Shown here: positions 1-64,000 of the stretch, in pieces
Layout of the letters: the number at the start of each line of letters is the position of its first letter
How positions within the stretch are numbered: the stretch's first letter is position 1
The notes under the pieces: generated by a model
What the model was told of the DNA's origin: nothing
What the model saw: the letters and a program-made list of their open reading frames with translations, nothing else
Database searches by the model: none
Made by a program: the position numbers and the translations under genes
Assembly (NCBI RefSeq): GCF_003721435.2
Contig: NZ_CP054585.1
Location: 1,798,001-1,862,000, forward strand
Length of the DNA stretch: 64,000 nucleotides
Direction of reading: 5' to 3'
DNA from: Halorubrum sp. CBA1229
Lineage (GTDB): Archaea > Halobacteriota > Halobacteria > Halobacteriales > Haloferacaceae

Positions 1-85
1 TCGGTGGTGTTGCGGTTCGGGGTCGTCGAGGGCCGGATCCGGTCGCTGCTCCTCCCGGCGCGGCGGCCGGCGAGGCCGCCGGACG

Positions 86-93
86 TTTATAAA
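86..93 (+). promoter_or_regulatory. TATA box for the alpha/beta hydrolase gene
   Basis: TTTATAAA lies 29 nt before the ATG at 115 and is followed by a GGAGGAG Shine-Dalgarno-like sequence at about 104-110. The first 85 bases of the window hold no gene I can support. Confidence 0.6.
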
Positions 94-114
94 CTCCCGC
101 CCGGGAGGAGGAGT

Positions 115-900
115 ATGAAGCGGGTCACCCACGACGGCCGCGACACCGCGTACCGGGTCTCCGACCGCGGCGGCGACGGCCCGACGGTGTGTTTCGTCCA
201 CGGGAGCGGCGGGAGCAAGGACGTCTGGAAGGCGCAGGCGCGCCTGAGCGATCGGTTCCCGACCGTCGCGCTTGACCTGTCCGGACACGGCGACAGCGAC
301 GACGTGGAGACGCCGGCCGGGCCCGCGACGCTCGACGCCTACGCGGACGACGTCGTCGCGGTGGCCGCGGAGACCGGCGCGACGGTCCTCTGTGGCAACT
401 CGCTCGGCGGCGCCGTGGCACTGCGGGTCGCCTTGGACCGCGACCGGGACCTCGACGGACTCGTCCTCGCGGGCACGGGCGCGAAGCTCGCGGTCGCCGA
501 GCCGCTGTTGGACGCGCTCGCGACCGACTTCGACCGGTCGATCGACCTGCTCCACCAGCCCGACCGCCTCTTCCACGACCCGCCCGCGGAGTACGTCGAG
601 CTCTCGCGCGCCGGCATGCGGGAGTGCGGCCGCGCCGTCACCGAGCGCGACTTCCGGACCTGCCACGCGTTCGACGTCCGCGACCGCTTGGACGAGGTCG
701 CGGCGCCGTCGCTCGCGGTCGTCGGCGAGCACGACGCGCTCACCCCGCCGGAGTACCACGACTACCTCGCGGACGAAATCGACGACTGCGAGCGCGCGAC
801 GGTCGAGGGCGCCGCGCACCTCGCGATGCTCGAACGCCCCGCGGCGTTCAACGCGGTGCTCTCGACGTTCCTCGCGTGCCGCTCGGAGGGATCAGGGTAG
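115..900 (+). CDS. alpha/beta hydrolase fold protein
   Basis: 261-aa soluble protein of the alpha/beta hydrolase superfamily. Visible are the oxyanion-hole segment HGSGGS (about 29-34), the nucleophile elbow GNSLGG with Ser96, the acid in GEHDALTPP (Asp207) and the catalytic His in GAAHLAM (His235), so the triad is complete. The substrate cannot be read from the sequence; such proteins are esterases, C-C hydrolases or lactonases. The ATG at 115 is chosen because a TTTATAAA box lies at 86-93 and a GGAGGAG ribosome-binding site sits just before the ATG. The frame is open further upstream, but that part is arginine/proline-rich and not protein-like. Confidence 0.85.
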   Translation: MKRVTHDGRDTAYRVSDRGGDGPTVCFVHGSGGSKDVWKAQARLSDRFPTVALDLSGHGDSDDVETPAGPATLDAYADDVVAVAAETGATVLCGNSLGGAVALRVALDRDRDLDGLVLAGTGAKLAVAEPLLDALATDFDRSIDLLHQPDRLFHDPPAEYVELSRAGMRECGRAVTERDFRTCHAFDVRDRLDEVAAPSLAVVGEHDALTPPEYHDYLADEIDDCERATVEGAAHLAMLERPAAFNAVLSTFLACRSEGSG

Positions 901-1268
901 CGACCGGCAGGGCCGGGCCCGCTGACCAGGGGGTCGAATCCGCGATCGGCGCGCCCGGAGTCGACGGTGGCGGGGCGTGGAGTTCGGGTCGAGGGGGGAC
1001 GCCCCGCACCGGAACGAGTGGATCGGACAGTTATAGTCGCGCGGTACCGCTCGACGGTCGATGACTGGATATCTGGTCCTCGATGTCGTCGGTACTCACC
1101 TCGTGGTACGTGTTACCACCCAACGATATATAAACGATTCGCCGCTTCGACGGGACCTCGGCGGTCCCGTCGTGGCGCTGCCCGCCGAACCCCGACCGCG
1201 CCGCCCATCGAAACGCGGTCATGTCGCCGCCGATACGCTTTTGCGACGCCCACGCCGACCGATCGCCC
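901..1268. other. intergenic region with a palindrome beside a TATA box
   Basis: About 370 bp without a convincing gene. It contains TATATAAA at about 1126-1133, immediately preceded by an inverted repeat, GTGGTA at 1103-1108 and TACCAC at 1114-1119. A second TATA-like stretch (CTTTTG, about 1236-1241) lies about 30 nt before the ATG at 1269. The downstream gene may therefore have a distal, possibly regulated promoter and a proximal one. The regulator is unknown. Confidence 0.4.
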
Positions 1269-2006
1269 ATGGACGGCGACGACTCGGGACGACGGTCCGT
1301 CGGATCGGGTCCGCCTTCCGACGCGGACCGGGCGGCGAGCCGGGTCGACGACGGCGGGGAAGGAACTCCCGCGAACGGCCCCCACGGTCCCGAGAACCCC
1401 GACATCAACGACCTGCTCGCGAAGCTCGACGCCCTGAGCGACACCGTCGACGAGGGACACGAGCGCGAGAAGGTGCGCCAGACCATCTCGCTCGTTGAGC
1501 GGATGCCCGGCAGTTCGGCGTTCAGGACTCGGATCACGAAGTACACCTCCCGGGACATGGCCGAGGCGTTCGTCGGTGCGGTGCTCTTCGCGCTCCCGCT
1601 GCTCGTCGAGGGCGGCGTCTTCGAGATCGCGGCGTGGTTCGCCGCGGTGCGGCCGGGCGGCGTTCCCGTCTTCCTCCTCGCTCACGTGGGGTTCGTGCTG
1701 GTCATGACCGCCGGACTGCTGTACTTCGCGGACTTCCGGCAGATCGAGATCAGTCACCCGATCCTCGGGGTCATCCCGCGCCGGTACGCGGGGATACTTC
1801 TCGTCTCGCTTTGCACGTCCGTGTTCATGCTGCTCCTCTGGGGACGCCTCCACGAGGGGGACCCGTCGTCGCTCGAGCGCGTCTCGCGCGTGGCGGTGGT
1901 CTGGGCCGGGGGCGCGTTCGGTGCGAGCCTCGGCGACATCCTCCCGGGCGAGTCGCAGGGGGCGGACATCAACGACCTCGACTTGGACTTCGACCGCAGG
2001 GACTGA
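1269..2006 (+). CDS. DUF2391-type integral membrane protein
   Basis: 245-aa protein with an acidic, glycine-rich hydrophilic N-terminus of about 95 residues. Four hydrophobic segments follow, at roughly 99-118, 126-147, 163-184 and 197-213. It resembles haloarchaeal proteins annotated as DUF2391 membrane proteins, which have no established function. The ATG at 1269 is preferred to an in-frame ATG at 1221 because a TATA-like CTTTTG element lies about 30 nt upstream of it. The sequence PDINDLLAKLDALSDT before the membrane part looks helical and could be a short coiled coil. Confidence 0.6.
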   Translation: MDGDDSGRRSVGSGPPSDADRAASRVDDGGEGTPANGPHGPENPDINDLLAKLDALSDTVDEGHEREKVRQTISLVERMPGSSAFRTRITKYTSRDMAEAFVGAVLFALPLLVEGGVFEIAAWFAAVRPGGVPVFLLAHVGFVLVMTAGLLYFADFRQIEISHPILGVIPRRYAGILLVSLCTSVFMLLLWGRLHEGDPSSLERVSRVAVVWAGGAFGASLGDILPGESQGADINDLDLDFDRRD

Positions 2007-2071
2007 CTCGCCGACCGTCGTCGACTCCCCCTTTCCACACCTTTTTCGCCGCGGCGACCGTACTCGTGTAC

Positions 2072-2488
2072 ATGTCAGCGTTACGTGACGCGCTCCGGGA
2101 CCTCCCGGACGCGGTGTTCGCGGATCTGCTCGAGTCGGACGACGGGTACGTCCTCGTCGTCGACCTCCCCGGCGCGACCGCGGAGACGACTGAGGTCCTC
2201 GCCGAGGACGGTCGGATCGTCATCGAGGGGCGCCGCGACAAGAGCGTTCCCGAGGGGTTCCGCTACGTCAGCGAGGACCGACCCCTGTTCCTCGACGCGG
2301 AGCTCCCGCTCCCGGGCGACGCCGACGGGAGCGGGGCGGACGCCGAGATCGACCGCGGGGTGCTCGAGGTCACGATCCCGAAGCGGACCGGCGACGTCTC
2401 CCGGACCATCCCGGTCGACGACGCCGACGAGGGCGATGCCGACAACGGGGGCGCCGCCGACGGCTCCGCCGACGAAACCGACGCCTGA
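2072..2488 (+). CDS. Hsp20/alpha-crystallin-like small protein
   Basis: 138-aa protein whose residues about 20-110 match the Hsp20 beta-sandwich pattern: a VDLPG strand turn, a DGRIVIEGRRD segment and a closing GVLEVTIPKR strand. Such proteins are ATP-independent chaperones that bind unfolding clients. The C-terminal 25 residues are an Asp/Gly/Ala tail and lack the I-x-I/V anchor used for oligomerisation in classical members, so this could be a divergent or monomeric form. The gene stops 3 bp before the start of the AarF-like kinase, which suggests co-transcription. Confidence 0.7.
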   Translation: MSALRDALRDLPDAVFADLLESDDGYVLVVDLPGATAETTEVLAEDGRIVIEGRRDKSVPEGFRYVSEDRPLFLDAELPLPGDADGSGADAEIDRGVLEVTIPKRTGDVSRTIPVDDADEGDADNGGAADGSADETDA

Positions 2489-2491
2489 CGG

Positions 2492-4165
2492 GTGATCACG
2501 CTGGTCAACCTTCGCGCCTACTGGCGGTTCTTCGTGGTTATCCGGCGGTTCTCGCCGCTGATCGTCGCCTACTGGCGGGACCGGAAGCGCTTCCTCCTCT
2601 TCGGCGGCGGCCGCGACGTCGACGCGGAGACCCAGCGCGAGCGCGCCGCGGTCCTCCTCGATATCCTGCTCACCCTCGGTCCGACGTTCATCAAGCTCGG
2701 GCAGATCCTCTCGACCCGGCCGGACATCCTCCCCCCGGCGTACATCGACGTGTTAGAGGGGCTCCAAGACGACGTGCCGCCGGCCCCGTGGGAGGAGTCG
2801 AAGGTCGTCCTCGAAGACGAGTTCGGCCCCGTCGACGAGACGTTCGACGACTTCGACCGCGACCCGATAAGCGGCGCGAGCCTCGGGCAGGTGTACACCG
2901 CCCGCTACGAGGGGAACGACGTCGCCGTGAAGGTCCGCCGACCGGGGATCGAGTCGCTCGTCGAGGCCGACCTCCGGACGATCCGCTGGTCGATCCCCAT
3001 CGTCAGGCGGTTCATCGGCAGCGGCCGGGCGTTCTCGCTGGAGAATCTCGCCGACGAGTTCGCGAAGACGATCCGCGAGGAGATGGACTACAAGCGCGAG
3101 CGCGAGATGCTCGAGGAGATCCGCGGCAACTTCGAGGGCAACGACCGGATCCGGATCCCGACCGCCTACGAGGAGGTGTCCGGTCCCCGCGTGCTCACGA
3201 TGCAGTACATCCCGGGAGTGAAGATCAACCGGATCGACGAGCTCGACGAGGCTGGGTTCGACCGCAACGCTATCGCCGAGACGCTCCAAGAGGTGTACCT
3301 CCAGATGATCATCGACGACGGCGTGTTCCACGCCGACCCGCACCCCGGAAACCTCGCCGTCGACGACGACGGCGCCGTGATCTTCTACGATTTCGGGATG
3401 TCCGGGCGCGTGGACCCGTTCATTCAGGAGAAGATCGTCGAGTTCTACGTCGCCGTGGCCCGACAGGACATCGACAGCATCCTCGACACGCTGATCGACA
3501 TGGGGACGCTCTCGCCGGAGGCCGACCGCGAGGTGATGGGCAACGTGATGGAACTCGCTATCGCCGACGCCAGCGGCGAGGATATCGAGCAGTACCAGGT
3601 GAACCAGATCATCGAGCAGGTGGAGTCGACCATCTACGAGTTCCCTCTTCGGCTCCCGCCGAACCTCGCGCTCGTGTTGCGCGTCGCGACCGTCGTCGAG
3701 GGGGTCTGCGTCACCCTCGACCCCGAGTTCGACTTCATCTCGACGGCGACGGAGTACCTGAGAGACGAGGGGTACTACGAGCAGACCGCCCGCGACCTCG
3801 CCGAGGACGCCGGCCGCCAGGTCCAGCGCACCACGGAGGCGCTGTTCACGGTCCCGCCGAAGGCCGACGACTTCCTCGAACGGGCGAACCGCGGCGACCT
3901 CCACGTCGATGTCACGATCGAGGACGACTCGAACGTCCTCGACAAGCTCGCGATGCGGATCGCCTACTCGGTGCTGCTCGCGGTGGGCGTCCTCTCCGCG
4001 ACGATCCTCTACTCGTTCGCCGACGCGTGGCGGCTCGCGGGGATCGTCCTCCTCTTGGCGGTCCCGCTCGCGATCGCGCTCTACCGTTCGTTCCGGAAGA
4101 AGCGCGGCCTCCGGACCACGCCTCAGTTCACCAGACAGGGGATGAAACAGCGGCGCGAGGACTAG
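2492..4165 (+). CDS. AarF/UbiB (ABC1) family atypical kinase
   Basis: 557-aa ABC1/UbiB family protein. It has the family KxGQ signature (KLGQILSTRPD, from residue 68), an alanine-rich nucleotide loop ASLGQVY (about 129), the VAVKVRRP lysine (Lys147), the catalytic segment HADPHPGN (280-287) and the metal-binding YDFGMSG (299-305). Two transmembrane helices close the protein (about 490-535). Family members support isoprenoid quinone or lipid metabolism and probably act as ATPases. In a haloarchaeon the likely link is menaquinone or membrane lipid homeostasis, which is inferred. The start is GTG, 3 bp after the Hsp20-like stop codon. Confidence 0.9.
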   Translation: MITLVNLRAYWRFFVVIRRFSPLIVAYWRDRKRFLLFGGGRDVDAETQRERAAVLLDILLTLGPTFIKLGQILSTRPDILPPAYIDVLEGLQDDVPPAPWEESKVVLEDEFGPVDETFDDFDRDPISGASLGQVYTARYEGNDVAVKVRRPGIESLVEADLRTIRWSIPIVRRFIGSGRAFSLENLADEFAKTIREEMDYKREREMLEEIRGNFEGNDRIRIPTAYEEVSGPRVLTMQYIPGVKINRIDELDEAGFDRNAIAETLQEVYLQMIIDDGVFHADPHPGNLAVDDDGAVIFYDFGMSGRVDPFIQEKIVEFYVAVARQDIDSILDTLIDMGTLSPEADREVMGNVMELAIADASGEDIEQYQVNQIIEQVESTIYEFPLRLPPNLALVLRVATVVEGVCVTLDPEFDFISTATEYLRDEGYYEQTARDLAEDAGRQVQRTTEALFTVPPKADDFLERANRGDLHVDVTIEDDSNVLDKLAMRIAYSVLLAVGVLSATILYSFADAWRLAGIVLLLAVPLAIALYRSFRKKRGLRTTPQFTRQGMKQRRED

Positions 4166-4183
4166 CCCCGGGTCGCCCGGCGA

Positions 4184-5335
4184 TCAGCCGGAGATGACCT
4201 GAATCGGGACGAGGAGGAAGCAGAGCGCCCCGAGCGCGAACGTCGCGAGGCCGACGGCGAGCCGCGGCCAGCCGATCCACTCCTCGTCCGCCGGGTTCGC
4301 CGGGCCGTTGAAGGCGATCACGAGCGCGAACACGCCCCAGAACCCCCACAGCCCGACCGACTCGTCGATCCCGAGGCCGCGCCAGAAGTAGAGGTACGCG
4401 GCGATCGAGAAGAGCGCGCCGGGGACGAGCGCCGCGATCGTCTCCTGTCGCGGGCCGACCATCGCGCGGACGATGTGGCCGCCGTCGAGCTGGCCGACGG
4501 GCAGGAGGTTCAGAAGGGTGAAGAACATCCCGACCCAGCCGCCGATCACCACCGGGTGCGCCGTGAGGCGCGGGTCCTCGTACCCGGTCGGCTGGCCGAT
4601 GAGGCCGGCGATGATGTCCAGCAGCGGCGGGTTGTTGAAGCGGATCATCGTCCCCGAGGCGTTCGCGAGCTCCGCCGGGACGCGGATCGGGTCGAGCGAG
4701 AGGCCGATGACGGTGACGACCACGGTCGCGACGAGCCCCGCGATCGGCCCGGCGGCGCCGATATCGAACAGCACCTTCCGGGAGGGCATCCGCCCGCGCA
4801 TCCGGATCACCGCCCCGAGCGTGCCGAACGGGAAGACGAACGGGATGACGTACGGGAGCGAGACGCTGACCCCGTGGTACCGGCCGGCGGCGTAGTGCCC
4901 GAGCTCGTGGGTCATCAGGACGCCGAGCACGGCCGCGGTGAACGGCCACGCCCGCAGCATCGTCAACGGGTTCGCGGCGATCTCCTCCCAGCCGACGTAG
5001 TACCACCCGTACGCGCCGACGAACAGGGTGGTACACACCGTCGCCGCGAACAGGGCGACGTTGAGCCACGGGACCCCCTCGCGTCCCTGACTGAAGGGGG
5101 TCGCGACGACGACGTGACCGTCGCCGTCGGCCTCGAGGTCGACGTCGTAGCCGGCGTCCCGGAACGGCGGGACCAGCTTCCGAAGCAGGGTGCGCTCCGG
5201 GACGTACGACTCGCCGACGTACCGGATGCGCCCGTCCTCCCGACGGATCTCGTCCACTCGGAAGAACGTCCGCAGCGGCTCCGGACGCGGGGCGTCGGAC
5301 CCCGCCGACGGCTCCCCGTCCTCGTGTTCTGACAT
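4184..5335 (-). CDS. site-2 protease family (M50) membrane zinc metalloprotease
   Basis: 383-aa intramembrane protease of the S2P/M50 family. The zinc-binding HELGH is at 143-147 inside a membrane helix, and the third zinc ligand is expected in LLPVGQLDGGH (Asp284), both hallmarks of the family. About six or more hydrophobic segments follow residue 90. The first 85 residues form a soluble domain with alternating charged strands. Family members cleave membrane-anchored regulators; no partner is encoded next to it. A TATA box on the minus strand lies at about 5359-5366, 24 nt before the ATG, which supports the start. It converges with the AarF-like kinase gene. Confidence 0.9.
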   Translation of the reverse strand: MSEHEDGEPSAGSDAPRPEPLRTFFRVDEIRREDGRIRYVGESYVPERTLLRKLVPPFRDAGYDVDLEADGDGHVVVATPFSQGREGVPWLNVALFAATVCTTLFVGAYGWYYVGWEEIAANPLTMLRAWPFTAAVLGVLMTHELGHYAAGRYHGVSVSLPYVIPFVFPFGTLGAVIRMRGRMPSRKVLFDIGAAGPIAGLVATVVVTVIGLSLDPIRVPAELANASGTMIRFNNPPLLDIIAGLIGQPTGYEDPRLTAHPVVIGGWVGMFFTLLNLLPVGQLDGGHIVRAMVGPRQETIAALVPGALFSIAAYLYFWRGLGIDESVGLWGFWGVFALVIAFNGPANPADEEWIGWPRLAVGLATFALGALCFLLVPIQVISG

Positions 5336-5358
5336 CGTCGGTCGTAACTGGTCGGCGA

Positions 5359-5366
5359 GTATAAAC
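5359..5366 (-). promoter_or_regulatory. TATA box for the site-2 protease gene
   Basis: Read on the minus strand the sequence is GTTTATAC, about 24 nt upstream of the ATG at 5335, which is the usual spacing for a leaderless haloarchaeal transcript. The rest of the 255-bp gap up to 5590 shows no gene. Confidence 0.55.
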
Positions 5367-5590
5367 CCCGCGTCGCCGGGGAACGCGGCACCCGAGGGTC
5401 GCCGCGGCCGGACGCGCTGTCGATTCCGCGAACGCCGCCGGCCGGCGCTGCTCGTCGGCGGAGCGGTTCGGAGAACGCCGACCCCCGGCGGGGGACGCGT
5501 TCACGGAGAGAAAGCGGGGACGCGCGAGAGCGCGTGGTTTCTCGTCGTCAGACGGGATGGACGGTCGGTATCAGATCGGATCGACGCTCG

Positions 5591-5851
5591 TCAGGCGGGC
5601 TCGATGCGCCAGGTCGTCGCGCCCGTGTACGACCACTTCTCGACGGTGAGCTCCGTCGCGGAGTCGCGGAGCTTCACCATCAGGGCGCCGATCTCCTTCG
5701 GCGAGAGGTCGACGTCGTCGGCGATGAACTTCCCCTTGAAATACATCTCGCCGTCCTCGGCGCGGTCGAGCAGGTACCGCTTCAGCCGCTCTTCCTTGCT
5801 GAGGTCGTCGGTGGGGTTCGCGTTCGCGGAGGGATTCGCAGTCGCGCTCAT
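5591..5851 (-). CDS. small haloarchaeal DUF7123-type protein
   Basis: 86-aa soluble protein. After an Ala/Asn/Pro N-terminus comes LSKEERLKRYLLDRAEDGEMYFKGK and DVDLSPKEIGALMVKLRD, a pattern that could fold as a winged helix. Small proteins of this type are widespread in haloarchaea and carry a DUF number (DUF7123 from memory, unverified). The function is unknown; by analogy with other one-domain winged-helix proteins it may bind nucleic acid, which is speculative. A minus-strand CTTTATAAC box lies at 5881-5889, about 30 nt upstream of the ATG. Confidence 0.65.
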   Translation of the reverse strand: MSATANPSANANPTDDLSKEERLKRYLLDRAEDGEMYFKGKFIADDVDLSPKEIGALMVKLRDSATELTVEKWSYTGATTWRIEPA

Positions 5852-6314
5852 GGTACACTCCCTGCTTGTCCCCGGAGGATGTTATAAAGGTGAGACCGTT
5901 GGACGGTGTTCAGTGGCTTTCATGGCGTTTCAGGCCGACCTCGGGTGCTAAAACGTGTCTGACGGACTGTTTACAAACGTTTTAGATCGCCGCAGAAGTT
6001 TTATAATCCGTTTTGAAACGTTTACGGTGCGAGGAGATCTCCGCCCCGTATTCCGGTTCGGCGAACGCGTCGGCGGCGAATGATCAAGAATTTGTTGCCG
6101 GTAAACGACCGATCGGCCGCCGTTCATCGGTCGGTGCGCGCGCGAGGCGGTGCCGATTTGCTTCCCGATCGCCCGCGTCGTACCGCGTGTCGATCCCGTT
6201 TCCGGGGCGGTGCGACCCGCGTCCGCGAAGGGACACGGGGCGGAGTCAGCATAATACAACGTGGAGCCTCCGACCTCAAGGAGCGAGCAGAGCGAGCGAG
6301 TCGGGTGGGGTAGT
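5852..6314. other. 463-bp intergenic region, AT-rich with AAACG motifs
   Basis: Besides the promoter of the small gene to its left (TATA 5881-5889), this gap contains an AT-rich patch at about 5945-6030. CTAAAACGT at 5948-5956 is the exact inverted partner of ACGTTTTAG at 5977-5985. Further CGTTT/AAACG half-sites cluster around 6010-6025, next to TTTTATAA at about 5999-6006. The rest, including a GAGCGAGC-rich low-complexity stretch at about 6270-6302, shows no gene. It may be a control region of an unrecognised short transcript. Confidence 0.4.
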
Positions 6315-7166
6315 TTACTCGCGCCGGTGGACCCAGAACTCCTCCGCCTCGGTGGCCTCCTTCTTGAAGATCGGCACCTCGTCTTTCAGCCGGTCGATCC
6401 CGTCCTCGACGGTCCGGAACGCCTCCCGTCGGTGCCCCGCTAGGACGACGACGAAGACGATGTCCTCGCCCGCCTCGATCACGCCCGTCCGGTGGTGCAT
6501 CCGGACGTCGAACACGCCGTCGCGCTCGGTCAGCTCGGCCGCGACGGCGTCCATGCGCTCCGCGGCGACGCCCTCGTACTTCTCGAAGGCCAGGTGGGTG
6601 GTGCGGTCGTCGTCCGGCGCGTCGCGCGCCCGGACCCGCCCGGTGAACGTCGCGATCGCGCCCGCGCGGTCCGCGTTCGCCGACGCCTCGACGCGTCGCA
6701 CGAGAGCCTCGCGCGTGATCCAGGGCTCGGCGGCATCGAGGTCGGCGACGAGCCGGTCGAGGTCGACGTCCGCAGGCGCGTCCGCCGCCGCGATCACCGT
6801 TCCGGGCACGTCCTCCCGGTCCGCGTCCGTCCCGAGCAGGACCGTCGGCACGCGCAGCCGGGAGTCGCCGACGGCGACGAGGTAGTCGTGGTCGGGCGCG
6901 AGCCCGTCGAGGAACGCGTCGAGGCCGTCGACGCTCCCGCGGCCGGTCCACTCGCCGTCCGCTCCGAGGCTCACCGCGGTGTCGGCGTCGGTGCGGTCAG
7001 CCGGCGCCTCGACTGCGACGCCGCCGTCGGTGGCCTCGTCGCTCGCGTGCGCCTCGCCGAGATCGTCGCTCGCGCGGTTCACGACGGCGATTCGCCCGTC
7101 GAGCCGGTCGGCGAGCGCCGCCGCCAGGTCCGGCGCGCCGGGGCCCACGATCGATATCGGTTGCAT
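6315..7166 (-). CDS. moaE: MobB-like / MoaE fusion, molybdopterin synthase large subunit
   Basis: 283-aa fusion. The C-terminal half (about 145-283) is MoaE, the large subunit of molybdopterin synthase, which converts precursor Z to molybdopterin with sulfur donated by MoaD. The family motifs MHHRTGVIEAGE, AGHRREAF and the catalytic lysines of RLKDEVPIFKKE (Lys261, Lys268) are all present. The N-terminal part resembles MobB, the GTP-binding helper of guanine dinucleotide attachment, but its expected P-loop reads VGPGAPDLAAAL and lacks the lysine. Nucleotide binding by this half is therefore doubtful. No other molybdenum cofactor gene is in the window. Confidence 0.85.
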   Translation of the reverse strand: MQPISIVGPGAPDLAAALADRLDGRIAVVNRASDDLGEAHASDEATDGGVAVEAPADRTDADTAVSLGADGEWTGRGSVDGLDAFLDGLAPDHDYLVAVGDSRLRVPTVLLGTDADREDVPGTVIAAADAPADVDLDRLVADLDAAEPWITREALVRRVEASANADRAGAIATFTGRVRARDAPDDDRTTHLAFEKYEGVAAERMDAVAAELTERDGVFDVRMHHRTGVIEAGEDIVFVVVLAGHRREAFRTVEDGIDRLKDEVPIFKKEATEAEEFWVHRRE

Positions 7167-7340
7167 ACCCGAGGGCGGGGTGCGAGCGGCTTAGGCGTTT
7201 CCCGCCGACGCCGTCGGTGGCCCGGTTCGTCCGCGATCGCGGCGGCCGGGGACTCGGGGCGTCCTCGACCGGGACGGCTCGGGCCTCGGGCCGTCCGGGC
7301 TTGATAATCCTTAAGAGCGCGACAGGGGTATGCGACGGTA

Positions 7341-8066
7341 ATGAGAGTCGTCGTTTCTATCGGCGGGAGCGTGCTCGCGCCCGATCTCGACCCCGACCGG
7401 GTGGCCGCGTACGCCGAAGCGATCGAGCGGATCGCCGCCGACGGCTGCGAGGTCGGGGTCGTCGTCGGCGGCGGGGGCGTCGCGCGCGACTACATCGAGA
7501 CGGCGCGCGACCTCGGCGCCAACGAGGTCGAGCTCGACCAGCTCGGCATCGGCACCACCCGGCTCAACGCCCGCCTGCTGATCGCCGCGCTCGACGGCCG
7601 CGCGAACCTCTCGCCGGCGACGGGGTACGACGAGGCGGCCGCAGCCCTCCGGCGGGGCGAGGTGTCGGTGATGGGCGGCGTTACCCCCGGACAGACGACC
7701 GACGCGGTCGCCGCCGCCTTCGCCGAGTCCGTCGACGCCGACCTGCTCGTGTACGCGACGAGCGCGAACGGCGTGTACGACGCCGACCCCAACGTCGACC
7801 CGGACGCGACGCAGTTTGGCTCGATGTCACCGGCCGAGCTCGTCGACATCGTGCTCCCGATGAGTCGGAATGCCGGCGCCTCGGCCCCGGTGGACCTGCT
7901 CGCGGCCAAGCTGATCGACCGGGCGGGGATCCGCTCCATCGTCCTCGACGGCACGGAGCCGAACGCCGTCGTCGACGCCGTCCTCCGCGGCGAGCACACC
8001 GGGACCGACGTGGTCCCGACGGGAACCGACGAGCCGACCTACTGGACGGGGGCGAGCGACGCGTGA
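7341..8066 (+). CDS. pyrH: archaeal-type UMP kinase
   Basis: 241-aa amino acid kinase family protein that phosphorylates UMP to UDP in pyrimidine nucleotide synthesis. The N-terminal SIGGSVLAPDLD, the GVVVGGGGVARDYI loop, the GIGTTRLNA segment and the TDAVAAAFAESVDADLLVYATSANGVYDADP block are typical of archaeal PyrH. The C-terminal KLIDRAGIRSIVLDG is also family-like. The gene overlaps lysS by 4 bp (GTGA), so the two are translationally coupled. A TTAAG-type promoter element lies about 30 nt before the ATG (about 7310-7315). Confidence 0.93.
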   Translation: MRVVVSIGGSVLAPDLDPDRVAAYAEAIERIAADGCEVGVVVGGGGVARDYIETARDLGANEVELDQLGIGTTRLNARLLIAALDGRANLSPATGYDEAAAALRRGEVSVMGGVTPGQTTDAVAAAFAESVDADLLVYATSANGVYDADPNVDPDATQFGSMSPAELVDIVLPMSRNAGASAPVDLLAAKLIDRAGIRSIVLDGTEPNAVVDAVLRGEHTGTDVVPTGTDEPTYWTGASDA

Positions 8067-9832
8067 GCGCCGACCGCGACGCTGACGCCGGCGAGGACGA
8101 TGCCGCCGGTCCGCCAGACGACTCCCCGCACATCCTCTCCGAGCAGGCGCGGGACGCCGCGGGCGCCGCGGGAGCGGACGAGGACGCCGCCGACGGCGAC
8201 GACCGAGGGGCCGGCGACGCCGGCTTCCGCGCCTTCTGGGCCGATGTGATCGCCGACGAGATCGAGGCCCGAGACCCCGACGAGCCGATCGTGATCAAGG
8301 GCGGCGTCTCCCCGTCGGGGGTCGCGCACCTCGGCAACTTCAACGAGATCATGCGTGGGTACTTCGTCGCCGCGGTGCTGCGCGAGCGCGGCCGCGAGGT
8401 CCGGCAGGTGTTCACCTCCGACGACAAGGACCCCCTCCGGAAGCTCCCGCGGAAGCTGGCGAACGCCGACGGCGAGATCGTCGGTCTCGGCGAGGTCGAC
8501 GCGGGCGCGCTCGGCCGCAACCTCGGGAAGCCGTACACCGCGATCCCGGACCCGTTCGGCGAGCGCGAGTCGTACGCGGCCCACTTCGCCGCCCTCCTGC
8601 AGGCGGACGCCGAGCGACTGGGGGTCCCGGTCGAGATGATCTCGAACACCGAGCTGTACGCGGACGGCGACTTCGACGACGCGACCCGAACGGTCCTCTC
8701 CGACCTCGATGGCGTCCGCGAGGTGCTCTCCGAGTACCAAGACAAGGTCGACGACGAGTACGTCCCCTTTAACCCGGTCTGCGCGGAGTGCGGCAAGGTC
8801 ACGGAGACGGTCACGGCGGTCGACCTCGAGGCGGAGACCGTCGACTACGCCTGCACCGACATGGAGGTCGGCGACGAGGTGATCGAGGGCTGCGGCCACG
8901 AAGGGACCGCGACGTTCCGCGAGGGGAAGCTCCCGTGGCGCTTGGAGTGGCCCGGCCAGTGGGACGTGCTCGGCGTCGACTTCGAGCCGTTCGGCAAGGA
9001 CCACGCGGAGGGGTCCTGGCCGTCCGGCGTCGACGTCGCGCGCAACGTCTTCGGCATCGAACCGCCCGTTCCGATGGTGTACGAGTGGTTCACGCTCAAC
9101 GGGGAGCCGCTCTCCTCGTCCGCGGGCAACGTCGTCACCGTGCCGGAACTGCTCGAACTGCTCGAACCCGAGGTGCTCCGGTACTTCTTCGCGCTCCACC
9201 CGAAAAAGGCTCGCGACCTCGACATCGAGCGGCTCGACCAGCTCGTCGACCGGTTCGACCGCTTCGAGCGCGCGTACTTCGGCGAGGTCGACGACGAGGA
9301 CCTGACCGCCTTCGCCGAGCGCGCCTACCCGTTCGTCGTTGGTCGCGCCGACGACCCGCCGACGGAGAAGCCGGTCCGGCTCCCGTACACGTTCGCGGCC
9401 GTCCTCGGCATGGTCGACGACCCCGACTTCCGCGAGCGGCTCGCCCGCGACGAGGGCCACATCCCCGAAGACGCCTCCTCGGAGGTCGTCGAGGCCGCGC
9501 TCGCCCGCGTCGAGAAGGCGCGGAACTGGGCCGAGCGCACCGGCAACGAGTACGACTACCGGCTCCAGACCGACCTGCCGGACGCCGAGTTCGACGACGA
9601 CGTGGCCGCCGCGCTCGACGACCTCGCCGACTTCGTCGCCGCGGGCAACGACGGTGACGCGATCCAGGCGGAGATGTACGAGACGGCGCGCGCACACGAC
9701 GTCGACGTCGGCGACTTCTTCGCGGCCGGCTACCGGCTCTTCTTCGACGACACGCAGGGGCCGCGCCTCGGCGAGTTCCTCGGCGAACTGGAGCGCGACT
9801 ACGTCGTGGCGCGGCTCCGACGGGAGGCGTAG
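8063..9832 (+). CDS. lysS: lysyl-tRNA synthetase, class I
   Basis: 589-aa class I lysyl-tRNA synthetase, the archaeal/spirochaete type that charges tRNA-Lys in the cytoplasm. The HIGH-like motif is HLGN at 89-92, the KMSKS-like motif is SSSAGN at 351-356, and a zinc-type CAEC pair begins at Cys240 with a further CGHEG downstream. The C-terminal part is alpha-helical, as in the family's anticodon-binding cage. The start is a GTG overlapping the pyrH stop. The first 55 residues are an acidic, low-complexity extension ahead of the conserved FRAFWADVIADEI, so the true start could lie slightly downstream. Confidence 0.95.
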   Translation: MSADRDADAGEDDAAGPPDDSPHILSEQARDAAGAAGADEDAADGDDRGAGDAGFRAFWADVIADEIEARDPDEPIVIKGGVSPSGVAHLGNFNEIMRGYFVAAVLRERGREVRQVFTSDDKDPLRKLPRKLANADGEIVGLGEVDAGALGRNLGKPYTAIPDPFGERESYAAHFAALLQADAERLGVPVEMISNTELYADGDFDDATRTVLSDLDGVREVLSEYQDKVDDEYVPFNPVCAECGKVTETVTAVDLEAETVDYACTDMEVGDEVIEGCGHEGTATFREGKLPWRLEWPGQWDVLGVDFEPFGKDHAEGSWPSGVDVARNVFGIEPPVPMVYEWFTLNGEPLSSSAGNVVTVPELLELLEPEVLRYFFALHPKKARDLDIERLDQLVDRFDRFERAYFGEVDDEDLTAFAERAYPFVVGRADDPPTEKPVRLPYTFAAVLGMVDDPDFRERLARDEGHIPEDASSEVVEAALARVEKARNWAERTGNEYDYRLQTDLPDAEFDDDVAAALDDLADFVAAGNDGDAIQAEMYETARAHDVDVGDFFAAGYRLFFDDTQGPRLGEFLGELERDYVVARLRREA

Positions 9833-10123
9833 ATGTCCGAGGACCGCTCGCTGGACGAGTTCGCCGTCGGCTCGGAGGCCGGCGGGGGGCGGGACGACGC
9901 CGACGAGACGGTCGACGGCGGGGGGCGGGACAACGCCGACGAGACGGTCGACGGCGGGGACGACGCGGTCGACGGTGTCGACGAACCGGTCAACGCCGAC
10001 TCGGCGGTCCCGACCGCCACATGGACGACCGGCGGCGCCGCCTGCGACCGGTGCGGCGAGCGGGCCGCGCGGCGGTGGTTCGCCGGCGGCGACCTCGTTT
10101 GCGCCGCCTGCAAGGAGTGGTGA
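9833..10123 (+). CDS. small C-terminal zinc-ribbon protein (DUF7573-like)
   Basis: 96-aa protein starting directly after the lysS stop codon. Residues 1-60 are an acidic low-complexity tract that includes a 12-residue tandem repeat (a 36-bp DNA repeat, two copies at 9884-9955). The C-terminus carries CDRCG and CAAC, a pair of CxxC knuckles likely to bind one zinc ion. Proteins like this follow lysS in haloarchaea; the DUF number is from memory. The function is unknown. Confidence 0.65.
   Translation: MSEDRSLDEFAVGSEAGGGRDDADETVDGGGRDNADETVDGGDDAVDGVDEPVNADSAVPTATWTTGGAACDRCGERAARRWFAGGDLVCAACKEW
9884..9955 (+). repeat. 36-bp tandem repeat inside the lysS-downstream zinc protein
   Basis: Two consecutive 36-bp units, 9884-9919 and 9920-9955, differ by one base (GAC GAC against GAC AAC). 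A third, diverged unit follows (about 9956-9975). The unit length is a multiple of three, so copy changes keep the frame and only lengthen or shorten the acidic linker. Confidence 0.8.
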
Positions 10124-10197
10124 CCGCGATTAGATTTAATACCCCCCGCGCGGTCGTTACTTACGAGTAAAACTCCCTGAGGTTTTAGATCGTTAAC

Positions 10198-11283
10198 ATG
10201 AAATTTTCTATCGACCGACTCTACGGCCGCTCGCCCCGCGCGCTCGTGGTCGGCTTCCTCTGTGTGGGGGCGCTGTTGGTCGTGGCGGTCGACGTGGCGG
10301 TCGCCGCCGCCGGCGACGCGACCGCGTGGGCCCCGACTCACCTCGCGAGCGGCTGGGCGGTCGTCGGCGTCTCGTCGGTGTTCTTCCACGGCGCGTTGAC
10401 TTACCACCGCCGGCGCGCGGAGACGGCGCGCCGAGAGCTCGAAACGTCGAACCAGCAGCTGCAGGTGCTGAGCCGGGTGTTCCGGCACAACGTCCGCAAC
10501 GACCTCAACGTCATCCGCGGGTACGCGGACCTGCTCGCCGAGCGGGTCGACGACGACCGGAGCCGCGAGTGCCTAGAGACGATCCGGGAGACGACCGACG
10601 ACGTAGTCGAGATCAGCGAGAAGCTGCGCGTCATCGAGGAGGCGTCGCTCGAACGGCCCGAGGAGCGGATCGACCTGGTCGAGGCGGCCCGAGAGGCGGC
10701 CGCGGAGGTCGACGGGTCGGACGTGACGGTCACGATGGAGACGCCCGCGGAGGCGTGGATCCGCGCGGACCGCTCCGTCGAGTACCCGATCCGAGAGGTG
10801 TTCGAGAACGCGGTCACCCACAACGACGGAGCGACTCGGCGGGTCGACGCGCGGATCGTGGAGAACGGGACCACCACCCGCTTGGAGGTCAGGGACAACG
10901 GGCCGGGGATCCCCGAAGACGAGCGAGCGGTGTTGCGGGCCGAACGGGAGACGCCGCTCTCGCACGCGAGCAGTATCGGCCTCTGGCTCGTCAAGTGGAT
11001 GTGCGAGACGCAGGGCGGGACGGTCGGCTTCGAGACGACCGACGACGGAACGACGGTCCGGCTGCGGTTCGAATCCGCGGCAGCTGAGACGCCTCCGGCG
11101 GAGTCGGCAAGGCGGCGGGGTGACTCCGGGGACCGGGCGGCCGACGCCGCGGAGCGTCGAGACGACGCCGGAACGCGCCGCAGTGACACCGAACAAACCG
11201 GGAGGAGCACCGAGGAGGACAGGGAGAGCGCCGAGGGACGCCGAAGCGGCGCCGCGGGGGACCCGACTAGTCGAGCTCGGTGA
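10198..11283 (+). CDS. membrane-anchored sensor histidine kinase
   Basis: 361-aa sensor kinase. Two hydrophobic segments (about 15-38 and 48-66) anchor it, and no PAS or HAMP domain is evident. The phosphoacceptor region FRHNVRNDLNVIRGYADLL (His97) is the haloarchaeal HisKA type. The ATPase domain shows the N box (EVFENAVTHND, Asn204) and the G1 box (DNGPGIPEDE, from Asp233). Residues about 293-361 are an Arg/Glu/Gly-rich tail with no known fold. No response regulator lies next to it, so the partner is unknown. The last 17 bp overlap the convergent small zinc gene. Confidence 0.88.
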   Translation: MKFSIDRLYGRSPRALVVGFLCVGALLVVAVDVAVAAAGDATAWAPTHLASGWAVVGVSSVFFHGALTYHRRRAETARRELETSNQQLQVLSRVFRHNVRNDLNVIRGYADLLAERVDDDRSRECLETIRETTDDVVEISEKLRVIEEASLERPEERIDLVEAAREAAAEVDGSDVTVTMETPAEAWIRADRSVEYPIREVFENAVTHNDGATRRVDARIVENGTTTRLEVRDNGPGIPEDERAVLRAERETPLSHASSIGLWLVKWMCETQGGTVGFETTDDGTTVRLRFESAAAETPPAESARRRGDSGDRAADAAERRDDAGTRRSDTEQTGRSTEEDRESAEGRRSGAAGDPTSRAR

Positions 11284-11401
11284 TCGTCACCGCGTACACG
11301 GCCCCGCAGTTTCCGCACTCGACGTGAACGCCGCGGCTCGTCTGTCCGCGCGTGAACTCGGAGATCTCCTCCGAACAGGAGCATTCGAACTGGACTTTCA
11401 T
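11267..11401 (-). CDS. 44-aa zinc-ribbon microprotein
   Basis: Very small protein of 44 residues with CSC near the N-terminus (7-9) and CGNC near position 29-32, a likely single zinc site. It begins MKVQFECSCSEEI, and the start is set by the ATG just downstream of a TTTAAAT element on the minus strand (about 11424-11430). Its 3' end overlaps the end of the histidine kinase gene on the other strand by 17 bp. Similar tiny zinc proteins are common and mostly uncharacterised in haloarchaea. The coding potential looks real, because acidic residues and the Cys pattern are retained. Confidence 0.6.
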   Translation of the reverse strand: MKVQFECSCSEEISEFTRGQTSRGVHVECGNCGAVYAVTITELD

Positions 11402-11493
11402 TATTCCGATTACGGGGGTTTGGTATTTAAAACGCCGCGTCTCGAAATCGATCGTGAGAACCGGGCGTCGTCGCTGCCGCGGTCGCGGCGCGG

Positions 11494-11787
11494 TCAGTCG
11501 TCGTCGACGATCACTTCGACGGGGCCGTCGTCCGCCTCCGCGTCGGCGTCGCCGGCGTCGCCGGCCGCGCCGGACTGTTTCTGCTGGTAGTAGAGCCCGC
11601 CGGCGACCGCGAGGACGACCCACGACCGCCAGTTGGCGAGGTTCAGCGTGTAGCCGATGCCGAACGGCTTCTCGACGAGCATCCCCTTGCCGGGCTGCCA
11701 GTACGACGACAGCAGGCGGCCGAGGCTCGGCCGCTCGAAGTTGTACGGGATCCCGAGTATCTCTCCCGAGGACGGTTTGTCTGCCAT
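11494..11787 (-). CDS. DUF5808-like small protein
   Basis: 97-aa protein. The segment PYNFERPS, followed by GKGMLVEKPFGIGYTLNLANWRSW, matches the DUF5808 pattern in which a KPFGxGxTxN motif precedes a hydrophobic stretch. Here the hydrophobic stretch is about 57-67 and may be a membrane segment. The C-terminal 30 residues are an Asp/Ala-rich tail. No function is known for the family. The gene stands alone on the minus strand, and a TTTATAT element lies about 25 nt upstream of its ATG. Confidence 0.6.
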   Translation of the reverse strand: MADKPSSGEILGIPYNFERPSLGRLLSSYWQPGKGMLVEKPFGIGYTLNLANWRSWVVLAVAGGLYYQQKQSGAAGDAGDADAEADDGPVEVIVDDD

Positions 11788-11891
11788 ACAGGCATATCGC
11801 CCGCCGGGGATATAAATCGTGGCGGGACCGAGCGTCTGCGCCCGCGTCAGCCGCCGGTCAGGGCGACCGGGGCCGGAGAGCGCCGTCCGGG

Positions 11892-13631
11892 CTACCGATA
11901 CCGCCCGCGCCCTTCGACGTCCCGCAGCCGGTCGAGGACGTCGTCATCGCCGACCTCGGCGTAGCCTGCCTCGAACGCCTCGATCAACGGGGTCGGGTCG
12001 GTCGCCGTCGCGCGGACGGACCCCTCGAACACGTGGAGGTCCATCGCGTGGTCCTCGACGTGACCGGTGTGATACGCGAGCCCGAAGTCGATGAGCGTCG
12101 TCAGGGCGTCGTCGTCACCCACGTTTTCCTCGGCCGATCTGCCCGCGGTCGAGCCGTCCGCGGCCGACGCCGCTATCCGGACGTTCCGCGTCGTCGGGTC
12201 CCCGTGGACGATCCCCGCGCCGTGGAGCCGCGCGAGGTGGCGGCCGACGGCGGCGGTCCACCGCTCGCCGAGGGCGGCGGCGAGGTCGCGGTCGCCGACG
12301 TGCTGGAGCGTCAGCGTCGCCGCCGGCACGTCGACGTCGTACACCATCGGCGTCGGGACGCCCGCTCGCCGCGCCTCGCTCGTCAGCCGCGCCTCGGCGA
12401 CGGTCCGATCCCGACGGAGCGCCCGGTCCAGCTCGGGGTGACGGTACCGCTTGGGCACCCGGCGCTTGATCACGCGGCGGGCGTCCCCGACGGCGCCTCC
12501 GGCGTCGGCGGTCGCGATTTCCACGGTCGCCTCCGCGCCGCGCCGATCGCCGGTCCCGTCGCCGTCCCGCTCCCCTCTCTCCCACCCGTCGTCTCCCCGC
12601 CCGCGGGCGACCGACGCGTCGCCGTCGCGCCACGTCACGGGCACCTGGTCCGGCCGGAAGTCCGGGTCGATCGCCGACTCGGCGACCGACAGCGTGTCGC
12701 CCGCCGCGGCCATCTTCGCGCCCAGCACGGCGATCATTCCCGCGTTGTCGCGGAGGAACCGCGGCTCGGGCGCGTGGAAGTCGGCGCCGCGGGCCGCGCA
12801 CATCGTCTCCAGCATCTCGCGGAGCCGGTCGTTCTGCGCGACGCCGCCGCCGAGGACGAGCTCGTCCGCGCCGGTCAGCGAGAGCGCCCGCTCCGACACC
12901 TCCGTCAGCATCGCGAACACGTGCTCTTGGAGCGCGAAGCAGATCTCCTCGACCGGGACCCCGTCGTCGTACGCGTCGTTGGCGGCGGAGCTAATGCCGG
13001 AGAAGGAGAAGTCCATCCCCTTGACGACGTACGGCAGGTCGACCAGATCGGCGTCGGGGTCGCGCTCGGCGGCCGCCTCCGCGGCCGCGGCCTCCACTTT
13101 GGGCCCGCCGGGGTGGTCCCACCCGATGTGGCGCGTGAACTTGTCGATCGCGTTGCCGACGCCCGCGTCCATCGTCTCGCCGAGCACGCGGTAGCGACCG
13201 TCGTGGTAGCCGAGCAGGTGCGCGTTCGCGCCGGAGGCGTTCAGACACACCGGATTCTCGAACCCTGACCGGTGGCGACCGATCTCCAGGTGCGCCACCA
13301 TGTGATTGACGCCGACGAGGGGGACGTCGAGCGTCCCCGCGAGCGCCCGCGCGGCCGTGCCGACGGTCCGGAGACAGGGGCCGAGCCCCGGTCCCTTCGA
13401 GAAGGCGACGGCGTCGATCGCGTCCGGGCCGTGTTCGGCCTCGGCGGCGGTCAGGACCGCGTCGACGACCTCGGGGATCGCCTCGGACATGTGTTCGGCG
13501 GCCTCGCGCGGGTGAATGCCGCCGCTGTCCGGCTCGTACGGGTCAGATTCGATGAAAACGGAGTCGGCCTCGGCGTCGTACAGCGCGGCGCTCGCGCACC
13601 ACGCGGTCCCCTCGATGCCGAGAACGCGCAT
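11892..13631 (-). CDS. Kae1-Bud32 fusion: tRNA t6A synthase and associated kinase
   Basis: 579-aa fusion of the two core KEOPS subunits. The N-terminal domain (about 1-325) is Kae1/TsaD, which transfers the threonylcarbamoyl group to A37 of ANN-decoding tRNAs; its metal ligands are in HMVAH (His110, His114). After a Gly/Asp/Arg-rich linker, the C-terminal domain (about 370-579) is Bud32, an atypical small kinase/ATPase with HGDPTTRN and LIDFGLAYHTGH. The fusion is known from several euryarchaea. The gene follows rps24e by 11 bp on the same strand, so both are likely co-transcribed. Confidence 0.95.
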   Translation of the reverse strand: MRVLGIEGTAWCASAALYDAEADSVFIESDPYEPDSGGIHPREAAEHMSEAIPEVVDAVLTAAEAEHGPDAIDAVAFSKGPGLGPCLRTVGTAARALAGTLDVPLVGVNHMVAHLEIGRHRSGFENPVCLNASGANAHLLGYHDGRYRVLGETMDAGVGNAIDKFTRHIGWDHPGGPKVEAAAAEAAAERDPDADLVDLPYVVKGMDFSFSGISSAANDAYDDGVPVEEICFALQEHVFAMLTEVSERALSLTGADELVLGGGVAQNDRLREMLETMCAARGADFHAPEPRFLRDNAGMIAVLGAKMAAAGDTLSVAESAIDPDFRPDQVPVTWRDGDASVARGRGDDGWERGERDGDGTGDRRGAEATVEIATADAGGAVGDARRVIKRRVPKRYRHPELDRALRRDRTVAEARLTSEARRAGVPTPMVYDVDVPAATLTLQHVGDRDLAAALGERWTAAVGRHLARLHGAGIVHGDPTTRNVRIAASAADGSTAGRSAEENVGDDDALTTLIDFGLAYHTGHVEDHAMDLHVFEGSVRATATDPTPLIEAFEAGYAEVGDDDVLDRLRDVEGRGRYR

Positions 13632-13642
13632 CCGGCGCGGCG

Positions 13643-13951
13643 TCAGGCCTCTTCGGCGTCCGCGTCGGCTTCGTCGCCGATCTTGTTGCGTTCGAGCATG
13701 TACTCCTGTTCGACGTCGAGCGCGTCCTCGGCGGTGTCGTACACCTTCGCGTAGCCGACCGTCTTGCGCATGCCGAACTTCGTGTCCAGCTCGTGGACGA
13801 CGACCTCCTCGGAGGCCTTGTCGAGCTTGGCCGCGAGCGAGTCGCGGACCGACAGGCGGGAGGGCGTCGCCTCCTCGTGCGTCGTCTCGAATCGAATGTC
13901 CGTGCGGTGCAACATCGGGTTCTCCTCCTCGGAGATGATATCGACGTCCAT
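13643..13951 (-). CDS. rps24e: 30S ribosomal protein S24e
   Basis: 102-aa small-subunit ribosomal protein of the archaeal/eukaryotic S24e family. MDVDIISEEENPMLHRTDI, TPSRLSVRDSLAAKL and DTKFGMRKTVGYAKVYDT are characteristic. The C-terminal Glu/Ala-rich extension is usual in haloarchaea. It is the first gene of a two-gene transcript with Kae1-Bud32, and a TTTTACAG element lies about 30 nt before the ATG on the minus strand. Confidence 0.95.
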   Translation of the reverse strand: MDVDIISEEENPMLHRTDIRFETTHEEATPSRLSVRDSLAAKLDKASEEVVVHELDTKFGMRKTVGYAKVYDTAEDALDVEQEYMLERNKIGDEADADAEEA

Positions 13952-14109
13952 GGTTCAGTTACGCGTATATCCCCTCGAAAGCTGTAAAAGGATTTCGAAG
14001 CGGGGGTGCGGCCGGAATTGCCCCCCTCACGGCCGCGATCTCAGTTCCGTCGCTCCCGGCACCTCATCGGAGACACGATTTAGTCCGGGCGGGACCAACC
14101 GCCGATCGG

Positions 14110-14697
14110 ATGCCCGGTGACACGGACCCGTTCGTCGAGCCCGCGGAGCGGACCCGATACGACCTGATGCGATCGAAACACGTCATCGTCCCGCTGTCCC
14201 TCCGGCGGAAGCTGCACCTGTGCGGTCTCCTCGCGCTGCTGGCAGCGCTTGTTGGACCGATCGTGGCGACGCTCCCGGCAGCCGTCCGAGAGACGTACTT
14301 CGCGGGAGACCCGATGACGACTCGACTCGGAGCCGCCGCGGCCGTCCTCGTCGGTACCGTCGCTCTGGCGGCCGCGGTCGCCGGGCTCACCGCCGTCGGG
14401 GTGTCCCTCGACCGCCGTCCGGATCCGCCGGAGTCGAGCGTCTGGACCCTGATCGCCGCCGAGGACGCGGCCTCGGCGTTCGGGTTTATCACCGGGTCGC
14501 TTGGCGTCGTCTCGGGCGCCGCGCTCCTCGTGAGCGGCCACTGGGGGATCGATGCGGTCCGGCGACTGAACGAGTTCGGGGTCCAGCCGTACCTCCCCTA
14601 CGAGGTCTTCCCGGCCACGCCGCGGCTCGCGTCTCTCGCCGGGCTCGTCGTCGGCCTCGGTGCCCTCGCGTCGAGCCTGTACGTCGGCTCGCCGTGA
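14110..14697 (+). CDS. four-helix membrane protein of unknown function
   Basis: 195-aa protein with four hydrophobic segments at roughly 34-55, 72-98, 118-142 and 174-192. The cytoplasmic-type N-terminus contains DLMRSKHVIVPLSLRRKLH. I do not recognise a family. A DNA motif ACGATTTAGTCC about 30 nt before the ATG fits a weak promoter. The neighbours are convergent or divergent and give no clue to its role. Confidence 0.6.
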   Translation: MPGDTDPFVEPAERTRYDLMRSKHVIVPLSLRRKLHLCGLLALLAALVGPIVATLPAAVRETYFAGDPMTTRLGAAAAVLVGTVALAAAVAGLTAVGVSLDRRPDPPESSVWTLIAAEDAASAFGFITGSLGVVSGAALLVSGHWGIDAVRRLNEFGVQPYLPYEVFPATPRLASLAGLVVGLGALASSLYVGSP

Positions 14698-14744
14698 GTC
14701 GGCTCAGAAGCGGCTCGGCCGGGCTCGGCGCGCCCGGTCGCCGG

Positions 14745-15323
14745 TCACCGGCGGTCCTCGGGGAGTCGACCGAGCGCCTCGTAGGCCGCCTCGACATCGC
14801 CGTCGAGCGCCTCGAACAACTCCCGCGCCTCCGCGCGGGACTCCGGCGTGACCGCGACACGGACCATCCCCTCTCCGGGCTGGCCGTAGACGACGCTCGC
14901 GCCGTCGGGCGCGGCGAGGATCGCCGGCAGTGCGGCTAGGTCCTCCTCGCCCGTCACCTCGATGATGACCGGGTCAGCGTCGTCGAGCGCCTCGGCGAGC
15001 GCCTCGAGGAGTTCCGCTGACAGCGACGCCGCGGGGTTCTCCACGGGGATTCGGCGGTCGTCCGCGGCCGCGAGTCCGGACTCGATCCGCGCGTCGACCG
15101 CCTCGCGCTCGGTCTTGCCGTCGATCAGCGCGACGTCGGGGACGCGGCCCGCCTCCCGCAGGTGGTACGTGACCACGTCGCCCACCGCGATGATCGGGGC
15201 CTCGGGCGCGGCCCGCTCGCCGCGGGTCTCCGCCGCGGCCGCGAGCAGCTCGTCGGCGTCCGTCGTCACCGGGCCGAGCGGCTCCTTGAACGCGTCGCGC
15301 ATGGAGTTCGGAAGCGTGAGCAT
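14745..15323 (-). CDS. GTP-dependent dephospho-CoA kinase
   Basis: 192-aa protein of the DUF359 family, shown in Thermococcus to be an archaeal GTP-dependent dephospho-CoA kinase that performs the last step of coenzyme A synthesis. Family features are the N-terminal PLGPVTTD, VGDVVTYHLREAGRVPDVALIDGKTERE, and VEVTGEEDLAALP-like and GASVVYGQPGEGMV segments, close to the usual length. It lies 36 bp downstream of spt4 on the same strand, the order often seen in euryarchaea, so it is probably part of the rpoE1-spt4 transcript. Confidence 0.88.
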   Translation of the reverse strand: MLTLPNSMRDAFKEPLGPVTTDADELLAAAAETRGERAAPEAPIIAVGDVVTYHLREAGRVPDVALIDGKTEREAVDARIESGLAAADDRRIPVENPAASLSAELLEALAEALDDADPVIIEVTGEEDLAALPAILAAPDGASVVYGQPGEGMVRVAVTPESRAEARELFEALDGDVEAAYEALGRLPEDRR

Positions 15324-15359
15324 GAATGGGGTGTCGGACTGTGAGCGGCGTCGACGTCG

Positions 15360-15557
15360 CTATCGGACCTTCAGCGCGTACGACCCGGCCTTCGTGACGT
15401 TCATCTCCTCGGCGATCTGGCTCTCCTCGGGCTTCGTGATGATGACGTAGCCCGCCCAGTCCTCCGTCAGCGACGACGACCCGCAGTGCTCGCAGGTCTG
15501 CGAGTCGGGGTCGTTGACGTGGTGGCACTCACGGCAGGCGAGGCGGTCCTCTGCCAT
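15360..15557 (-). CDS. spt4: transcription elongation factor Spt4 (RpoE2)
   Basis: 65-aa zinc protein. CRECH and CEHCG hold the zinc ion, and EDWAGYVIITKPEESQIAEEMNV is the Spt5-binding part. Spt4 binds Spt5 to close the RNA polymerase clamp and increase processivity. Its ATG overlaps the rpoE1 stop codon by one base, so the two are translationally coupled. Confidence 0.95.
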   Translation of the reverse strand: MAEDRLACRECHHVNDPDSQTCEHCGSSSLTEDWAGYVIITKPEESQIAEEMNVTKAGSYALKVR

Positions 15558-16132
15558 CAGTCGGCCTCCTCACTGGTCTGCTCGCGGTGGAGCCGCTTCC
15601 CCTCCAGCCACTCGTGTTTGCCGAGCCCCGGCTGCTTCGCCGTGAGCCCGATCTTCGAGTCGCGGGGGTTGCGCTCGTCGATGCTCTTCGTCACGACGCG
15701 GACCCGGACGGCGTCGTCCACGCCGAGGGTCTTGTCGGAGTCCGAGGAGGCGAGCTGCTGGTTCGCCCCGTCGAACGTGAGGTACTCGTCCGTGATCTGG
15801 GAGACGTGGAGGAGTCCGTCCACCGGGCCGATCCCGACGAAGGCGCCGAACTCGACGGTCTCGACGACCGTCCCGTCGGCGACCTCCTGCATGTCGGGGT
15901 CGTACGTCAGCGCGTCGAACTCGGCCTCGTAGTAGACGCCGGGGCGGTTGTGTAACACCGCGCCGTCGCCGATGTCGTGGACCTCGATGACGCTCACGAC
16001 GCTGCCGACGTCCTCGTCCATTCGTCCTTCCAGTTTGTCCTGAAGCAGGGCTTTCACCCGCTCGTCGGTGACGTCCGCCAGGTGTTTCGGCGGCACCTCG
16101 ACCGTATCCTTGAGTCGAACTCGTTTGTACAT
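15557..16132 (-). CDS. rpoE1: DNA-directed RNA polymerase subunit Rpo7 (RpoE1)
   Basis: 191-aa stalk subunit of archaeal RNA polymerase. MYKRVRLKDTVEVPPKHL starts the RNP-like domain, which ends with the VVSVIEVHDIGDGAVLHNRPGVYY region. The S1 domain runs from about residue 82 (VVETVEFGAFVGIGPVDGLLHVSQI). Rpo7 binds Rpo4 and the nascent RNA. The gene sits between the PIN gene and spt4, in the conserved archaeal order aIF2-gamma, PIN, rpoE1, spt4. Confidence 0.95.
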   Translation of the reverse strand: MYKRVRLKDTVEVPPKHLADVTDERVKALLQDKLEGRMDEDVGSVVSVIEVHDIGDGAVLHNRPGVYYEAEFDALTYDPDMQEVADGTVVETVEFGAFVGIGPVDGLLHVSQITDEYLTFDGANQQLASSDSDKTLGVDDAVRVRVVTKSIDERNPRDSKIGLTAKQPGLGKHEWLEGKRLHREQTSEEAD

Positions 16133-16153
16133 GTTCTTGGTTGTCCGCGTCCG

Positions 16154-16600
16154 CTAGGGTTCCGTTATCGCCAGTGTGTTCCGACCCCTTAAACCGATTA
16201 CTGGTGCGCCCGCCTCCAGCACCCGGTTCGCCAGCGGTCGATCGTTCGTGACGACGCCGTCGACCCGGCCCTCGGTGACCAGCTCGACCAGCGCGTCGTC
16301 GGCGTACGATTCCGTCGTTTCCACCGCCTCCGCCCGCGCCGCGAGGTCCGCGCCCACGCTCGCCGCGGTCGCCTCCTCGCCGTTCCCGCCCTGCAGCCGG
16401 TCTAACTCCGACGTGACCGCGGTGGGAACGACCGCCTCGTACGCGCCGAGAAGTCGGTCGAGCTCCTCGAACAGCCGCAGGTTCGCCTCGACCGGCGCCA
16501 TCAGCGCGCTCGCGTCGAGCGCGACGACCGGGGCGCCGTCGGGAGTGTCGCCCGCGAGGGCCTCGGTCGGGGCGTCGCCCGCGCGGGTCGAGTCGGTCAC
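16154..16600 (-). CDS. PIN domain protein, Fcf1/Utp24-like putative ribonuclease
   Basis: 148-aa PIN domain protein. The acidic metal ligands are visible in VVALDASALM, TSELDRLQ, YADDALVEL and VTNDRPL. It starts with a GTG one base away from the aIF2-gamma stop codon and is followed by rpoE1, a placement conserved across euryarchaea. That context points to rRNA processing, as for eukaryotic Fcf1/Utp24, rather than to a toxin, since no antitoxin is present. Nuclease activity is inferred from the family. Confidence 0.85.
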   Translation of the reverse strand: MTDSTRAGDAPTEALAGDTPDGAPVVALDASALMAPVEANLRLFEELDRLLGAYEAVVPTAVTSELDRLQGGNGEEATAASVGADLAARAEAVETTESYADDALVELVTEGRVDGVVTNDRPLANRVLEAGAPVIGLRGRNTLAITEP

Positions 16601-16601
16601 G

Positions 16602-17846
16602 TTACGAGAGCGTCCCGACGCCGATGAGCCGCCAGCGCGCGCCGACGCGCCGGTTGATCGCGATCTGCGCGCCCTCCTCGGCGCAGACGGGCCGCTTGAG
16701 GCTCACCTCGCACTCGCCGTCGCGCGCGCTCGTCACCGCGCCGACCGTCGTCGCGGTGCCGACCGTGAGCATCAGCGGCTCGCCCGTGCTGATCTCCTCG
16801 ATGTCGCTCTCGCCGCTCTCGTCGTCCTCCTTGCCGACGACGCGGTCGAGGAGGTCGACCTGCATCTCGAACTCGTTGCGGGTCGGCGGGAGCGTGCCCG
16901 GCTCGCCGGCGACCTGGCCGGCGAGCGCGTCGCCCTTCGTCAGGCTCGGGTCGAGCCCCGTCCCGACGCCGAGGAGGCCCCCCGGTCGGGCGCTCTCGAC
17001 GTCGTTGTTGCCGGCCTGCAGCGAGCGGACGGTCGTCTCGAGGGGCCGCCACTCCGTCTGGCCCTCCTCGTCGACCTCGCGGCCGGGGCGGATCTCCAGC
17101 CCGTCGCCGACGGAGAGCTCGCCGCTGACGAGCGAGCCGCCGACGACGCCGCCCTTGAGGTCCGCGGCGGTCGCGCCCGGCCGGTTGATGTCGAACGAGC
17201 GCGCCGCGTACATCCGTGCGTTCTCGCCGGGGTCGCGGTCGGGAGTCGGGATCTCCGTCTCGATCGCGTCGATGAGCAGGTCGAGGTTGACCTCCTGCTG
17301 GGCCGACACGGGGACGATCGGCGCGTCCTCCGCCACGGTGCCCTCGACGAACTCCTGGATCTGTTGATAGTTGTCGACCGCGCGGTCCCGGTCGACGAGG
17401 TCGACCTTGTTCTGCGCGATGACGACGTTCTCGATCCCGATCAGGTCGAGCGCCATCAGGTGCTCCTCCGTCTGCGCCTGCGGGACGTCCTCGGTCGCGC
17501 TCACGACCAGCACGGCGCCGTCCATGATCGAGGCGCCCGAGAGCATCGTCGCCATCAGCGTCTCGTGGCCCGGGGCGTCGACGAACGAGACCGTCCGGAG
17601 CGGCTCGCTCTCGGAGCCGTCCTCGCACTCCTCGTCGACGGTGTAACACTCGGGCGCGTCGACGCCCGGACAGCGCCGGAACGTCGCGTCCGCGTACCCC
17701 AGCCGGATCGAGATGCCGCGTTTCATTTCCTCGCTGTGCTGGTCGGTCCACGAGCCGGACAACGCCTGCACGAGCGTCGTCTTCCCGTGGTCGACGTGAC
17801 CGACGAGACCGATGTTCACCTCCGGTTGTGTGTTGGCTTCAGTCAC
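16602..17846 (-). CDS. eif2g: translation initiation factor aIF2 subunit gamma
   Basis: 414-aa GTPase that delivers initiator Met-tRNA to the small ribosomal subunit. The G1 motif GHVDHGKT (from about 16), the DAPGHE G3 motif and the NKVDLV G4 motif are present. Cysteines around [12 protein letters not shown] and DEECED fit the aIF2-gamma zinc knuckle. The frame is open for 49 more codons upstream, but the start is placed at a GTG because a GGAGGT Shine-Dalgarno lies 5-6 nt before it and the upstream sequence is not conserved-looking. A CTTTATCA box lies at about 17896-17904. Confidence 0.95.
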
Positions 17847-17992
17847 TGTTGGACCTCCTAACGGAGCAGTCTTACCGGAAATTCGCTCCGTGCGAGTGAT
17901 AAAGTTGCTGTTATAGTGGCGGCAGGGAGTTCTCGCGGAACGTCCGAGCGCGACGACCCGAGACGGACACCCGAGCGCGACGGCGACGACCA

Positions 17993-18347
17993 CTTATAAA
18001 TCAGCGTGCGGTGCGGTGGCGCGTGCCTGCGAGGCCGCCTCGCGGCCGAGCCGCGAGGGACCGCAGGTCCCTCTGGAAGCCGGCGCTACGCGCCGGCGAC
18101 AGCACGCGCGAGGGAGTCGGCCACTCGGAGCGAAGCGAAGAGTGGCCGACGAGGCTGGGGAGGTGTGAGGTGCGGTCGCTGTGGGGATGGGACTCAAAGG
18201 GGCGGCCGCGAGGACGAAGGCGCGGGAAGCACGGACCGCAGGGAGCGAGCACCGCGAGCGACTGAGGACCGCAGCGACCGCACCGAGTCCTCGCGGCCGG
18301 GGCTTTGGAGGTGTTCACCACCGGCCCGCAGTCATCCGTTTATAAAC
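17993..18347 (+). repeat. dispersed structured element, copy 1 (candidate RNA)
   Basis: About 350 bp with no protein gene, bounded by TTATAAA-type sequences (17994-18000 and 18339-18346). The same element recurs inverted at 24632-24956. Conserved blocks include GACGAGGCTGGGGAGG, TGGGACTCAAAGGGGC and GGGGCTTTGGAG. Paired regions seen here: 18019-18026 with 18102-18109; 18055-18062 with 18066-18073; 18079-18086 with 18090-18097; 18116-18126 with 18140-18150; and a long-range stem 18203-18215 with 18287-18299. The arms of the last two differ completely from copy 2 but still pair. It may be a transcribed RNA or a non-autonomous mobile element. Confidence 0.8.
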
Positions 18348-18412
18348 AAACGTCGTCAGCTCCGTATTCGTCCGACGCCGATTTACGCCTCACGCGCGAA
18401 TCCGGGCACATA

Positions 18413-18892
18413 ATGGGATACGCGTGCCCCGTCTGCGAGACCCCGCAGCGCGACGGCGAACACCTCGCGCACCACCTCGCGTTCACGGCGATGCTCCACG
18501 GCGACGACCACGAGGCGTGGCTCGACGAGCGCGTCCCCGACTGGAGCGACCGCGACCCCGACGGCCTCGCGGCCGAGGTGACCCCGCACGCCGACGACGC
18601 CGAGTACCACGAGGTGTTCGAGGACACCGTCGACCGCGGGCGCCCCGACGTCGACCTCGGCGACCACGACCACGCGGGACACAGTCACGGCGCTCCCGAC
18701 GTTCCCGGGGCGCGAGGCGGCGTCGACGAGTCGGGCGCGACCGACCCGGAGACCGAGGCCGCGCTGCGCGAGGCCCGAGAGCTGACGCGGAAGATGTTCG
18801 AGGAGGACGAGGACAGCGAGAGCGACGATGCGGGGGACGCCGCCGGCAACGCTGCCGACGACGCCGACGACGCCGCCGACCCGTCCGCGTAA
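18413..18892 (+). CDS. DUF5810-like zinc/histidine-rich protein
   Basis: 159-aa acidic protein. It starts MGYACPVCETPQRDGEHLAHHLAF, a CxxC followed by closely spaced histidines like a C2H2 zinc finger. LGDHDHAGHSHGA near the middle could bind further metal. The tail is almost entirely Asp, Ala and Glu. It resembles the haloarchaeal DUF5810 family, which is usually paired with a DUF5809 gene, as here (37 bp gap). The function is unknown. An ATTTACGC element about 30 nt before the ATG at 18413 fixes the start. Confidence 0.65.
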   Translation: MGYACPVCETPQRDGEHLAHHLAFTAMLHGDDHEAWLDERVPDWSDRDPDGLAAEVTPHADDAEYHEVFEDTVDRGRPDVDLGDHDHAGHSHGAPDVPGARGGVDESGATDPETEAALREARELTRKMFEEDEDSESDDAGDAAGNAADDADDAADPSA

Positions 18893-18928
18893 CGGAACGC
18901 CCTTTTCAGTCGGCGCCGAACGCGACGT

Positions 18929-19366
18929 ATGCACACCAGAGGGACGTTCGCTCCCGAGACCCGCGCCGACGCGCTCGAACGCTACGAGGAGGTCGGCCCG
19001 GTCGCGCAGGTCGTCGTCCGCGAGGCGACGAAGGCGATGGAGTTCGGCGCCGACGAGTACGACGACCGGGTCACCCCGGAGGTGATCCGGACCGCCCGCG
19101 ACGCCACCTTCGCCGAGCTGCTCGCAGTTCACGTCGGCGACGAGAGCGAGTTCGACGCGTGGCTCGCCGACAGCGAGTTCGACGCGGACGACGTCGTCCG
19201 GATCGGCTCCGACAACGTCGACAACCTCGTCTGGCACCCGATCCCCTTCGCCGACACCGTGGTCGCGGCGACGTTCCAGGACGAGCCCGACGCGGCCGCG
19301 AGTACCCTCCGCCGGAACGCGTTCGGGCGCGTCTACCGCGAGGAGTTCTACGAGTCCGGGCGGTAG
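18929..19366 (+). CDS. DUF5809-like protein
   Basis: 145-aa soluble protein beginning MHTRGTFAPETRADALERYEEVGPVAQVVVREATKAM, with mixed alpha/beta character and DNVDNLVWHPIPFADTVVAATFQDEP towards the C-terminus. It matches the haloarchaeal DUF5809 family from memory and follows its usual partner DUF5810. No catalytic motif is visible. The pairing suggests a shared, still unknown task. It converges with icd across a hairpin-rich gap. Confidence 0.6.
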   Translation: MHTRGTFAPETRADALERYEEVGPVAQVVVREATKAMEFGADEYDDRVTPEVIRTARDATFAELLAVHVGDESEFDAWLADSEFDADDVVRIGSDNVDNLVWHPIPFADTVVAATFQDEPDAAASTLRRNAFGRVYREEFYESGR

Positions 19367-19451
19367 CTCGCTCGGCGCTACTCTTCCCGGCGCTGTCGCT
19401 CGGTGTCGGAGGAGAGCGCAATAAAAGAGGAGTCGAAGCCGAGAACGACGC

Positions 19452-19563
19452 TTACGCGAGCTTTTCGATGTCTCCGGCGTCAGCCGGAGGCCAGAGAAGC
19501 TGTCTACGACAGCTTCTCGATGTTCCCGGAAATCGAAGATTTTCGGGCGCTCGAAAAGCTCGC

Positions 19564-19580
<17 letters not shown>
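19452..19580 (-). repeat. hairpin array with reiterated icd 3' end
   Basis: The end of icd is followed by two degenerate repeats of its own terminal codons. On the minus strand, ATCGAAAAGCT plus stop ends icd (stop 19564-19566). A near copy ends in frame at 19504-19506 (NIEKLS then stop), and another ends out of frame at 19452-19454 (DIEKLA then stop). Hairpins alternate with these: a perfect 30-bp palindrome over the icd stop (19551-19580), 19525-19534 with 19538-19547 (one mismatch), 19494-19504 with 19508-19518, and 19472-19478 with 19483-19489. It may act as a bidirectional terminator between icd and the convergent DUF5809 gene. Confidence 0.7.
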
Positions 19581-20826
<1,246 letters not shown>

Positions 20827-20913
20827 GAACGTTCGTGGATTCTGGTGGTGGCTTAAAGTGCCTGCCGCTTTCGGCGTGAGCGCCGCTCTCGCAGGCTTTG
20901 CCGGTTCCGGCTC

Positions 20914-21864
20914 TCAGACCGGTTCGACGTCGACGTCGAACATCGACCGCCACCGGTAGCGCCGGCCGCCCCAGACGAACGTCCGTCGTGCGAGTGCGTA
21001 CGCGAGGAAGACCGGCGAGACGATCACCGACGGGGCGGCGAGGAGGAACGTCGCCCGCCGGACCCCGAACAGCGCGTACGTCGCCCCCGAGAGCGCCGTG
21101 ACGAACGCCGCTCCCGCGACCGGCGCGAGCAGGCACAGCGACGCGAGGGCGATCGAGAGCGCGACGTTGAACGCGGTCGCCAGCGGCGCGTGGCGGCGAG
21201 TGATCTGCAGGAACCGGACGAACCGCTCCAGCGACTCCCGCGCCGACCCGCCCGCGGCGACGGTCCGGGTGCGGTCGGCGGCGCTCACGTCGAGGTGCTC
21301 GGCCAGGGTCCCGTCGTCGCTGACGGTGCGGCGGAGGTCGGCGAGGAAGGCGTCCTCGTCGAGGTCGTCGCGCTCGAAGACGACCGCGCCGCCCCACGCG
21401 ATCCCGCCCCGGGAGACCGCGAGCGTCCCGCCGATGACGTACGCCGGCTCGAAGAACCGCCCGAGCGGGTCCGCCCCGACGAACACGGGGACCTCCGTGG
21501 TCGGCCCCTGTCGCTCGTAGTCGGCGTTGAGGGTCGCGAGCCACTCCGGCGGATGCCTGAAGTCGTCGTCGGTCCAGACGATCCGGTCGCGTTCCGCCGC
21601 CGCCATGCCCGCGGCGATCGCGTTCGCCTTCCCGGAACAGCCATCGGGCTCGCCCGCGAGGACGACGCGGACCCCGTCGCCCTCCCCCTCGGCGCCGCTC
21701 TCACCGTCCCGGCGCTCGGCCACCGGGTCGTCGCCGGTGTCGCAGATCACCAACAACTCGTCGTCCTCGCCGAGCTGGGCGGCCACCTCCGAACACGCCT
21801 CGGTCCAGCGCACCGTCGGGAGGAGCACCGACGTCGGCGGGCGGGATCGCTCGCTCTCCGTCAC
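20914..21864 (-). CDS. membrane-anchored family 2 glycosyltransferase
   Basis: 316-aa protein with a GT-A fold start (TSVLLPTVRW), a PDGCSGKANAIAAGM segment and an acidic metal-site cluster WTDDDF at about 103-108. GGTLAVSRGGIAWGGAV and FLQITRR resemble the acceptor-site and QxxRW regions of ceramide-glucosyltransferase-like enzymes. Two to three hydrophobic segments close the protein (about 236-256, 262-300). It therefore probably transfers a sugar to a lipid at the inner face of the membrane. Donor and acceptor are unknown. The next upstream gene, 80 bp away on the same strand, encodes an HTTM protein. Confidence 0.8.
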   Translation of the reverse strand: MTESERSRPPTSVLLPTVRWTEACSEVAAQLGEDDELLVICDTGDDPVAERRDGESGAEGEGDGVRVVLAGEPDGCSGKANAIAAGMAAAERDRIVWTDDDFRHPPEWLATLNADYERQGPTTEVPVFVGADPLGRFFEPAYVIGGTLAVSRGGIAWGGAVVFERDDLDEDAFLADLRRTVSDDGTLAEHLDVSAADRTRTVAAGGSARESLERFVRFLQITRRHAPLATAFNVALSIALASLCLLAPVAGAAFVTALSGATYALFGVRRATFLLAAPSVIVSPVFLAYALARRTFVWGGRRYRWRSMFDVDVEPV

Positions 21865-21944
21865 GTCGATCGGTTCGGGAGGCGGACTGATAAGTGGTCA
21901 GTCGCCCGCGACTCACCTCGGTCGACACTCCCCCGTCCCGAGCC

Positions 21945-23528
21945 TCACCCCGGCCGACACTCCCGCGTTCCGAGTTCGTTGACTCGGGCCTCTCCGCCGT
22001 CGGTCACGTCGACCTCGACCATCGAGACGGTCACCGACGCGACCGGGTCGCCGCCGCCCCCCGCAGAGCGGTCGCAGAGGTGCGCGAGAAGCGGGTCGAC
22101 GCGGCTCGGCGCCCCGTCGTCCGCCAACAGAGTGAGGTACTTCCGCCAGCGGGCGGTGGGGTACGCCCGCGCGTCCGACGGCGGCCGGTCGGCCGCGACG
22201 GGGTCGCCGTGCAGCGCGTCGAACGCGTCGCCGTCGGCGGTCGTCGCCGTCGCGAGCAGGAGCGCGTCCGTCGAGCTCGGGTCGGGCGCGAACATGTCCC
22301 AGCCGTGCTCGGCCGGGTCCGCCGTCGCCGCGACGGGCTCGGGCGCGTCGACGAGCCCGGCGGCCATCCCGTTCCACGCCAGCACCGACGCGAGCAGGAC
22401 GACGGCGACGAGGGCGACGGCGCGCTCGCGGGTCGCCCGGTCCGCCCGATCCGTCCGGTCTGTCCGGTCTGCCCGGTCCGCGAGGTGCGGCCCGCCGGGG
22501 ACCGACGCCGCCGCCCGCCGGAGCCGCCCGCTCGCCGAGCCGACGCCCTCCTCGACGCGGTCCCAGACGAACGACGGGAAAAAGGGGAGGAGGGCGGTCG
22601 CCGATATCAGCGGGAAGACGCCGAGCTGGAGCGTGAGCGTCATCGAGAGGTGCGCGGCGACGAGGCTCCCCGCGAGCGCCGCCCGGACGCGCCCGGCGGA
22701 TACGACGAGCAGCGGCGACGCGACGAGCAGCGCGAGCCAGCCGTAGGTGGCGGCCGCGTACAGCGCCGGCGCCTCGGGGAGGAGTCCGCCGACCGGCCCG
22801 TGGAGGTACGTGAGCCGGAACACCTGTTCGACCGCTTCGCCGCGCGGCCAGGCCGTCCCCCGGAGCTTCTCGATCCCGTTCGCGACGTAGACCGCGACCA
22901 CGACGGCCAACGGGAGCGCCGAGGCGGGCCCGACGAAGCGGTCGCTTCCCTGCTCTTGGCGGCCGGTCGTCCCGACTAGCGAAGCCCGGCGCCGGACGGC
23001 GTCGACCGACCACCGCGCGCCGAGCGGACAGAACAGCCCGGCCCCGAGCAGCTGCCAGAGCAGCTTGTCGCCCGCGTTGAGCACGAACGGGTTTCGCGCC
23101 TGCAGCGACGCGAGCAGGACCAGCGAGACCGCGGTCGCGAGCCGGGTCCGGTGGCCGACCGCGAGCGCGACGGCGGCGACCGCGGCGACGAGGAACAGCA
23201 GCGCGACGGGCCACGCCGCCCCCGAGAGCGCGTGCAGCGAGAGGCGAGCGGCGAGGGGGTACGTCTCGGCGAGCGCCGAGCGCGGGAACACCCCAGCGTC
23301 GGTATAAAAGGCCGTCAGGTTCCGGGCGCGCAGCCCGAGGTCGACGAGGAGCACGACCCCGAGCGCGACCCGGAACGCCGCCAGGGCGCGGCGGTCGATC
23401 CCGACGCGCGCCCCGACCGCGTTTCGGAGGCGGCGGCGGAGCGAGGGCCGCCCCGCGGGCTCCTCGTCGGTGCGCGGTTCGGGGTCCTCGGCGGGGGCGT
23501 CGGCTGTGCGTCCTCGGTGGTCGTCCAC
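21945..23528 (-). CDS. HTTM-domain membrane protein
   Basis: 527-aa polytopic protein. The segment RIDRRALAAFRVALGVVLL and the following DLGLRARNLTAFYTDAGVFP are the N-terminal signature of the HTTM domain, related to the membrane part of vitamin-K-dependent gamma-carboxylase. About nine hydrophobic segments are seen up to residue 390. The last 130 residues are soluble and possibly extracellular. The role in archaea is unknown. A short Thr-Asp-Arg-rich repeat (ADRTDRTDRADRA) lies in a loop near residue 365. Confidence 0.8.
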   Translation of the reverse strand: MDDHRGRTADAPAEDPEPRTDEEPAGRPSLRRRLRNAVGARVGIDRRALAAFRVALGVVLLVDLGLRARNLTAFYTDAGVFPRSALAETYPLAARLSLHALSGAAWPVALLFLVAAVAAVALAVGHRTRLATAVSLVLLASLQARNPFVLNAGDKLLWQLLGAGLFCPLGARWSVDAVRRRASLVGTTGRQEQGSDRFVGPASALPLAVVVAVYVANGIEKLRGTAWPRGEAVEQVFRLTYLHGPVGGLLPEAPALYAAATYGWLALLVASPLLVVSAGRVRAALAGSLVAAHLSMTLTLQLGVFPLISATALLPFFPSFVWDRVEEGVGSASGRLRRAAASVPGGPHLADRADRTDRTDRADRATRERAVALVAVVLLASVLAWNGMAAGLVDAPEPVAATADPAEHGWDMFAPDPSSTDALLLATATTADGDAFDALHGDPVAADRPPSDARAYPTARWRKYLTLLADDGAPSRVDPLLAHLCDRSAGGGGDPVASVTVSMVEVDVTDGGEARVNELGTRECRPG

Positions 23529-23670
23529 GACAGTGGCGACTCCCCGAGCGGCGGGAATAGTTCTTGCGGCGGCGGACCGGCTGCGGCCGACCGCGAGAGC
23601 CCCCCACCCGCTCGGCGGTATCGCCCGCCGCTTCCCGGGCGCTTATGCGGACGCCGCGGCACCCTCGCGT

Positions 23671-24609
23671 ATGTCACAGCGACCCTCGATGCGCGTCGTC
23701 GTCCACGGCGGCGCCGGCGGCGCGCCGGACGACCCGGCGCCGAGACAGGAGACGCTCGACGCGGCGGCCGAGCGCGGCGCGGACGCCGGAACTCCCCTCG
23801 ACGCCGTCGAGGCGGCGCTCGCGCCCCTCGAGTCGAGTCCCCGGTTCAACGCCGGCGTCGGCGGCGCGGTCCAGTCCGACGGCGTCGTCCGCACCGACGC
23901 CGGCGTGATGACCTCGGACCGGGAGATCGGCGCGGCCTGCTCGATGCCGGGCGTGAAGCACGCGGCGAGCGTCGCCCGCGTCGTCCACTCGGAGACGCCC
24001 CACGTCTTCGTTTCGGGCGAGCATGCGGTCGACCTCGCCGCCGACTTCGATGTCGAGACGGGCGTCGACCTGCTCACCGACGAGACGCGCGCCCGATACG
24101 AGGACGAGGACCCGCCGCGGGGCGGCCCGCGCGAGCACCTCGACTGGCTCGCGACGCGGTTCGGATCGGGCTCGGATCAGGCCGGCAGTGGGTTAGAGAA
24201 CGGCTCTCAGGGGGAGAGCGATTCGGGTCGCGCGCCCGACCACGACACGGTCGGTGCCGTGGCCTCGGACGGCGAGCGGTTCGCGGCGGCGACCTCCACG
24301 GGTGGCCGGTCGTTCGCCCTCGCGGGCCGGGTCGGCGACGTGCCGCAGGTCGGCTCGGGATTCTTCTGCACCGAGGCCGGCGGCGCGAGCGCGACGGGGG
24401 CCGGCGAGGACATCGCGCGCGTCACGCTCTCGCGGCGGGCCGTGGAGCATCTCGACGACGGGATCGGCGCGCAGGCGGCGGCCGACCGGGCGATCGAGGA
24501 GTTCGAGGAGATTACGGGCTCCGGAGCCGGCGTGATCGTCCTCGGGGAGGAGGGGGCCGGGAGCGCGTTCAACACGGACGGGATGCAGACGAGTATCGCT
24601 TATAAATAG
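23671..24609 (+). CDS. isoaspartyl peptidase / L-asparaginase family Ntn hydrolase
   Basis: 312-aa Ntn hydrolase precursor. Such proteins cleave themselves before a threonine that becomes the nucleophile; here this is Thr193 in HDTVGAVASDG, and TSTGG and GSGFFCTEAGG complete the substrate site. The family hydrolyses isoaspartyl dipeptides or asparagine. The start ATG 23671 follows a GCGCTTATG promoter-like element. The 25 residues before the cleavage site are a variable Gly/Ser/Asp linker. The stop codon lies inside a TTATAAATAG sequence directly beside the second dispersed element. Confidence 0.88.
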   Translation: MSQRPSMRVVVHGGAGGAPDDPAPRQETLDAAAERGADAGTPLDAVEAALAPLESSPRFNAGVGGAVQSDGVVRTDAGVMTSDREIGAACSMPGVKHAASVARVVHSETPHVFVSGEHAVDLAADFDVETGVDLLTDETRARYEDEDPPRGGPREHLDWLATRFGSGSDQAGSGLENGSQGESDSGRAPDHDTVGAVASDGERFAAATSTGGRSFALAGRVGDVPQVGSGFFCTEAGGASATGAGEDIARVTLSRRAVEHLDDGIGAQAAADRAIEEFEEITGSGAGVIVLGEEGAGSAFNTDGMQTSIAYK

Positions 24610-24631
24610 TCGCTGATGGGGCGGGCGATAT

Positions 24632-24956
24632 TTTATAAATAAACTACTTCGCGGTGAACATCTCCAAAGCCCCAGCAGCGCTCGGCTCCCACAGCTCGCT
24701 GCGCTCCTCAGTCGCTCGTTTCACTCGCTCCCTGCGGTGCTTACGTCGCTGGGGTTCGCCGAGCGCTGCTGCCCCTTTGAGTCCCACCCCGCACCGCAAC
24801 CGCACAGCCTCACGCCTCCCCAGCCTCGTCGGACCGGCGCGGCCGCGCCGGTCCGACTCCCTCGCACGCGCTCCTCGCGGCCGCCTTCGGCGGCCCCTCG
24901 GAGGCGCGCGCCGACCGTGAAACTCGGTTGAGCGTCGTCGATCATTTATAAATAAA
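24632..24956 (-). repeat. dispersed structured element, copy 2 (candidate RNA)
   Basis: Inverted second copy of the element at 17993-18347. Both ends carry the identical 12-mer TTTATAAATAAA in the same orientation (24632-24643 and 24945-24956), which could be a target duplication or conserved ends. Pairings at positions equivalent to copy 1 but with other sequences: the long-range stem 24673-24686 with 24758-24771 (14 bp, perfect), the hairpin 24828-24857 (a perfect 30-bp palindrome), and 24879-24885 with 24889-24895. The closing stem 24904-24911 with 24864-24871 has one G-U pair. It lies between the asparaginase-like gene and cofD and holds no protein gene. Confidence 0.8.
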
Positions 24957-25032
24957 ATCCGCGGATCGGTCCCAATTCACCTCGTCGCCCGCGGAGGCGA
25001 GGATACAAATCCGCCGGCCGCCTTGCCCGCGT

Positions 25033-26064
25033 ATGGTCACGTTCCTCGCCGGCGGCACGGGGACGCCGAAGCTCCTCGACGGGGCGACCCGCGTCTGGGA
25101 CCCCGCCGAGGTCGCGGTCGTCGCCAACACGGGCGACGACGTCGAGCTCGGCGGCCACCTCGTCTGCCCCGACGTCGACACCGTGCTGTTCGCCGGCGGC
25201 GGCGTCCTCGACCGCGAGACGTGGTGGGGGATCGCCGACGACACCACCGAGACCCACGCGGAGCTGCGCCGGCTCGCGGACGAGGTCGGGATCGGGACGC
25301 AGCCGCGGTACCTCGACGCCGAGGCGCAGACGGCGGGCCGCGAGATCGCCCGCTGGCGGCGCTTCTCCGGCGTCGGCGAGTTCATGGAGATCGGCGACCG
25401 CGACCGCGCGGTCCACGTCACGCGCACGAGCCTGCTCGACGAGGGCCGCACGCTCACCGAGGCGATCCGAGCGCTCGCCGACGCCTTCGGCCTCGACGTC
25501 GACCTCCTCCCGATGTCCGACGACCCGGTCGCGACGCTGATACACACCGCGGCCGGCGAGACGATCCACTTCCAGGAGTACTGGGTCGCGCGCCGCGGCG
25601 AGCCGCCGGTCGACGACGTGGAGTTCCGCGGTGCGGACGACGCCGAGCCGACCGACGCCGTGCTGGACGCCCTCGCCGACCCGGTCGTTATCGGCCCCTC
25701 AAATCCCGTGACGAGCCTCGGCCCGATGCTCGCGCTCCCCGAGTTCGAGGCGGCGCTGTCGGCGACGCCGGTCGTCGCGGTCTCGCCGTTCGTCGGCGAC
25801 GAGGCCTTCTCCGGCCCGGCGGCCGACCTGATGGCCGGCGTCGGCCGCGACCCCTCGACCGCGGGCGTCGCCGCCGCGTACCCGTTTGCGGACGCGTTCG
25901 TCCTCGATACGGACGATCCGACCGAGCTCTCCGAGCGCCACGTCGAGCGCACCGACACCCGGATCGACGACGCCGACGACGCCGAGCGCGTCGCCCGAGC
26001 CTGCGAGCGCGCGCTGACAGCGGTGTCGGACGCGGCGGCGACCGACGCGGAGGTGGCGGAGTGA
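25033..26064 (+). CDS. cofD: 2-phospho-L-lactate transferase (coenzyme F420 synthesis)
   Basis: 343-aa CofD. It transfers the phosphoenolpyruvyl/lactyl-phospho unit from a GDP carrier to the deazaflavin Fo to make F420-0. [50 protein letters not shown], the central [18 protein letters not shown] and the [12 protein letters not shown] motif are all typical. It is the first gene of a four-gene set joined by 4-bp overlaps. A GATACAAAT element about 22 nt upstream suggests a leaderless start. Haloarchaea make F420, so the assignment fits. Confidence 0.95.
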
Positions 26065-26873
26065 CGGCAACCGACGATGGCGAGTCCCCCTCCCTCGTCG
26101 CCGCCAGCCTCAGCGGCGCGGCCGACGCCGACTGGGCGCGCGCCGCCGCCTCGCACGTCGACGCGGCGGTGCTGGGCGGGATCGCGCTCGACCCTGCGAG
26201 CCGGGCCGCGGCCCGCGATCTCGTCGCGCGCGGGCGCTCGGAGTTCCTCCCTGACGACCCGCTCGCGTGGATCGACCGACAGCTCGCCGCACTCGCCGGC
26301 GCGCCGGTCCGTCCCGGAGTCAACGTCCGGAGCGCGACCGTCGACCCGGTGCGCGAGGCGGCGGCGGTCTGCGCCGAGCACGGCGCCGTCTGCGAGGTCA
26401 ACGCTCACTGCCGACAGCCGGAACTCCGCGCGGTCGGCTGCGGCGAGTCCCTGCTCTCCGACCGCGACCGGCTGGCCGACTACGTCGCCGCCGCGGCCGG
26501 GACCGGTGCGACGACGAGCGTGAAGGTCCGCGCCGAGGTCCCCGACGTCGACCTCGTCGCCGTCGCCGACGCGGTCGCCGACGCGGGGGCGGAGTGGCTC
26601 CACGTCGACGCGATGGACTCGGAGGCCGTCGTCGGCGAACTGATCGCGGATGAGGGAGCCCGCGCCGACCTCACCGTGATCGCCAACAACGGCGTCCGGG
26701 GCCGGCGGACGGTCGCCGAGTACGCCGCGCACGGCGCCGACGCCGTCAGCGTCGGGCGGCCGACCGAGCACCCGGCGGAGCTCGCTCGCGTCGCCGAGGC
26801 GGTTCGCGCGTGGCGCGACGGGGAGCTCTCGATCGGCGAGCCGCCTGAGCGCCGACGGGAGGCGTCGCCGTGA
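26061..26873 (+). CDS. Dus-like TIM-barrel flavoprotein
   Basis: 270-aa protein related to tRNA-dihydrouridine synthases (MJ0144-like group). [20 protein letters not shown] carries the family's Asn and Cys region, [12 protein letters not shown] the FMN-contacting lysine, and [12 protein letters not shown] with [11 protein letters not shown] the phosphate-binding end of the barrel. It starts with GTG, overlapping the cofD stop codon. At 270 residues it lacks the C-terminal helical tRNA-binding domain of true Dus enzymes, so a small-molecule substrate is possible. Its tight coupling to cofD, citG-like and DUF447 genes also favours a coenzyme-related role; this is inference. Confidence 0.7.
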
Positions 26874-27856
26874 CGGCCGTCGACTCCCGCGCCCGCGATC
26901 CGGTCGACGACGCGACTCTCGCGCTCCTGCTCGAAGTCGCCGGCACCCCGAAACCGGGCAACGTCGACCGGCGGCGGGACCTGGACGACCTCCGGTTCGA
27001 GTCCTTTCTCGGCGGAGCGGTCGGCGCCCGCGACGGGCTCGAACTGGCCGCGAGCGACGAGGGGTCCGTCGGCGACGCCTTCGAGCGCGGCGTGGCGGGG
27101 ATGGCCGACCGCGCGGGAACGAACACCCAGTTCGGTTGTCTGCTGCTGCTCGTCCCGCTGCTCCGCGCGACCGTCGTGGGTTCGCCCGCGGGCGACGTGT
27201 CGCCCTCGGGGGATCTCGACCCGGACGCCGTCGACCGCGTGACCCGCGAGACCACCGTCGGCGACGCGGTCGCGTTCTACCGCGCCTTCGAGCGCGTCGA
27301 TGTCGCGGTCGCGGATCCGCCGGCGGACGCCGCCGAACTGGACGTGCGTCACGGGAGCGACGCGGCGCCGGCGCTCCGCGACCGGGAGCTGACGCTCCGA
27401 GACGTGATGGCGGTCTCGGCCGCCCCCGACGATCCGGACCGCGTTCCCGACCGCAACGCACAGGAGTGGGTCGAGGGGTTCCCGCGGACGTTCCGCGCCG
27501 CCGAGTGGATCCGCGCCGACGAGGGGCCGCTGACCGATCGAGCCGCGCGCGCCTTCCTCGGCCTGCTCGCGGCCGAGCCCGACACGCTGGTCGCCGCGAG
27601 CCACGACCCGGAGACGGCCCGCGAGGCGAGCGCACGGGCCGCCGCCCTGCTCGGCGGAGCGGACGACGGCGGTTCCACGGGTCCCCTCGACCCGAGCGAC
27701 GTCGACGCCGACGCCGTCCACGGGGCCGATCTCGACGCCGCCGAGGCGCTGGCGACGGCGTTCGTCGACGAGGGGATCAACCCCGGGACGACCGCGGACC
27801 TCACCTGCGCGGCGCTGTACGTCGCGCTCCGGCGCGGCGCGGAGGTGGCGCGGTGA
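26870..27856 (+). CDS. CitG/MdcB-like triphosphoribosyl-dephospho-CoA synthase family protein
   Basis: 328-aa protein. The N-terminal LLLEVAGTPKPGNVDRRRD and GTNTQFGCLLLLVPLL, plus the C-terminal DEGINPGTTADLTCAALY, are the core motifs of the CitG family, which attaches a ribosyl-triphosphate to dephospho-CoA. Haloarchaea have no citrate lyase or malonate decarboxylase acyl carrier genes here, so the true substrate is probably another cofactor. It overlaps both neighbours by 4 bp (ATGA with the Dus-like gene, GTGA with DUF447). Confidence 0.85.
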   Translation: MTAVDSRARDPVDDATLALLLEVAGTPKPGNVDRRRDLDDLRFESFLGGAVGARDGLELAASDEGSVGDAFERGVAGMADRAGTNTQFGCLLLLVPLLRATVVGSPAGDVSPSGDLDPDAVDRVTRETTVGDAVAFYRAFERVDVAVADPPADAAELDVRHGSDAAPALRDRELTLRDVMAVSAAPDDPDRVPDRNAQEWVEGFPRTFRAAEWIRADEGPLTDRAARAFLGLLAAEPDTLVAASHDPETAREASARAAALLGGADDGGSTGPLDPSDVDADAVHGADLDAAEALATAFVDEGINPGTTADLTCAALYVALRRGAEVAR

Positions 27857-28554
27857 CCGACGACGCGCCCGACGTGGGCCGCGGCGGGGCGGCCGACGGC
27901 GCCGACGCCGACGGCGTTGCGCCCGACGGCTGGCCGGTCGCGCTCCGCGGCGTCACCGAGTCGGTCGTGACGACGCTCGGCCCGAACGACCGCTGGAACG
28001 TCGCGGCGCTCGGGATCCACGCGCCGGCCGACCCCGGTGACCCCGTGACCGCGCGGACGTACGGGCGCACTCGGACGTGGCGGAACTTCACCGAGCGCGG
28101 CGGCGGGGTCGTCCAGTTCACGACCGACCCGCGCACGTTCGTCGACGCCGCGCTGACGGTCCGGGAGGTCGACGACCCCGTCCTCGAGACGGCCGACGCG
28201 TGGGTCGAGGTGACCGCCGAGGAGATCGGGAGCGAGACTGAGGGCGACACGACGATCCGGACGTGGGCGCTCGATCCCGTCGAGAGCGCGGTTCGCCGTG
28301 AGCGCGTGCCGACGATCAACCGCGGGTTCGGCGCGGTCGTCGACGCCACGGTGGCCGCCTCGCGGCTCGACGTGCCCGCGTTCGACACGGCGGACCTGCT
28401 CGGCCGGCTGGCGTACTTCGCGGACGTGGTCGACCGCTGCGGCGGTCCCGCCGAGCGCGAGGCGTTCGCCCGGATCGACGAGGCGACCGGGTGGCGGGCG
28501 CTCGCGGCGGCGGAGGGGACCGAGCGCGGGGGCGACGGCGACGACGAGCCCTGA
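27853..28554 (+). CDS. DUF447 family protein, probable FMN-binding split barrel
   Basis: 233-aa protein starting with GTG over the citG-like stop codon. After an acidic low-complexity N-terminus (about 28 residues), the sequence TESVVTTLGPNDRWNVAALGIHAP and ARTYGRTRTWRNFTERGGGVVQFTTDPRTFVDAAL is the DUF447 signature. A methanogen member binds FMN in a split-barrel fold. The reaction is unknown. Close coupling to cofD suggests a flavin- or deazaflavin-linked function. It ends the overlapping operon. Confidence 0.8.
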   Translation: MTDDAPDVGRGGAADGADADGVAPDGWPVALRGVTESVVTTLGPNDRWNVAALGIHAPADPGDPVTARTYGRTRTWRNFTERGGGVVQFTTDPRTFVDAALTVREVDDPVLETADAWVEVTAEEIGSETEGDTTIRTWALDPVESAVRRERVPTINRGFGAVVDATVAASRLDVPAFDTADLLGRLAYFADVVDRCGGPAEREAFARIDEATGWRALAAAEGTERGGDGDDEP

Positions 28555-28646
28555 CCGGACCGCGTGGCTCGCCCGGCGTAATACCGCCTTGCGGCCGCTC
28601 GCGGCGGAACGAACCCTTTTAGTTCGGCCCGGCGGTATCGCTCGGT

Positions 28647-28841
28647 ATGGCCATCAAACCCAAGTACATCAAGCAGCTCGGGAACGTCCTGCTTGAGCGG
28701 TACCCCGACTCGTTCAACACGGACTTCGAGACGAACAAGGAGAGCGTCACGGCCCTGACCACCGTCGAGTCGAAGGGCGTCCGCAACCGGATCGCCGGCT
28801 ACGTCACCCAGAAGAAGGCGCAGGCGGCCCAGAAGGCCTAA
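28647..28841 (+). CDS. rps17e: 30S ribosomal protein S17e
   Basis: 64-aa archaeal small-subunit protein: MAIKPKYIKQLGNVLLERY, FNTDFETNKESV and the basic end GVRNRIAGYVTQKKAQ. Usual length for archaeal S17e. A CCTTTTAG promoter element lies about 30 nt before the ATG, so it is transcribed independently of the DUF447 operon. Confidence 0.96.
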   Translation: MAIKPKYIKQLGNVLLERYPDSFNTDFETNKESVTALTTVESKGVRNRIAGYVTQKKAQAAQKA

Positions 28842-28947
28842 CCGGTCCCGAGTTTTCGACCGCACGTTCCGCGATTCCCGAGCCGCGGCGCTCGGTCTCG
28901 CCGCACACCCCGCGCCTTATCACCGAAGCCGCGGCCACCTCGTCGCG

Positions 28948-30183
28948 ATGGACGCCCTCGTCCGCCCTGTCGTCGACCCGACGTTCGCGGCCGCCGCGCT
29001 CGCGTTCCTGTGCGGCGGCGCCGCGCTCGGCACGCTGAGCGGGCTCGTTCCGGGCCTCCACGCGAACAACTTCGCGCTGCTGCTCGCGGGGCTCGCCCCC
29101 TCGGTCGCCGCCGATCCGCTCCTCGTCGGCGTCGCGATGCTCGGCGCGGGCGTGGTCCACTCGTTCCTCGACATCGTCCCCGCGCTCGCGCTCGGCGTGC
29201 CCGACGCGGCGACGGCGGTCGCGGCGCTGCCGGGCCACCGGCTCGTGATCGCGGGCCGCGGCCGCGAGGCGATCCGGCTCTCGGCGGTCGGCTCCGGGCT
29301 GGCCGTCGCGCTCGCGGTCCCGCTCGCCGTGCCGATCACGTGGATCATGATGCGCGGGTATCCGACGGTGCGGGCGCACCTCCCGCTGCTCTTGACCGGC
29401 GTCGTCGCGTTCCTCGTGTTCACCGAGTCGTCGAAGGAGGCCGCAGTCGGCGGGTTTCTCGCGTTTCTCGCGAGCGCCGCGCTCGGGTTCGCAACCCTCG
29501 ACGTCGATCCCGCGGCGCCGCTCGACGCCGGCGGCGTCCTCGCGCCGCTGTTCGCCGGACTGTTCGGCGCGCCCGTCCTCGTCGACGCGCTCGGGGGCGA
29601 GGGCGTCCCGCCGCAGGCCGACGCGCGGATCACGATGGCGCCCCGCGACCTCGGCGTGAGCGCCGGCGCCGGGTCGCTCGCGGGCGCGGTGGTCGGCTAC
29701 GTCCCGGGCGTCTCCGCCGCCATCGCCGCCGTCGCCGCGCTGCCCGCGGTCCCGCGCGAGGAGGGCGACCGCGGATTCGTCGTCGCCACGAGCGGCGCCA
29801 ACACGGCGAACACGATATTCGCGCTGTTCGCCCTCGTCGCGCTCGGCACGCCCCGGACGGGGGTCACTGTCGCTATCGACCGCGCCGGCGTCCCCTTCGC
29901 GCTCCCGATCCTCCTCGTCGCCGCGGGGGCCGCGGCGGCCTGCGGGTTCGCGCTCGTCCTCCTCGTCGGCGACGCCTACCTCCTCGTCGTCGGGAACGCG
30001 GATTACACCCGCCTCTCGATCGGCGTGTTGGCGCTGCTCGCCGGCGTCTCGTTCCTGTTCGCGGGACCGTTCGGCGTCGGGGTCTTCGCCGTCGCCGGCG
30101 CGCTGGGACTCGTCCCGCCCCGGGTCGGCGCCCGGCGGGTCCACCTGATGGGCGTGCTGATCGGTCCGCTGATCGTCGGGTGA
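28948..30183 (+). CDS. TctA/DUF112-family membrane permease
   Basis: 411-aa membrane protein with about ten hydrophobic segments. [27 protein letters not shown] near the N-terminus and [19 protein letters not shown] in the middle are the repeated glycine-rich motifs of TctA-type permeases, the large subunit of tripartite tricarboxylate transporters. No TctB or TctC binding protein is nearby, as is usual for the shorter archaeal relatives, so the substrate is unknown. A GCCTTATC box lies about 28 nt before the ATG. Confidence 0.85.
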
Positions 30184-30282
30184 GCGCCGGGGGGACTCCG
30201 TCGCCGACTCCCTCGAACCGCGCTCCGCGGTCCTCGGCTCTCGCCTACCGCTGGCCGCGCTCCGCGCGTTCGACACCCGAGC

Positions 30283-30298
30283 GGCGCGGTACCGCGCC
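30283..30298. other. 16-bp perfect palindrome downstream of the TctA-type gene
   Basis: GGCGCGGTACCGCGCC, arms of 8 bp without a spacer, lies 100 bp after the permease stop codon. A smaller ACCGCG/CGCGGT hairpin precedes it (about 30218-30232). It could be a transcript end. No T-tract follows, so a terminator role is only tentative. Confidence 0.3.
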
Positions 30299-30364
30299 CC
30301 ACGCCGCGTTCGGCGCCGACCGCAAAGAACAACGGTTAAAAGTCGCGCGGTGGTGTCTCAGTGT

Positions 30365-30544
30365 ATGAGCGAGAGTGAAACGCAGGGCACCCGGCAGTGT
30401 GTCTCCTGTGGTATCCAGGTGGCCGGCATGAACGCCGCGCGGTTCTCCTGCCCGGACTGCGGGACGACCATCCACCGGTGCGCGAAGTGCCGGAAGCAGA
30501 GCAACCTCTACGAGTGTCCCGACTGCGGCTTCCGAGGACCCTAG
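30365..30544 (+). CDS. HVO_2753-type double zinc-finger protein
   Basis: 59-aa protein with four CxxC knuckles (CVSC, CPDC, CAKC, CPDC), enough for two zinc ions. It belongs to the haloarchaeal family named after Haloferax HVO_2753, a small zinc protein whose deletion affects biofilm and swarming behaviour. A GGTTAAAAG box about 30 nt upstream supports the ATG at 30365. It lies 2 bp before the aEF1-beta gene, and this pairing is conserved, which suggests a translation-related role. Confidence 0.88.
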
Positions 30545-30546
30545 TT

Positions 30547-30813
30547 ATGGGAGACGTCGCCGCCAAAATCAAGGTCATGCCGAACAGCCCCGAGGTCGAC
30601 CTCGACGACCTGCAGGACCGACTCGAGGAGTCGCTCCCGCAGGGCGCGAAGATCCGCGGCTTCCAGCGCGACGACGTCGCGTTCGGCCTCGTCGCCCTTC
30701 TGCCGACCGTCATCGTCCCCGACGGCGCGGGCGGGACCGAGGCGGTCGAAGAGGCGTTCGCCGACGTCGACGGCGTCGAGTCCGTCGCCGTCGAGAACGT
30801 CGGCCGACTGTAG
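30547..30813 (+). CDS. ef1b: elongation factor aEF1-beta
   Basis: 88-aa guanine nucleotide exchange factor for EF1-alpha. [19 protein letters not shown], the central [21 protein letters not shown] and the final [16 protein letters not shown] match the archaeal family in sequence and length. The gene is co-transcribed with the double zinc-finger gene just upstream. Confidence 0.95.
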
Positions 30814-30911
30814 CGCCGACGCCGTCGGGCTTCGGCCGGAAATCGAACGTCTTTCTGTTCAGTTCGTCGCGTCCCGGTAGCGATGCGCGCGTCTCGCGCC
30901 GCCGCGACCGA

Positions 30912-31286
30912 TCACTCGACGCGTTCGTCGACCCACGCGGTGAGGTCGTCGCCGGGGATGAACCCCTCCGCACGTCGCGCGACCGGTTCGCCGTCCACGA
31001 ACAGCACGAACAGCGGCACGCTTCGGACGTCGAACCGCTCGACGAGCGGCGGATCGTCGCGGGGGTTTATCAGGGCGACGTCGACGTCGAGCGCGCGAGC
31101 GACGTTCCCGAGGACGGGCTCCATGCTCGCACAGATCCCGCACCCGTCGGTGTAGAACTCGACGAGCGCGGCGTCGGCGTCGGCGACGAACGCGTCGAGG
31201 GCGTCAGCGTCGGCGAGAGACGTCGGACGGCGGACCCCCTCGTTTCCATCCGACTCAGCGCCGCCGGCCGTAGTATTGCTCATCAT
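30912..31286 (-). CDS. thioredoxin-like protein with CGIC active site
   Basis: 124-aa thioredoxin-fold protein. The active site is CGIC at 49-52 instead of the classical CGPC; the cis-proline loop (DVRSVPLFVLFVDGEPV) is intact. The first 25 residues are a hydrophilic extension. It starts with two ATG codons in tandem. A minus-strand TTTATATGCG box at about 31306-31314 lies 25 nt before the first, so the transcript is probably leaderless. The protein likely acts in disulfide exchange; its partners are unknown. Confidence 0.85.
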   Translation of the reverse strand: MMSNTTAGGAESDGNEGVRRPTSLADADALDAFVADADAALVEFYTDGCGICASMEPVLGNVARALDVDVALINPRDDPPLVERFDVRSVPLFVLFVDGEPVARRAEGFIPGDDLTAWVDERVE

Positions 31287-31369
31287 GCACACTATTAGGG
31301 CCGAACGCATATAAACGCTCGCTCGGATCGACGGCGCCCACCGCTCGGTTCGCCGCGGGGAGGCCCCGT

Positions 31370-32371
31370 TCAGGAGACGTCCACCGCGCCGTCGCCGCCG
31401 TCGCCGCTCTCGGCGAGCGCGTCGATGACCCGCATGTTCGCGACGGCCGCTTCCCCGTCGGTCAGGGGGTCGGCGTCGTCGGCGACGCGATCGGCGAAGT
31501 GCTCCACCTGCAGCCGGTACTGGTCCACGGGCTCGAACGTCTCGACGCCGCGCCGGCCGTCGATCTGGTAGGTCAGCTCCACCGGCTCGTCGGTCGGCGC
31601 GTCGAACGCTTGCTCGACCGCGATCCAGCCGTTCGTCGCGTCGATCCGGTACCGCTGGACGAGCTGCGTGTCGAATCCCGAGGCGACTCGGGCGGACCGG
31701 CCGTCGTCGTACTCCAAGACGCCCGCGAGCTCCGTGTCGACGCCGGCGTCCCGGGTGTCGTTCGCGTGCGCGTACGCTCGATCGGGCTCGCCGAGGACCG
31801 CCCTGACGAGCGAGACGGGGTAACAGCCGACGTCCATCAGCGACCCGCCGGCGAGCGCCGGGTCGAGGCGCACGTCGTCCGGTCGGTCGTACAGCGGGAA
31901 CCGGAACGTCGAGGTCACCGTACGCACGTCGTCCAGTTCCCGCTCGACCAGCTCGAGGACTCGCTCGGTGCGGGGGTGGTACCGGTACATGAACCCCTCC
32001 ATCAGCGTGACGCCGCGGTCCGCACAGTGATCGGTCACCTCGCGCGCCTCCGCGGCGTCGACCGCGAGCGGCTTCTCGCAGAGTACGTGGAGCCCCGCGT
32101 CGGCCGCGCGCGTCGTCCACTCGGCGTGGAGCCCGTTCGGCAGCGGGACGTAGACGGCGTCGAGCTCGTCGTCCGTCAAAAGCGCCTCGTAAGAGCCGTA
32201 GCTCCGCGGGATCGACGCCGCTTCGGCGAACGCCGCCGCCCGGTCGCCGTCTCGCGAGGCGACCGCGCCGACCGCGTGCTCGCTCGCCGCGATCGCCGGG
32301 ACCACCGCGTCGCGAGCGATTCCCGCGGTGCCGAGCACGCCGAAGGTGAGCCGATCGGTCCGGGTTGACAT
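31370..32371 (-). CDS. Gfo/Idh/MocA family oxidoreductase
   Basis: 333-aa NAD(P)-dependent dehydrogenase. The Rossmann domain begins LTFGVLGTAGIARDAVVPAI, and the family motif EKPLA follows at about 99-103. The C-terminal domain contains GGSLMDVGCYPVSLVRAVLGEP, with the Asp and Tyr region used in catalysis. Related haloarchaeal enzymes oxidise sugars such as xylose, but the substrate cannot be assigned here because no sugar genes are adjacent. A GAATATAAAA-type box lies 20-30 nt upstream of its start. Confidence 0.85.
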   Translation of the reverse strand: MSTRTDRLTFGVLGTAGIARDAVVPAIAASEHAVGAVASRDGDRAAAFAEAASIPRSYGSYEALLTDDELDAVYVPLPNGLHAEWTTRAADAGLHVLCEKPLAVDAAEAREVTDHCADRGVTLMEGFMYRYHPRTERVLELVERELDDVRTVTSTFRFPLYDRPDDVRLDPALAGGSLMDVGCYPVSLVRAVLGEPDRAYAHANDTRDAGVDTELAGVLEYDDGRSARVASGFDTQLVQRYRIDATNGWIAVEQAFDAPTDEPVELTYQIDGRRGVETFEPVDQYRLQVEHFADRVADDADPLTDGEAAVANMRVIDALAESGDGGDGAVDVS

Positions 32372-32447
32372 ACGCGACCATCGAGGGTCCGAATATAAAA
32401 GAGCCGGCGACTCCGGCCCGAGGCGGCCGGCGATCGTCCGCGCCGCG

Positions 32448-32693
32448 CTACCGGTCGGCCGGCTCGGGGTTCACGAGCGGCGAGTCCTCGTTGGCGCACT
32501 CGGGGCGGCCGCAGACGCCCGCGTCGGCGCCGGCCCGCGAGACGCCTTCGGCGAGCGACTCGATCTCCCACGCCACCTCGTGACCGGTCGCCGACTCGTG
32601 TTCGCCGAGCGCGGCCCGCGCCGGCGGGAGCCGGTCGTACCCCGCCTCGAAGGGACAGTCGGCACACCGGACCGTGACACGCGTCCGTTCCAT
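32448..32693 (-). CDS. small cysteine-rich putative zinc protein
   Basis: 81-aa protein. CADC (about 10-13) is followed by HESATGH, resembling a C2H2-type arrangement, and a second pair, CGRPEC, occurs near 61-66. It starts MERTRVTVRCADCPFEAGY. I do not recognise a named family. It stands alone between the oxidoreductase and the oxidase operon and could bind zinc. Confidence 0.55.
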   Translation of the reverse strand: MERTRVTVRCADCPFEAGYDRLPPARAALGEHESATGHEVAWEIESLAEGVSRAGADAGVCGRPECANEDSPLVNPEPADR

Positions 32694-32774
32694 ACCGGAT
32701 ATTGGTCGGATAGCACAAAACACTCGCGGTGCGAGGGCCTCGAACGGACCGTCCGGGCGGAGCGCTCCGCGCCG

Positions 32775-32990
32775 CTACGCCGGCTCGTCGCCCTCGGGTT
32801 CGGTCCGCCAGCCGCCGGTCAGCGTGACGATCCACAGCAGGACGCCGGCGAGCGCGAAGACGGCGGCCATATAGGGGATCAGCGGGAGCTCGACGCCGAC
32901 GAAGTCCAGGACCGTCCGGAACTCGTAGACGATCACGCCGAAGATCGCGAACGCCACGAGGAGCCCGCCGCGGGTCCGATCGAGGCTCAT
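32775..32990 (-). CDS. small membrane protein at the end of the ba3 oxidase operon (CbaC-like)
   Basis: 71-aa protein with two hydrophobic helices (about 8-27 and 37-59) and an acidic tail. Its ATG overlaps the stop codon of the oxidase subunit I gene by 4 bp, so it is the last gene of the cbaD-cbaB-cbaA-type operon. The Natronomonas ba3 oxidase operon (cbaDBAC) has a small gene in the same place. Whether it is a structural subunit or an assembly factor is unknown. Confidence 0.65.
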   Translation of the reverse strand: MSLDRTRGGLLVAFAIFGVIVYEFRTVLDFVGVELPLIPYMAAVFALAGVLLWIVTLTGGWRTEPEGDEPA

Positions 32991-34780
32991 CGGCCCACCT
33001 CGACGAGCGAGGCGGTCGCCTCACCGACGGCGCCGACCACCGGGGTCACCGCGCCCGCGAGCGCGTCGAGCGCCGGTGCGAGCCACACCGGGTACGTGCC
33101 CACGCCCGGGCCGAGCAGGCCGCCGCGCTGAATGATCGCCGCCAGCGGGAGCGCGTACGCCAGCACGACGAGCGTCAGCGCGATCCCCACCCACAGCCGG
33201 AGGCTGTCGAGCACGCGCGGGGCGTCGTCGGGGCCGGACAGCGCCGGCGGCAGCGACTCGGCGAGCCCCGACACCTTCGGGTTCCCCATCGTGAGCACGA
33301 GGTTGGCCATGAACAGCACCGTCGAGACGAACAGCAGCGTTCCGCCGATGGCGATCTGGATGTTGAGCTCTTCGAACCCGCCGAACATCGTCGGGTAATC
33401 GAAGCCGGAGTACTCGGGTTCGGCGGTCCGGCGCGGCACGCCCATGATTCCCTGTGCGTGCATCGCGTTGGACATCAGCGCCATGCCGATGAACCAGAGG
33501 ACGACCTGGAACAGCCCGATCGATCGGCTGAAGATCGGCTTGTTGGAGATCTGCGGCCAGATCCAGTAGGTGGCGGCCATGAACGTGAGCGCGACGGCGG
33601 TGCCGACGGTGAGGTGGAAGTGGCCCGGCACCCAGATGGTGTTGTGGATCATGTAGTTGATGTTCATCCCGGCGTTGACCATGCCGGAGAAGCCGCCGGC
33701 GGCGAACATCAGCCCCGCGAGCATCATGCCGGTGAACTCGGGTTTGCGCCACGGGAGGTCGGTGAGCCAGCCGAGGAGGCCGGTGCCGCCGCGCTGGCGG
33801 GCGCCGTACTCGACGCTCGCGACGACGGTAAACGCGGTGAGCAGGCTCGGCAACAGCAGGAACATTGTGTTGGTCATCGAGATGAATTTGAACCCTTCGG
33901 CGATGCCGGGGTCGAGGTACTGGTGGTGGATGCCGACCGGGGTCGACAGTAAGAGGAACAGGACGAAGACGACGCGCGCGAGCGGGTCGCTGAACAGGCG
34001 TCCGCCGGCGATTTTCGGGAGGACGGTGTACCACAGCAGGTAGGCGGGCATGAGCCAGAAGTAGACGACGGGGTGGCCGAAGAACCAGAACAGCGTCCGG
34101 GTGAGCGTGGGATTCACCTGGTCGATGAAGCCGAGCGACCACGGGAGGAGGAAGATGAGGACGGAGGCGGCCACGGCCGAGGAGGCGATGTACCACATGG
34201 CCATGGTGGTCAGCACCATGAACGTCTGGAGCGGGATGCGCTCGTCGGGGTGGTCGCGCTTCCAGGCGAGGAAGGTGCGGAACCAGTCGGCGCCGGCGAT
34301 CCAGGAGCCGACGATGAAGACGGCGAGCCCCGCGTAAAACAGGGGGTGCGCCTGCAGCGGGGCGTAGAAGGTGAACAGGACGTCCGCGCTCATGTCGAGG
34401 GCAGGGACGAAGCCGGCGAGGATGGAGACGCCGGTCATCGTCATGCCGACCGCCATGATCGCGTACCACGTCCACGTGATCCGGATGTCGATGAGCGGTC
34501 GGTCGAGGCTCCGCGTCACCGCCCAGGTGAACAGTCCCACGAGGAAGAACGTGGTGAAGCTGATCGCCAGGAACACGCCGTGTGCGGTGAGGGACGTGTA
34601 GTAGTCGGTCGAGGAGATGATCCCCCGGAACACCCCGGTCCGGTGGAGCGTCTGGATGATCCCGAAGATCGCGCCGAGCGCCAGCGCGAGGAAGGAGCTG
34701 AGCAGCGCGGCGCGGACGATCCGCGCCTCGTCGGGGAACTTGTCGACGAACGACTGCTCGGCTTCGATGGCCTCGCTCAT
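32987..34780 (-). CDS. cbaA: ba3-type cytochrome c oxidase subunit I
   Basis: 597-aa heme-copper oxidase subunit I with about thirteen membrane helices. The conserved histidine motifs include GHPVVYFWLMPAYLLWY (CuB and cross-link region), HHQYLDPG and the heme-ligand region VPGHFHLTVG. The short length and these motifs fit the B family (ba3 type) rather than aa3. The enzyme reduces oxygen to water at the cytoplasmic membrane and conserves proton motive force. The gene overlaps subunit II by 4 bp (ATGA) and the small CbaC-like gene by 4 bp. Confidence 0.93.
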   Translation of the reverse strand: MSEAIEAEQSFVDKFPDEARIVRAALLSSFLALALGAIFGIIQTLHRTGVFRGIISSTDYYTSLTAHGVFLAISFTTFFLVGLFTWAVTRSLDRPLIDIRITWTWYAIMAVGMTMTGVSILAGFVPALDMSADVLFTFYAPLQAHPLFYAGLAVFIVGSWIAGADWFRTFLAWKRDHPDERIPLQTFMVLTTMAMWYIASSAVAASVLIFLLPWSLGFIDQVNPTLTRTLFWFFGHPVVYFWLMPAYLLWYTVLPKIAGGRLFSDPLARVVFVLFLLLSTPVGIHHQYLDPGIAEGFKFISMTNTMFLLLPSLLTAFTVVASVEYGARQRGGTGLLGWLTDLPWRKPEFTGMMLAGLMFAAGGFSGMVNAGMNINYMIHNTIWVPGHFHLTVGTAVALTFMAATYWIWPQISNKPIFSRSIGLFQVVLWFIGMALMSNAMHAQGIMGVPRRTAEPEYSGFDYPTMFGGFEELNIQIAIGGTLLFVSTVLFMANLVLTMGNPKVSGLAESLPPALSGPDDAPRVLDSLRLWVGIALTLVVLAYALPLAAIIQRGGLLGPGVGTYPVWLAPALDALAGAVTPVVGAVGEATASLVEVGR

Positions 34781-35292
34781 GCGTCGTCACCCCCGCTGTT
34801 GCGGTTTTCGAACTCTTCTTGACTGACGACGTTCACGTTCCCCTCCATCACGTGGTGGCCGGCGCCGCAGTACTCGTTACAGATGAGCCCGTACTCCTTC
34901 GATCCGTCGACTTCCACCGTGATCTCGGAGACCTCGCCGGGGACGACCATCGTGTTCGCGTTGGTTCCGACGACCTCGAAGCCGTGGATCACGTCGCGAG
35001 AGGTGACGTAGAACGTGACCGTGCTGTTTTCGGGCACGACGATCGGGTCGGGGTTGAAGCCGAACTGGTAAGCGACGACGTAGGCGGCGTACTCGTTGTC
35101 CCCGACCTGTTCGACGCGGGGCTCGGAGAAGCGCTCGTCCTCGTCGAGCCCCTGGGCGTCGATGGGCTGTTCGCTGTCGGAGACCATCGCGACGCCGGGA
35201 CCGACCGCGCCGTAGGTGACCGAGCCGATGAGCAGCAGTATCAGCAGGATCGATGCCGCGAGCCAGAGTTTCTCGTAGGCGTGAATGTGCAT
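34777..35292 (-). CDS. cbaB: ba3-type cytochrome c oxidase subunit II
   Basis: 171-aa subunit with one N-terminal membrane helix (about 9-32) and an external cupredoxin domain. The binuclear CuA ligands are in CNEYCGAGHHVM (two Cys, Glu, His, Met), with the upstream ligand His in DVIHGFEVVG. It accepts electrons, probably from halocyanin in haloarchaea, and passes them to subunit I. It begins 6 bp after the CbaD-like stop codon. Confidence 0.93.
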   Translation of the reverse strand: MHIHAYEKLWLAASILLILLLIGSVTYGAVGPGVAMVSDSEQPIDAQGLDEDERFSEPRVEQVGDNEYAAYVVAYQFGFNPDPIVVPENSTVTFYVTSRDVIHGFEVVGTNANTMVVPGEVSEITVEVDGSKEYGLICNEYCGAGHHVMEGNVNVVSQEEFENRNSGGDDA

Positions 35293-35298
35293 GCGTGA

Positions 35299-35472
35299 TC
35301 ACCCCACGACGACCAGATCGCGGCCGAGGAACTCGATGTAATAGATGTACACCCACGCTAACAGCAGGATGACGAAATATATCCCGATGAGCGTGAGCGT
35401 TCCGATCGGATCGAACTCCTCTTCACCGCTCACATCATCACTCGATGCGTGTGCGGCTTGGTTTTGCCCCAT
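35299..35472 (-). CDS. cbaD: 57-aa ba3 oxidase subunit IIa / CbaD-like protein
   Basis: Short gene: it encodes MGQNQAAHASSDDV, then an acidic stretch, one hydrophobic helix (GTLTLIGIYFVILLLAWVYI, about 25-44), and YIEFLGRDLVVVG. A single-helix small protein encoded directly before subunit II is the hallmark of ba3 operons (subunit IIa in Thermus, CbaD in Natronomonas). It is the first gene of the operon; a minus-strand TTATATAG box at about 35494-35501 lies some 25 nt before its ATG. It is not annotated if a 60-codon cutoff is used. Confidence 0.85.
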   Translation of the reverse strand: MGQNQAAHASSDDVSGEEEFDPIGTLTLIGIYFVILLLAWVYIYYIEFLGRDLVVVG

Positions 35473-35493
35473 AGGCCGGGTTATAGATTAGCG

Positions 35494-35546
35494 ACTATAT
35501 AATATCTATCCGTTCCCGGGACATGAAAACACGGGCGTTATATATG
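35494..35546. promoter_or_regulatory. divergent promoters: ba3 operon and small membrane gene
   Basis: The 97-bp gap holds two TATA elements facing apart. TTATATAG on the minus strand (about 35494-35501) serves the oxidase operon, and TTATATATG on the plus strand (35538-35546) lies 24-32 nt before the ATG at 35570. The AT-rich middle could carry a shared regulator site, but no clear palindrome is seen. Confidence 0.6.
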
Positions 35547-35569
35547 TTCGGCAGACCCTACACCGTGGT

Positions 35570-35776
35570 ATGAAGTTCTCGCTCCAGCGGGCCGTGCTCC
35601 TCGTGTTGGGCGGTCTCATTCCGGCAACGGTGTTCATCGCCGACCGGGCGGAGATCTTCGTCGCCGTGACGCTCGTGAACGTGCTCATCATCTGGGCGAG
35701 CCTCCACGTCGCGACCGGCGGGAGCCTCCGCCCCGACTCGGGCTCGGCCGACGCGGCGGACCCGGAGGAGGCGTAG
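35570..35776 (+). CDS. two-helix small membrane protein beside the oxidase operon
   Basis: 68-aa protein with two hydrophobic segments (about 6-22 and 27-45) and an acidic C-terminus. It is divergent from the ba3 operon and lies 31 bp before the copper ATPase gene on the same strand. A similar small gene accompanies haloarchaeal oxidase clusters (CbaE-like, tentative). A role in oxidase assembly or copper handling is inferred from position only. Confidence 0.55.
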   Translation: MKFSLQRAVLLVLGGLIPATVFIADRAEIFVAVTLVNVLIIWASLHVATGGSLRPDSGSADAADPEEA

Positions 35777-35807
35777 CGTCGCCGACCGGCCGCCGGGACC
35801 GAACGCC

Positions 35808-38267
35808 ATGTCGAACTGCACCCTCTGTGACCTGCCGACGGGGGACGACCCCCACACCGCCCCGGACGTCGACGGCGAGTTCTGCTGCCGCGGCTGCCTC
35901 GCGGTCGCCCGGTCGCTGGACGACGTCGACGACCTCGACGACCTCGACGAGCGGCGCCCCGAGACGGAGCCGGACCGGGAGTTCGACGGGGAGACGACGT
36001 TCCTCCACGTCGACGGGATGCACTGCGCGACGTGCGAGTCGTTCCTCGAGCTGACCGCCGGCGAGCAGGAGGGCGTGGCGGCCGCCGAGGCGAGCTACGC
36101 GACCGACACGATCCGCGTCGACTACGACCCCGACGCGGTGAGCGCCGACGAGCTCCCCGAGCGGCTCTCGGTCGCCGGGTACTCCGCGAGCGACCGGGCC
36201 GACCCGGAGCCGGACGGCGACGACGTCGCCGTGGTCCGCTTCCTGATCGGCGGCGGCTTCTTCGGGATGATGGCGATGCTGTGGTACGTCCTCTTCTTAT
36301 ACCCGACCTACTTCGGGTACGAGCCGATCCTCGATCTCGGCGGCGTCTCGGGCACCTACCTGTTCGCGCAGGTGTGGGTGTTCGCCTCGATCGTCCTCTT
36401 TTACACCGGCTACCCGATCCTGCGGGGCGCGTACGTGAGCCTCCGGGCGCGACAGCCGAACATGGACCTGTTGGTGTCGCTCGCGGCGGCCAGCTCGTAC
36501 ACGTACAGCACGCTCGCGCTCCTCCTCGGTCGGACCGACCTCTACTTCGACGTGACGATCGCCGTGATCTTGGTCGTCACCGCGGGCAACCACTACGAGT
36601 CGATCATCAAGCGGCGCGCGACCGGGATGCTCTCCGAGCTCACGACGGCCGGCGACCGGACGGTCCGCACCGAGGGCGGGGAGACCGTCGCGGCCGACGC
36701 CGTCGATCCGGGCGACCGGCTCCTCGTGCGCCCCGGCGAGCGCGTCCCCTTCGACGGGACCGTCGCCGAGGGGACCGCCGCCGTCGACGAGGCGCTCGTC
36801 ACGGGCGAGTCGCTCCCAGCGACGAAGCGGGAGGGCGACGCGGTCCGCGGCGGCACCGTCGTCACCGACGCGCCGATCGTCGTCGAGGTCGGCGAGGACG
36901 CGACGAGCACCCTCGACACTCTCGTCCGACTGCTGTGGGAGATCCAGAGCTCGCGGTCGGGCGTCCAGCGGCTCGTCGACAGGCTCGCGACGGTGTTCGT
37001 GCCGCTCGTCGTCGCGGTCGCCGTCCTCGGCGCCGGCGCCACGTTCGCGTTCGGGGCGGCGCCCGTGGACGCCGCGCTGGTCGGGCTCACGGTGCTCATC
37101 GTCTCGTGCCCGTGCGCGCTCGGGCTCGCGACGCCGCTCGCCATCGCCGCCGGGATCCGCGACGCGGCCCGCCGCGGCATCGTGATCGTCTCGGACGCCG
37201 TCTTCGAGGAGGCCGCCGACATCGACACCGTCGTGTTCGACAAGACGGGGACGCTGACCGACGGCGAGATGCGGCTGGTCGACACCGTCGCCGACGGCGC
37301 CTCGCCGGACGAAGTGCGGCGGCGGGCGGCGGCGGTCGAGCGCGCCTCGGTCCACCCCGTCGCCGAGGCGATCGTCGACGCCGTCGCGGGCGACGGAGGA
37401 GGTCACTCCGCCGCCGGCGCTCGCGGCGAGGCGGGCGACGACGCCCCCGGGGCGGCGACCGACGGGGGCGTGACGACCGGAACCGACCCGGACGGGTCCC
37501 GGGCGGTCGCGGCCGGCGGCGACGCCGCGGCGACGGACGTGACCGTCTCGGACCGGGGCGTCACGGGCCGCGTCGACGGCGACGCGGTCGTCGTCGGCCA
37601 TCGGTCGCTGTTCGACGGCGCGGAGTGGACCGTGCCGGCGTCGCTGGAGGCGGCCGGCGGAGAGGCCCGGGACGACGGACGGGTTCCCGTCTTCGTCGGC
37701 TGGGAGGGGTCGGTCGTCGGCGTCCTCGTCGTCGGCGACGAGGTCCGCGACGGGTGGGAGGCGGTCGTCACCGACCTCACTGAGGGGGGGCGACGCGTCG
37801 TGGTGCTCACCGGCGACTCGCCCGAGGCGGCCCGGCGGTTCGAGGACCACCCGGCGATCGACGAGGTCTTCGCGGCGGTGCCGCCGGAGGCGAAGGCCGA
37901 GACGGTGCGGCGGCTCGCGGCGACCGAACGCGTCGCCATGGTCGGCGACGGCAGCAACGACGCGCCCGCGCTCGCCGCGGCCGACCTCGGCGTCTCGATC
38001 GCGAGCGGGACCGACCTGGCGGCCGACGCCGCGGACGCCGTCCTCTTGGAGGACCGCCTCTCCGCGATCCCGGAGCTGTTCGCGGTCACCCGCGGGACGA
38101 ACCGCCGGCTCAAGCAGAATCTCGGCTGGGCGTTCGTCTACAACGCGGTGGCGATCCCGATGGCGATCTCGGGCGTTCTCAACCCGCTCCTCGCCGCGCT
38201 CGCGATGGCGACGAGCAGCGTCCTCGTGGTGTCGAACTCGGCGCGGGCCGTTTATAAGGGCGAGTGA
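35808..38267 (+). CDS. copper-type P1B ATPase, FixI/CcoI-like
   Basis: 819-aa heavy-metal P-type ATPase. The N-terminus has the extra cysteine domain CTLC...FCCRGC found in FixI/CcoI-type pumps, followed by an HMA domain with MHCATC (about 68-73). The membrane CPC motif is in SCPCALGLATP, the phosphorylated Asp in DKTGTLTDGE, and the hinge in GDGSNDAPAL. A disordered Ala/Gly/Asp insert (about 525-580) interrupts the nucleotide-binding domain. FixI/CcoI pumps load copper for oxidase assembly rather than for tolerance. The adjacent ba3 operon and heme O synthase fit that role. Confidence 0.9.
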   Translation: MSNCTLCDLPTGDDPHTAPDVDGEFCCRGCLAVARSLDDVDDLDDLDERRPETEPDREFDGETTFLHVDGMHCATCESFLELTAGEQEGVAAAEASYATDTIRVDYDPDAVSADELPERLSVAGYSASDRADPEPDGDDVAVVRFLIGGGFFGMMAMLWYVLFLYPTYFGYEPILDLGGVSGTYLFAQVWVFASIVLFYTGYPILRGAYVSLRARQPNMDLLVSLAAASSYTYSTLALLLGRTDLYFDVTIAVILVVTAGNHYESIIKRRATGMLSELTTAGDRTVRTEGGETVAADAVDPGDRLLVRPGERVPFDGTVAEGTAAVDEALVTGESLPATKREGDAVRGGTVVTDAPIVVEVGEDATSTLDTLVRLLWEIQSSRSGVQRLVDRLATVFVPLVVAVAVLGAGATFAFGAAPVDAALVGLTVLIVSCPCALGLATPLAIAAGIRDAARRGIVIVSDAVFEEAADIDTVVFDKTGTLTDGEMRLVDTVADGASPDEVRRRAAAVERASVHPVAEAIVDAVAGDGGGHSAAGARGEAGDDAPGAATDGGVTTGTDPDGSRAVAAGGDAAATDVTVSDRGVTGRVDGDAVVVGHRSLFDGAEWTVPASLEAAGGEARDDGRVPVFVGWEGSVVGVLVVGDEVRDGWEAVVTDLTEGGRRVVVLTGDSPEAARRFEDHPAIDEVFAAVPPEAKAETVRRLAATERVAMVGDGSNDAPALAAADLGVSIASGTDLAADAADAVLLEDRLSAIPELFAVTRGTNRRLKQNLGWAFVYNAVAIPMAISGVLNPLLAALAMATSSVLVVSNSARAVYKGE

Positions 38268-38274
38268 GTCACGG

Positions 38275-38517
38275 TCACGCCGCGGCGCCGACGTACGGCC
38301 TGACGGCCCGCACGATGGCGTCGACGTCGTACTCGTCTTCGGTCTTGTCGAAGACGACGTCGCCGTCCGCGCGGACGACGAACACGCCGTCGTCGCCCGT
38401 CACCAGCGCGACCTCGTCGAGCCCCTCGCCGAACTGCTTGAGCAGGGCTTCCGAGACGTCCTGAGCGCGGTTCAACATGCCGCACGGCACGCAGTACTCG
38501 ACCTCCACTCGGGTCAT
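38275..38517 (-). CDS. SelT/SelW/Rdx-like thioredoxin-fold protein
   Basis: 80-aa protein. VEVEYCVPCGMLNRAQDVSEALL carries a CVPC redox motif at about 9-12, the cysteine version of the SelW CxxU motif. DGVFVVRADGDVVFDKTED matches the second conserved half. Rdx proteins are small redox proteins without a firmly known substrate. The gene converges with the copper ATPase gene and lies 62 bp from the heme O synthase gene. Confidence 0.8.
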   Translation of the reverse strand: MTRVEVEYCVPCGMLNRAQDVSEALLKQFGEGLDEVALVTGDDGVFVVRADGDVVFDKTEDEYDVDAIVRAVRPYVGAAA

Positions 38518-38578
38518 GTGGCGTTACTTCGAGTCGAACGCTTTTAACTCCGCGCCGCCCGGCTCCGGGCCGCACCCG

Positions 38579-39982
38579 TCAGACCACGAGCGCGTCGAAC
38601 ACGACGGCGAACAGCAGGAGACCGAGGTAGGCGTTCGACGCGTGGAACGCGCGGAACGCCGCGGCCTCCGTCTGCTCGTAGTGGAGCCGGACGACCGCCC
38701 ACAGGAACACCGCGCCGAGGGCGACGCCGACCGCGGCGTAGAGCGCGCCGAGCGGCTCGGCGACCACCGCGAGCGCGACCGCGGCGACGAGCGTCGCCCC
38801 GAGGTACCAGACGATGTGGCGGCGCGTCGCCGTCTCGCCGCGGACGACGGGCATCATCGGGAAGCCGCCGCGCTCGTAGTCGTCCTTGTACGCCAGCGCG
38901 AGGTTGTAGAAGTGCGCCGGCGTCCACAGGAAGATGACCAGCGCGAGCAGCAGCCCGCCGCCGCCGACCTCGCCGGTCACCGCCGCCCAGCCGATGAGCG
39001 CGGGCAGCGCGCCAGCCGCGCCGCCGATGACGGTGTTCTGAACCGTGTTCGGCTTCAACACGAGCGTGTAGACGACGCTGTAGAACAGGATCGCGACCAG
39101 CCCGAGGCCCGCGGTCAGCGGGTTCACCGTCCAGAAGAGGCCGAGCGAGGCGGCCGCCAACAGCAGTCCGAACGCGAGCGCGTTGCGCACCGGGACGAGG
39201 TCGGTCGCCAGCGGGCGGTCGTTGGTCCGCTGCATCCGCTTGTCGATGTCGCGCTCGAAGACGTGGTTGAACGTCCCCGACGCGCCGATCGAGAGCGCGC
39301 CGCCCGCGAGCGTCGCGGCCACGACGTACGGGGTGAATCCCCGCCCGCCGGCGAGCGCCATCGCCGCGGCGGCGACGAGGCAGAGGAGCCACATCAGACG
39401 GGGCTTCATCAGTCGGAAGTAGGCGGCCGCGGTCGCCTTCAGCCGGGGCACCGCCGCCGTCGGGATCTGGGGCTCGGGCGCCTCGTCGACCGGCGGGAGG
39501 TCGTCCGTCCCCGCCTGGAAGTCCACGGGAGCGTCGTCGGCGACGCCGGTCTCGGCCTCCAGCCACCACGCGAGCGCGGCGAGCACGGCGCCGAAGATCG
39601 TCACGCCCAGCAGGAGGTGGACCGGACCGAGCGAGGCGGGAAGCCCGCCGACCGCGACGAGCGCGCCGACGCCCGCCTGGGCCGGGAACAGCAGGAGGGC
39701 AGCCGTGAGGGCGCCCCGGACCCGACGGCTCGCCCCGTCGCGCCACGCGAGGGCGACCGAGAGGACCACGAGGACGCCGACGACGGCGGCGATCGCTCGG
39801 TGGCCGAGCGCTATCCAGCCGGCGGTCTCGACGGGGAGCGCGGCGCCCCCGCCGCAGAGCGGCCAGCCCGAGCAGGCGGCGGCCGCCTCGGTGAGCGAGG
39901 TCGTGGCACCGACGACGAGCAGGAGGTACACGCCCATCGCCGTCGCCGCGAGGACCGCGGGGAACCGGTCGGGTATCGTCAC
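38579..39982 (-). CDS. ctaB: heme O synthase with half-CtaA N-terminal domain
   Basis: 467-aa membrane protein. Residues about 175-467 are protoheme IX farnesyltransferase (CtaB). The prenyl-diphosphate motif NHVFERDIDKRMQRTNDRP is present, as is the second motif YNLALAYKDDYERGGFPMMP. It makes heme O, the precursor of heme A. The N-terminal 150 residues contain four helices and CSGWPLCGGG, the hallmark of a CtaA/Cox15 half-repeat, so two consecutive heme-modification steps are represented in one chain. Known in other haloarchaea. It supplies the oxidase encoded 5 kb away. Confidence 0.9.
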   Translation of the reverse strand: MTIPDRFPAVLAATAMGVYLLLVVGATTSLTEAAAACSGWPLCGGGAALPVETAGWIALGHRAIAAVVGVLVVLSVALAWRDGASRRVRGALTAALLLFPAQAGVGALVAVGGLPASLGPVHLLLGVTIFGAVLAALAWWLEAETGVADDAPVDFQAGTDDLPPVDEAPEPQIPTAAVPRLKATAAAYFRLMKPRLMWLLCLVAAAAMALAGGRGFTPYVVAATLAGGALSIGASGTFNHVFERDIDKRMQRTNDRPLATDLVPVRNALAFGLLLAAASLGLFWTVNPLTAGLGLVAILFYSVVYTLVLKPNTVQNTVIGGAAGALPALIGWAAVTGEVGGGGLLLALVIFLWTPAHFYNLALAYKDDYERGGFPMMPVVRGETATRRHIVWYLGATLVAAVALAVVAEPLGALYAAVGVALGAVFLWAVVRLHYEQTEAAAFRAFHASNAYLGLLLFAVVFDALVV

Positions 39983-40060
39983 TGACGCTCGCTTGGGAAC
40001 GGATCCATATATGTCCCGCGCTTCGGCGGATCCGCGCCGAACGCGGCCGACGCGACGGCG

Positions 40061-40582
40061 CTATCGCCGCTCGCCGGTATCGCCGGGCGCGGCGTCGTCA
40101 ACTCCGCTCGAGTCCTCGTCGGCCCCGCGCGAGCCGTCGTCGACCTCGCCGGACGCCCCGCGTCGACGGAGGACCCGGTCGACGATGTCGCCGCTGGAGA
40201 GCAGCTCGTCCTCGTACCGGGCTTCCCGTCCCGACGCCCGCTCGACGCGGCAGTCGATGTCCCGGGCCGCGAGCGACTCGGCGATTCCCGCCTCGTCGTG
40301 GTGCTGGTCGTAGCCCAACACGATCACGTCCGGGTCGAGCCGCTCGATGGGGACGAACACGTCCTCCGGGTCGCCGAGGTGGGCCTCGTCGACCGCCTCG
40401 AGGGCGGCGACCATGTCGCGCCGCTGGCGCGCGCAGAGGATCGGCTCCGGCTTGTGGGTGACGTTGTCGCGGCGGGCGACGATGGCGTGGAGCTCGTCGC
40501 CGTACGTCGCCGCGTCCTCCAAGTAGTGGACGTGACCGGGGTGGAGCAGGTCGAACGTCCCCTGCGCGACGACCCGGGTCAT
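40061..40582 (-). CDS. ribL: archaeal FAD synthase, RibL type
   Basis: 173-aa cytidylyltransferase-fold protein that adenylates FMN to FAD. The nucleotide motif [13 protein letters not shown] (HxGH, His14-His17) and the Cys-containing [19 protein letters not shown] are typical of the archaeal RibL group, as is [12 protein letters not shown]. The last 35 residues are an acidic tail. It begins inside the stop codon of the JAMM protease gene (ATGA overlap), so both are translationally coupled. Confidence 0.9.
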
Positions 40583-41100
40583 CGGAACCACGAGAGGAAG
40601 CTGCCGCCGTCGCGGCGCTCCGCGTCGAGCTCGCTGTCGATGTCCTCCTGCGTGAAATCGAAGAAGTGCTCGTCGGGCACCTCGACGTCGAGCACGTCGA
40701 GGGTCGTCTGGTTCCCCTCGTTGTCGAACGCCTTCCAGTCGCCCCACCCGTAGGGGGCGCCGACGATGATGTGCACCCGCCCCTGGCCGAACGTCGCGAG
40801 GTCGGCCGCGCTCGGCCGGAGCGCCCCGTTCGGGTGCGAGTGGACCGATCCGACGGCGCGCATGTCGTTCGGCTTCATGTGCGTGCGCACGCTGGCGCTC
40901 GTCGGGTTCGACTCAGTGCCCGGGATGACGAGCACGTCGGTGATCACCTGCCCGTCTCGGTCGACGTCGAGCTTCCGGGCGTCGTCCGCGCGGAGGAACC
41001 CCATGTACTCGTTGGGGTGGGTCTCCTCGCTCGCCTCGAGGACGAACTCCATCGTCTCTCGGGCGATCCCGAGGAGCTCGTCCGAGCGGAACAGTCGCAT
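40579..41100 (-). CDS. JAMM/MPN+ metalloprotease (HvJAMM2-like)
   Basis: 173-aa Mov34/MPN protein with a complete zinc motif: Glu31 in NEYMGFL, His87 and His89 in HSHP, and Asp100. In Haloferax such enzymes remove ubiquitin-like SAMP modifiers from proteins or process SAMP precursors. It shares the neighbour (FAD synthase) of the Haloferax paralogue HvJAMM2, for which activity is less certain than for HvJAMM1. The start is placed at 41100; nine more codons upstream are open but unlikely. Confidence 0.85.
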
Positions 41101-41231
41101 ACGCGACGGAAGGCGCCGTCGCCCCATAGGGGTTCCGGACCGGACGACGGCGGGTCCACGGGTCGAACGCGTCCAGACGGGCAGAGACGCGAGAGAACAG
41201 GCTTAACACCGCCCGTTCCCGAAGGCCTTCC

Positions 41232-43178
41232 ATGAGCGAGAACACCGCCGGGGATTCCGGCACGCGGGGCGATTCGAGCCCCGAACCCGACGCCGACGCG
41301 GCGAAGGGGGCGGCCGACGACCGGCCGATCGTCTACGACTTGGCACCCGACTGCACCCTCGAGGACGCCGAGATAGACGCGCTGTATCACGCCGAGGTCA
41401 ACGGCGTCGTCGACTACGGCGTCTTCGTCGACGTCTCCGACGCCCTCTCGGGGCTCGTCCACGAGTCGAACATCGACGGCGACTACGCGGTCGGCGACCG
41501 ACTGATCGTCCGGCTGACCGAAGTGAAGGAGAACGGCGACGTCGCGTTCGACGACGAGGCCCCCGACGACTACCGCACCGAGACGGTCGCCCACGAGCCG
41601 ACGGTCTCCCGCGTCCGCGGGCTCTCCCCGGGCGACGAGGTCACCGTTGAGGGCGAGGTCGTCCAGGCGAAACAGACCGGCGGCCCGACGATCTTCGCCG
41701 TCGCCGACGCCTCCGGCGTCGTCTCCTGCGCGGCCTTCGAGGAGGCCGGCGTCCGCGCGTACCCCGAGGTCGCGGTCGGCGACATGGTCCACGTCAGCGG
41801 AACGGTCGAGACCCGCGAGAACGCCCTCCAGCTGGAGGTCGACTCGCTGCGGCGGCTCCCCGACGAGCGCGCCGCCGAGGCCCGCGAGCGGTTCGAGGCC
41901 GCGCTCGACGAGCGCGCCGCGCCCGCCGACGTCGACCCCCTCGTCGAGTGGGAGGCGTTCGAGCCGATCCACGAGGACCTCCGCGAACTCGCCCGGCTGC
42001 TCCGCCGGACCGTGCTCGCCGGCCGCCCGATCCGCGTCCGCCACCACGCCGACGGCGACGGGATGTGCGCGGCGATCCCGGTCCAGCTCGCCTTGGAGAA
42101 CTTCGTGACCGACGTCCACGAGGACCCCGACGCGGCGCGGCACCTGTTCAAGCGGCTCCCGAGCAAGGCGCCGTACTACGAGATGGAGGACGTCACCCGC
42201 GACCTGAACTTCGCGCTTGAGGGGCGCGCCCGCCACGGCCAGAAGCTCCCCTTCCTCCTGATGCTCGACAACGGGTCGACCGAGGAGGACGTCCCCGCCT
42301 ACGAGAACCTCGCACACTACGACATCCCGATCTCCGTCGTCGACCACCACCACCCCGACCCCGAGGCGGTCGAGCCGCTGCTCGACGCGCACGTCAACCC
42401 GTACCTCCACGGCGAGGACTACCGGGTCACCACGGGGATGATGTGTGTCGAACTCGCCCGGCTGATCGACCCCTCGATCACCGAGGAGCTCGAACACGTC
42501 CCCGCGGTGGCCGGGCTCTCCGACCGCTCGAAGGCGGAGGCGATGGACGACTACGTCGCGCTCGCCGAGGACGCCGGGTACGACGAGTCCGACCTGCTCG
42601 ACATCGGCGAGGCGCTCGACTACGCCGCCCACTGGCTGCGCTACTCCGAGGGGAAGACGCTGGTCAACGACGCCCTCAACGTCGGCTGCGACGACGAAGG
42701 GCGCCACGAGGAGCTGGTCGAGTTCCTCTCCGAGCGCGCCGAGCGCGACGTCGACCGCCAGCTCGACGCGCTCGACGACCACGTCGAGCACGAGCGGCTC
42801 GCCTCCGGCGCGCACCTCTACCGCATCGACCTCGACGAGTACGCCCACCGGTTCACCTACCCGGCGCCCGGGAAGACGACCGGCGAGCTCCACGACACCC
42901 GCGTCACGGAGACGGGCGACCCCGTCATCACGATCGGCTACGGGCCGGACTTCTGCGTGCTCCGGTCCGACGGGGTCCGCCTCGACATCCCGAACATGGT
43001 GACCGAGCTGAACGAGGAGCTCCCGGAGGCGGGCGTCTCCGGCGGCGGCCACCTCGTCGTCGGCTCGATCAAGTTCGTGAAGGGCCGCCGGAGCGCCGTC
43101 ATCGAGACACTCGTCGAGAAGATGGCCGAGGCGGAGATCGACGAGGCGCTCTCGTCGACGGCCGCGCTCGACGACTGA
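41232..43178 (+). CDS. DHH/OB-fold nucleic acid hydrolase (RecJ-like)
   Basis: 648-aa protein with three parts: an S1-type RNA-binding domain (about 45-110, VVDYGVFVDVSDALSGLVHES), an OB-fold (about 125-215, GDEVTVEGEVVQAK) and a DHH phosphoesterase domain from about 260. The metal motifs are RHHADGDGMCAA and VVDHHHPD, and the DHHA1-like end is GVSGGGHLVVGSIKF. Such haloarchaeal proteins are RecJ-like single-strand nucleases or oligonucleotide phosphodiesterases. The RNA-binding front end suggests RNA as substrate; this is inferred. Confidence 0.88.
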   Translation: MSENTAGDSGTRGDSSPEPDADAAKGAADDRPIVYDLAPDCTLEDAEIDALYHAEVNGVVDYGVFVDVSDALSGLVHESNIDGDYAVGDRLIVRLTEVKENGDVAFDDEAPDDYRTETVAHEPTVSRVRGLSPGDEVTVEGEVVQAKQTGGPTIFAVADASGVVSCAAFEEAGVRAYPEVAVGDMVHVSGTVETRENALQLEVDSLRRLPDERAAEARERFEAALDERAAPADVDPLVEWEAFEPIHEDLRELARLLRRTVLAGRPIRVRHHADGDGMCAAIPVQLALENFVTDVHEDPDAARHLFKRLPSKAPYYEMEDVTRDLNFALEGRARHGQKLPFLLMLDNGSTEEDVPAYENLAHYDIPISVVDHHHPDPEAVEPLLDAHVNPYLHGEDYRVTTGMMCVELARLIDPSITEELEHVPAVAGLSDRSKAEAMDDYVALAEDAGYDESDLLDIGEALDYAAHWLRYSEGKTLVNDALNVGCDDEGRHEELVEFLSERAERDVDRQLDALDDHVEHERLASGAHLYRIDLDEYAHRFTYPAPGKTTGELHDTRVTETGDPVITIGYGPDFCVLRSDGVRLDIPNMVTELNEELPEAGVSGGGHLVVGSIKFVKGRRSAVIETLVEKMAEAEIDEALSSTAALDD

Positions 43179-43205
43179 CGCGGTCCCCCGGAGTTTTTCG
43201 GGAGC

Positions 43206-44930
43206 TCACGCGAATTCTACTTCCCGCCGCGCGACGACGCCGGCGCCCGCGACCGCGGCCCCGAGACCGCCCACGAGTCCGACCGGCAGATGGACCCCGC
43301 CGCCGCGCCAGTCGGCCGCGTACGCGCGAGCGTAGAAGTCGGCGACCGCCTCGTCTTCTATCGCGAGCAACACCTCTCGGTTCTCCGTCGCGGCGCCCCG
43401 ATTCCAGTTGAGGCTCCCGACGATCGCCGCGTCGTCGACGACGACGCCCTTGGCGTGGACCTTCCCGTACCGGCCGCGCGGCTCCGCGACGGCGACCTCG
43501 ACCGGCTCGTCCGCGAGCGCCTCGACGAGCGCGCGGTTCTCCTCCCGGTCGTACCACGCGTTCGACAGCAACAGGTGAACGTCGACGCCGCGGTCGGCGG
43601 CCCGCCGGAGCGCGCGGACGAGCCGGTTGTCCGGGCCGCCGGTCCGGGGAACCAGCGCGAGCACGCGGTCGTCCGCGGTGTCGATCCGCTCGACCAAGCG
43701 GTCTGCGCCGTTCCCGGGGGCCGTCAGGAGTTCGACGTCAGCCGTCGTCGGCGGAGGGGCCTCGAACCGCGCCGGGTAGCTCCCGTTCGCCGTGCCACCG
43801 TCGTGGAACTCGGCCGCCGTGCGAAACGCCTCCCACGACCGGGCATCGGCCGCCGCGGCATCGGCGCGGAACAGCGCGGCGAGGTCGTCGGCGGTCGTCT
43901 CGCCGGCGGGCGCAGACCGGGGCGTCCCGGTGACGACGCCCCACCCCCGGTTGGTTCGGCCGCCGGTGCCCGACGGCTTCCAGTTCTCCGTGAGGACGAC
44001 CGCGCGGTCGTCGGCGACGGCGTACTTCGCGTGGTGGAAGCGGAACCGCTCGGGGTCGCCGTCGAGGACGCGCACCTCGACGCCGGCGGCGGCGACCCGG
44101 TCGAGGAGCCGCGCGCTCCGCGCGGAGAACCCGCCGACGGGCGACCCCTCGACGAGGACGCGCACCTCGACGCCGCGCTCGGCGGCGGCGACGAGGAGGT
44201 CGGCGACGCGCTCGGAGCCCAGCGTGTAGCCGGCGAGCAGCAGCCGGTCTTCCGCCCCGCGAAGCGGCTCGATCGGCATGCCCGGACTGTCCGGGAGCAC
44301 GAACGGGCGCACGGTCGCGTTGGGCGTGCGGGCCGCGGACCGTGCGTCGTAGCCGCGCGGCCGCCACTCGCCCCAGTCCGCGCGCCAGCGGTGGCCCTCC
44401 GGCGCGCGGTCGTAGTCGACCACGGCGACCGCCGTCCCGTTCCGCCGGAGCGCGATCCGGTCGCCGGACGCGGCGAGCGGGAAGTAGCCGTCGAGCGCGC
44501 GGAGCTCGGGGGTGCCGGCGCCGTCGTCGTGGGCGCCGTGAACGCCGACCGCGCTCTCGTCGTCGAGCAGCGGCGTCGTGTTCGCGGGGTCCATCGAAAG
44601 CGCGACGACGCCGCTCGCGTTCGCCGGGATCGCCGCCTCGTGGTAGCCGTCCGAGAGCGACCAGTTCCCGCGCTCGGGGAGCCGGACGACGAGGTACTCG
44701 CCGCGGTTCTCCGACGCCGTTGGGTTCGGGAACAGCTCGAGGATCCGCGGCTGCTCAGCAACGAGGGTCCGGTTCTCCGGTGCGCCGCTCGCTCGATCGG
44801 TGACGGCCACCGAGTGGTTCCCGGCGTCCGCCGCCGCGACCGGCGCGGCGGCCGTCAGGACGAGCAGCCCGAGCGCGACGGCGACGCTCGCGTTCGAGTC
44901 GCGTGCGGGACGAGACGATGCGGACGACAC
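43206..44930 (-). CDS. secreted, membrane-anchored phospholipase D-like protein
   Basis: 574-aa protein with a signal peptide (about 14-33, VALGLLVLTAAAPVAAADA) and a C-terminal membrane helix (about 545-565). A lamin-tail-like beta domain (ILELFPNPTASENRGEYLVV) follows the signal. Two HKD motifs, HHAKYAVADD and VHAKGVVVDD, form a complete PLD active site. PLD enzymes hydrolyse or transfer phosphodiesters of lipids or nucleic acids. Its location outside the cell and its membrane anchor suggest lipids or extracellular DNA as substrate. It converges with the DHH gene. Confidence 0.88.
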   Translation of the reverse strand: MSSASSRPARDSNASVAVALGLLVLTAAAPVAAADAGNHSVAVTDRASGAPENRTLVAEQPRILELFPNPTASENRGEYLVVRLPERGNWSLSDGYHEAAIPANASGVVALSMDPANTTPLLDDESAVGVHGAHDDGAGTPELRALDGYFPLAASGDRIALRRNGTAVAVVDYDRAPEGHRWRADWGEWRPRGYDARSAARTPNATVRPFVLPDSPGMPIEPLRGAEDRLLLAGYTLGSERVADLLVAAAERGVEVRVLVEGSPVGGFSARSARLLDRVAAAGVEVRVLDGDPERFRFHHAKYAVADDRAVVLTENWKPSGTGGRTNRGWGVVTGTPRSAPAGETTADDLAALFRADAAAADARSWEAFRTAAEFHDGGTANGSYPARFEAPPPTTADVELLTAPGNGADRLVERIDTADDRVLALVPRTGGPDNRLVRALRRAADRGVDVHLLLSNAWYDREENRALVEALADEPVEVAVAEPRGRYGKVHAKGVVVDDAAIVGSLNWNRGAATENREVLLAIEDEAVADFYARAYAADWRGGGVHLPVGLVGGLGAAVAGAGVVARREVEFA

Positions 44931-44996
44931 ACCGGGGCTGCCCGCGGTATCTGATAAAAAGAACCGGGCAGTTCACCCGACGGTCAGGCCGACGTG

Positions 44997-46487
44997 TCAG
45001 GCGGTCGCCGACGCGGCGTCGAGCGAGCGCTTGGCCTTCTCGCCCTCGGTCGAGATAATGAACGACCGCTCGTCGGCGTACTCGGCGACGGTTTCGAGGG
45101 CGTCGCGGGTGCCGATCTGGCGGAGCGCCCAGCCGGCCGCGGCGCGCACGTCGTCCGAGCCGTCGCCGGCGAGCACGTCCGCGAGCGGGTCGACCGCGCG
45201 GGCGTCGCCGATGAGCCCGAGCGCGCGAGCCGCGTGGGGACGCACGAGCTCCTCGGTGTCGTCGTCGACGAGCGCGTCCGCGAGCGGCTGGACCGCCTCG
45301 CTCGCGCCGATCTCGCCGAGCGACTTGAACGTCGCCTTCTGGAGCTGGGGGTTCGACTCCTCCGGGACGTACTCGACGATGGTCTCCGTCGCCTCGTCGG
45401 CGGCCATCTTCCCGAGGATGCGGATCGCGAACTGGTCGCGCTTCTCGGCGCGGCCGAGCAGTTCCTCCACCGACGCCTCGGTCTTCCCGCGCTTGCCCAT
45501 GCGTTCGAGCGCCTCGAGGCAGTGCCGCTCCATGAAGTCGGAGGTGAGCGAGTCGAGCGCGAGCAGGACCATGTCGACGTTGCCGCGCGCCTCGTGCTCT
45601 TTCAGCGCCGACCACTCGACCGGGTAGTCCTTGTAGTGGCCGAGCACGTCGTAGTACCCCTCCGCGCGGAGCTGCTCGTGGGTCTCGAGGTCGTCCCACT
45701 CCTCGGCGTCGTCGAGCCCCGCCTCAAGCTCGTCCGTCGCCTCGATGAGGGGGGCGATCGTCTCCGCGTCGCCGTCGGGGTCGAGGTCCGCGTCAGCGAC
45801 GCCGGCCGCGACGGCGTCGAGGGCGGAGACGAGGGCTGCGACGCGGTCGTCTTCGGAGGTCGGTTCGCCGGCCTCATTCGTGTCGGCGTCATCCGCGTCG
45901 GCGTCGTCGCTCTCGCCGTCGGCCGCCGCGTCGGCCGAGGCGTCGACGGCGGCGGGGTCCGTCTCGATCTCGTCCGCGTCCACCCCGTCGTCGACGGCGT
46001 CCGCGGCCGCCTCGACGAAGTCGGTCACCGCGTCGGCGGCGTCGTCGATCCCGGCTGCCGTCCACTCGGTCTCCTCGAGCGTCGCCCCGGCGCTCTCGAT
46101 CGCGTCGACGACGTCCTCCGCGTAGGGGCCGCGCGCCGCCTCGACGCCCTCGCGAAGCTCCGCGACGCGGTCCTCGAGGTCGCTGCGGGGGTCGTCGGCG
46201 TCCTCGTCGTCCTCGTCGGGCTCGGGGAGGTCGGCCTCCTCGATCCCCGACTCGGCGTCGTCGAGGAGCGCGTCGACGTCGTCGAGGTCCGCCTCGGTCT
46301 CGGCGTCGTCGAGGAGCGTCGAGATCTCGTCGAGGTACTCGTTTAAGGACTCCTCGGTCGCTTCGTCGGGAAGCGTGGGCGCGGCGGCCGCGTCCGTCGA
46401 CTCGCCGGCGCCGGCCTCTTCCTCCGCGTCGTCTGCGGCGTCGGCCTCCTCGGAGGCGTCGGCCGGGTCGTCGTCGCCGTTGCTCAT
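44997..46487 (-). CDS. HEAT-repeat protein with a long acidic N-terminus
   Basis: 496-aa protein. The first 270 residues are extremely acidic and Ala-rich, with repeated LDDAE-type helices (STLLDDAETEADLDDVDALLDDAE). The C-terminal part (about 325-490) contains PBS-lyase-type HEAT repeats: EYVPEESNPQLQKATFKSLGEIG, VRPHAARALGLIGD and VRAAAGWALRQIGT. HEAT repeats form a helical scaffold for protein binding. Function and partner are unknown. The frame is open 54 codons further upstream; the ATG at 46487 is preferred because the acidic protein begins there. Confidence 0.8.
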   Translation of the reverse strand: MSNGDDDPADASEEADAADDAEEEAGAGESTDAAAAPTLPDEATEESLNEYLDEISTLLDDAETEADLDDVDALLDDAESGIEEADLPEPDEDDEDADDPRSDLEDRVAELREGVEAARGPYAEDVVDAIESAGATLEETEWTAAGIDDAADAVTDFVEAAADAVDDGVDADEIETDPAAVDASADAAADGESDDADADDADTNEAGEPTSEDDRVAALVSALDAVAAGVADADLDPDGDAETIAPLIEATDELEAGLDDAEEWDDLETHEQLRAEGYYDVLGHYKDYPVEWSALKEHEARGNVDMVLLALDSLTSDFMERHCLEALERMGKRGKTEASVEELLGRAEKRDQFAIRILGKMAADEATETIVEYVPEESNPQLQKATFKSLGEIGASEAVQPLADALVDDDTEELVRPHAARALGLIGDARAVDPLADVLAGDGSDDVRAAAGWALRQIGTRDALETVAEYADERSFIISTEGEKAKRSLDAASATA

Positions 46488-46735
46488 ATACCACGAACTG
46501 CGCGCGTAGTCCATTAAGACGTTTCCCTTCGCGGCGATGCTGGATCCGTTTTTTAAGCCGTCTATATCCGCGGCGAGCGGGGGTCCGCTCGCGACGCTCG
46601 ACAGAGGCGCGATCGCAGATCGGTGCGGACTCGTCGAGTCGGTGTGCAATCTGCAAAAATAATTTTCGTTATTTAGAAATCTGATTATCTTCGTGAAAAC
46701 AGTTAAGTGACCCGCGCGCGTATGTAGAGGTAGAC

Positions 46736-47284
46736 ATGAGTACCCAGAAAGAGGCTCGACAACGCTACGGCGACGTCCACGAGAGCGAAGCGCTCCGCGT
46801 CCCCGAGGAGAAGGCCGAACAGCTCGTCGACGCGCTCAACACCGATCTTGCGGCGACGTACGTCCTCTACCACCAGGTGAAAAAGCACCACTGGCTCGTC
46901 GAGGGCGCCGAGTTCCACGACATCCACGTCTACCTCGGCGAGGTCGCGGCCGACCTCGAGGAGGGCGCCGACGTGATCGCCGAGCGCGCGCAGGCGCTCG
47001 GCGGCGTGCCGCTATCGGGCGGCGCGAACTACGAGGAGCACGCGCCGGTGAGCCCGGAGGACGCCGACGCCTACGACATCCGGACGGGGCTGGAGAACGA
47101 TCTGGAGATGTTCGGCGACATCACGGAGATGCTCCGCGAGCACATCCAGCTCGCCAACAACCTCGGCGACTACAACACCGAGGAACAGCTCCGCGAGGTC
47201 CTCATGGACGTCGAGGAGCACGGTCACCACCTCGAGCACTACCTGGAGGACGACACCCTCGTCACCCAGGGTACGCTCGAGTAG
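46736..47284 (+). CDS. dpsA: DpsA ferritin-like DNA/iron protection protein
   Basis: 182-aa Dps family protein forming dodecamers that oxidise and store iron and protect DNA. The ferroxidase-type residues lie in YHQVKKHHWLVEG, FHDIHVYLGEVAADLEEGADVIAERAQALGG and the C-terminal EEHGHHLEHYL. It matches haloarchaeal DpsA in length and sequence. A GAGGT ribosome-binding site lies about 6 nt before the ATG, and a GTTAAGTG promoter-like element lies about 30 nt before it. The 248-bp upstream gap is AT-rich (46650-46710), fitting a regulated promoter. Confidence 0.93.
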   Translation: MSTQKEARQRYGDVHESEALRVPEEKAEQLVDALNTDLAATYVLYHQVKKHHWLVEGAEFHDIHVYLGEVAADLEEGADVIAERAQALGGVPLSGGANYEEHAPVSPEDADAYDIRTGLENDLEMFGDITEMLREHIQLANNLGDYNTEEQLREVLMDVEEHGHHLEHYLEDDTLVTQGTLE

Positions 47285-47388
47285 ACGCGCCGCGACCGTC
47301 TTCCGGCCGATAGGGCGCGTGCCGCGCTCTCGAATTCTCCCGCTATTTCGACCCGCTAGCGGCGGCGCTGACCGTCCAACCGATCGCC

Positions 47389-47802
47389 TTAGCCGAGCCG
47401 CTCGTTCAGGATGAGCCGCGTTTTCGTCGACTTCACCTCGTCCATCTCGCGGGCCTGCGAGATCAGCTCGTTGACGGCGCGCGTGTCGACGGCGTCGACG
47501 ACGAGCACGATGTCGTCCTCGCCGGACACCTGCCAGACGAAGTCCACCTCCTCCCACTCGACCATCCGGTCGCCGACGGCGGCGGTGTCCACGTTCATCT
47601 CCACCGAGATCTCGATCATCGCCTTCACGTTGCCGGTGCGGGTCGTGACGGTGAACCGCTCGATGATCCCCTCCTCGGTCATGCGGTCGACGCGGTTGCG
47701 CACGGTTCCCTCCGAGGTGCCGACCCGGTCCGCGATCTCCGTGTAGGGAGTTCGCGCGTCCCGGCGCAGGATCGAGAGGATCCGGCGGTCGAGGTCGTCC
47801 AT
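47389..47802 (-). CDS. Lrp/AsnC family transcription regulator
   Basis: 137-aa regulator with an N-terminal HTH (DDLDRRILSILRRDARTPYTEIADRVGTSEGTVRNRVDRM) and a C-terminal RAM ligand domain (AMIEISVEMNVDTAAVGDRM, VSGEDDIVLVVDAVDTRAVNELI). It is divergent from carA. A perfect palindrome (TCGTTACGA, 3 nt, TCGTAACGA) at 47831-47851 lies 29-49 nt upstream of its start, where its own TATA box is expected. Autorepression and control of carA are therefore likely. The effector, possibly an amino acid, is not known. Confidence 0.9.
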   Translation of the reverse strand: MDDLDRRILSILRRDARTPYTEIADRVGTSEGTVRNRVDRMTEEGIIERFTVTTRTGNVKAMIEISVEMNVDTAAVGDRMVEWEEVDFVWQVSGEDDIVLVVDAVDTRAVNELISQAREMDEVKSTKTRLILNERLG

Positions 47803-47830
47803 ACTCGATTCACTCGCCCCGGCGACTTAC

Positions 47831-47851
47831 TCGTTACGAATATCGTAACGA
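47831..47851. promoter_or_regulatory. palindromic operator between lrp-type gene and carA
   Basis: Perfect inverted repeat with 9-bp arms TCGTTACGA and TCGTAACGA separated by ATA. It lies just upstream of a carA TATA element (TTTATTA, about 47868-47874) and over the expected TATA position of the divergent Lrp-type gene. Additional TACGAA/TTCTCGTA half-sites follow at about 47855-47860 and 47891-47897. Lrp dimers typically bind such symmetric sites. Confidence 0.65.
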
Positions 47852-47898
47852 AGCTACGAACGACGCATTTATTACCTACTGCACGTACGTTTCTCGTA

Positions 47899-48960
47899 AT
47901 GTCGGACGCCTATATCGCGCTGGCCGACGGACGCGTGCTCGAAGCGCGCGCTCGTGCGCCGGGGCGCACCCGCGGCGAACTGGTGTTCACGACCGCGTAC
48001 ACCGGCTACGAGGAGTCGCTCACCGACCCCTCCTACGCCGAACAGATCCTCACCTTCTCGTACCCCCTGATCGGGAACTACGGCGTCCGAAGCGAGCGGT
48101 TCGAGTCCGAGTCGGTCCAGCCGAACGCGGCGATCGCCCGCGAGCTGACCGACGACGTCGCCGAGTGGCTCACCGACGAGGAGATCCCGGCCGTCGACCA
48201 CGTCGACACCCGCGAGATCGTCACCACCGTCCGCGAGGAGGGCGCGATGGCCTGCGGGATCGCCGCCGGCCCGGACGTGACCCCCGAGGACGCGGTCGCG
48301 GAGATGGAGGCGTGCGAGCCGATGAGCGACCACGTCGACATCGGCGCGCAGGTGTCTGTGACGGAACCGACCGTCCACGAGGGCGGCGGCGTCGCCGACG
48401 TCGCGATGCTCGACTGCGGCGCGAAGGGCTCGATCATCTCCTCGCTCACCGAGCGCGGCGCGGACGTCCACGTCCTCCCGTACGACGCGACCCCCGAGGA
48501 CGTCGCCGAGATCGATCCCGACGTCCTCTTCGTCTCGAACGGCCCGGGCGACCCGGAGAACTTCGTCGCCGCCCAGGAGGTCGTCGACGCCTTCGCCGGC
48601 GAGCTGCCGATGGCCGGCATCTGTCTCGGCCAGCAGGTGATCACGAGCGCGCTCGGCGGCTCGACCGAGAAGATGGCGTTCGGCCACCGCGGCGTCAACC
48701 AGCCCGTCAGGGACCTCCGCAGCGAGCGGGTCGTGATGACGACGCAGAACCACGGCTACACGGTCGACGACACCGGTCCGCTCGAGGTGACGCAGGTGAA
48801 CGTCAACGACGACACCGTCGAGGGGCTCGACAGCGAGGAGCTCGACGTCATCACCCGCCAGTACCACCCCGAGGCGAACCCCGGGCCGCACGACTCGCTC
48901 GGCTTCTTCGACGAGGTGCTCGATCTCGCGGAGGCGACCCCGCACGTCGCCGCCGACTGA
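47899..48960 (+). CDS. carA: carbamoyl-phosphate synthase small (glutaminase) subunit
   Basis: 353-aa CarA. The N-terminal domain contains GELVFTTAYTGYEESLTDPSY, and the class I amidotransferase domain has the nucleophile Cys in MAGICLGQQV and the His-Glu pair in HPEANPGPHD. It releases ammonia from glutamine for carbamoyl phosphate, used in arginine and pyrimidine synthesis. The large subunit carB is not adjacent here. The ATG follows a TTTATTA box by about 25 nt and a strong palindrome, pointing to amino-acid-responsive control by the divergent Lrp-type protein. Confidence 0.95.
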   Translation: MSDAYIALADGRVLEARARAPGRTRGELVFTTAYTGYEESLTDPSYAEQILTFSYPLIGNYGVRSERFESESVQPNAAIARELTDDVAEWLTDEEIPAVDHVDTREIVTTVREEGAMACGIAAGPDVTPEDAVAEMEACEPMSDHVDIGAQVSVTEPTVHEGGGVADVAMLDCGAKGSIISSLTERGADVHVLPYDATPEDVAEIDPDVLFVSNGPGDPENFVAAQEVVDAFAGELPMAGICLGQQVITSALGGSTEKMAFGHRGVNQPVRDLRSERVVMTTQNHGYTVDDTGPLEVTQVNVNDDTVEGLDSEELDVITRQYHPEANPGPHDSLGFFDEVLDLAEATPHVAAD

Positions 48961-49165
48961 CCGTCGCCGACCGACCGCGGCCGCGCTCGTCGGTTCGAGA
49001 CCGGAGACGACCCCGCCCGCCGTTTCCTCCGCTGACCGCCCCCGGAGTACCACCCGCCCGACGCCTGCCGGTTCCCGCGTCGGATCCCCGTTTTCATCCC
49101 TCTCTCTGCCACCGCGTTCGCCCGCTACCGGCGACGTTTTGACTCGGCCCGCCGCAGTGTCCTCC

Positions 49166-50071
49166 ATGACCCGCGAGATCCTCCTCACCAACGACGACGG
49201 GATCGACGCCGTCGGGATCCGGGCGCTCTCGGACGCGCTCTCCCGCGAGCACGACGTGACCGTCGTCGCGCCGAAGCAGAACCAGTCCGGGGTCGGCGGC
49301 GCCCGATCGTGGTGGGAGACCACCGTGGAGTACACGGAGACGGACGCCGGCTACGCGGTCGAGGGCACGCCCGCCGACTGCGTCGCCGTCGCCGAGGTGG
49401 CGCTCGGGCTCGACCCGGACGTCGTCGTCTCCGGCTGCAACCACGGGCCGAACATCGGCGCGCACATCCTCGGGCAGTCCGGAACGGTCGGCGCCGCGAT
49501 GGAGGCCGCGTTCCTCGGGACGTCCGCGATCGCCGTCTCGCTGTACGACCGCGGGAACCTCCCCGTGCCACCGACCCTCGACGCCGGCGACTTCGCGCTC
49601 GCCGCCGAGGCGACGCTCGACCTCCTCGACCGCGCGGAGGACGGGACGGAAGCGGGCGGCGACGGGGACACGGGAGGGCTGACCCTCCCGTTCGGCGCCG
49701 ACGTGCTGAACGTTAACGCGCCGGCCGCGGACGACGAGACCGCGAGCGACCCGACCTATCGGCTGACGGAGCCCGCGCGCGGCTTCGACGTGATCGAGTT
49801 CCGACCGGGCGAGGAGGGTCCGAACGACGAGAACGTCCCCGAGGGATGGGAGTTCGGCGAGCGGCGCGGCGAGATGGGGATGGAGCTCCGCGACCGCTTC
49901 TGGCGGGAGTTCCTCCGCGGGGACGTCGCCGACGACGCGGGGTCCGACCGACTCGCGGCCGTGGAGGGCGAGGTGAGCGTCTCGCCGCTGTCGTCGTCGC
50001 GGTCGGTCGCCGGCGACCGCGCGGGCGAGGTCGTCGTCGGCGAGAAGCTCCCGCGAGCGGACGGGGACTGA
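49166..50071 (+). CDS. surE: SurE 5'/3'-nucleotidase
   Basis: 301-aa SurE family phosphatase that dephosphorylates nucleoside monophosphates with a divalent metal. The metal-binding LLTNDDGIDAVGIRAL at the N-terminus, APKQNQSGVG, EGTPADCVAVA, VSGCNHGPNIG and SGTVGAAMEAAFLG are the family hallmarks. An in-frame TTG nine codons upstream is less likely because the SurE fold starts directly at TREILLTNDDG. The part from about 150 to 240 is an acidic loop region longer than in bacterial SurE. Confidence 0.92.
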   Translation: MTREILLTNDDGIDAVGIRALSDALSREHDVTVVAPKQNQSGVGGARSWWETTVEYTETDAGYAVEGTPADCVAVAEVALGLDPDVVVSGCNHGPNIGAHILGQSGTVGAAMEAAFLGTSAIAVSLYDRGNLPVPPTLDAGDFALAAEATLDLLDRAEDGTEAGGDGDTGGLTLPFGADVLNVNAPAADDETASDPTYRLTEPARGFDVIEFRPGEEGPNDENVPEGWEFGERRGEMGMELRDRFWREFLRGDVADDAGSDRLAAVEGEVSVSPLSSSRSVAGDRAGEVVVGEKLPRADGD

Positions 50072-50112
50072 GCGCAGGCGCGACCCGAGCGCTGTCGTCG
50101 CCGACCCGGTCC

Positions 50113-50340
50113 CTATCGTCGCCGACCCGGCCGCTGCGACCCGCCCGTGAACTCGTCGGCGAGGCGGCCGAGGTACCACACGAGCAGCGCTCCCAACACG
50201 ATCCCGGCGCCGAGGGCGGCGAGCAGTTCCACCGGCGTCGCTCCCCACTGGAGGGCGATGAGCGGCGGCGAGACGGCCACGAGCAGGAGGACGCCGGCCT
50301 TGATCTTGCGGTTCCCCGCGTCGCGCTCCGCGTCCGACAT
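50113..50340 (-). CDS. small two-helix membrane protein
   Basis: 75-aa protein with a charged N-terminus (MSDAERDAGNRKIKAG), two hydrophobic segments (about 15-29 and 36-57) and a basic end (GSQRPGRRR). I recognise no family. The ATG at 50340 is chosen because the open frame upstream is Gly/Pro/Arg-rich and not protein-like. It converges with surE. Confidence 0.5.
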   Translation of the reverse strand: MSDAERDAGNRKIKAGVLLLVAVSPPLIALQWGATPVELLAALGAGIVLGALLVWYLGRLADEFTGGSQRPGRRR

Positions 50341-50719
50341 GGGTCCTACCACGCCGATCCCTCCGCCGATAGGGGGGCGCGTCGGGCCGCTCTCGTGTCC
50401 ATGCCTCACCCACGGCGCGACCCGACATCAAGCCGGCGAACCGCGACTATTCGACATCTTAACCTGTCCGTTGTTGATAAGCGTATCGACCGTTCACGGC
50501 CCGCTCGGTCCGAAATCGCCCCGTTCGGGCCGTGAATGGTCTCGGTCGTTTAAGTCCGTCCGGGCGCTGGTTCCTGACGCCCCTACCCGCGGACTCCCCC
50601 TCCGCGGCCCCCGCCGCGGCCGTCCCTCCGACGCCGTTTCTCTGGGCGTCCCTCCTCGGCAGCCTCCCGCAGGCCGCCGTTCCGCGGCGCTTTTGAGCCG
50701 ACCCCGCCAACCGACGGGC

Positions 50720-52480
50720 ATGGACGACGAACTCCGCGAGCGCGTCGAGGCGGCCGGCGAGGCCGCCGCGCTGTTCAACGCGCTCAAACACGGCAGCGAC
50801 CCTGACGTGGGCGCCATCATGGGCCCGCTCATGGGCGAGAACCCCGAGTTTCGACCGCACGGCGACGAGATCCCGGGGGTCGTCGCGCCGGTCGTGAACC
50901 GGATCGCCGACATGGACGAGGCCGAGCGCCGCGACCGGCTCGCCGAGCTCGCGCCCGACAAGCTCGCGGAGCTGGAGGCCGAAGACGAGGAGGACGACCG
51001 CGTCCTCCCCGACCTCCCGAACGCCGAGCCGGGCGAGGTCGTGATGCGCGCCGCGCCGAACCCCAACGGCCCGTGGCACGTCGGCCACGCCCGGATGCCC
51101 GCGGTGATCGGGACGTACCAGGAGCGGTACGACGGCGAGTTCATCTGCCGGTTCGACGACACCGACCCCGAGACGAAGCGACCCGACTTGGACGCGTACG
51201 ACGCCATCTTGGAGGACATCGAGTACCTCGGCTTCGAGGCCGACCGCGTGCTGAAGGCCTCCGACCGGCTCGACACCTACTACGAGCACGCCCGCGACCT
51301 CATCGACGCCGGCGGCGCGTACACCTGCTCGTGTTCCGGCGAGGAGTTCTCCGCGCTCAAGAACGACGCCGAGGCGTGCCCGCACCGCGAGAAGGACCGC
51401 GAGACGGTCCACGAGGAGTTTTCGGCGATGGTTGACGGCGAGTACGGCGCCGGCGAGATGGTGCTCCGCGTGCGCACCGATATCGACCACAAGAACCCGG
51501 CGCTGCGCGACTGGGTCGCGTTCCGGATGATCGACACGCCGCACCCGCGGGAGGCGGCGGCCGAGTACCGGTGCTGGCCCATGCTCGATTTCCAGTCGGG
51601 CGTCGACGACCACCTCACGGGCGTCACCCACATCATCCGCGGCATCGACCTCCAGGACTCCGCGAAGCGCCAGCGGTTCGTCTACGACTACTTCGACTGG
51701 GAGTACCCCGAGGTGCTCCACTGGGGCCACGTGCAGGTCGACGAGTACGACGTGACGCTCTCCACGTCGACGATCAAAAAACTCATCGAGAACGGCGAGT
51801 TGACCGGCTGGGACGACCCGCGCGCGCCGACGATCCGGTCGATGCGCCGCCGCGGCATCCGGGGGCAGGCCCTCGTCGACTCGATGACGGCGCTGGGGAT
51901 GTCCACCTCCGACGTCGACCTCGCGATGTCGTCGGTGTACGCGAACAACCGCGACCTGGTCGACGACGACGCGGATCGGTACTTCCTCGTGCGCGACCGC
52001 GACGACGACCCCGCGGTCGGACTCGACGTGGTCGGCGGCCCCGAGGCCGGACACCCGCCGCTGCATCCCGATCACGAAGAGCGCGGCACCCGCACGGTCC
52101 CCGCCGGGCGCGTGCTGATCGAGGAGTCCGACCTCCCGGGACGCGGCGACCGCGTCTGGCTCAAGGGGTTCGGCTGCGTCCGATACACCCGGAACGCGTT
52201 CCAGTACGTCGGCGACGACATCGAGGTCGTCCGCGAGGGCGACGTCGACGTGGTTCACTGGGTCCCCGCGGACGAGAGCTTGGAGACGCTCATGCGCACG
52301 ATCGAGGGCGACGTGCGCGGGTTCGCCGAGCCCGCGATCGCGGACGCCGCCGTCGACGACGTGGTCCAGTTCGAGCGCGTCGGGTTCGTCCGCCTCGACG
52401 ACTTCGCCCCCGAGCCGACGGGCGAGGCGTACGGACCGACCGGCGAGGAGGACCTCGTCGCCTACTACGCGCACCCGTGA
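50720..52480 (+). CDS. gltX: glutamyl-tRNA synthetase, archaeal type
   Basis: 586-aa class Ib synthetase with the archaeal/GlnRS-like catalytic domain. APNPNGPWHVGHARM holds the HIGH motif (His120-His123), RFDDTDPETKRP the substrate region, and LSTSTIKKLI the KMSKS equivalent. The first 100 residues are the typical archaeal helical extension. Like other archaeal enzymes it is probably non-discriminating and also loads tRNA-Gln for the amidotransferase GatDE route; this follows from family knowledge. The ATG is the first one after a long G/C-rich leader with no promoter nearer than about 50460-50480. Confidence 0.95.
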   Translation: MDDELRERVEAAGEAAALFNALKHGSDPDVGAIMGPLMGENPEFRPHGDEIPGVVAPVVNRIADMDEAERRDRLAELAPDKLAELEAEDEEDDRVLPDLPNAEPGEVVMRAAPNPNGPWHVGHARMPAVIGTYQERYDGEFICRFDDTDPETKRPDLDAYDAILEDIEYLGFEADRVLKASDRLDTYYEHARDLIDAGGAYTCSCSGEEFSALKNDAEACPHREKDRETVHEEFSAMVDGEYGAGEMVLRVRTDIDHKNPALRDWVAFRMIDTPHPREAAAEYRCWPMLDFQSGVDDHLTGVTHIIRGIDLQDSAKRQRFVYDYFDWEYPEVLHWGHVQVDEYDVTLSTSTIKKLIENGELTGWDDPRAPTIRSMRRRGIRGQALVDSMTALGMSTSDVDLAMSSVYANNRDLVDDDADRYFLVRDRDDDPAVGLDVVGGPEAGHPPLHPDHEERGTRTVPAGRVLIEESDLPGRGDRVWLKGFGCVRYTRNAFQYVGDDIEVVREGDVDVVHWVPADESLETLMRTIEGDVRGFAEPAIADAAVDDVVQFERVGFVRLDDFAPEPTGEAYGPTGEEDLVAYYAHP

Positions 52481-52518
52481 GCCGCCTCGGGCCGGTCCGC
52501 CCGCCGACCGACGGGTAG

Positions 52519-52971
<453 letters not shown>

Positions 52972-53195
52972 GACGCCATCCGCTCCGTCGGTAACCTGCA
53001 ACGGCCTCCTCCTCGCCGGTTGAAACTTCGAGTTCGGGCGTTCGCAACGGACTTTCCGCGGTTTCCCCTCGAAACGATACGTTCCTGCGGAGATTTTCCG
53101 GTACCGCGCGGTCGCGTCCGGTCCCGTCCGATCGCGTAACCTCGCACAAAGGACTATTAGGAATCGTGATAATCGTCGGCTGAGGAATACCAACG

Positions 53196-54071
53196 ATGCA
53201 CACAGTTGTCCTGACAAAAGGCGTCCCAGACTTCCGCGAGGGAAAGGTGGCGTTCGACGAGGACGGTCACCTGGAGCGCGGAAAGACGCCCACGGTCATG
53301 AACCCGAACGACAAGGTCGCGTTGCGGGCGGCGCTGCAGGAAAAGGTACGCCACGGCGGAACCGTCTCCCTGCTGAGCATGGGGCCGCCGGGGTACGAGG
53401 AGGTCCTCCAAGAGGGCATGCGAGAGGTGTACGCCGACGATCTCTATCTCCTCTCCGATCGAGAGATGGCCGCGGCCGACACCTGGGCCACGTCGATCAC
53501 CGTCGCGACGGGGCTCTCGAAGCTCGACCCCGAGCCGGACCTGATCGTTGCGGGATTTAAGACGGCCGACGGGGAGACGGGGCACACCGGCCCGCAGACG
53601 ACCTGGTGTCACCACATGAACGACGCGCTGCCCGACCGGTCGCTCGTGACCCACGTGGTCGCGCTCGACGTCGACCCGGAGGAGGAGACGCTCCGCGCGA
53701 AGCGGCTGGTCAAGGGCGACGTGGCGGAGATCGAGACCGTCGAGACCGACTTCCCGGCGCTGGTCGTCACCGACCCGGAGTTCGAGCCGAGCTACCGGAA
53801 GGCCGCCCACCAGCTCCGATATAAGGACCTCCGCGAGGAGACGACGGAGCGCGCGGCGGAGTACGAGGAGCACCTCACGACGTGGAACCACGAGGATCTC
53901 AACCTTGACCCGGACTTCATCGGGCTCGACGGGTCGCCGACGATCGTCGCGGGCGTGGACCCGATCGCGCAGGAGCCGTCGGAGCGCGAGGCGACGGTAG
54001 TCTCCCCGGACGACGCCGACGGAATGGACGCGGTCGTGGACGAACTGGCGCCGTTCGCGGGGGGTGACTGA
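53196..54071 (+). CDS. fixA: electron transfer flavoprotein beta subunit (FixA)
   Basis: 291-aa ETF beta. HTVVLTKGVPDFREGKVAFDEDGHLERG, VMNPNDKVALRAALQEK and TAGxVA-type DLIVAGFKTADGETGHTGPQT match the FixA/EtfB family, including the AMP/FAD-binding region. It forms a heterodimer with the next gene product and carries electrons from dehydrogenases. The gene ends 2 bp before fixB. The upstream gap (52972-53195) contains only a weak TATTAGG-type promoter. Confidence 0.93.
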   Translation: MHTVVLTKGVPDFREGKVAFDEDGHLERGKTPTVMNPNDKVALRAALQEKVRHGGTVSLLSMGPPGYEEVLQEGMREVYADDLYLLSDREMAAADTWATSITVATGLSKLDPEPDLIVAGFKTADGETGHTGPQTTWCHHMNDALPDRSLVTHVVALDVDPEEETLRAKRLVKGDVAEIETVETDFPALVVTDPEFEPSYRKAAHQLRYKDLREETTERAAEYEEHLTTWNHEDLNLDPDFIGLDGSPTIVAGVDPIAQEPSEREATVVSPDDADGMDAVVDELAPFAGGD

Positions 54072-54073
54072 CG

Positions 54074-55717
54074 ATGGTCGACATCGACCCCACCGACCAC
54101 GAGATCGCGGACCTCGGCCCGAAGGTCAACGGCGTCGACGACCTCGGCGAGCTGGAGGAGATGCTGGAGCTGGAGCGCGAGGGGCCGGACCGCGCCCCGG
54201 TGAAGACGCTGATCGAGAGCCGGATCGAGACGCTGGAATCGGAGGCGGAAGGCGGTGACGAGGACGTCGATCCCGCCGAGGTCGACCCCGCGGAGCTGTC
54301 GATCGCGGAGGTCGCCAACATGGTTCGCGGGGTCGACGACCCCGACGTCCTCCGCGAGCTGCTCGACCGCGAACGGGACGGCGAGGACCGCGACGGCGCG
54401 GTCACGCGGATCGAGAGTCGGATCGAGGCGATCGAGGGAACCGAGCAGGGGGACGACGAGGAGGCGGCCGAGTACGTGCCGCCGGAGGAGAAACACCCGA
54501 ACCTCGACCACCCGACCGCCGACAAGACGTACGTCGAGGGCGTCTCCGGCGAGACGTACCGCGACATGTGGGTGTACTGCGAGACCCAGCGGGGCGAGCT
54601 CGTCGACGCCTCGAAGGAGATCCTCGGCAAGGCCGACGAGCTGCTGGACGACTACGCCGAGCGATACGGCGACGAGGAGGACGTGATCGCGGTCCTCATC
54701 GGGGACGACGTCGCCGACCTCGCCGAGGAGGCGATCGCCTACGGCGCGGACCGCGCGGTCTACCACGAGGACGACCGGCTCGACCGCTTCCGGCACAAGC
54801 CGTACACGGAGCTGTTCGTGCACATGTGCCGGGACTTCGAGGCGGAGTGGCGCGACTACCACGAGCCCCGCTACACCGTGTTCCCGGCGACGCACAACGG
54901 GCGCGACCTCTCCGCGCTCGTGCAGGCCGAGCTCGACTCCGGGCTCGCCTCCGACTGCTCGGACCTGTACATCGAGGAGGCGATGATCTCCAACCCGGCG
55001 AAGACGGGGAAGCCGGGCGACAGCGAGGAGTTCGAGCGCGTGCTCCACATGCCCCGCCCGGACTTCTCCGGGTTCGAGTACTCGACTATCCTCTGTATCG
55101 ACAAGCCGCACCGCGACTTCCACCCGCAGGGCGCCAGCGTCATCCCGGGCGCCTTCGACCTCCCCGACCCGGACCCGGAGCGCGAGGGCGAGGTCGTCGA
55201 ACACGACCTCGACCTCCCGGACGACTGGTTCCAGGTCGACGTCGTGGAGCACGACCGGCTGGAGGAGGGCATCGACCTGACCGGCCACGACGTGATCGTC
55301 GCGCTCGGTCGGGGGATCGGCGACGACCCCACCGAGGGGATCGAGCTCGGCGTCGACCTCGTGGACGCGTTCGACGACGCCGCGCTCGGACTCTCGCGCG
55401 GCGTCATCACCGCCTCCTACGAGTTCGCGAGCCACGTCGAGGACTACATCAGCGAGGAGCGACAGATCGGCGAGTCCGGGCAGGTCGTCGAGCCAGACGT
55501 GTACGTCGCGGCCGGCATCTCCGGCGCGGTCCAGCACAAGGTCGGCATGGACGAGTCCGACACGATCATCGCGATCAACGACGACCCCGAGGCCGACATC
55601 CGCGAGTTCTCCGACTACTTCGTCGAGGGCGACTTATTCGAGGTGTTACCCCGGCTGACGGCGGCGGTCGAGGGCGACGGCTCCGTCGCGGCGATGGAGG
55701 GGGTGGCCGATGACTGA
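54074..55717 (+). CDS. fixB: electron transfer flavoprotein alpha subunit (FixB) with N-terminal repeat domain
   Basis: 547-aa ETF alpha, far longer than the usual 320 residues. The ETF part starts at about 155 (MWVYCETQRGELVDASKEILGKADEL). It contains VYVAAGISGAVQHKVGMDESDTIIAINDDPEADI, the FAD-binding C-terminal motif. The first 130 residues are two related 50-residue helical units (IADLGPKVNGVDDLGELEEMLELER and IAEVANMVRGVDDPDVLRELLDRER), each followed by a LIESRIETLE-like helix. This extension probably mediates partner binding. It overlaps fixC by 8 bp. Confidence 0.93.
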   Translation: MVDIDPTDHEIADLGPKVNGVDDLGELEEMLELEREGPDRAPVKTLIESRIETLESEAEGGDEDVDPAEVDPAELSIAEVANMVRGVDDPDVLRELLDRERDGEDRDGAVTRIESRIEAIEGTEQGDDEEAAEYVPPEEKHPNLDHPTADKTYVEGVSGETYRDMWVYCETQRGELVDASKEILGKADELLDDYAERYGDEEDVIAVLIGDDVADLAEEAIAYGADRAVYHEDDRLDRFRHKPYTELFVHMCRDFEAEWRDYHEPRYTVFPATHNGRDLSALVQAELDSGLASDCSDLYIEEAMISNPAKTGKPGDSEEFERVLHMPRPDFSGFEYSTILCIDKPHRDFHPQGASVIPGAFDLPDPDPEREGEVVEHDLDLPDDWFQVDVVEHDRLEEGIDLTGHDVIVALGRGIGDDPTEGIELGVDLVDAFDDAALGLSRGVITASYEFASHVEDYISEERQIGESGQVVEPDVYVAAGISGAVQHKVGMDESDTIIAINDDPEADIREFSDYFVEGDLFEVLPRLTAAVEGDGSVAAMEGVADD

Positions 55718-57419
55718 CGCCGACGCGGTCGACGCCGGCGAATCGGCCGATCACGAGCACTACGAGGCCGTCGTCGTCGGGGCGGGCCCCGGCGGCGCGG
55801 CGGCGGCCGCGGCGCTGGCCAAGCAGGGCGTCGAGACGCTCGTCTTGGAACGGGGCGTCGACGCCGGCTCGAAGAGCGTCTCCGGCGGGCTGATCTACGC
55901 CGAGGAGTCCGCGCCCTACACGATCGACGGGCTGTTCCCCGGGTTCCGCGAGGCGGCGTCCGAGCGCCCGATCGACGAGTACCACATGCACAACGTCGCG
56001 GGCGACCGCGTGAAGACGTTCGACCTCGACCGGATCCACAACCACGACACCGACTGGTGTGACGCGGTGCTGCGCCGACGGATGGACTCGTGGCTCGCGG
56101 AGCGCGTCCACGAGCTGACCCGCGAGACCGGCGGCGGGCTGCTCACGGGGGTCCGAGTCAACGGCCTGCTCCGCGAGGACGGCGAGATCGTCGGCGTCAC
56201 CTGCGACGAGCTCGACCCCATCCGCGCGGACCTGGTCGTCGCCGCCGACGGCGTCAACTCCGAGCTGGCGCGCGACGCCGGGCTCATGGACTGGGACGAC
56301 CCCGAAGACTGGTTCCAGGGGGTGAAGGCGGTCGTCGACATGGAGCCCGACGTCATCAACGAGCGGTTCGACGTGGACCCGGAGGGCGGCGCGGCCCACC
56401 TGTTCTCGGGCGACCTGTTCGACGGCGTCCGCGGGGGCGGCTTCCTCTACACCAACGAGGACTCGCTGTCGATCGGGACGGTGTTCCACCTCGACTCGCT
56501 GACCGCACAGCGGGCGGAGCCGCACGAGCTGCTCGACGGCCTCCTGACGCATCCCCTGCTCGACCGCTGGTTCCAGGGCGAGTACGCGGAGCGCGAGTAC
56601 TCGGCGAAGCTCGTTCCCGACTCGAAGAAGGTCGCACATCCCTCGCCGCACCGCGGGCGGCTCCTGCTCGTCGGCGACGCCGCCGGCCAGATGCAGGCGC
56701 AGGGGCCGATCATCAAGGGGATGAACCACGCCGTGACCGCCGGCGGGCTCGCCGCCGAGGCCTTCGTCGAGGCCCGGACGCGAGGGGACGCCTCGAAGGC
56801 GGGCGAGCTCTACGAGCGGAAGCTCCGCGAGGAGGGCGTGATGGAGAAGCTCCGCCCGCGACGCTACCGGGCGACACGGGCCGTCTCCGAGCACGACGCC
56901 GTGAACCGGATCGGGAGCGCCTTAGTCGAGTCGTCGCTGGGCGCGGCCGGCCTGCGGGCCTTCGACGGGCTCGCGGAGCGCGCGTTCAACTCCCCGCTGC
57001 TGCTCGGGATGGTGCCGGACACCCGGTTCTCGTACGTCGACGTGCCGACGCGGATCGCGGAGGTCCTCGGCGAGCCGATCGAGGAGCGCTCGCCCGCCGA
57101 CGACGAGGCCGGCGTTCGTCCGCCGGACCTCGCGGACCGGATCGGCGACCTGACCTACGACGTCGGTGACCCGCACATCGAGCTCCGCGACGAGAGCTAC
57201 GAGGCGAGCGGGGCCGCCGTGACCGCCTGTCCGGTGAGCGCCGAGGAGTTCGGCGGCGGCTGCTACCGCGACGAGACGGTTCGGACGAACGGCGAGGAGA
57301 AGCGCGTCGTCAGCCTCGACACGCAGCCGTGCGTCGAGTGCGGCACCTGCGCCGTCGTCGCAGACACGGAGTGGGAACACCCCAGCGGCGGCAAGGGCGT
57401 CGAGTTCAAGGAAGGGTAA
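55710..57419 (+). CDS. fixC: FixC-FixX fusion, ETF:quinone oxidoreductase-like flavoprotein
   Basis: 569-aa fusion. Residues 1-470 form FixC: the FAD motif VVVGAGPGGAAAAAALAKQG (13-32) and the second GRLLLVGDAAGQMQAQGPIIKGMNHA. The last 90 residues resemble the FixX ferredoxin (YEASGAAVTACPVSAEEF, QPCVECGTCAVVADTEWEHPSGGKGVEFKEG). One CP and the CxxCxxC cysteines can hold one Fe-S cluster. It would pass electrons from FixAB to menaquinone or to ferredoxin in flavin-based bifurcation. It overlaps fixB by 8 bp. Confidence 0.92.
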   Translation: MTDADAVDAGESADHEHYEAVVVGAGPGGAAAAAALAKQGVETLVLERGVDAGSKSVSGGLIYAEESAPYTIDGLFPGFREAASERPIDEYHMHNVAGDRVKTFDLDRIHNHDTDWCDAVLRRRMDSWLAERVHELTRETGGGLLTGVRVNGLLREDGEIVGVTCDELDPIRADLVVAADGVNSELARDAGLMDWDDPEDWFQGVKAVVDMEPDVINERFDVDPEGGAAHLFSGDLFDGVRGGGFLYTNEDSLSIGTVFHLDSLTAQRAEPHELLDGLLTHPLLDRWFQGEYAEREYSAKLVPDSKKVAHPSPHRGRLLLVGDAAGQMQAQGPIIKGMNHAVTAGGLAAEAFVEARTRGDASKAGELYERKLREEGVMEKLRPRRYRATRAVSEHDAVNRIGSALVESSLGAAGLRAFDGLAERAFNSPLLLGMVPDTRFSYVDVPTRIAEVLGEPIEERSPADDEAGVRPPDLADRIGDLTYDVGDPHIELRDESYEASGAAVTACPVSAEEFGGGCYRDETVRTNGEEKRVVSLDTQPCVECGTCAVVADTEWEHPSGGKGVEFKEG

Positions 57420-57420
57420 C

Positions 57421-57831
57421 GTGGCGGGGACGCGCTCTCGGTACGCCGACCGGATCGCGTCGCTCGCGGCGGACGCCCGCGCCGCGCGCGAGCGGTTCGG
57501 GGATACCGAACTGACGGAGCTCGAACTCGCGGGAACCGCCGTTTCGGACCGCGAGGAGGCGGCGCTGGTCGCGGCGCGCGACGGGCTCGGGCCGGTCGTC
57601 GGCGTCTACGTGGAGGCGCGCACGGCGGACGAGCCGGTCAGGTTCTCCGGGCGGGAACTCGACCGCCTTCACGCCGCGACGAGCGACTGGCTGGCGGTGT
57701 ACGCCCGGTGTCGAGGGGTCGACGCCGACCCGGACGCGACCGTCCGCGAGGCCGCCGAACTGCTGATCGACACGCACGACATCACCGACGTGGCGGCGCT
57801 GCTCACGGGGACGCATCGCGACGAGCCGTGA
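57421..57831 (+). CDS. small protein at the end of the Fix operon, function unknown
   Basis: 136-aa soluble helical protein beginning with a GTG one base after the fixC stop codon. The N-terminal part (YADRIASLAADARAARERFGDTELTELELAG) and the end (TVREAAELLIDTHDITDVAALLTGTHRDEP) are alpha-helical. No cysteine motif or catalytic signature is seen. The single-nucleotide spacing says it is translated with the Fix proteins, so it may be an accessory or assembly factor. I recognise no family. Confidence 0.6.
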   Translation: MAGTRSRYADRIASLAADARAARERFGDTELTELELAGTAVSDREEAALVAARDGLGPVVGVYVEARTADEPVRFSGRELDRLHAATSDWLAVYARCRGVDADPDATVREAAELLIDTHDITDVAALLTGTHRDEP

Positions 57832-57922
57832 GTCGCGGGCCGCCGCGAGCTGCGACCCCACGCCCGCGGTCAGGCGAAGTAACAAACACGATCGATCGTG
57901 GGGAATACTTATCTGTTGTTGT

Positions 57923-57932
57923 GTGGTACCAC
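57923..57932. promoter_or_regulatory. palindrome overlapping the HTH-GNAT start region
   Basis: GTGGTACCAC, a 10-bp perfect palindrome, ends 5 nt before the ATG and lies about 15-20 nt after a TACTTATC TATA-like element. The position near the transcription start suits an autorepression site. The same half-site GTGGTA/TACCAC appears with a 5-nt spacer at 1103-1119. Confidence 0.35.
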
Positions 57933-57937
57933 GAACC

Positions 57938-58672
57938 ATGGAGCTCGCGCAACGCGTTTCGATCGAGAACCGTGACCGGAAAGACATCTACGAGTACGTG
58001 GAGCGGCGCGGGTCGGTCTCGGCGGAGGCGGTGCGCCGCGAGCTCGGATTCGACGAGGAGGCGTTCGGCCACCACCTCGCCGTGTTGCGACGCGACGGCT
58101 ACGTGCGGGAGGACGAGGGCGAGCTCGAGATCGCGTTCGACACGGACTCGGGAGTCGTCCACAAGCACGACGACGACGGCCGTTTCACGATCCGGACCGC
58201 GCGACAGGCGGACCTCTCGGGGCTCGTCGGCATCATCCGGCAGGTGGCGAACGAGGGGTCGTACATCGAGGCGGAGACCGTCGCCGACCTGATCGATTAC
58301 GAGGAGATCCTGTTGCGGAACAACAGCGCCGAGTCGCGGATGTTCTTCGTGGCCACCGTGGAGGAACAGGTGGTCGGCTGGGTCCACCTCGACCTCCCAC
58401 AGACCGGGAAACTCCGCCACACGGCGAAGCTCACGGTCGGCGTCCTCGACGAGTACCGCGGCGGCGGAATCGGGACGACGCTGCTGGAGAAGGGGTCAAC
58501 CTGGGCGCGCGAGAACGACTTCGAGAAGCTGTACAACAGCGTCCCCGCCACCAACGAGGAGGCACGGAACTTCTTGGAGACGCACGGGTGGCACACCGAG
58601 GCGACCCGCGAGGACCACTACAAGATCGACGGCGAATACGTCGACGAAGTGATGATGGCGCGGTCGCTGTAA
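57938..58672 (+). CDS. HTH-GNAT fusion protein, putative regulator/acetyltransferase
   Basis: 244-aa protein. Residues about 10-62 look like a winged helix (RKDIYEYVERRGSVSAEAVRRELGFDEEAFGHHLAVLRRDGYVRE). Residues 80-244 are a GNAT acetyltransferase (RTARQADLSGLVGIIRQV, VGVLDEYRGGGIGTTLLEKG with the acetyl-CoA loop, NSVPATNEEARNFLETHGW). An acetyltransferase linked to a DNA-binding domain is a known haloarchaeal pattern of unknown role. The ATG at 57938 is preceded by GTGGTACCAC (57923-57932), a 10-bp palindrome, and a TACTTATC box at about 57906. Confidence 0.8.
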   Translation: MELAQRVSIENRDRKDIYEYVERRGSVSAEAVRRELGFDEEAFGHHLAVLRRDGYVREDEGELEIAFDTDSGVVHKHDDDGRFTIRTARQADLSGLVGIIRQVANEGSYIEAETVADLIDYEEILLRNNSAESRMFFVATVEEQVVGWVHLDLPQTGKLRHTAKLTVGVLDEYRGGGIGTTLLEKGSTWARENDFEKLYNSVPATNEEARNFLETHGWHTEATREDHYKIDGEYVDEVMMARSL

Positions 58673-58698
58673 GCGGTCCCGAACGCCTTTTCAACCCG

Positions 58699-58887
58699 TC
58701 ACGGCCACGCGTCCTCGTGACCGGAGAGCGGCTCCGCGACGACGCCGTCCCGCTGGGCCAGCGCCCGCGCACAGGCCGGGCAGACGGCGCGGTCCGCGTC
58801 CCACGGCACGCGCAGGCGAACGGCCGCCGGCCGGTCGCAGTCCGACTCCGTGCAGGTGGTCGGGGGATCGTTCGCATCGGCGGTCAT
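58699..58887 (-). CDS. 62-aa small zinc-binding protein
   Basis: 62-aa protein with CTESDC near residues 12-17 and CPAC near 36-39, a likely four-cysteine zinc site. It starts MTADANDPPTTCTESDCDRP. The start at 58887 is set by the first ATG before the cysteines; the longer upstream frame is Arg-rich and overlaps the TmcA gene. The function is unknown. It lies downstream of and in line with the TmcA gene, so it could be co-transcribed with it. Confidence 0.6.
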   Translation of the reverse strand: MTADANDPPTTCTESDCDRPAAVRLRVPWDADRAVCPACARALAQRDGVVAEPLSGHEDAWP

Positions 58888-58946
58888 ACCGGCTCTCCGT
58901 TCGCGACCGCCTTCGGTGTTGGCCCCGAACCGCCGCGGCCGCGGGG

Positions 58947-61268
58947 TCACTCGACGGTGAACCGGTCGCGCTCCGAGAGCGCGAGCTCCGTCCCGTACCG
59001 CTCGACGAGCGGCTCGTACGCGTCGCCGAGCGCGCGCATGCAAGCGGCCGTGGAGACGTAGCCGAGCTCGTCGGCGACCGACGCGCCCGGCCGACCCTGT
59101 AACACCTTCCGGACGAGCAGGCGTCGCTCGCGGGCGTCGAGGGCCGAGCCCGCCTCGGAGCCGTCGTCCACGCCGACGAGCGCCGCCATCGCCAGGTCGC
59201 GGAACGCGCCGGGGGCGCTGTCGTACATCCCGGGGCCGAACGACGCGCCGACGACGGAGCGCCACTCGGTCTCGGTCAGGTCAACGGGGACCGGCGCCGG
59301 GCAGGCGCGGAGCACGCCGGCGACCACGTCGGGGTCGACGTCGCGGTGGGCGTCGGAGAGCCCGTCGCGCTCGCGGTCGCGGAAGGCGGCGGCGTGGCGG
59401 TCGAGCAGGTCCCGGCCGGCCGCGGTCACCGGTCGCACCATGATCGCCGAGTACTCGCCGGAGGCGTCGTTGCGGGAGGTCGAGAGGTGGACGGTCCGGT
59501 AGCCCGCCCGCCGCCAGAACCGGAGCAGGCGCGGGGTCGCGCCGTAGCCGACCGAGAAGTAGTCGACCTCGTCCCGGTCGCCGCCCCCCGCGCCGTCGAC
59601 CCCACCGCCCGCCCCGCCGAACTCGGCGTGGATCTCCTCCAGCAGGCGGGAGCCGAACCCCTCGTCCCGGACGGCGTGGTGGGTCGCGATCCGGACGGTC
59701 CGAATCCCCCGCGGCTCGGCGGCGCCCTCGTCGCGAAGTTGGCTCGTGAGCACGTCCGGCACCATGTTGCCGCGGACGCGCTCGCCCTCGTACATCGCTC
59801 GGCGGGTCTCGGCGTCCAGCCCGCCCTCGCGCGCGAGCAGCGCGACCGCGACGACCCGCCCCTCGGCGACGAGCGCCCGCGCCGAGAGGTTCGGAGCGTC
59901 GAGCAGCCGCGCGAGGTCGTTCGGCTCGGTGCGGTAGTGAGCGGCGACGAGCAGTCCGAACGCCTCCCCGAGCAGGGTCTCGTCCGCGAGCAGGTCGTCG
60001 GGCGCGAGCGTCCGGTACGTCGCGTCCGCCACCGCCGTTCCCGCGACCGCCTCGTCGACCGCCGGCCGCGCGTCGAGCAGGAGCGCCCGCGACGCCCACG
60101 CCTCGACCGGGTCGTTCCGCGCGTACCGGATCGGCTCGTCGAGGCGGACGTCCCGCACCGCGAGCGGGCCGTCGAGCAGCCGCTCGCGGAACCGGATCGC
60201 GAAGCCGCGGCCGGCCCCCTCGTAGCCGTGGACCGTCGTGCAGAACGCGACCGAGAGCGACCCGTCGAGGAACCCCTCCAGCAGCCGCACCGGGAGGGCG
60301 GCCGCCTCGTCGACGATCGCGACGTCGGGGTCGCCGGGCAGCTCCGCGGCCTCGGCGGGCGGCAGGTACCGCACGCGCCCGCCGCCCGGCGCGTCGACGC
60401 GGCGGTTCTCCCCGAGCGGAGCCCCGTCGCTTTCGGCGTCGGATCCCCCGATCAGCTCCTCGGCCCGCGCGAACACCTCGGCGGCGTTGCGGGCCGCGGG
60501 GGCGGTGACGAGCACGTCGGCGCCGGCGAGCGCGAGCGCGCCCGCCGCGAGCCCCGCCGCGCTCGACTTCCCCCGCCCGCGGTCGGCCTCAACGACGACC
60601 GCGTTGCCGGGGGTCGACAGCGACTCGAACGCGCGCACCGCCCGGACCTGATCGGCCGTGAGACACGCCTCGTACGCCGCGGCGGGGAACGTCGCGTCCG
60701 GCGGGACGGTCGGTTGGCTTCTCGGGCCGGCTCCGTCTACCGGCCCGCCGGTCAGCCCGTCCCGCTCGACGACGTCGTCCTCGCCGCCGTCCTCCCCGAG
60801 CGAGACGATCGCGATCCCCGGGTGCGCGCGCAGTGTGTCGACCAACCGCTCGCGAAAGCGCCCCGTGACGTCGTCGATGGTATACGGCGGGACCGCCAGC
60901 GAGTCGTCGAAGCGGTCGCGGACCGCCGGCCACTCGTCGAGCGCCGGCGTCAGGAGGACGAGGAGGCCGCCGCCGTCGACCGCGCCGACGCACCGGCCGA
61001 GCGCGTTCGGGACGAACCGCTCGTGACAGTCGAGGACGACGATCTCGCGGGTGCGCCCGAGCAGCTCGTCCGCGTTCCGTGGCCGGTGCTCCTCGAACCG
61101 GAACCCATCGCGCGTCGAGACGACGGCGGTCGAGTCGGGGTCGACCGCCTCGATCGCGTCGTACGCCGCGTCGATCCCGCGGTCGTGGTCGCCGGCGCAC
61201 ACGAGGACGCGCCGCTCGTTCGCCGCCTCCGCCTCTCGTTTCGCGTCCCGCGCGAGCCCCGCGATCAT
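58947..61268 (-). CDS. tmcA: tRNA(Met) cytidine acetyltransferase
   Basis: 773-aa TmcA. It acetylates cytidine (ac4C) in tRNA and, in archaea, also in other RNAs. The N-terminal DUF1726-like domain leads to the helicase-type P-loop VEADRGRGKSSAAGLAAG (about residue 225) and VAIVDEAAALP. The GNAT domain contains AVRDEGFGSRLLEEIHAEFGG and SVGYGATPRLLRFWRRAGY. The C-terminal helical part starts at about 650. Length and order fit the archaeal family. The TATA-type element is unclear. Archaeal TmcA is thought to stabilise rRNA at high temperature or salt. Confidence 0.93.
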   Translation of the reverse strand: MIAGLARDAKREAEAANERRVLVCAGDHDRGIDAAYDAIEAVDPDSTAVVSTRDGFRFEEHRPRNADELLGRTREIVVLDCHERFVPNALGRCVGAVDGGGLLVLLTPALDEWPAVRDRFDDSLAVPPYTIDDVTGRFRERLVDTLRAHPGIAIVSLGEDGGEDDVVERDGLTGGPVDGAGPRSQPTVPPDATFPAAAYEACLTADQVRAVRAFESLSTPGNAVVVEADRGRGKSSAAGLAAGALALAGADVLVTAPAARNAAEVFARAEELIGGSDAESDGAPLGENRRVDAPGGGRVRYLPPAEAAELPGDPDVAIVDEAAALPVRLLEGFLDGSLSVAFCTTVHGYEGAGRGFAIRFRERLLDGPLAVRDVRLDEPIRYARNDPVEAWASRALLLDARPAVDEAVAGTAVADATYRTLAPDDLLADETLLGEAFGLLVAAHYRTEPNDLARLLDAPNLSARALVAEGRVVAVALLAREGGLDAETRRAMYEGERVRGNMVPDVLTSQLRDEGAAEPRGIRTVRIATHHAVRDEGFGSRLLEEIHAEFGGAGGGVDGAGGGDRDEVDYFSVGYGATPRLLRFWRRAGYRTVHLSTSRNDASGEYSAIMVRPVTAAGRDLLDRHAAAFRDRERDGLSDAHRDVDPDVVAGVLRACPAPVPVDLTETEWRSVVGASFGPGMYDSAPGAFRDLAMAALVGVDDGSEAGSALDARERRLLVRKVLQGRPGASVADELGYVSTAACMRALGDAYEPLVERYGTELALSERDRFTVE

Positions 61269-61414
61269 TCGTTCGGTCGTCGTTGCCGGGGGCCGGGGAT
61301 GTGTCTTGCCCTCCGGCTTGCGCTCCCGGCGGTCGGCACTCCGGACCGCCCGGGTCTCTCCTGCGTCCCCCGCGAGGCGGGAGGCTTACGGCGGCGCGGA
61401 GCGTCGTGTCGCCC

Positions 61415-61864
61415 ATGACCACGGTCACGCTCATCGGTACGCGGCTCGCGGACACGGGGCGCGAGTTCGTCTACGAGGGGGAGTCGCCCGACTGCGAGGG
61501 GTGCCCCTACCGGAGCCAGTGTCTCAACCTCTCAGAGGGGACCCGGTACCGCGTGACGGGGATCCGCGAGAACGCGCAGGTTCTCGACTGCGCCGTCCAC
61601 GACGCCGGCGTCCGGGCGGTCGAAGTCGAGCCCGCGCCGGTCCCAGCGAACGTCCCGTCGAAGCAGGCGTACGCCGGCAGCCGCGTCTCGCTCGCGGGGC
61701 CGTGCCCGCACACCGAGTGCCCGAGCCACGGCTACTGCGTCCCCGACGGCGCCGACTTCGACGACGAGCGCGTGATCGACCAGGTGCTCGGCGAGCCGCC
61801 GCACGACACCTGCGCGCTCGACCGGGACCTGACGCTAGTGGAGTTCCGAGCGGAAGACGAGTAG
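61415..61864 (+). CDS. UPF0179 family cysteine-rich protein
   Basis: 149-aa protein of the archaeal UPF0179 family. It has cysteines in CEGCPYRSQCLNL, CPHTECPSHGYC and DTCAL, a pattern suggesting a metal site or Fe-S cluster. The N-terminus is MTTVTLIGTRLADTGREFVYEG. The biochemical function is unknown. A GGCTTACGG element lies about 28 nt before the ATG, and the gene is divergent from TmcA. Confidence 0.9.
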   Translation: MTTVTLIGTRLADTGREFVYEGESPDCEGCPYRSQCLNLSEGTRYRVTGIRENAQVLDCAVHDAGVRAVEVEPAPVPANVPSKQAYAGSRVSLAGPCPHTECPSHGYCVPDGADFDDERVIDQVLGEPPHDTCALDRDLTLVEFRAEDE

Positions 61865-61889
61865 AGAGAACCCCGCCGCGCGACGCCGC

Positions 61890-62615
61890 CTACAGCTCTG
61901 TGACCGCGTTCAGCGTGATCCGGATCGCGCGTTCGACGTTGTCCTTGGCCTTCTCCGGGAGCTCGTCGTCCGAGTCCGCGCCCTTCTGGGTGCCCGCGAC
62001 GAGGTTCCCGTCGACGGTACAGATCGCGCCGGCCCGGAGCCCCTTGCGGCGCGCCAGCGCGAAGACGGTCGCGGCCTCCATCTCGATCGCGAGCAGGTTC
62101 GCGTCGTTCCAGTCGGCGACGTACGACTCGTCCTCGTTGTAGAACGCGTCGTCGGAGACGATCGGGCCGACGTGGATCTCCTCGTCGTTGGCCTCGGCGG
62201 CGCCGACCAGCTCGCGCAGCGCGTCGTAGTCGGGGACCGCGGGGTACTCGACCGACTCGTAGCGCTTGCTCGTCCCCTCCTCCTTGGCGGCGCCCGTCGC
62301 GACCACCATGTCGCCGACCTCCATGTCGGCCTGGAGGGCGCCGCAGGTGCCGCACCGGAGGAACGTCTCGACGCCGACCCGCGAGAGCTCCTCGACGGCG
62401 ATCGCGGCCGACGGGCAGCCGATCCCGGTCGAGCAGATCGTGAGGTCGGTCCCCTCGTAGCTCGCGTTGACGACCTTGTACTCGCGGTTCTGCGCGACGA
62501 GCTCGCTGTCGTCGCACAGATCCGCGATCCGGTCGACGCGGCCCGGGTCGCCGGGGATGACCGCGATCTCGTGGACGTCGCCCTCCTCGACCAGCAGGTG
62601 CGGCTGTTTCGCCAT
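61890..62615 (-). CDS. purine/uridine nucleoside phosphorylase family protein
   Basis: 241-aa phosphorylase of the PNP/UDP family, which splits nucleosides with phosphate into base and ribose-1-phosphate. VIPGDPGRVDRIADLCDDSE has the phosphate-binding loop, STGIGCPSAAIAVEELSRVG the second conserved site, and LLAIEMEAATVFALARRKG the substrate motif. The pattern is closest to uridine phosphorylase, but base specificity cannot be read by eye. The ATG at 62615 begins MAKQPHLLVEEGDVHEI; the upstream open frame is unlikely. Confidence 0.9.
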   Translation of the reverse strand: MAKQPHLLVEEGDVHEIAVIPGDPGRVDRIADLCDDSELVAQNREYKVVNASYEGTDLTICSTGIGCPSAAIAVEELSRVGVETFLRCGTCGALQADMEVGDMVVATGAAKEEGTSKRYESVEYPAVPDYDALRELVGAAEANDEEIHVGPIVSDDAFYNEDESYVADWNDANLLAIEMEAATVFALARRKGLRAGAICTVDGNLVAGTQKGADSDDELPEKAKDNVERAIRITLNAVTEL

Positions 62616-62804
62616 ACGCGCGGAGACAGCCGCCGCGCGCAAAAACGGACCGGTCGGGAGACGGGGGTGAGCGCCGCGAAGATAATTTGATATCGCGGTA
62701 TACAATTTATTAGCGGTGCGGACGCTCAATTCACTCCGATACTACGACCGGCCCGACCCTCGGTCGATCGGCCGGTTTATCGCCCGGCCGGGGCAGATCC
62801 GGGT

Positions 62805-62999
62805 ATGACCGATTCGAACCCCGACTCGTTCGCTCCGACAATCGGCTCCGTCGTGATCGCCTTCGTGCTCGTCACGCTGGTCACGGGGTACCTGCTCGGG
62901 GCAAACTGGACGCAAGCGGTGCTGGTCGGCGGGTTCGCGAGCGTCGTGGCCGCCACGTCGGCGTGGCTGACGGCGCGACGGGAAGCGGGCGGCGAGTGA
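62805..62999 (+). CDS. small two-helix membrane protein
   Basis: 64-aa protein with a short hydrophilic start (MTDSNPDSFAPTIGS), two hydrophobic helices (about 15-31 and 37-52) and the charged end LTARREAGGE. A GGTTTATCG box lies about 29 nt before the ATG, so it is likely expressed alone. No family recognised. Confidence 0.55.
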   Translation: MTDSNPDSFAPTIGSVVIAFVLVTLVTGYLLGANWTQAVLVGGFASVVAATSAWLTARREAGGE

Positions 63000-63080
63000 G
63001 GTGCGGGGTCGCGGAGACGGTTATCGCGATTGAGACGGCGGGCGGAGGCTTTTATACGTGTCCGGGTCCGATATCTCCTA

Positions 63081-64000
63081 ATGCGATTCAGCCACGACCG
63101 TCGGGGCCAGTCGGTCGTGATCGGGACCGTGATTCTGTTCGGGTTCCTGATCCTCGCGCTTTCGCTGTATCAGGTGCAGGTGGTCCCGCAGCAGAACGCG
63201 CAGACGGAGTTCGAGCACTTCGAGGAGGTCCGAAACGACCTCGTCGAGCTCAGAGCGGGGATTCTGCAAGCTGGGAGTGTCGACCAACCGCAGTATCAGA
63301 CGGTTCGGCTGGGCACCACCTATTCGACCCGCATATTCGCGATTAATCCGCCAGACCCGGCTGGGACCATACGGACGACGGATTCGTACAATATCACGAT
63401 TGAGGGTTCCGGTGAGTCTGTGAACGTCTCTACCCGATTCATCCAGTATCGACCAGGCTACAACGAAATCGACCAGTCGCCGACGTGGTACGACGCCTCC
63501 GTGCTTTACGTCGACGCTCGCGACGAGGGCGGCGGAATCGCGGTGATCGAGGATCAAGAGCTCGTCACCAGTGACGGGGAAGTCCGGGTCGTAGCCCTCC
63601 AGAACGAGTTCCGCCGGAGCGGGGCCGGTCGGGTAACGCTAGAGCTCCGGCCGGCCGACAACGTCACTGAGACGCTTCCTGAGGGCGACCTGACCGTCAC
63701 CGTTCCGACGCGGCTGAGCGAGGACGACTGGAAAAACGAGACCGATCTCCCGACAGATAGCGATATCTACAGAGGTGTTACGGACGATGCGAACGGCGAC
63801 GGCGTCTACAACCTGACGCTCAATACGACTGCCGAGAACCTGACTTTGGATACAGTCGGTGTGGGGGAAGCGCCAGAAGAAGCGGCACAAAACGATAATG
63901 CGGCTATTGGAGGTAGTGACAGGGGTAGCGGAGGCCCTGCAACTGTTAATGTGATTTCGTATATGGGTCTTAAAAATAATGAGCAGATCAACACAAACTT
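63081..64000 (+). CDS. pilin-like haloarchaeal surface protein, truncated by window end
   Basis: The frame stays open from the ATG at 63081 to the end of the window (over 300 codons). The start MRFSHDRRGQSVVIGTVILF, then FLILALSLYQVQVVP, is a type IV pilin-like N-terminus: positive residues, a GQ/S junction and a hydrophobic helix. Next comes NAQTEFEHFEEVRNDLVELRAGILQAG, a typical haloarchaeal follow-on. Many N-x-S/T sites (for example NITIEG, NVSTRF, NLTLNT) suggest glycosylation outside the cell. A TTTTATACG box lies at about 63052-63060. GC falls markedly after about 63700. Confidence 0.8.
   Translation, partial: MRFSHDRRGQSVVIGTVILFGFLILALSLYQVQVVPQQNAQTEFEHFEEVRNDLVELRAGILQAGSVDQPQYQTVRLGTTYSTRIFAINPPDPAGTIRTTDSYNITIEGSGESVNVSTRFIQYRPGYNEIDQSPTWYDASVLYVDARDEGGGIAVIEDQELVTSDGEVRVVALQNEFRRSGAGRVTLELRPADNVTETLPEGDLTVTVPTRLSEDDWKNETDLPTDSDIYRGVTDDANGDGVYNLTLNTTAENLTLDTVGVGEAPEEAAQNDNAAIGGSDRGSGGPATVNVISYMGLKNNEQINTN

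Follow-up and report, generated by a model that had tools for sequence, protein, structure and literature searches.

The cofD gene of Halorubrum sp. CBA1229, which encodes an enzyme of F420 synthesis, lies at the head of four overlapping genes in the stretch of DNA analysed here (the window; 64,000 nucleotides of contig NZ_CP054585.1). The three genes that follow it belong to families without a clear role in a haloarchaeon. This raises the question of whether the four products act together on one cofactor, or whether the operon combines functions of different origin. A sequence-only reading of the locus had suggested an unrecognised cofactor pathway or a modification of F420 or flavin.

Layout of the operon and gene identities

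The four-gene overlapping operon was confirmed, with all genes on the same strand and three 4-bp overlaps (Table 1). The first and third overlaps were correctly read earlier as GTGA, whereas the second, given as ATGA, is actually also GTGA. The third-position GC is 0.92-0.97 for each gene, as expected in a GC-rich haloarchaeon, and the four frames are real genes. As overlapping genes in prokaryotic operons most often share 4 bp, the tightness of the arrangement is by itself unremarkable; it is the conserved gene order, rather than the overlaps, that is the remarkable feature of the locus. A type 2 asparaginase-family gene (window 23470-24609) is encoded on the same strand, ~0.4 kb upstream of cofD.

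Table 1. Genes and overlaps of the cofD operon, in window coordinates.
Feature	Position	Strand	Description
cofD	25033..26064	+	343 aa; 2-phospho-L-lactate transferase, F420 synthesis; TIGR01819 equivalog
Dus-like FMN TIM-barrel ('archaeal Dus', MJ0144 family)	26061..26873	+	270 aa, GTG start
CitG-like, triphosphoribosyl-transferase family	26870..27856	+	328 aa, GTG start; PF01874
DUF447 flavin-reductase-like protein	27853..28554	+	233 aa, GTG start; PF04289 + PF20766
GTGA overlap, cofD/Dus-like	26061..26064	+	4 bp
GTGA overlap, Dus-like/CitG-like	26870..26873	+	4 bp
GTGA overlap, CitG-like/DUF447	27853..27856	+	4 bp

The cofD product matches the CofD model at the equivalog level (373 bits, cut-off 257). 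The second product scores 128 bits against TIGR00736 ('MJ0144 family Dus-like'), under the cut-off of 219, and judged by this score is a divergent relative of that family. The DUF447 product is above the cut-off for both PF04289 (85 bits) and PF20766 (57 bits), and solved structures are available for its relatives (2iml, 2ptf, 2nr4 and 3b5m).

The CitG-like product belongs to the same family as the triphosphoribosyl-dephospho-CoA synthases CitG and MdcB (182 bits to PF01874, cut-off 27). However, it reaches only 13.6 bits against TIGR03125 (cut-off 272) and 16.8 bits against TIGR03132 (cut-off 282), the CitG/MdcB equivalog models, and by model score the haloarchaeal form is a subfamily distinct from the CitG/MdcB of citrate and malonate lyases. 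Its NPGTxAD and K-x-G-N-V motifs are common to planctomycete and methylotroph members. CitG attaches a triphosphoribosyl group to dephospho-CoA, and a canonical enzyme would thereby supply the precursor for the acyl carrier of citrate or malonate lyase. While the PF01874 match is compatible with such a role here, the equivalog scores led us to reject a canonical CitG and the gene co-distributes with MptG (see below), making this role extremely unlikely. No lyase genes were recognised within the loci examined. The missing acyl carrier partner, remarked on earlier, is thus explained, because the subfamily is not that of the citrate/malonate-lyase CitG.

The Dus-like barrel

The barrel keeps the catalytic cysteine and lysine motifs of Dus enzymes, with NAHC instead of NxGC. 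The HxR motif of Dus is absent and HxD is invariant in its place; H116-C117, K155-x-R157 and H181-x-D183 are conserved in all 17 Dus-like sequences compared. The same replacement of HxR by HxD has been described for the 'archaeal Dus' subfamily, with which the barrel also shares NxHC and KxR (PMC3674756). It differs from that subfamily in lacking the C-terminal RNA-binding part, as had been recognised from the sequence (the Pfam match stops at 218 of 311), and in a gene context of cofactor synthesis. Most haloarchaeal forms are 242-285 aa long. The barrel would be expected from its family to bind FMN.

In methanogens and their relatives the same barrel occupies the same site upstream of CitG-DUF447, as a fusion to the methanogenesis marker 9 domain. 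Four scanned methanogen-type long forms and the Methanosaeta protein (L053) carry this domain (TIGR03277) at the C-terminus, with eight invariant cysteines in the methanogen-type long forms. It was not found in the haloarchaeal Dus-like forms, which differ from the methanogen fusion in lacking the eight-Cys domain and in having cofD in front. The marker 9 domain is lost in haloarchaea. The fusion was seen at the methanogen-type loci L043, L046 and L053; at the last, in Methanosaeta, the marker domain and the gene order are kept, and the barrel has diverged to the point of lacking the catalytic Cys region.

Conservation of gene order

To place the operon in an evolutionary context we mapped all four families in 119 genomes belonging to the organism's own phylum and counted direct neighbors. 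Where CitG and DUF447 are both present, CitG lies directly upstream of DUF447 in all 19 haloarchaeal genomes and in 79 of the 92 from other Halobacteriota; the Dus-like gene lies directly upstream of CitG in 16/18 and 44/59, respectively. In contrast, cofD is directly upstream of the Dus-like gene in 20 of the 21 haloarchaea with both, as against 1 of 59 other genomes. Outside haloarchaea the Dus-like–CitG–DUF447 block is therefore widespread with cofD elsewhere, and these counts identify it as an older archaeal block whose front was joined by cofD in haloarchaea. The genes are thus linked in far more than a handful of species, and the operon is a composite rather than a single F420 pathway. 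The cofD–Dus-like and CitG–DUF447 pairs lie apart in G032, G038, G309 and G361 (L049, L050, L088 and L092); they are on opposite strands ~5 kb apart in G032 and do not share one 14-kb stretch in G309 and G361.

Co-occurrence and coordinated loss of CitG, DUF447 and MptG

MptG (TIGR00144) is the first committed enzyme of methanopterin synthesis. Among 14 control genomes, MptG and DUF447 are present in an identical set of four (M. jannaschii, H. volcanii, S. acidocaldarius and M. acetivorans), and CitG is found in these four and E. coli only. Sulfolobus acidocaldarius and G007 possess MptG, CitG and DUF447 without cofD, and G016 has CitG and MptG without it.

Of 292 Halobacteria genomes, some of the sampled ones being drafts, 286 contain both DUF447 and MptG. 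DUF447 is missing from five (G008, G049, G104, G308 and G371), and MptG from the same five and from G218, a draft in 70 contigs in which CitG and DUF447 are retained (Fisher p 3.5e-10 for the DUF447/MptG association, with relatedness ignored). CitG is missing from exactly the same five among the 20 haloarchaea tested. These loss genomes span three genera (G008/G049; G104; G308/G371), two of which (g7 and g2) also include sampled members with the full gene set; hence the genes were apparently lost about three separate times. Within genus g7, the CitG-DUF447 segment measures 2.4 kb in G025, of which ~0.13 kb is left in G104 between collinear flanks, and in g2 a segment of ~2.0 kb has shrunk to ~0.4 kb, indicating that the pair was cleanly excised. 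MptG is unlinked, lying ~170 kb from the operon in Halorubrum sp. CBA1229, and is gone too in the loss genomes, in all five of which cofD still adjoins the Dus-like gene. This loss as a unit, with the cofD–Dus-like pair kept, divides the operon into two separable parts: cofD with the Dus-like gene, and CitG with DUF447, the latter coupled to MptG. CitG and DUF447 follow MptG, and the Dus-like gene is the only one in the operon that may belong with cofD.

Mch is kept in 5/5 loss genomes. As Mch stays when the module is lost, the haloarchaeal C1 cycle needs no CitG/DUF447/MptG module, and a role of the module in serving this cycle via Mch was rejected.

Bacterial and planctomycete contexts

For a scan of the wider genome collection we used a two-sequence DUF447 alignment, an eight-sequence alignment being too diverse; this yielded five true loci. 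A sixth match, in Chromatiales (L057; 22 bits, below cut-off), is probably an unrelated flavin reductase and was used solely as a lead into its phylum. In Rhodopirellula europaea (L052:9267-11544) pabA-like, DUF447 and MptG-like genes form a tight operon with 4-bp overlaps, an arrangement that hints at a role of DUF447 near the pABA/RFA-P step. The genome of this planctomycete also encodes CitG-like and Mch proteins.

DUF447 is above cut-off in 17 of 398 Pseudomonadota genomes. A 4-HFC-P-synthase-family gene occurs in all 17 of these loci and a TIGR00284 DHPS-like gene in 16 (figures that refer to clusters with named representatives); CitG is within four, and MptG lies at a contig edge in L104. 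CitG and DUF447 are thus found within the H4MPT clusters of methylotrophic proteobacteria, where DUF447 is beside the DHPS-like gene. The order in L106 is mch–MptN-like ligase–CitG, and in L098 CitG adjoins fae. As the published methylotroph order is mch-orf5-orf7-fae (PMC3615186) and orf5 is the methylofuran glutamate ligase (PMC8141765), CitG would correspond to orf7 of this 'archaeal-like' cluster, an assignment made by gene order rather than from a sequence named orf7.

MptG in folate-using haloarchaea

Haloarchaea reportedly rely on tetrahydrofolate, and a 2021 annotation review holds methanopterin-specific enzymes to be absent from them and the MptG homolog HVO_2628 probably to make no RFA-P (PMC8305020). 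The module is dispensable in haloarchaea, and their MptG has Asn in place of the Asp19 of the methanogen enzymes in 8/8 aligned sequences. Asp19 matters for the activity of the M. thermautotrophicus enzyme, in which D19N retains partial activity, and Arg26, the pABA-binding arginine (PMC6787355), is kept in all eight. This combination points to a change in aryl substrate or in rate. The haloarchaeal proteins (L112:7077-8078, L116-L118, L121-L124) share with this Asn a Tyr for Asp two residues after Arg26, a change near the pABA site, again in 8/8. In the organism's own genome, genes for a serine hydroxymethyltransferase, a TbsP-like regulator and a YcaO protein are located upstream of MptG (L112:2038-6098).

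Functional interpretation

Taken together, the CitG-like gene, DUF447 and the unlinked MptG probably constitute one module, a branch of methanopterin type for the synthesis of a ribosylated aryl compound. The observed gene content, gene order, coordinated loss, and bacterial and planctomycete contexts point to this branch; its chemical steps and product are predictions from the fold families and from the general structure of methanopterin. MptG would join an aromatic acid to PRPP, as is known for its family. The DUF447 flavoprotein might perform a reduction that, for example, converts the ribofuranosyl ring into an open ribityl chain. ATP might serve the CitG-like enzyme as the source of a (tri)phosphoribosyl group, transferred as CitG does to dephospho-CoA; methanopterin-type molecules would thereby gain their second ribose phosphate, which is alpha-linked. 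The haloarchaeal product could be a non-essential relative of methanopterin, with folate serving C1 transfer. The Dus-like barrel would stand apart from the module, kept with cofD, and in haloarchaea may act on an F420 precursor. We counted against the methanopterin-type branch the reported use of folate together with the published view of MptG (PMC8305020), the retention of Mch, and Asn19. A further point against it is that studies of methanopterin have proposed that PRPP donates the ribosyl group, which would require no CitG-type enzyme.

If all four genes were to modify F420 or its flavin precursor, the overlap of cofD with the Dus-like gene would be accounted for, as would the presence of cofD at <=10 kb from CitG and DUF447 in 18 of 19 haloarchaea with both and its proximity to CitG-DUF447 in a few other lineages (G001, G006, G010, G019 and G024). 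We nevertheless consider this very unlikely, as S. acidocaldarius has the module without cofD, five haloarchaea lost the module yet keep cofD, cofD adjoins the block in few non-haloarchaeal genomes, and the methylotroph and planctomycete context is that of H4MPT. On the basis of the losses and the cofD-less genomes we rejected the modification of F420 by CitG and DUF447, which follow MptG instead. Of the two functions originally proposed for the locus, a cofactor branch unrecognised in haloarchaea is hence upheld and the modification of F420 or flavin is not. That the genes are decaying, unselected remnants of the methanopterin pathway of a methanogen ancestor would fit the thought descent of haloarchaea from methanogens (PMC7599335), the Dus-like–CitG–DUF447 block common to methanogens and the dispensability of the module in three genera. 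Such decay is highly unlikely in view of the presence of the set in ~98% of the 292 genomes with intact frames and conserved motifs, the invariant CitG-DUF447 adjacency in haloarchaea, and the all-or-none loss at two unlinked loci; retention at this level and loss as a unit argue for a product.

A further reading concerns one gene only and is compatible with the methanopterin-type branch: the Dus-like barrel could be the dehydro-F420-0 reductase still missing in archaea ('CofX'). As an FMN ene-reductase encoded beside CofD, it would reduce the enolpyruvyl side chain when CofC and CofD start from PEP. Such a reductase has been predicted for archaea and not identified (PMC6450877). The barrel is directly 3' of cofD in 20/21 haloarchaea with both and still adjoins it in the five genomes without CitG, DUF447 and MptG; it retains the catalytic Cys and Lys; and cofD is present in 80/80 genomes with the barrel. 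On the other hand, the barrel is undetectable in 35 of 115 cofD genomes, sits with CitG-DUF447 outside haloarchaea (44/59), is fused to marker 9 in the non-haloarchaeal forms scanned and lacks the Cys region in Methanosaeta. Moreover, archaeal CofC/D pairs prefer 2-phospholactate in vitro, and a reductase may therefore be unneeded (PMC8764529). We regard this assignment as possible though doubtful. The conjunction, in which haloarchaea make an undescribed methanopterin-related ribosylated aryl or pterin cofactor via MptG, CitG-like and DUF447 proteins beside folate and in which the barrel is also the dehydro-F420-0 reductase, is unlikely.

Implications

As members of a methanopterin-type branch, DUF447 and the archaeal CitG subfamily are connected with steps in the synthesis of methanopterin that still lack an assignment; a 2011 inventory estimated that seven proteins were still unknown (PMC3087415). 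Encoded next to CofD, the Dus-like barrel is a candidate for catalysing the side-chain step of archaeal F420, which is disputed. The annotation question of what the MptG homolog does in a folate-using haloarchaeon (PMC8305020) becomes directly testable, since the three genes are predicted to share a phenotype and natural knock-outs exist.
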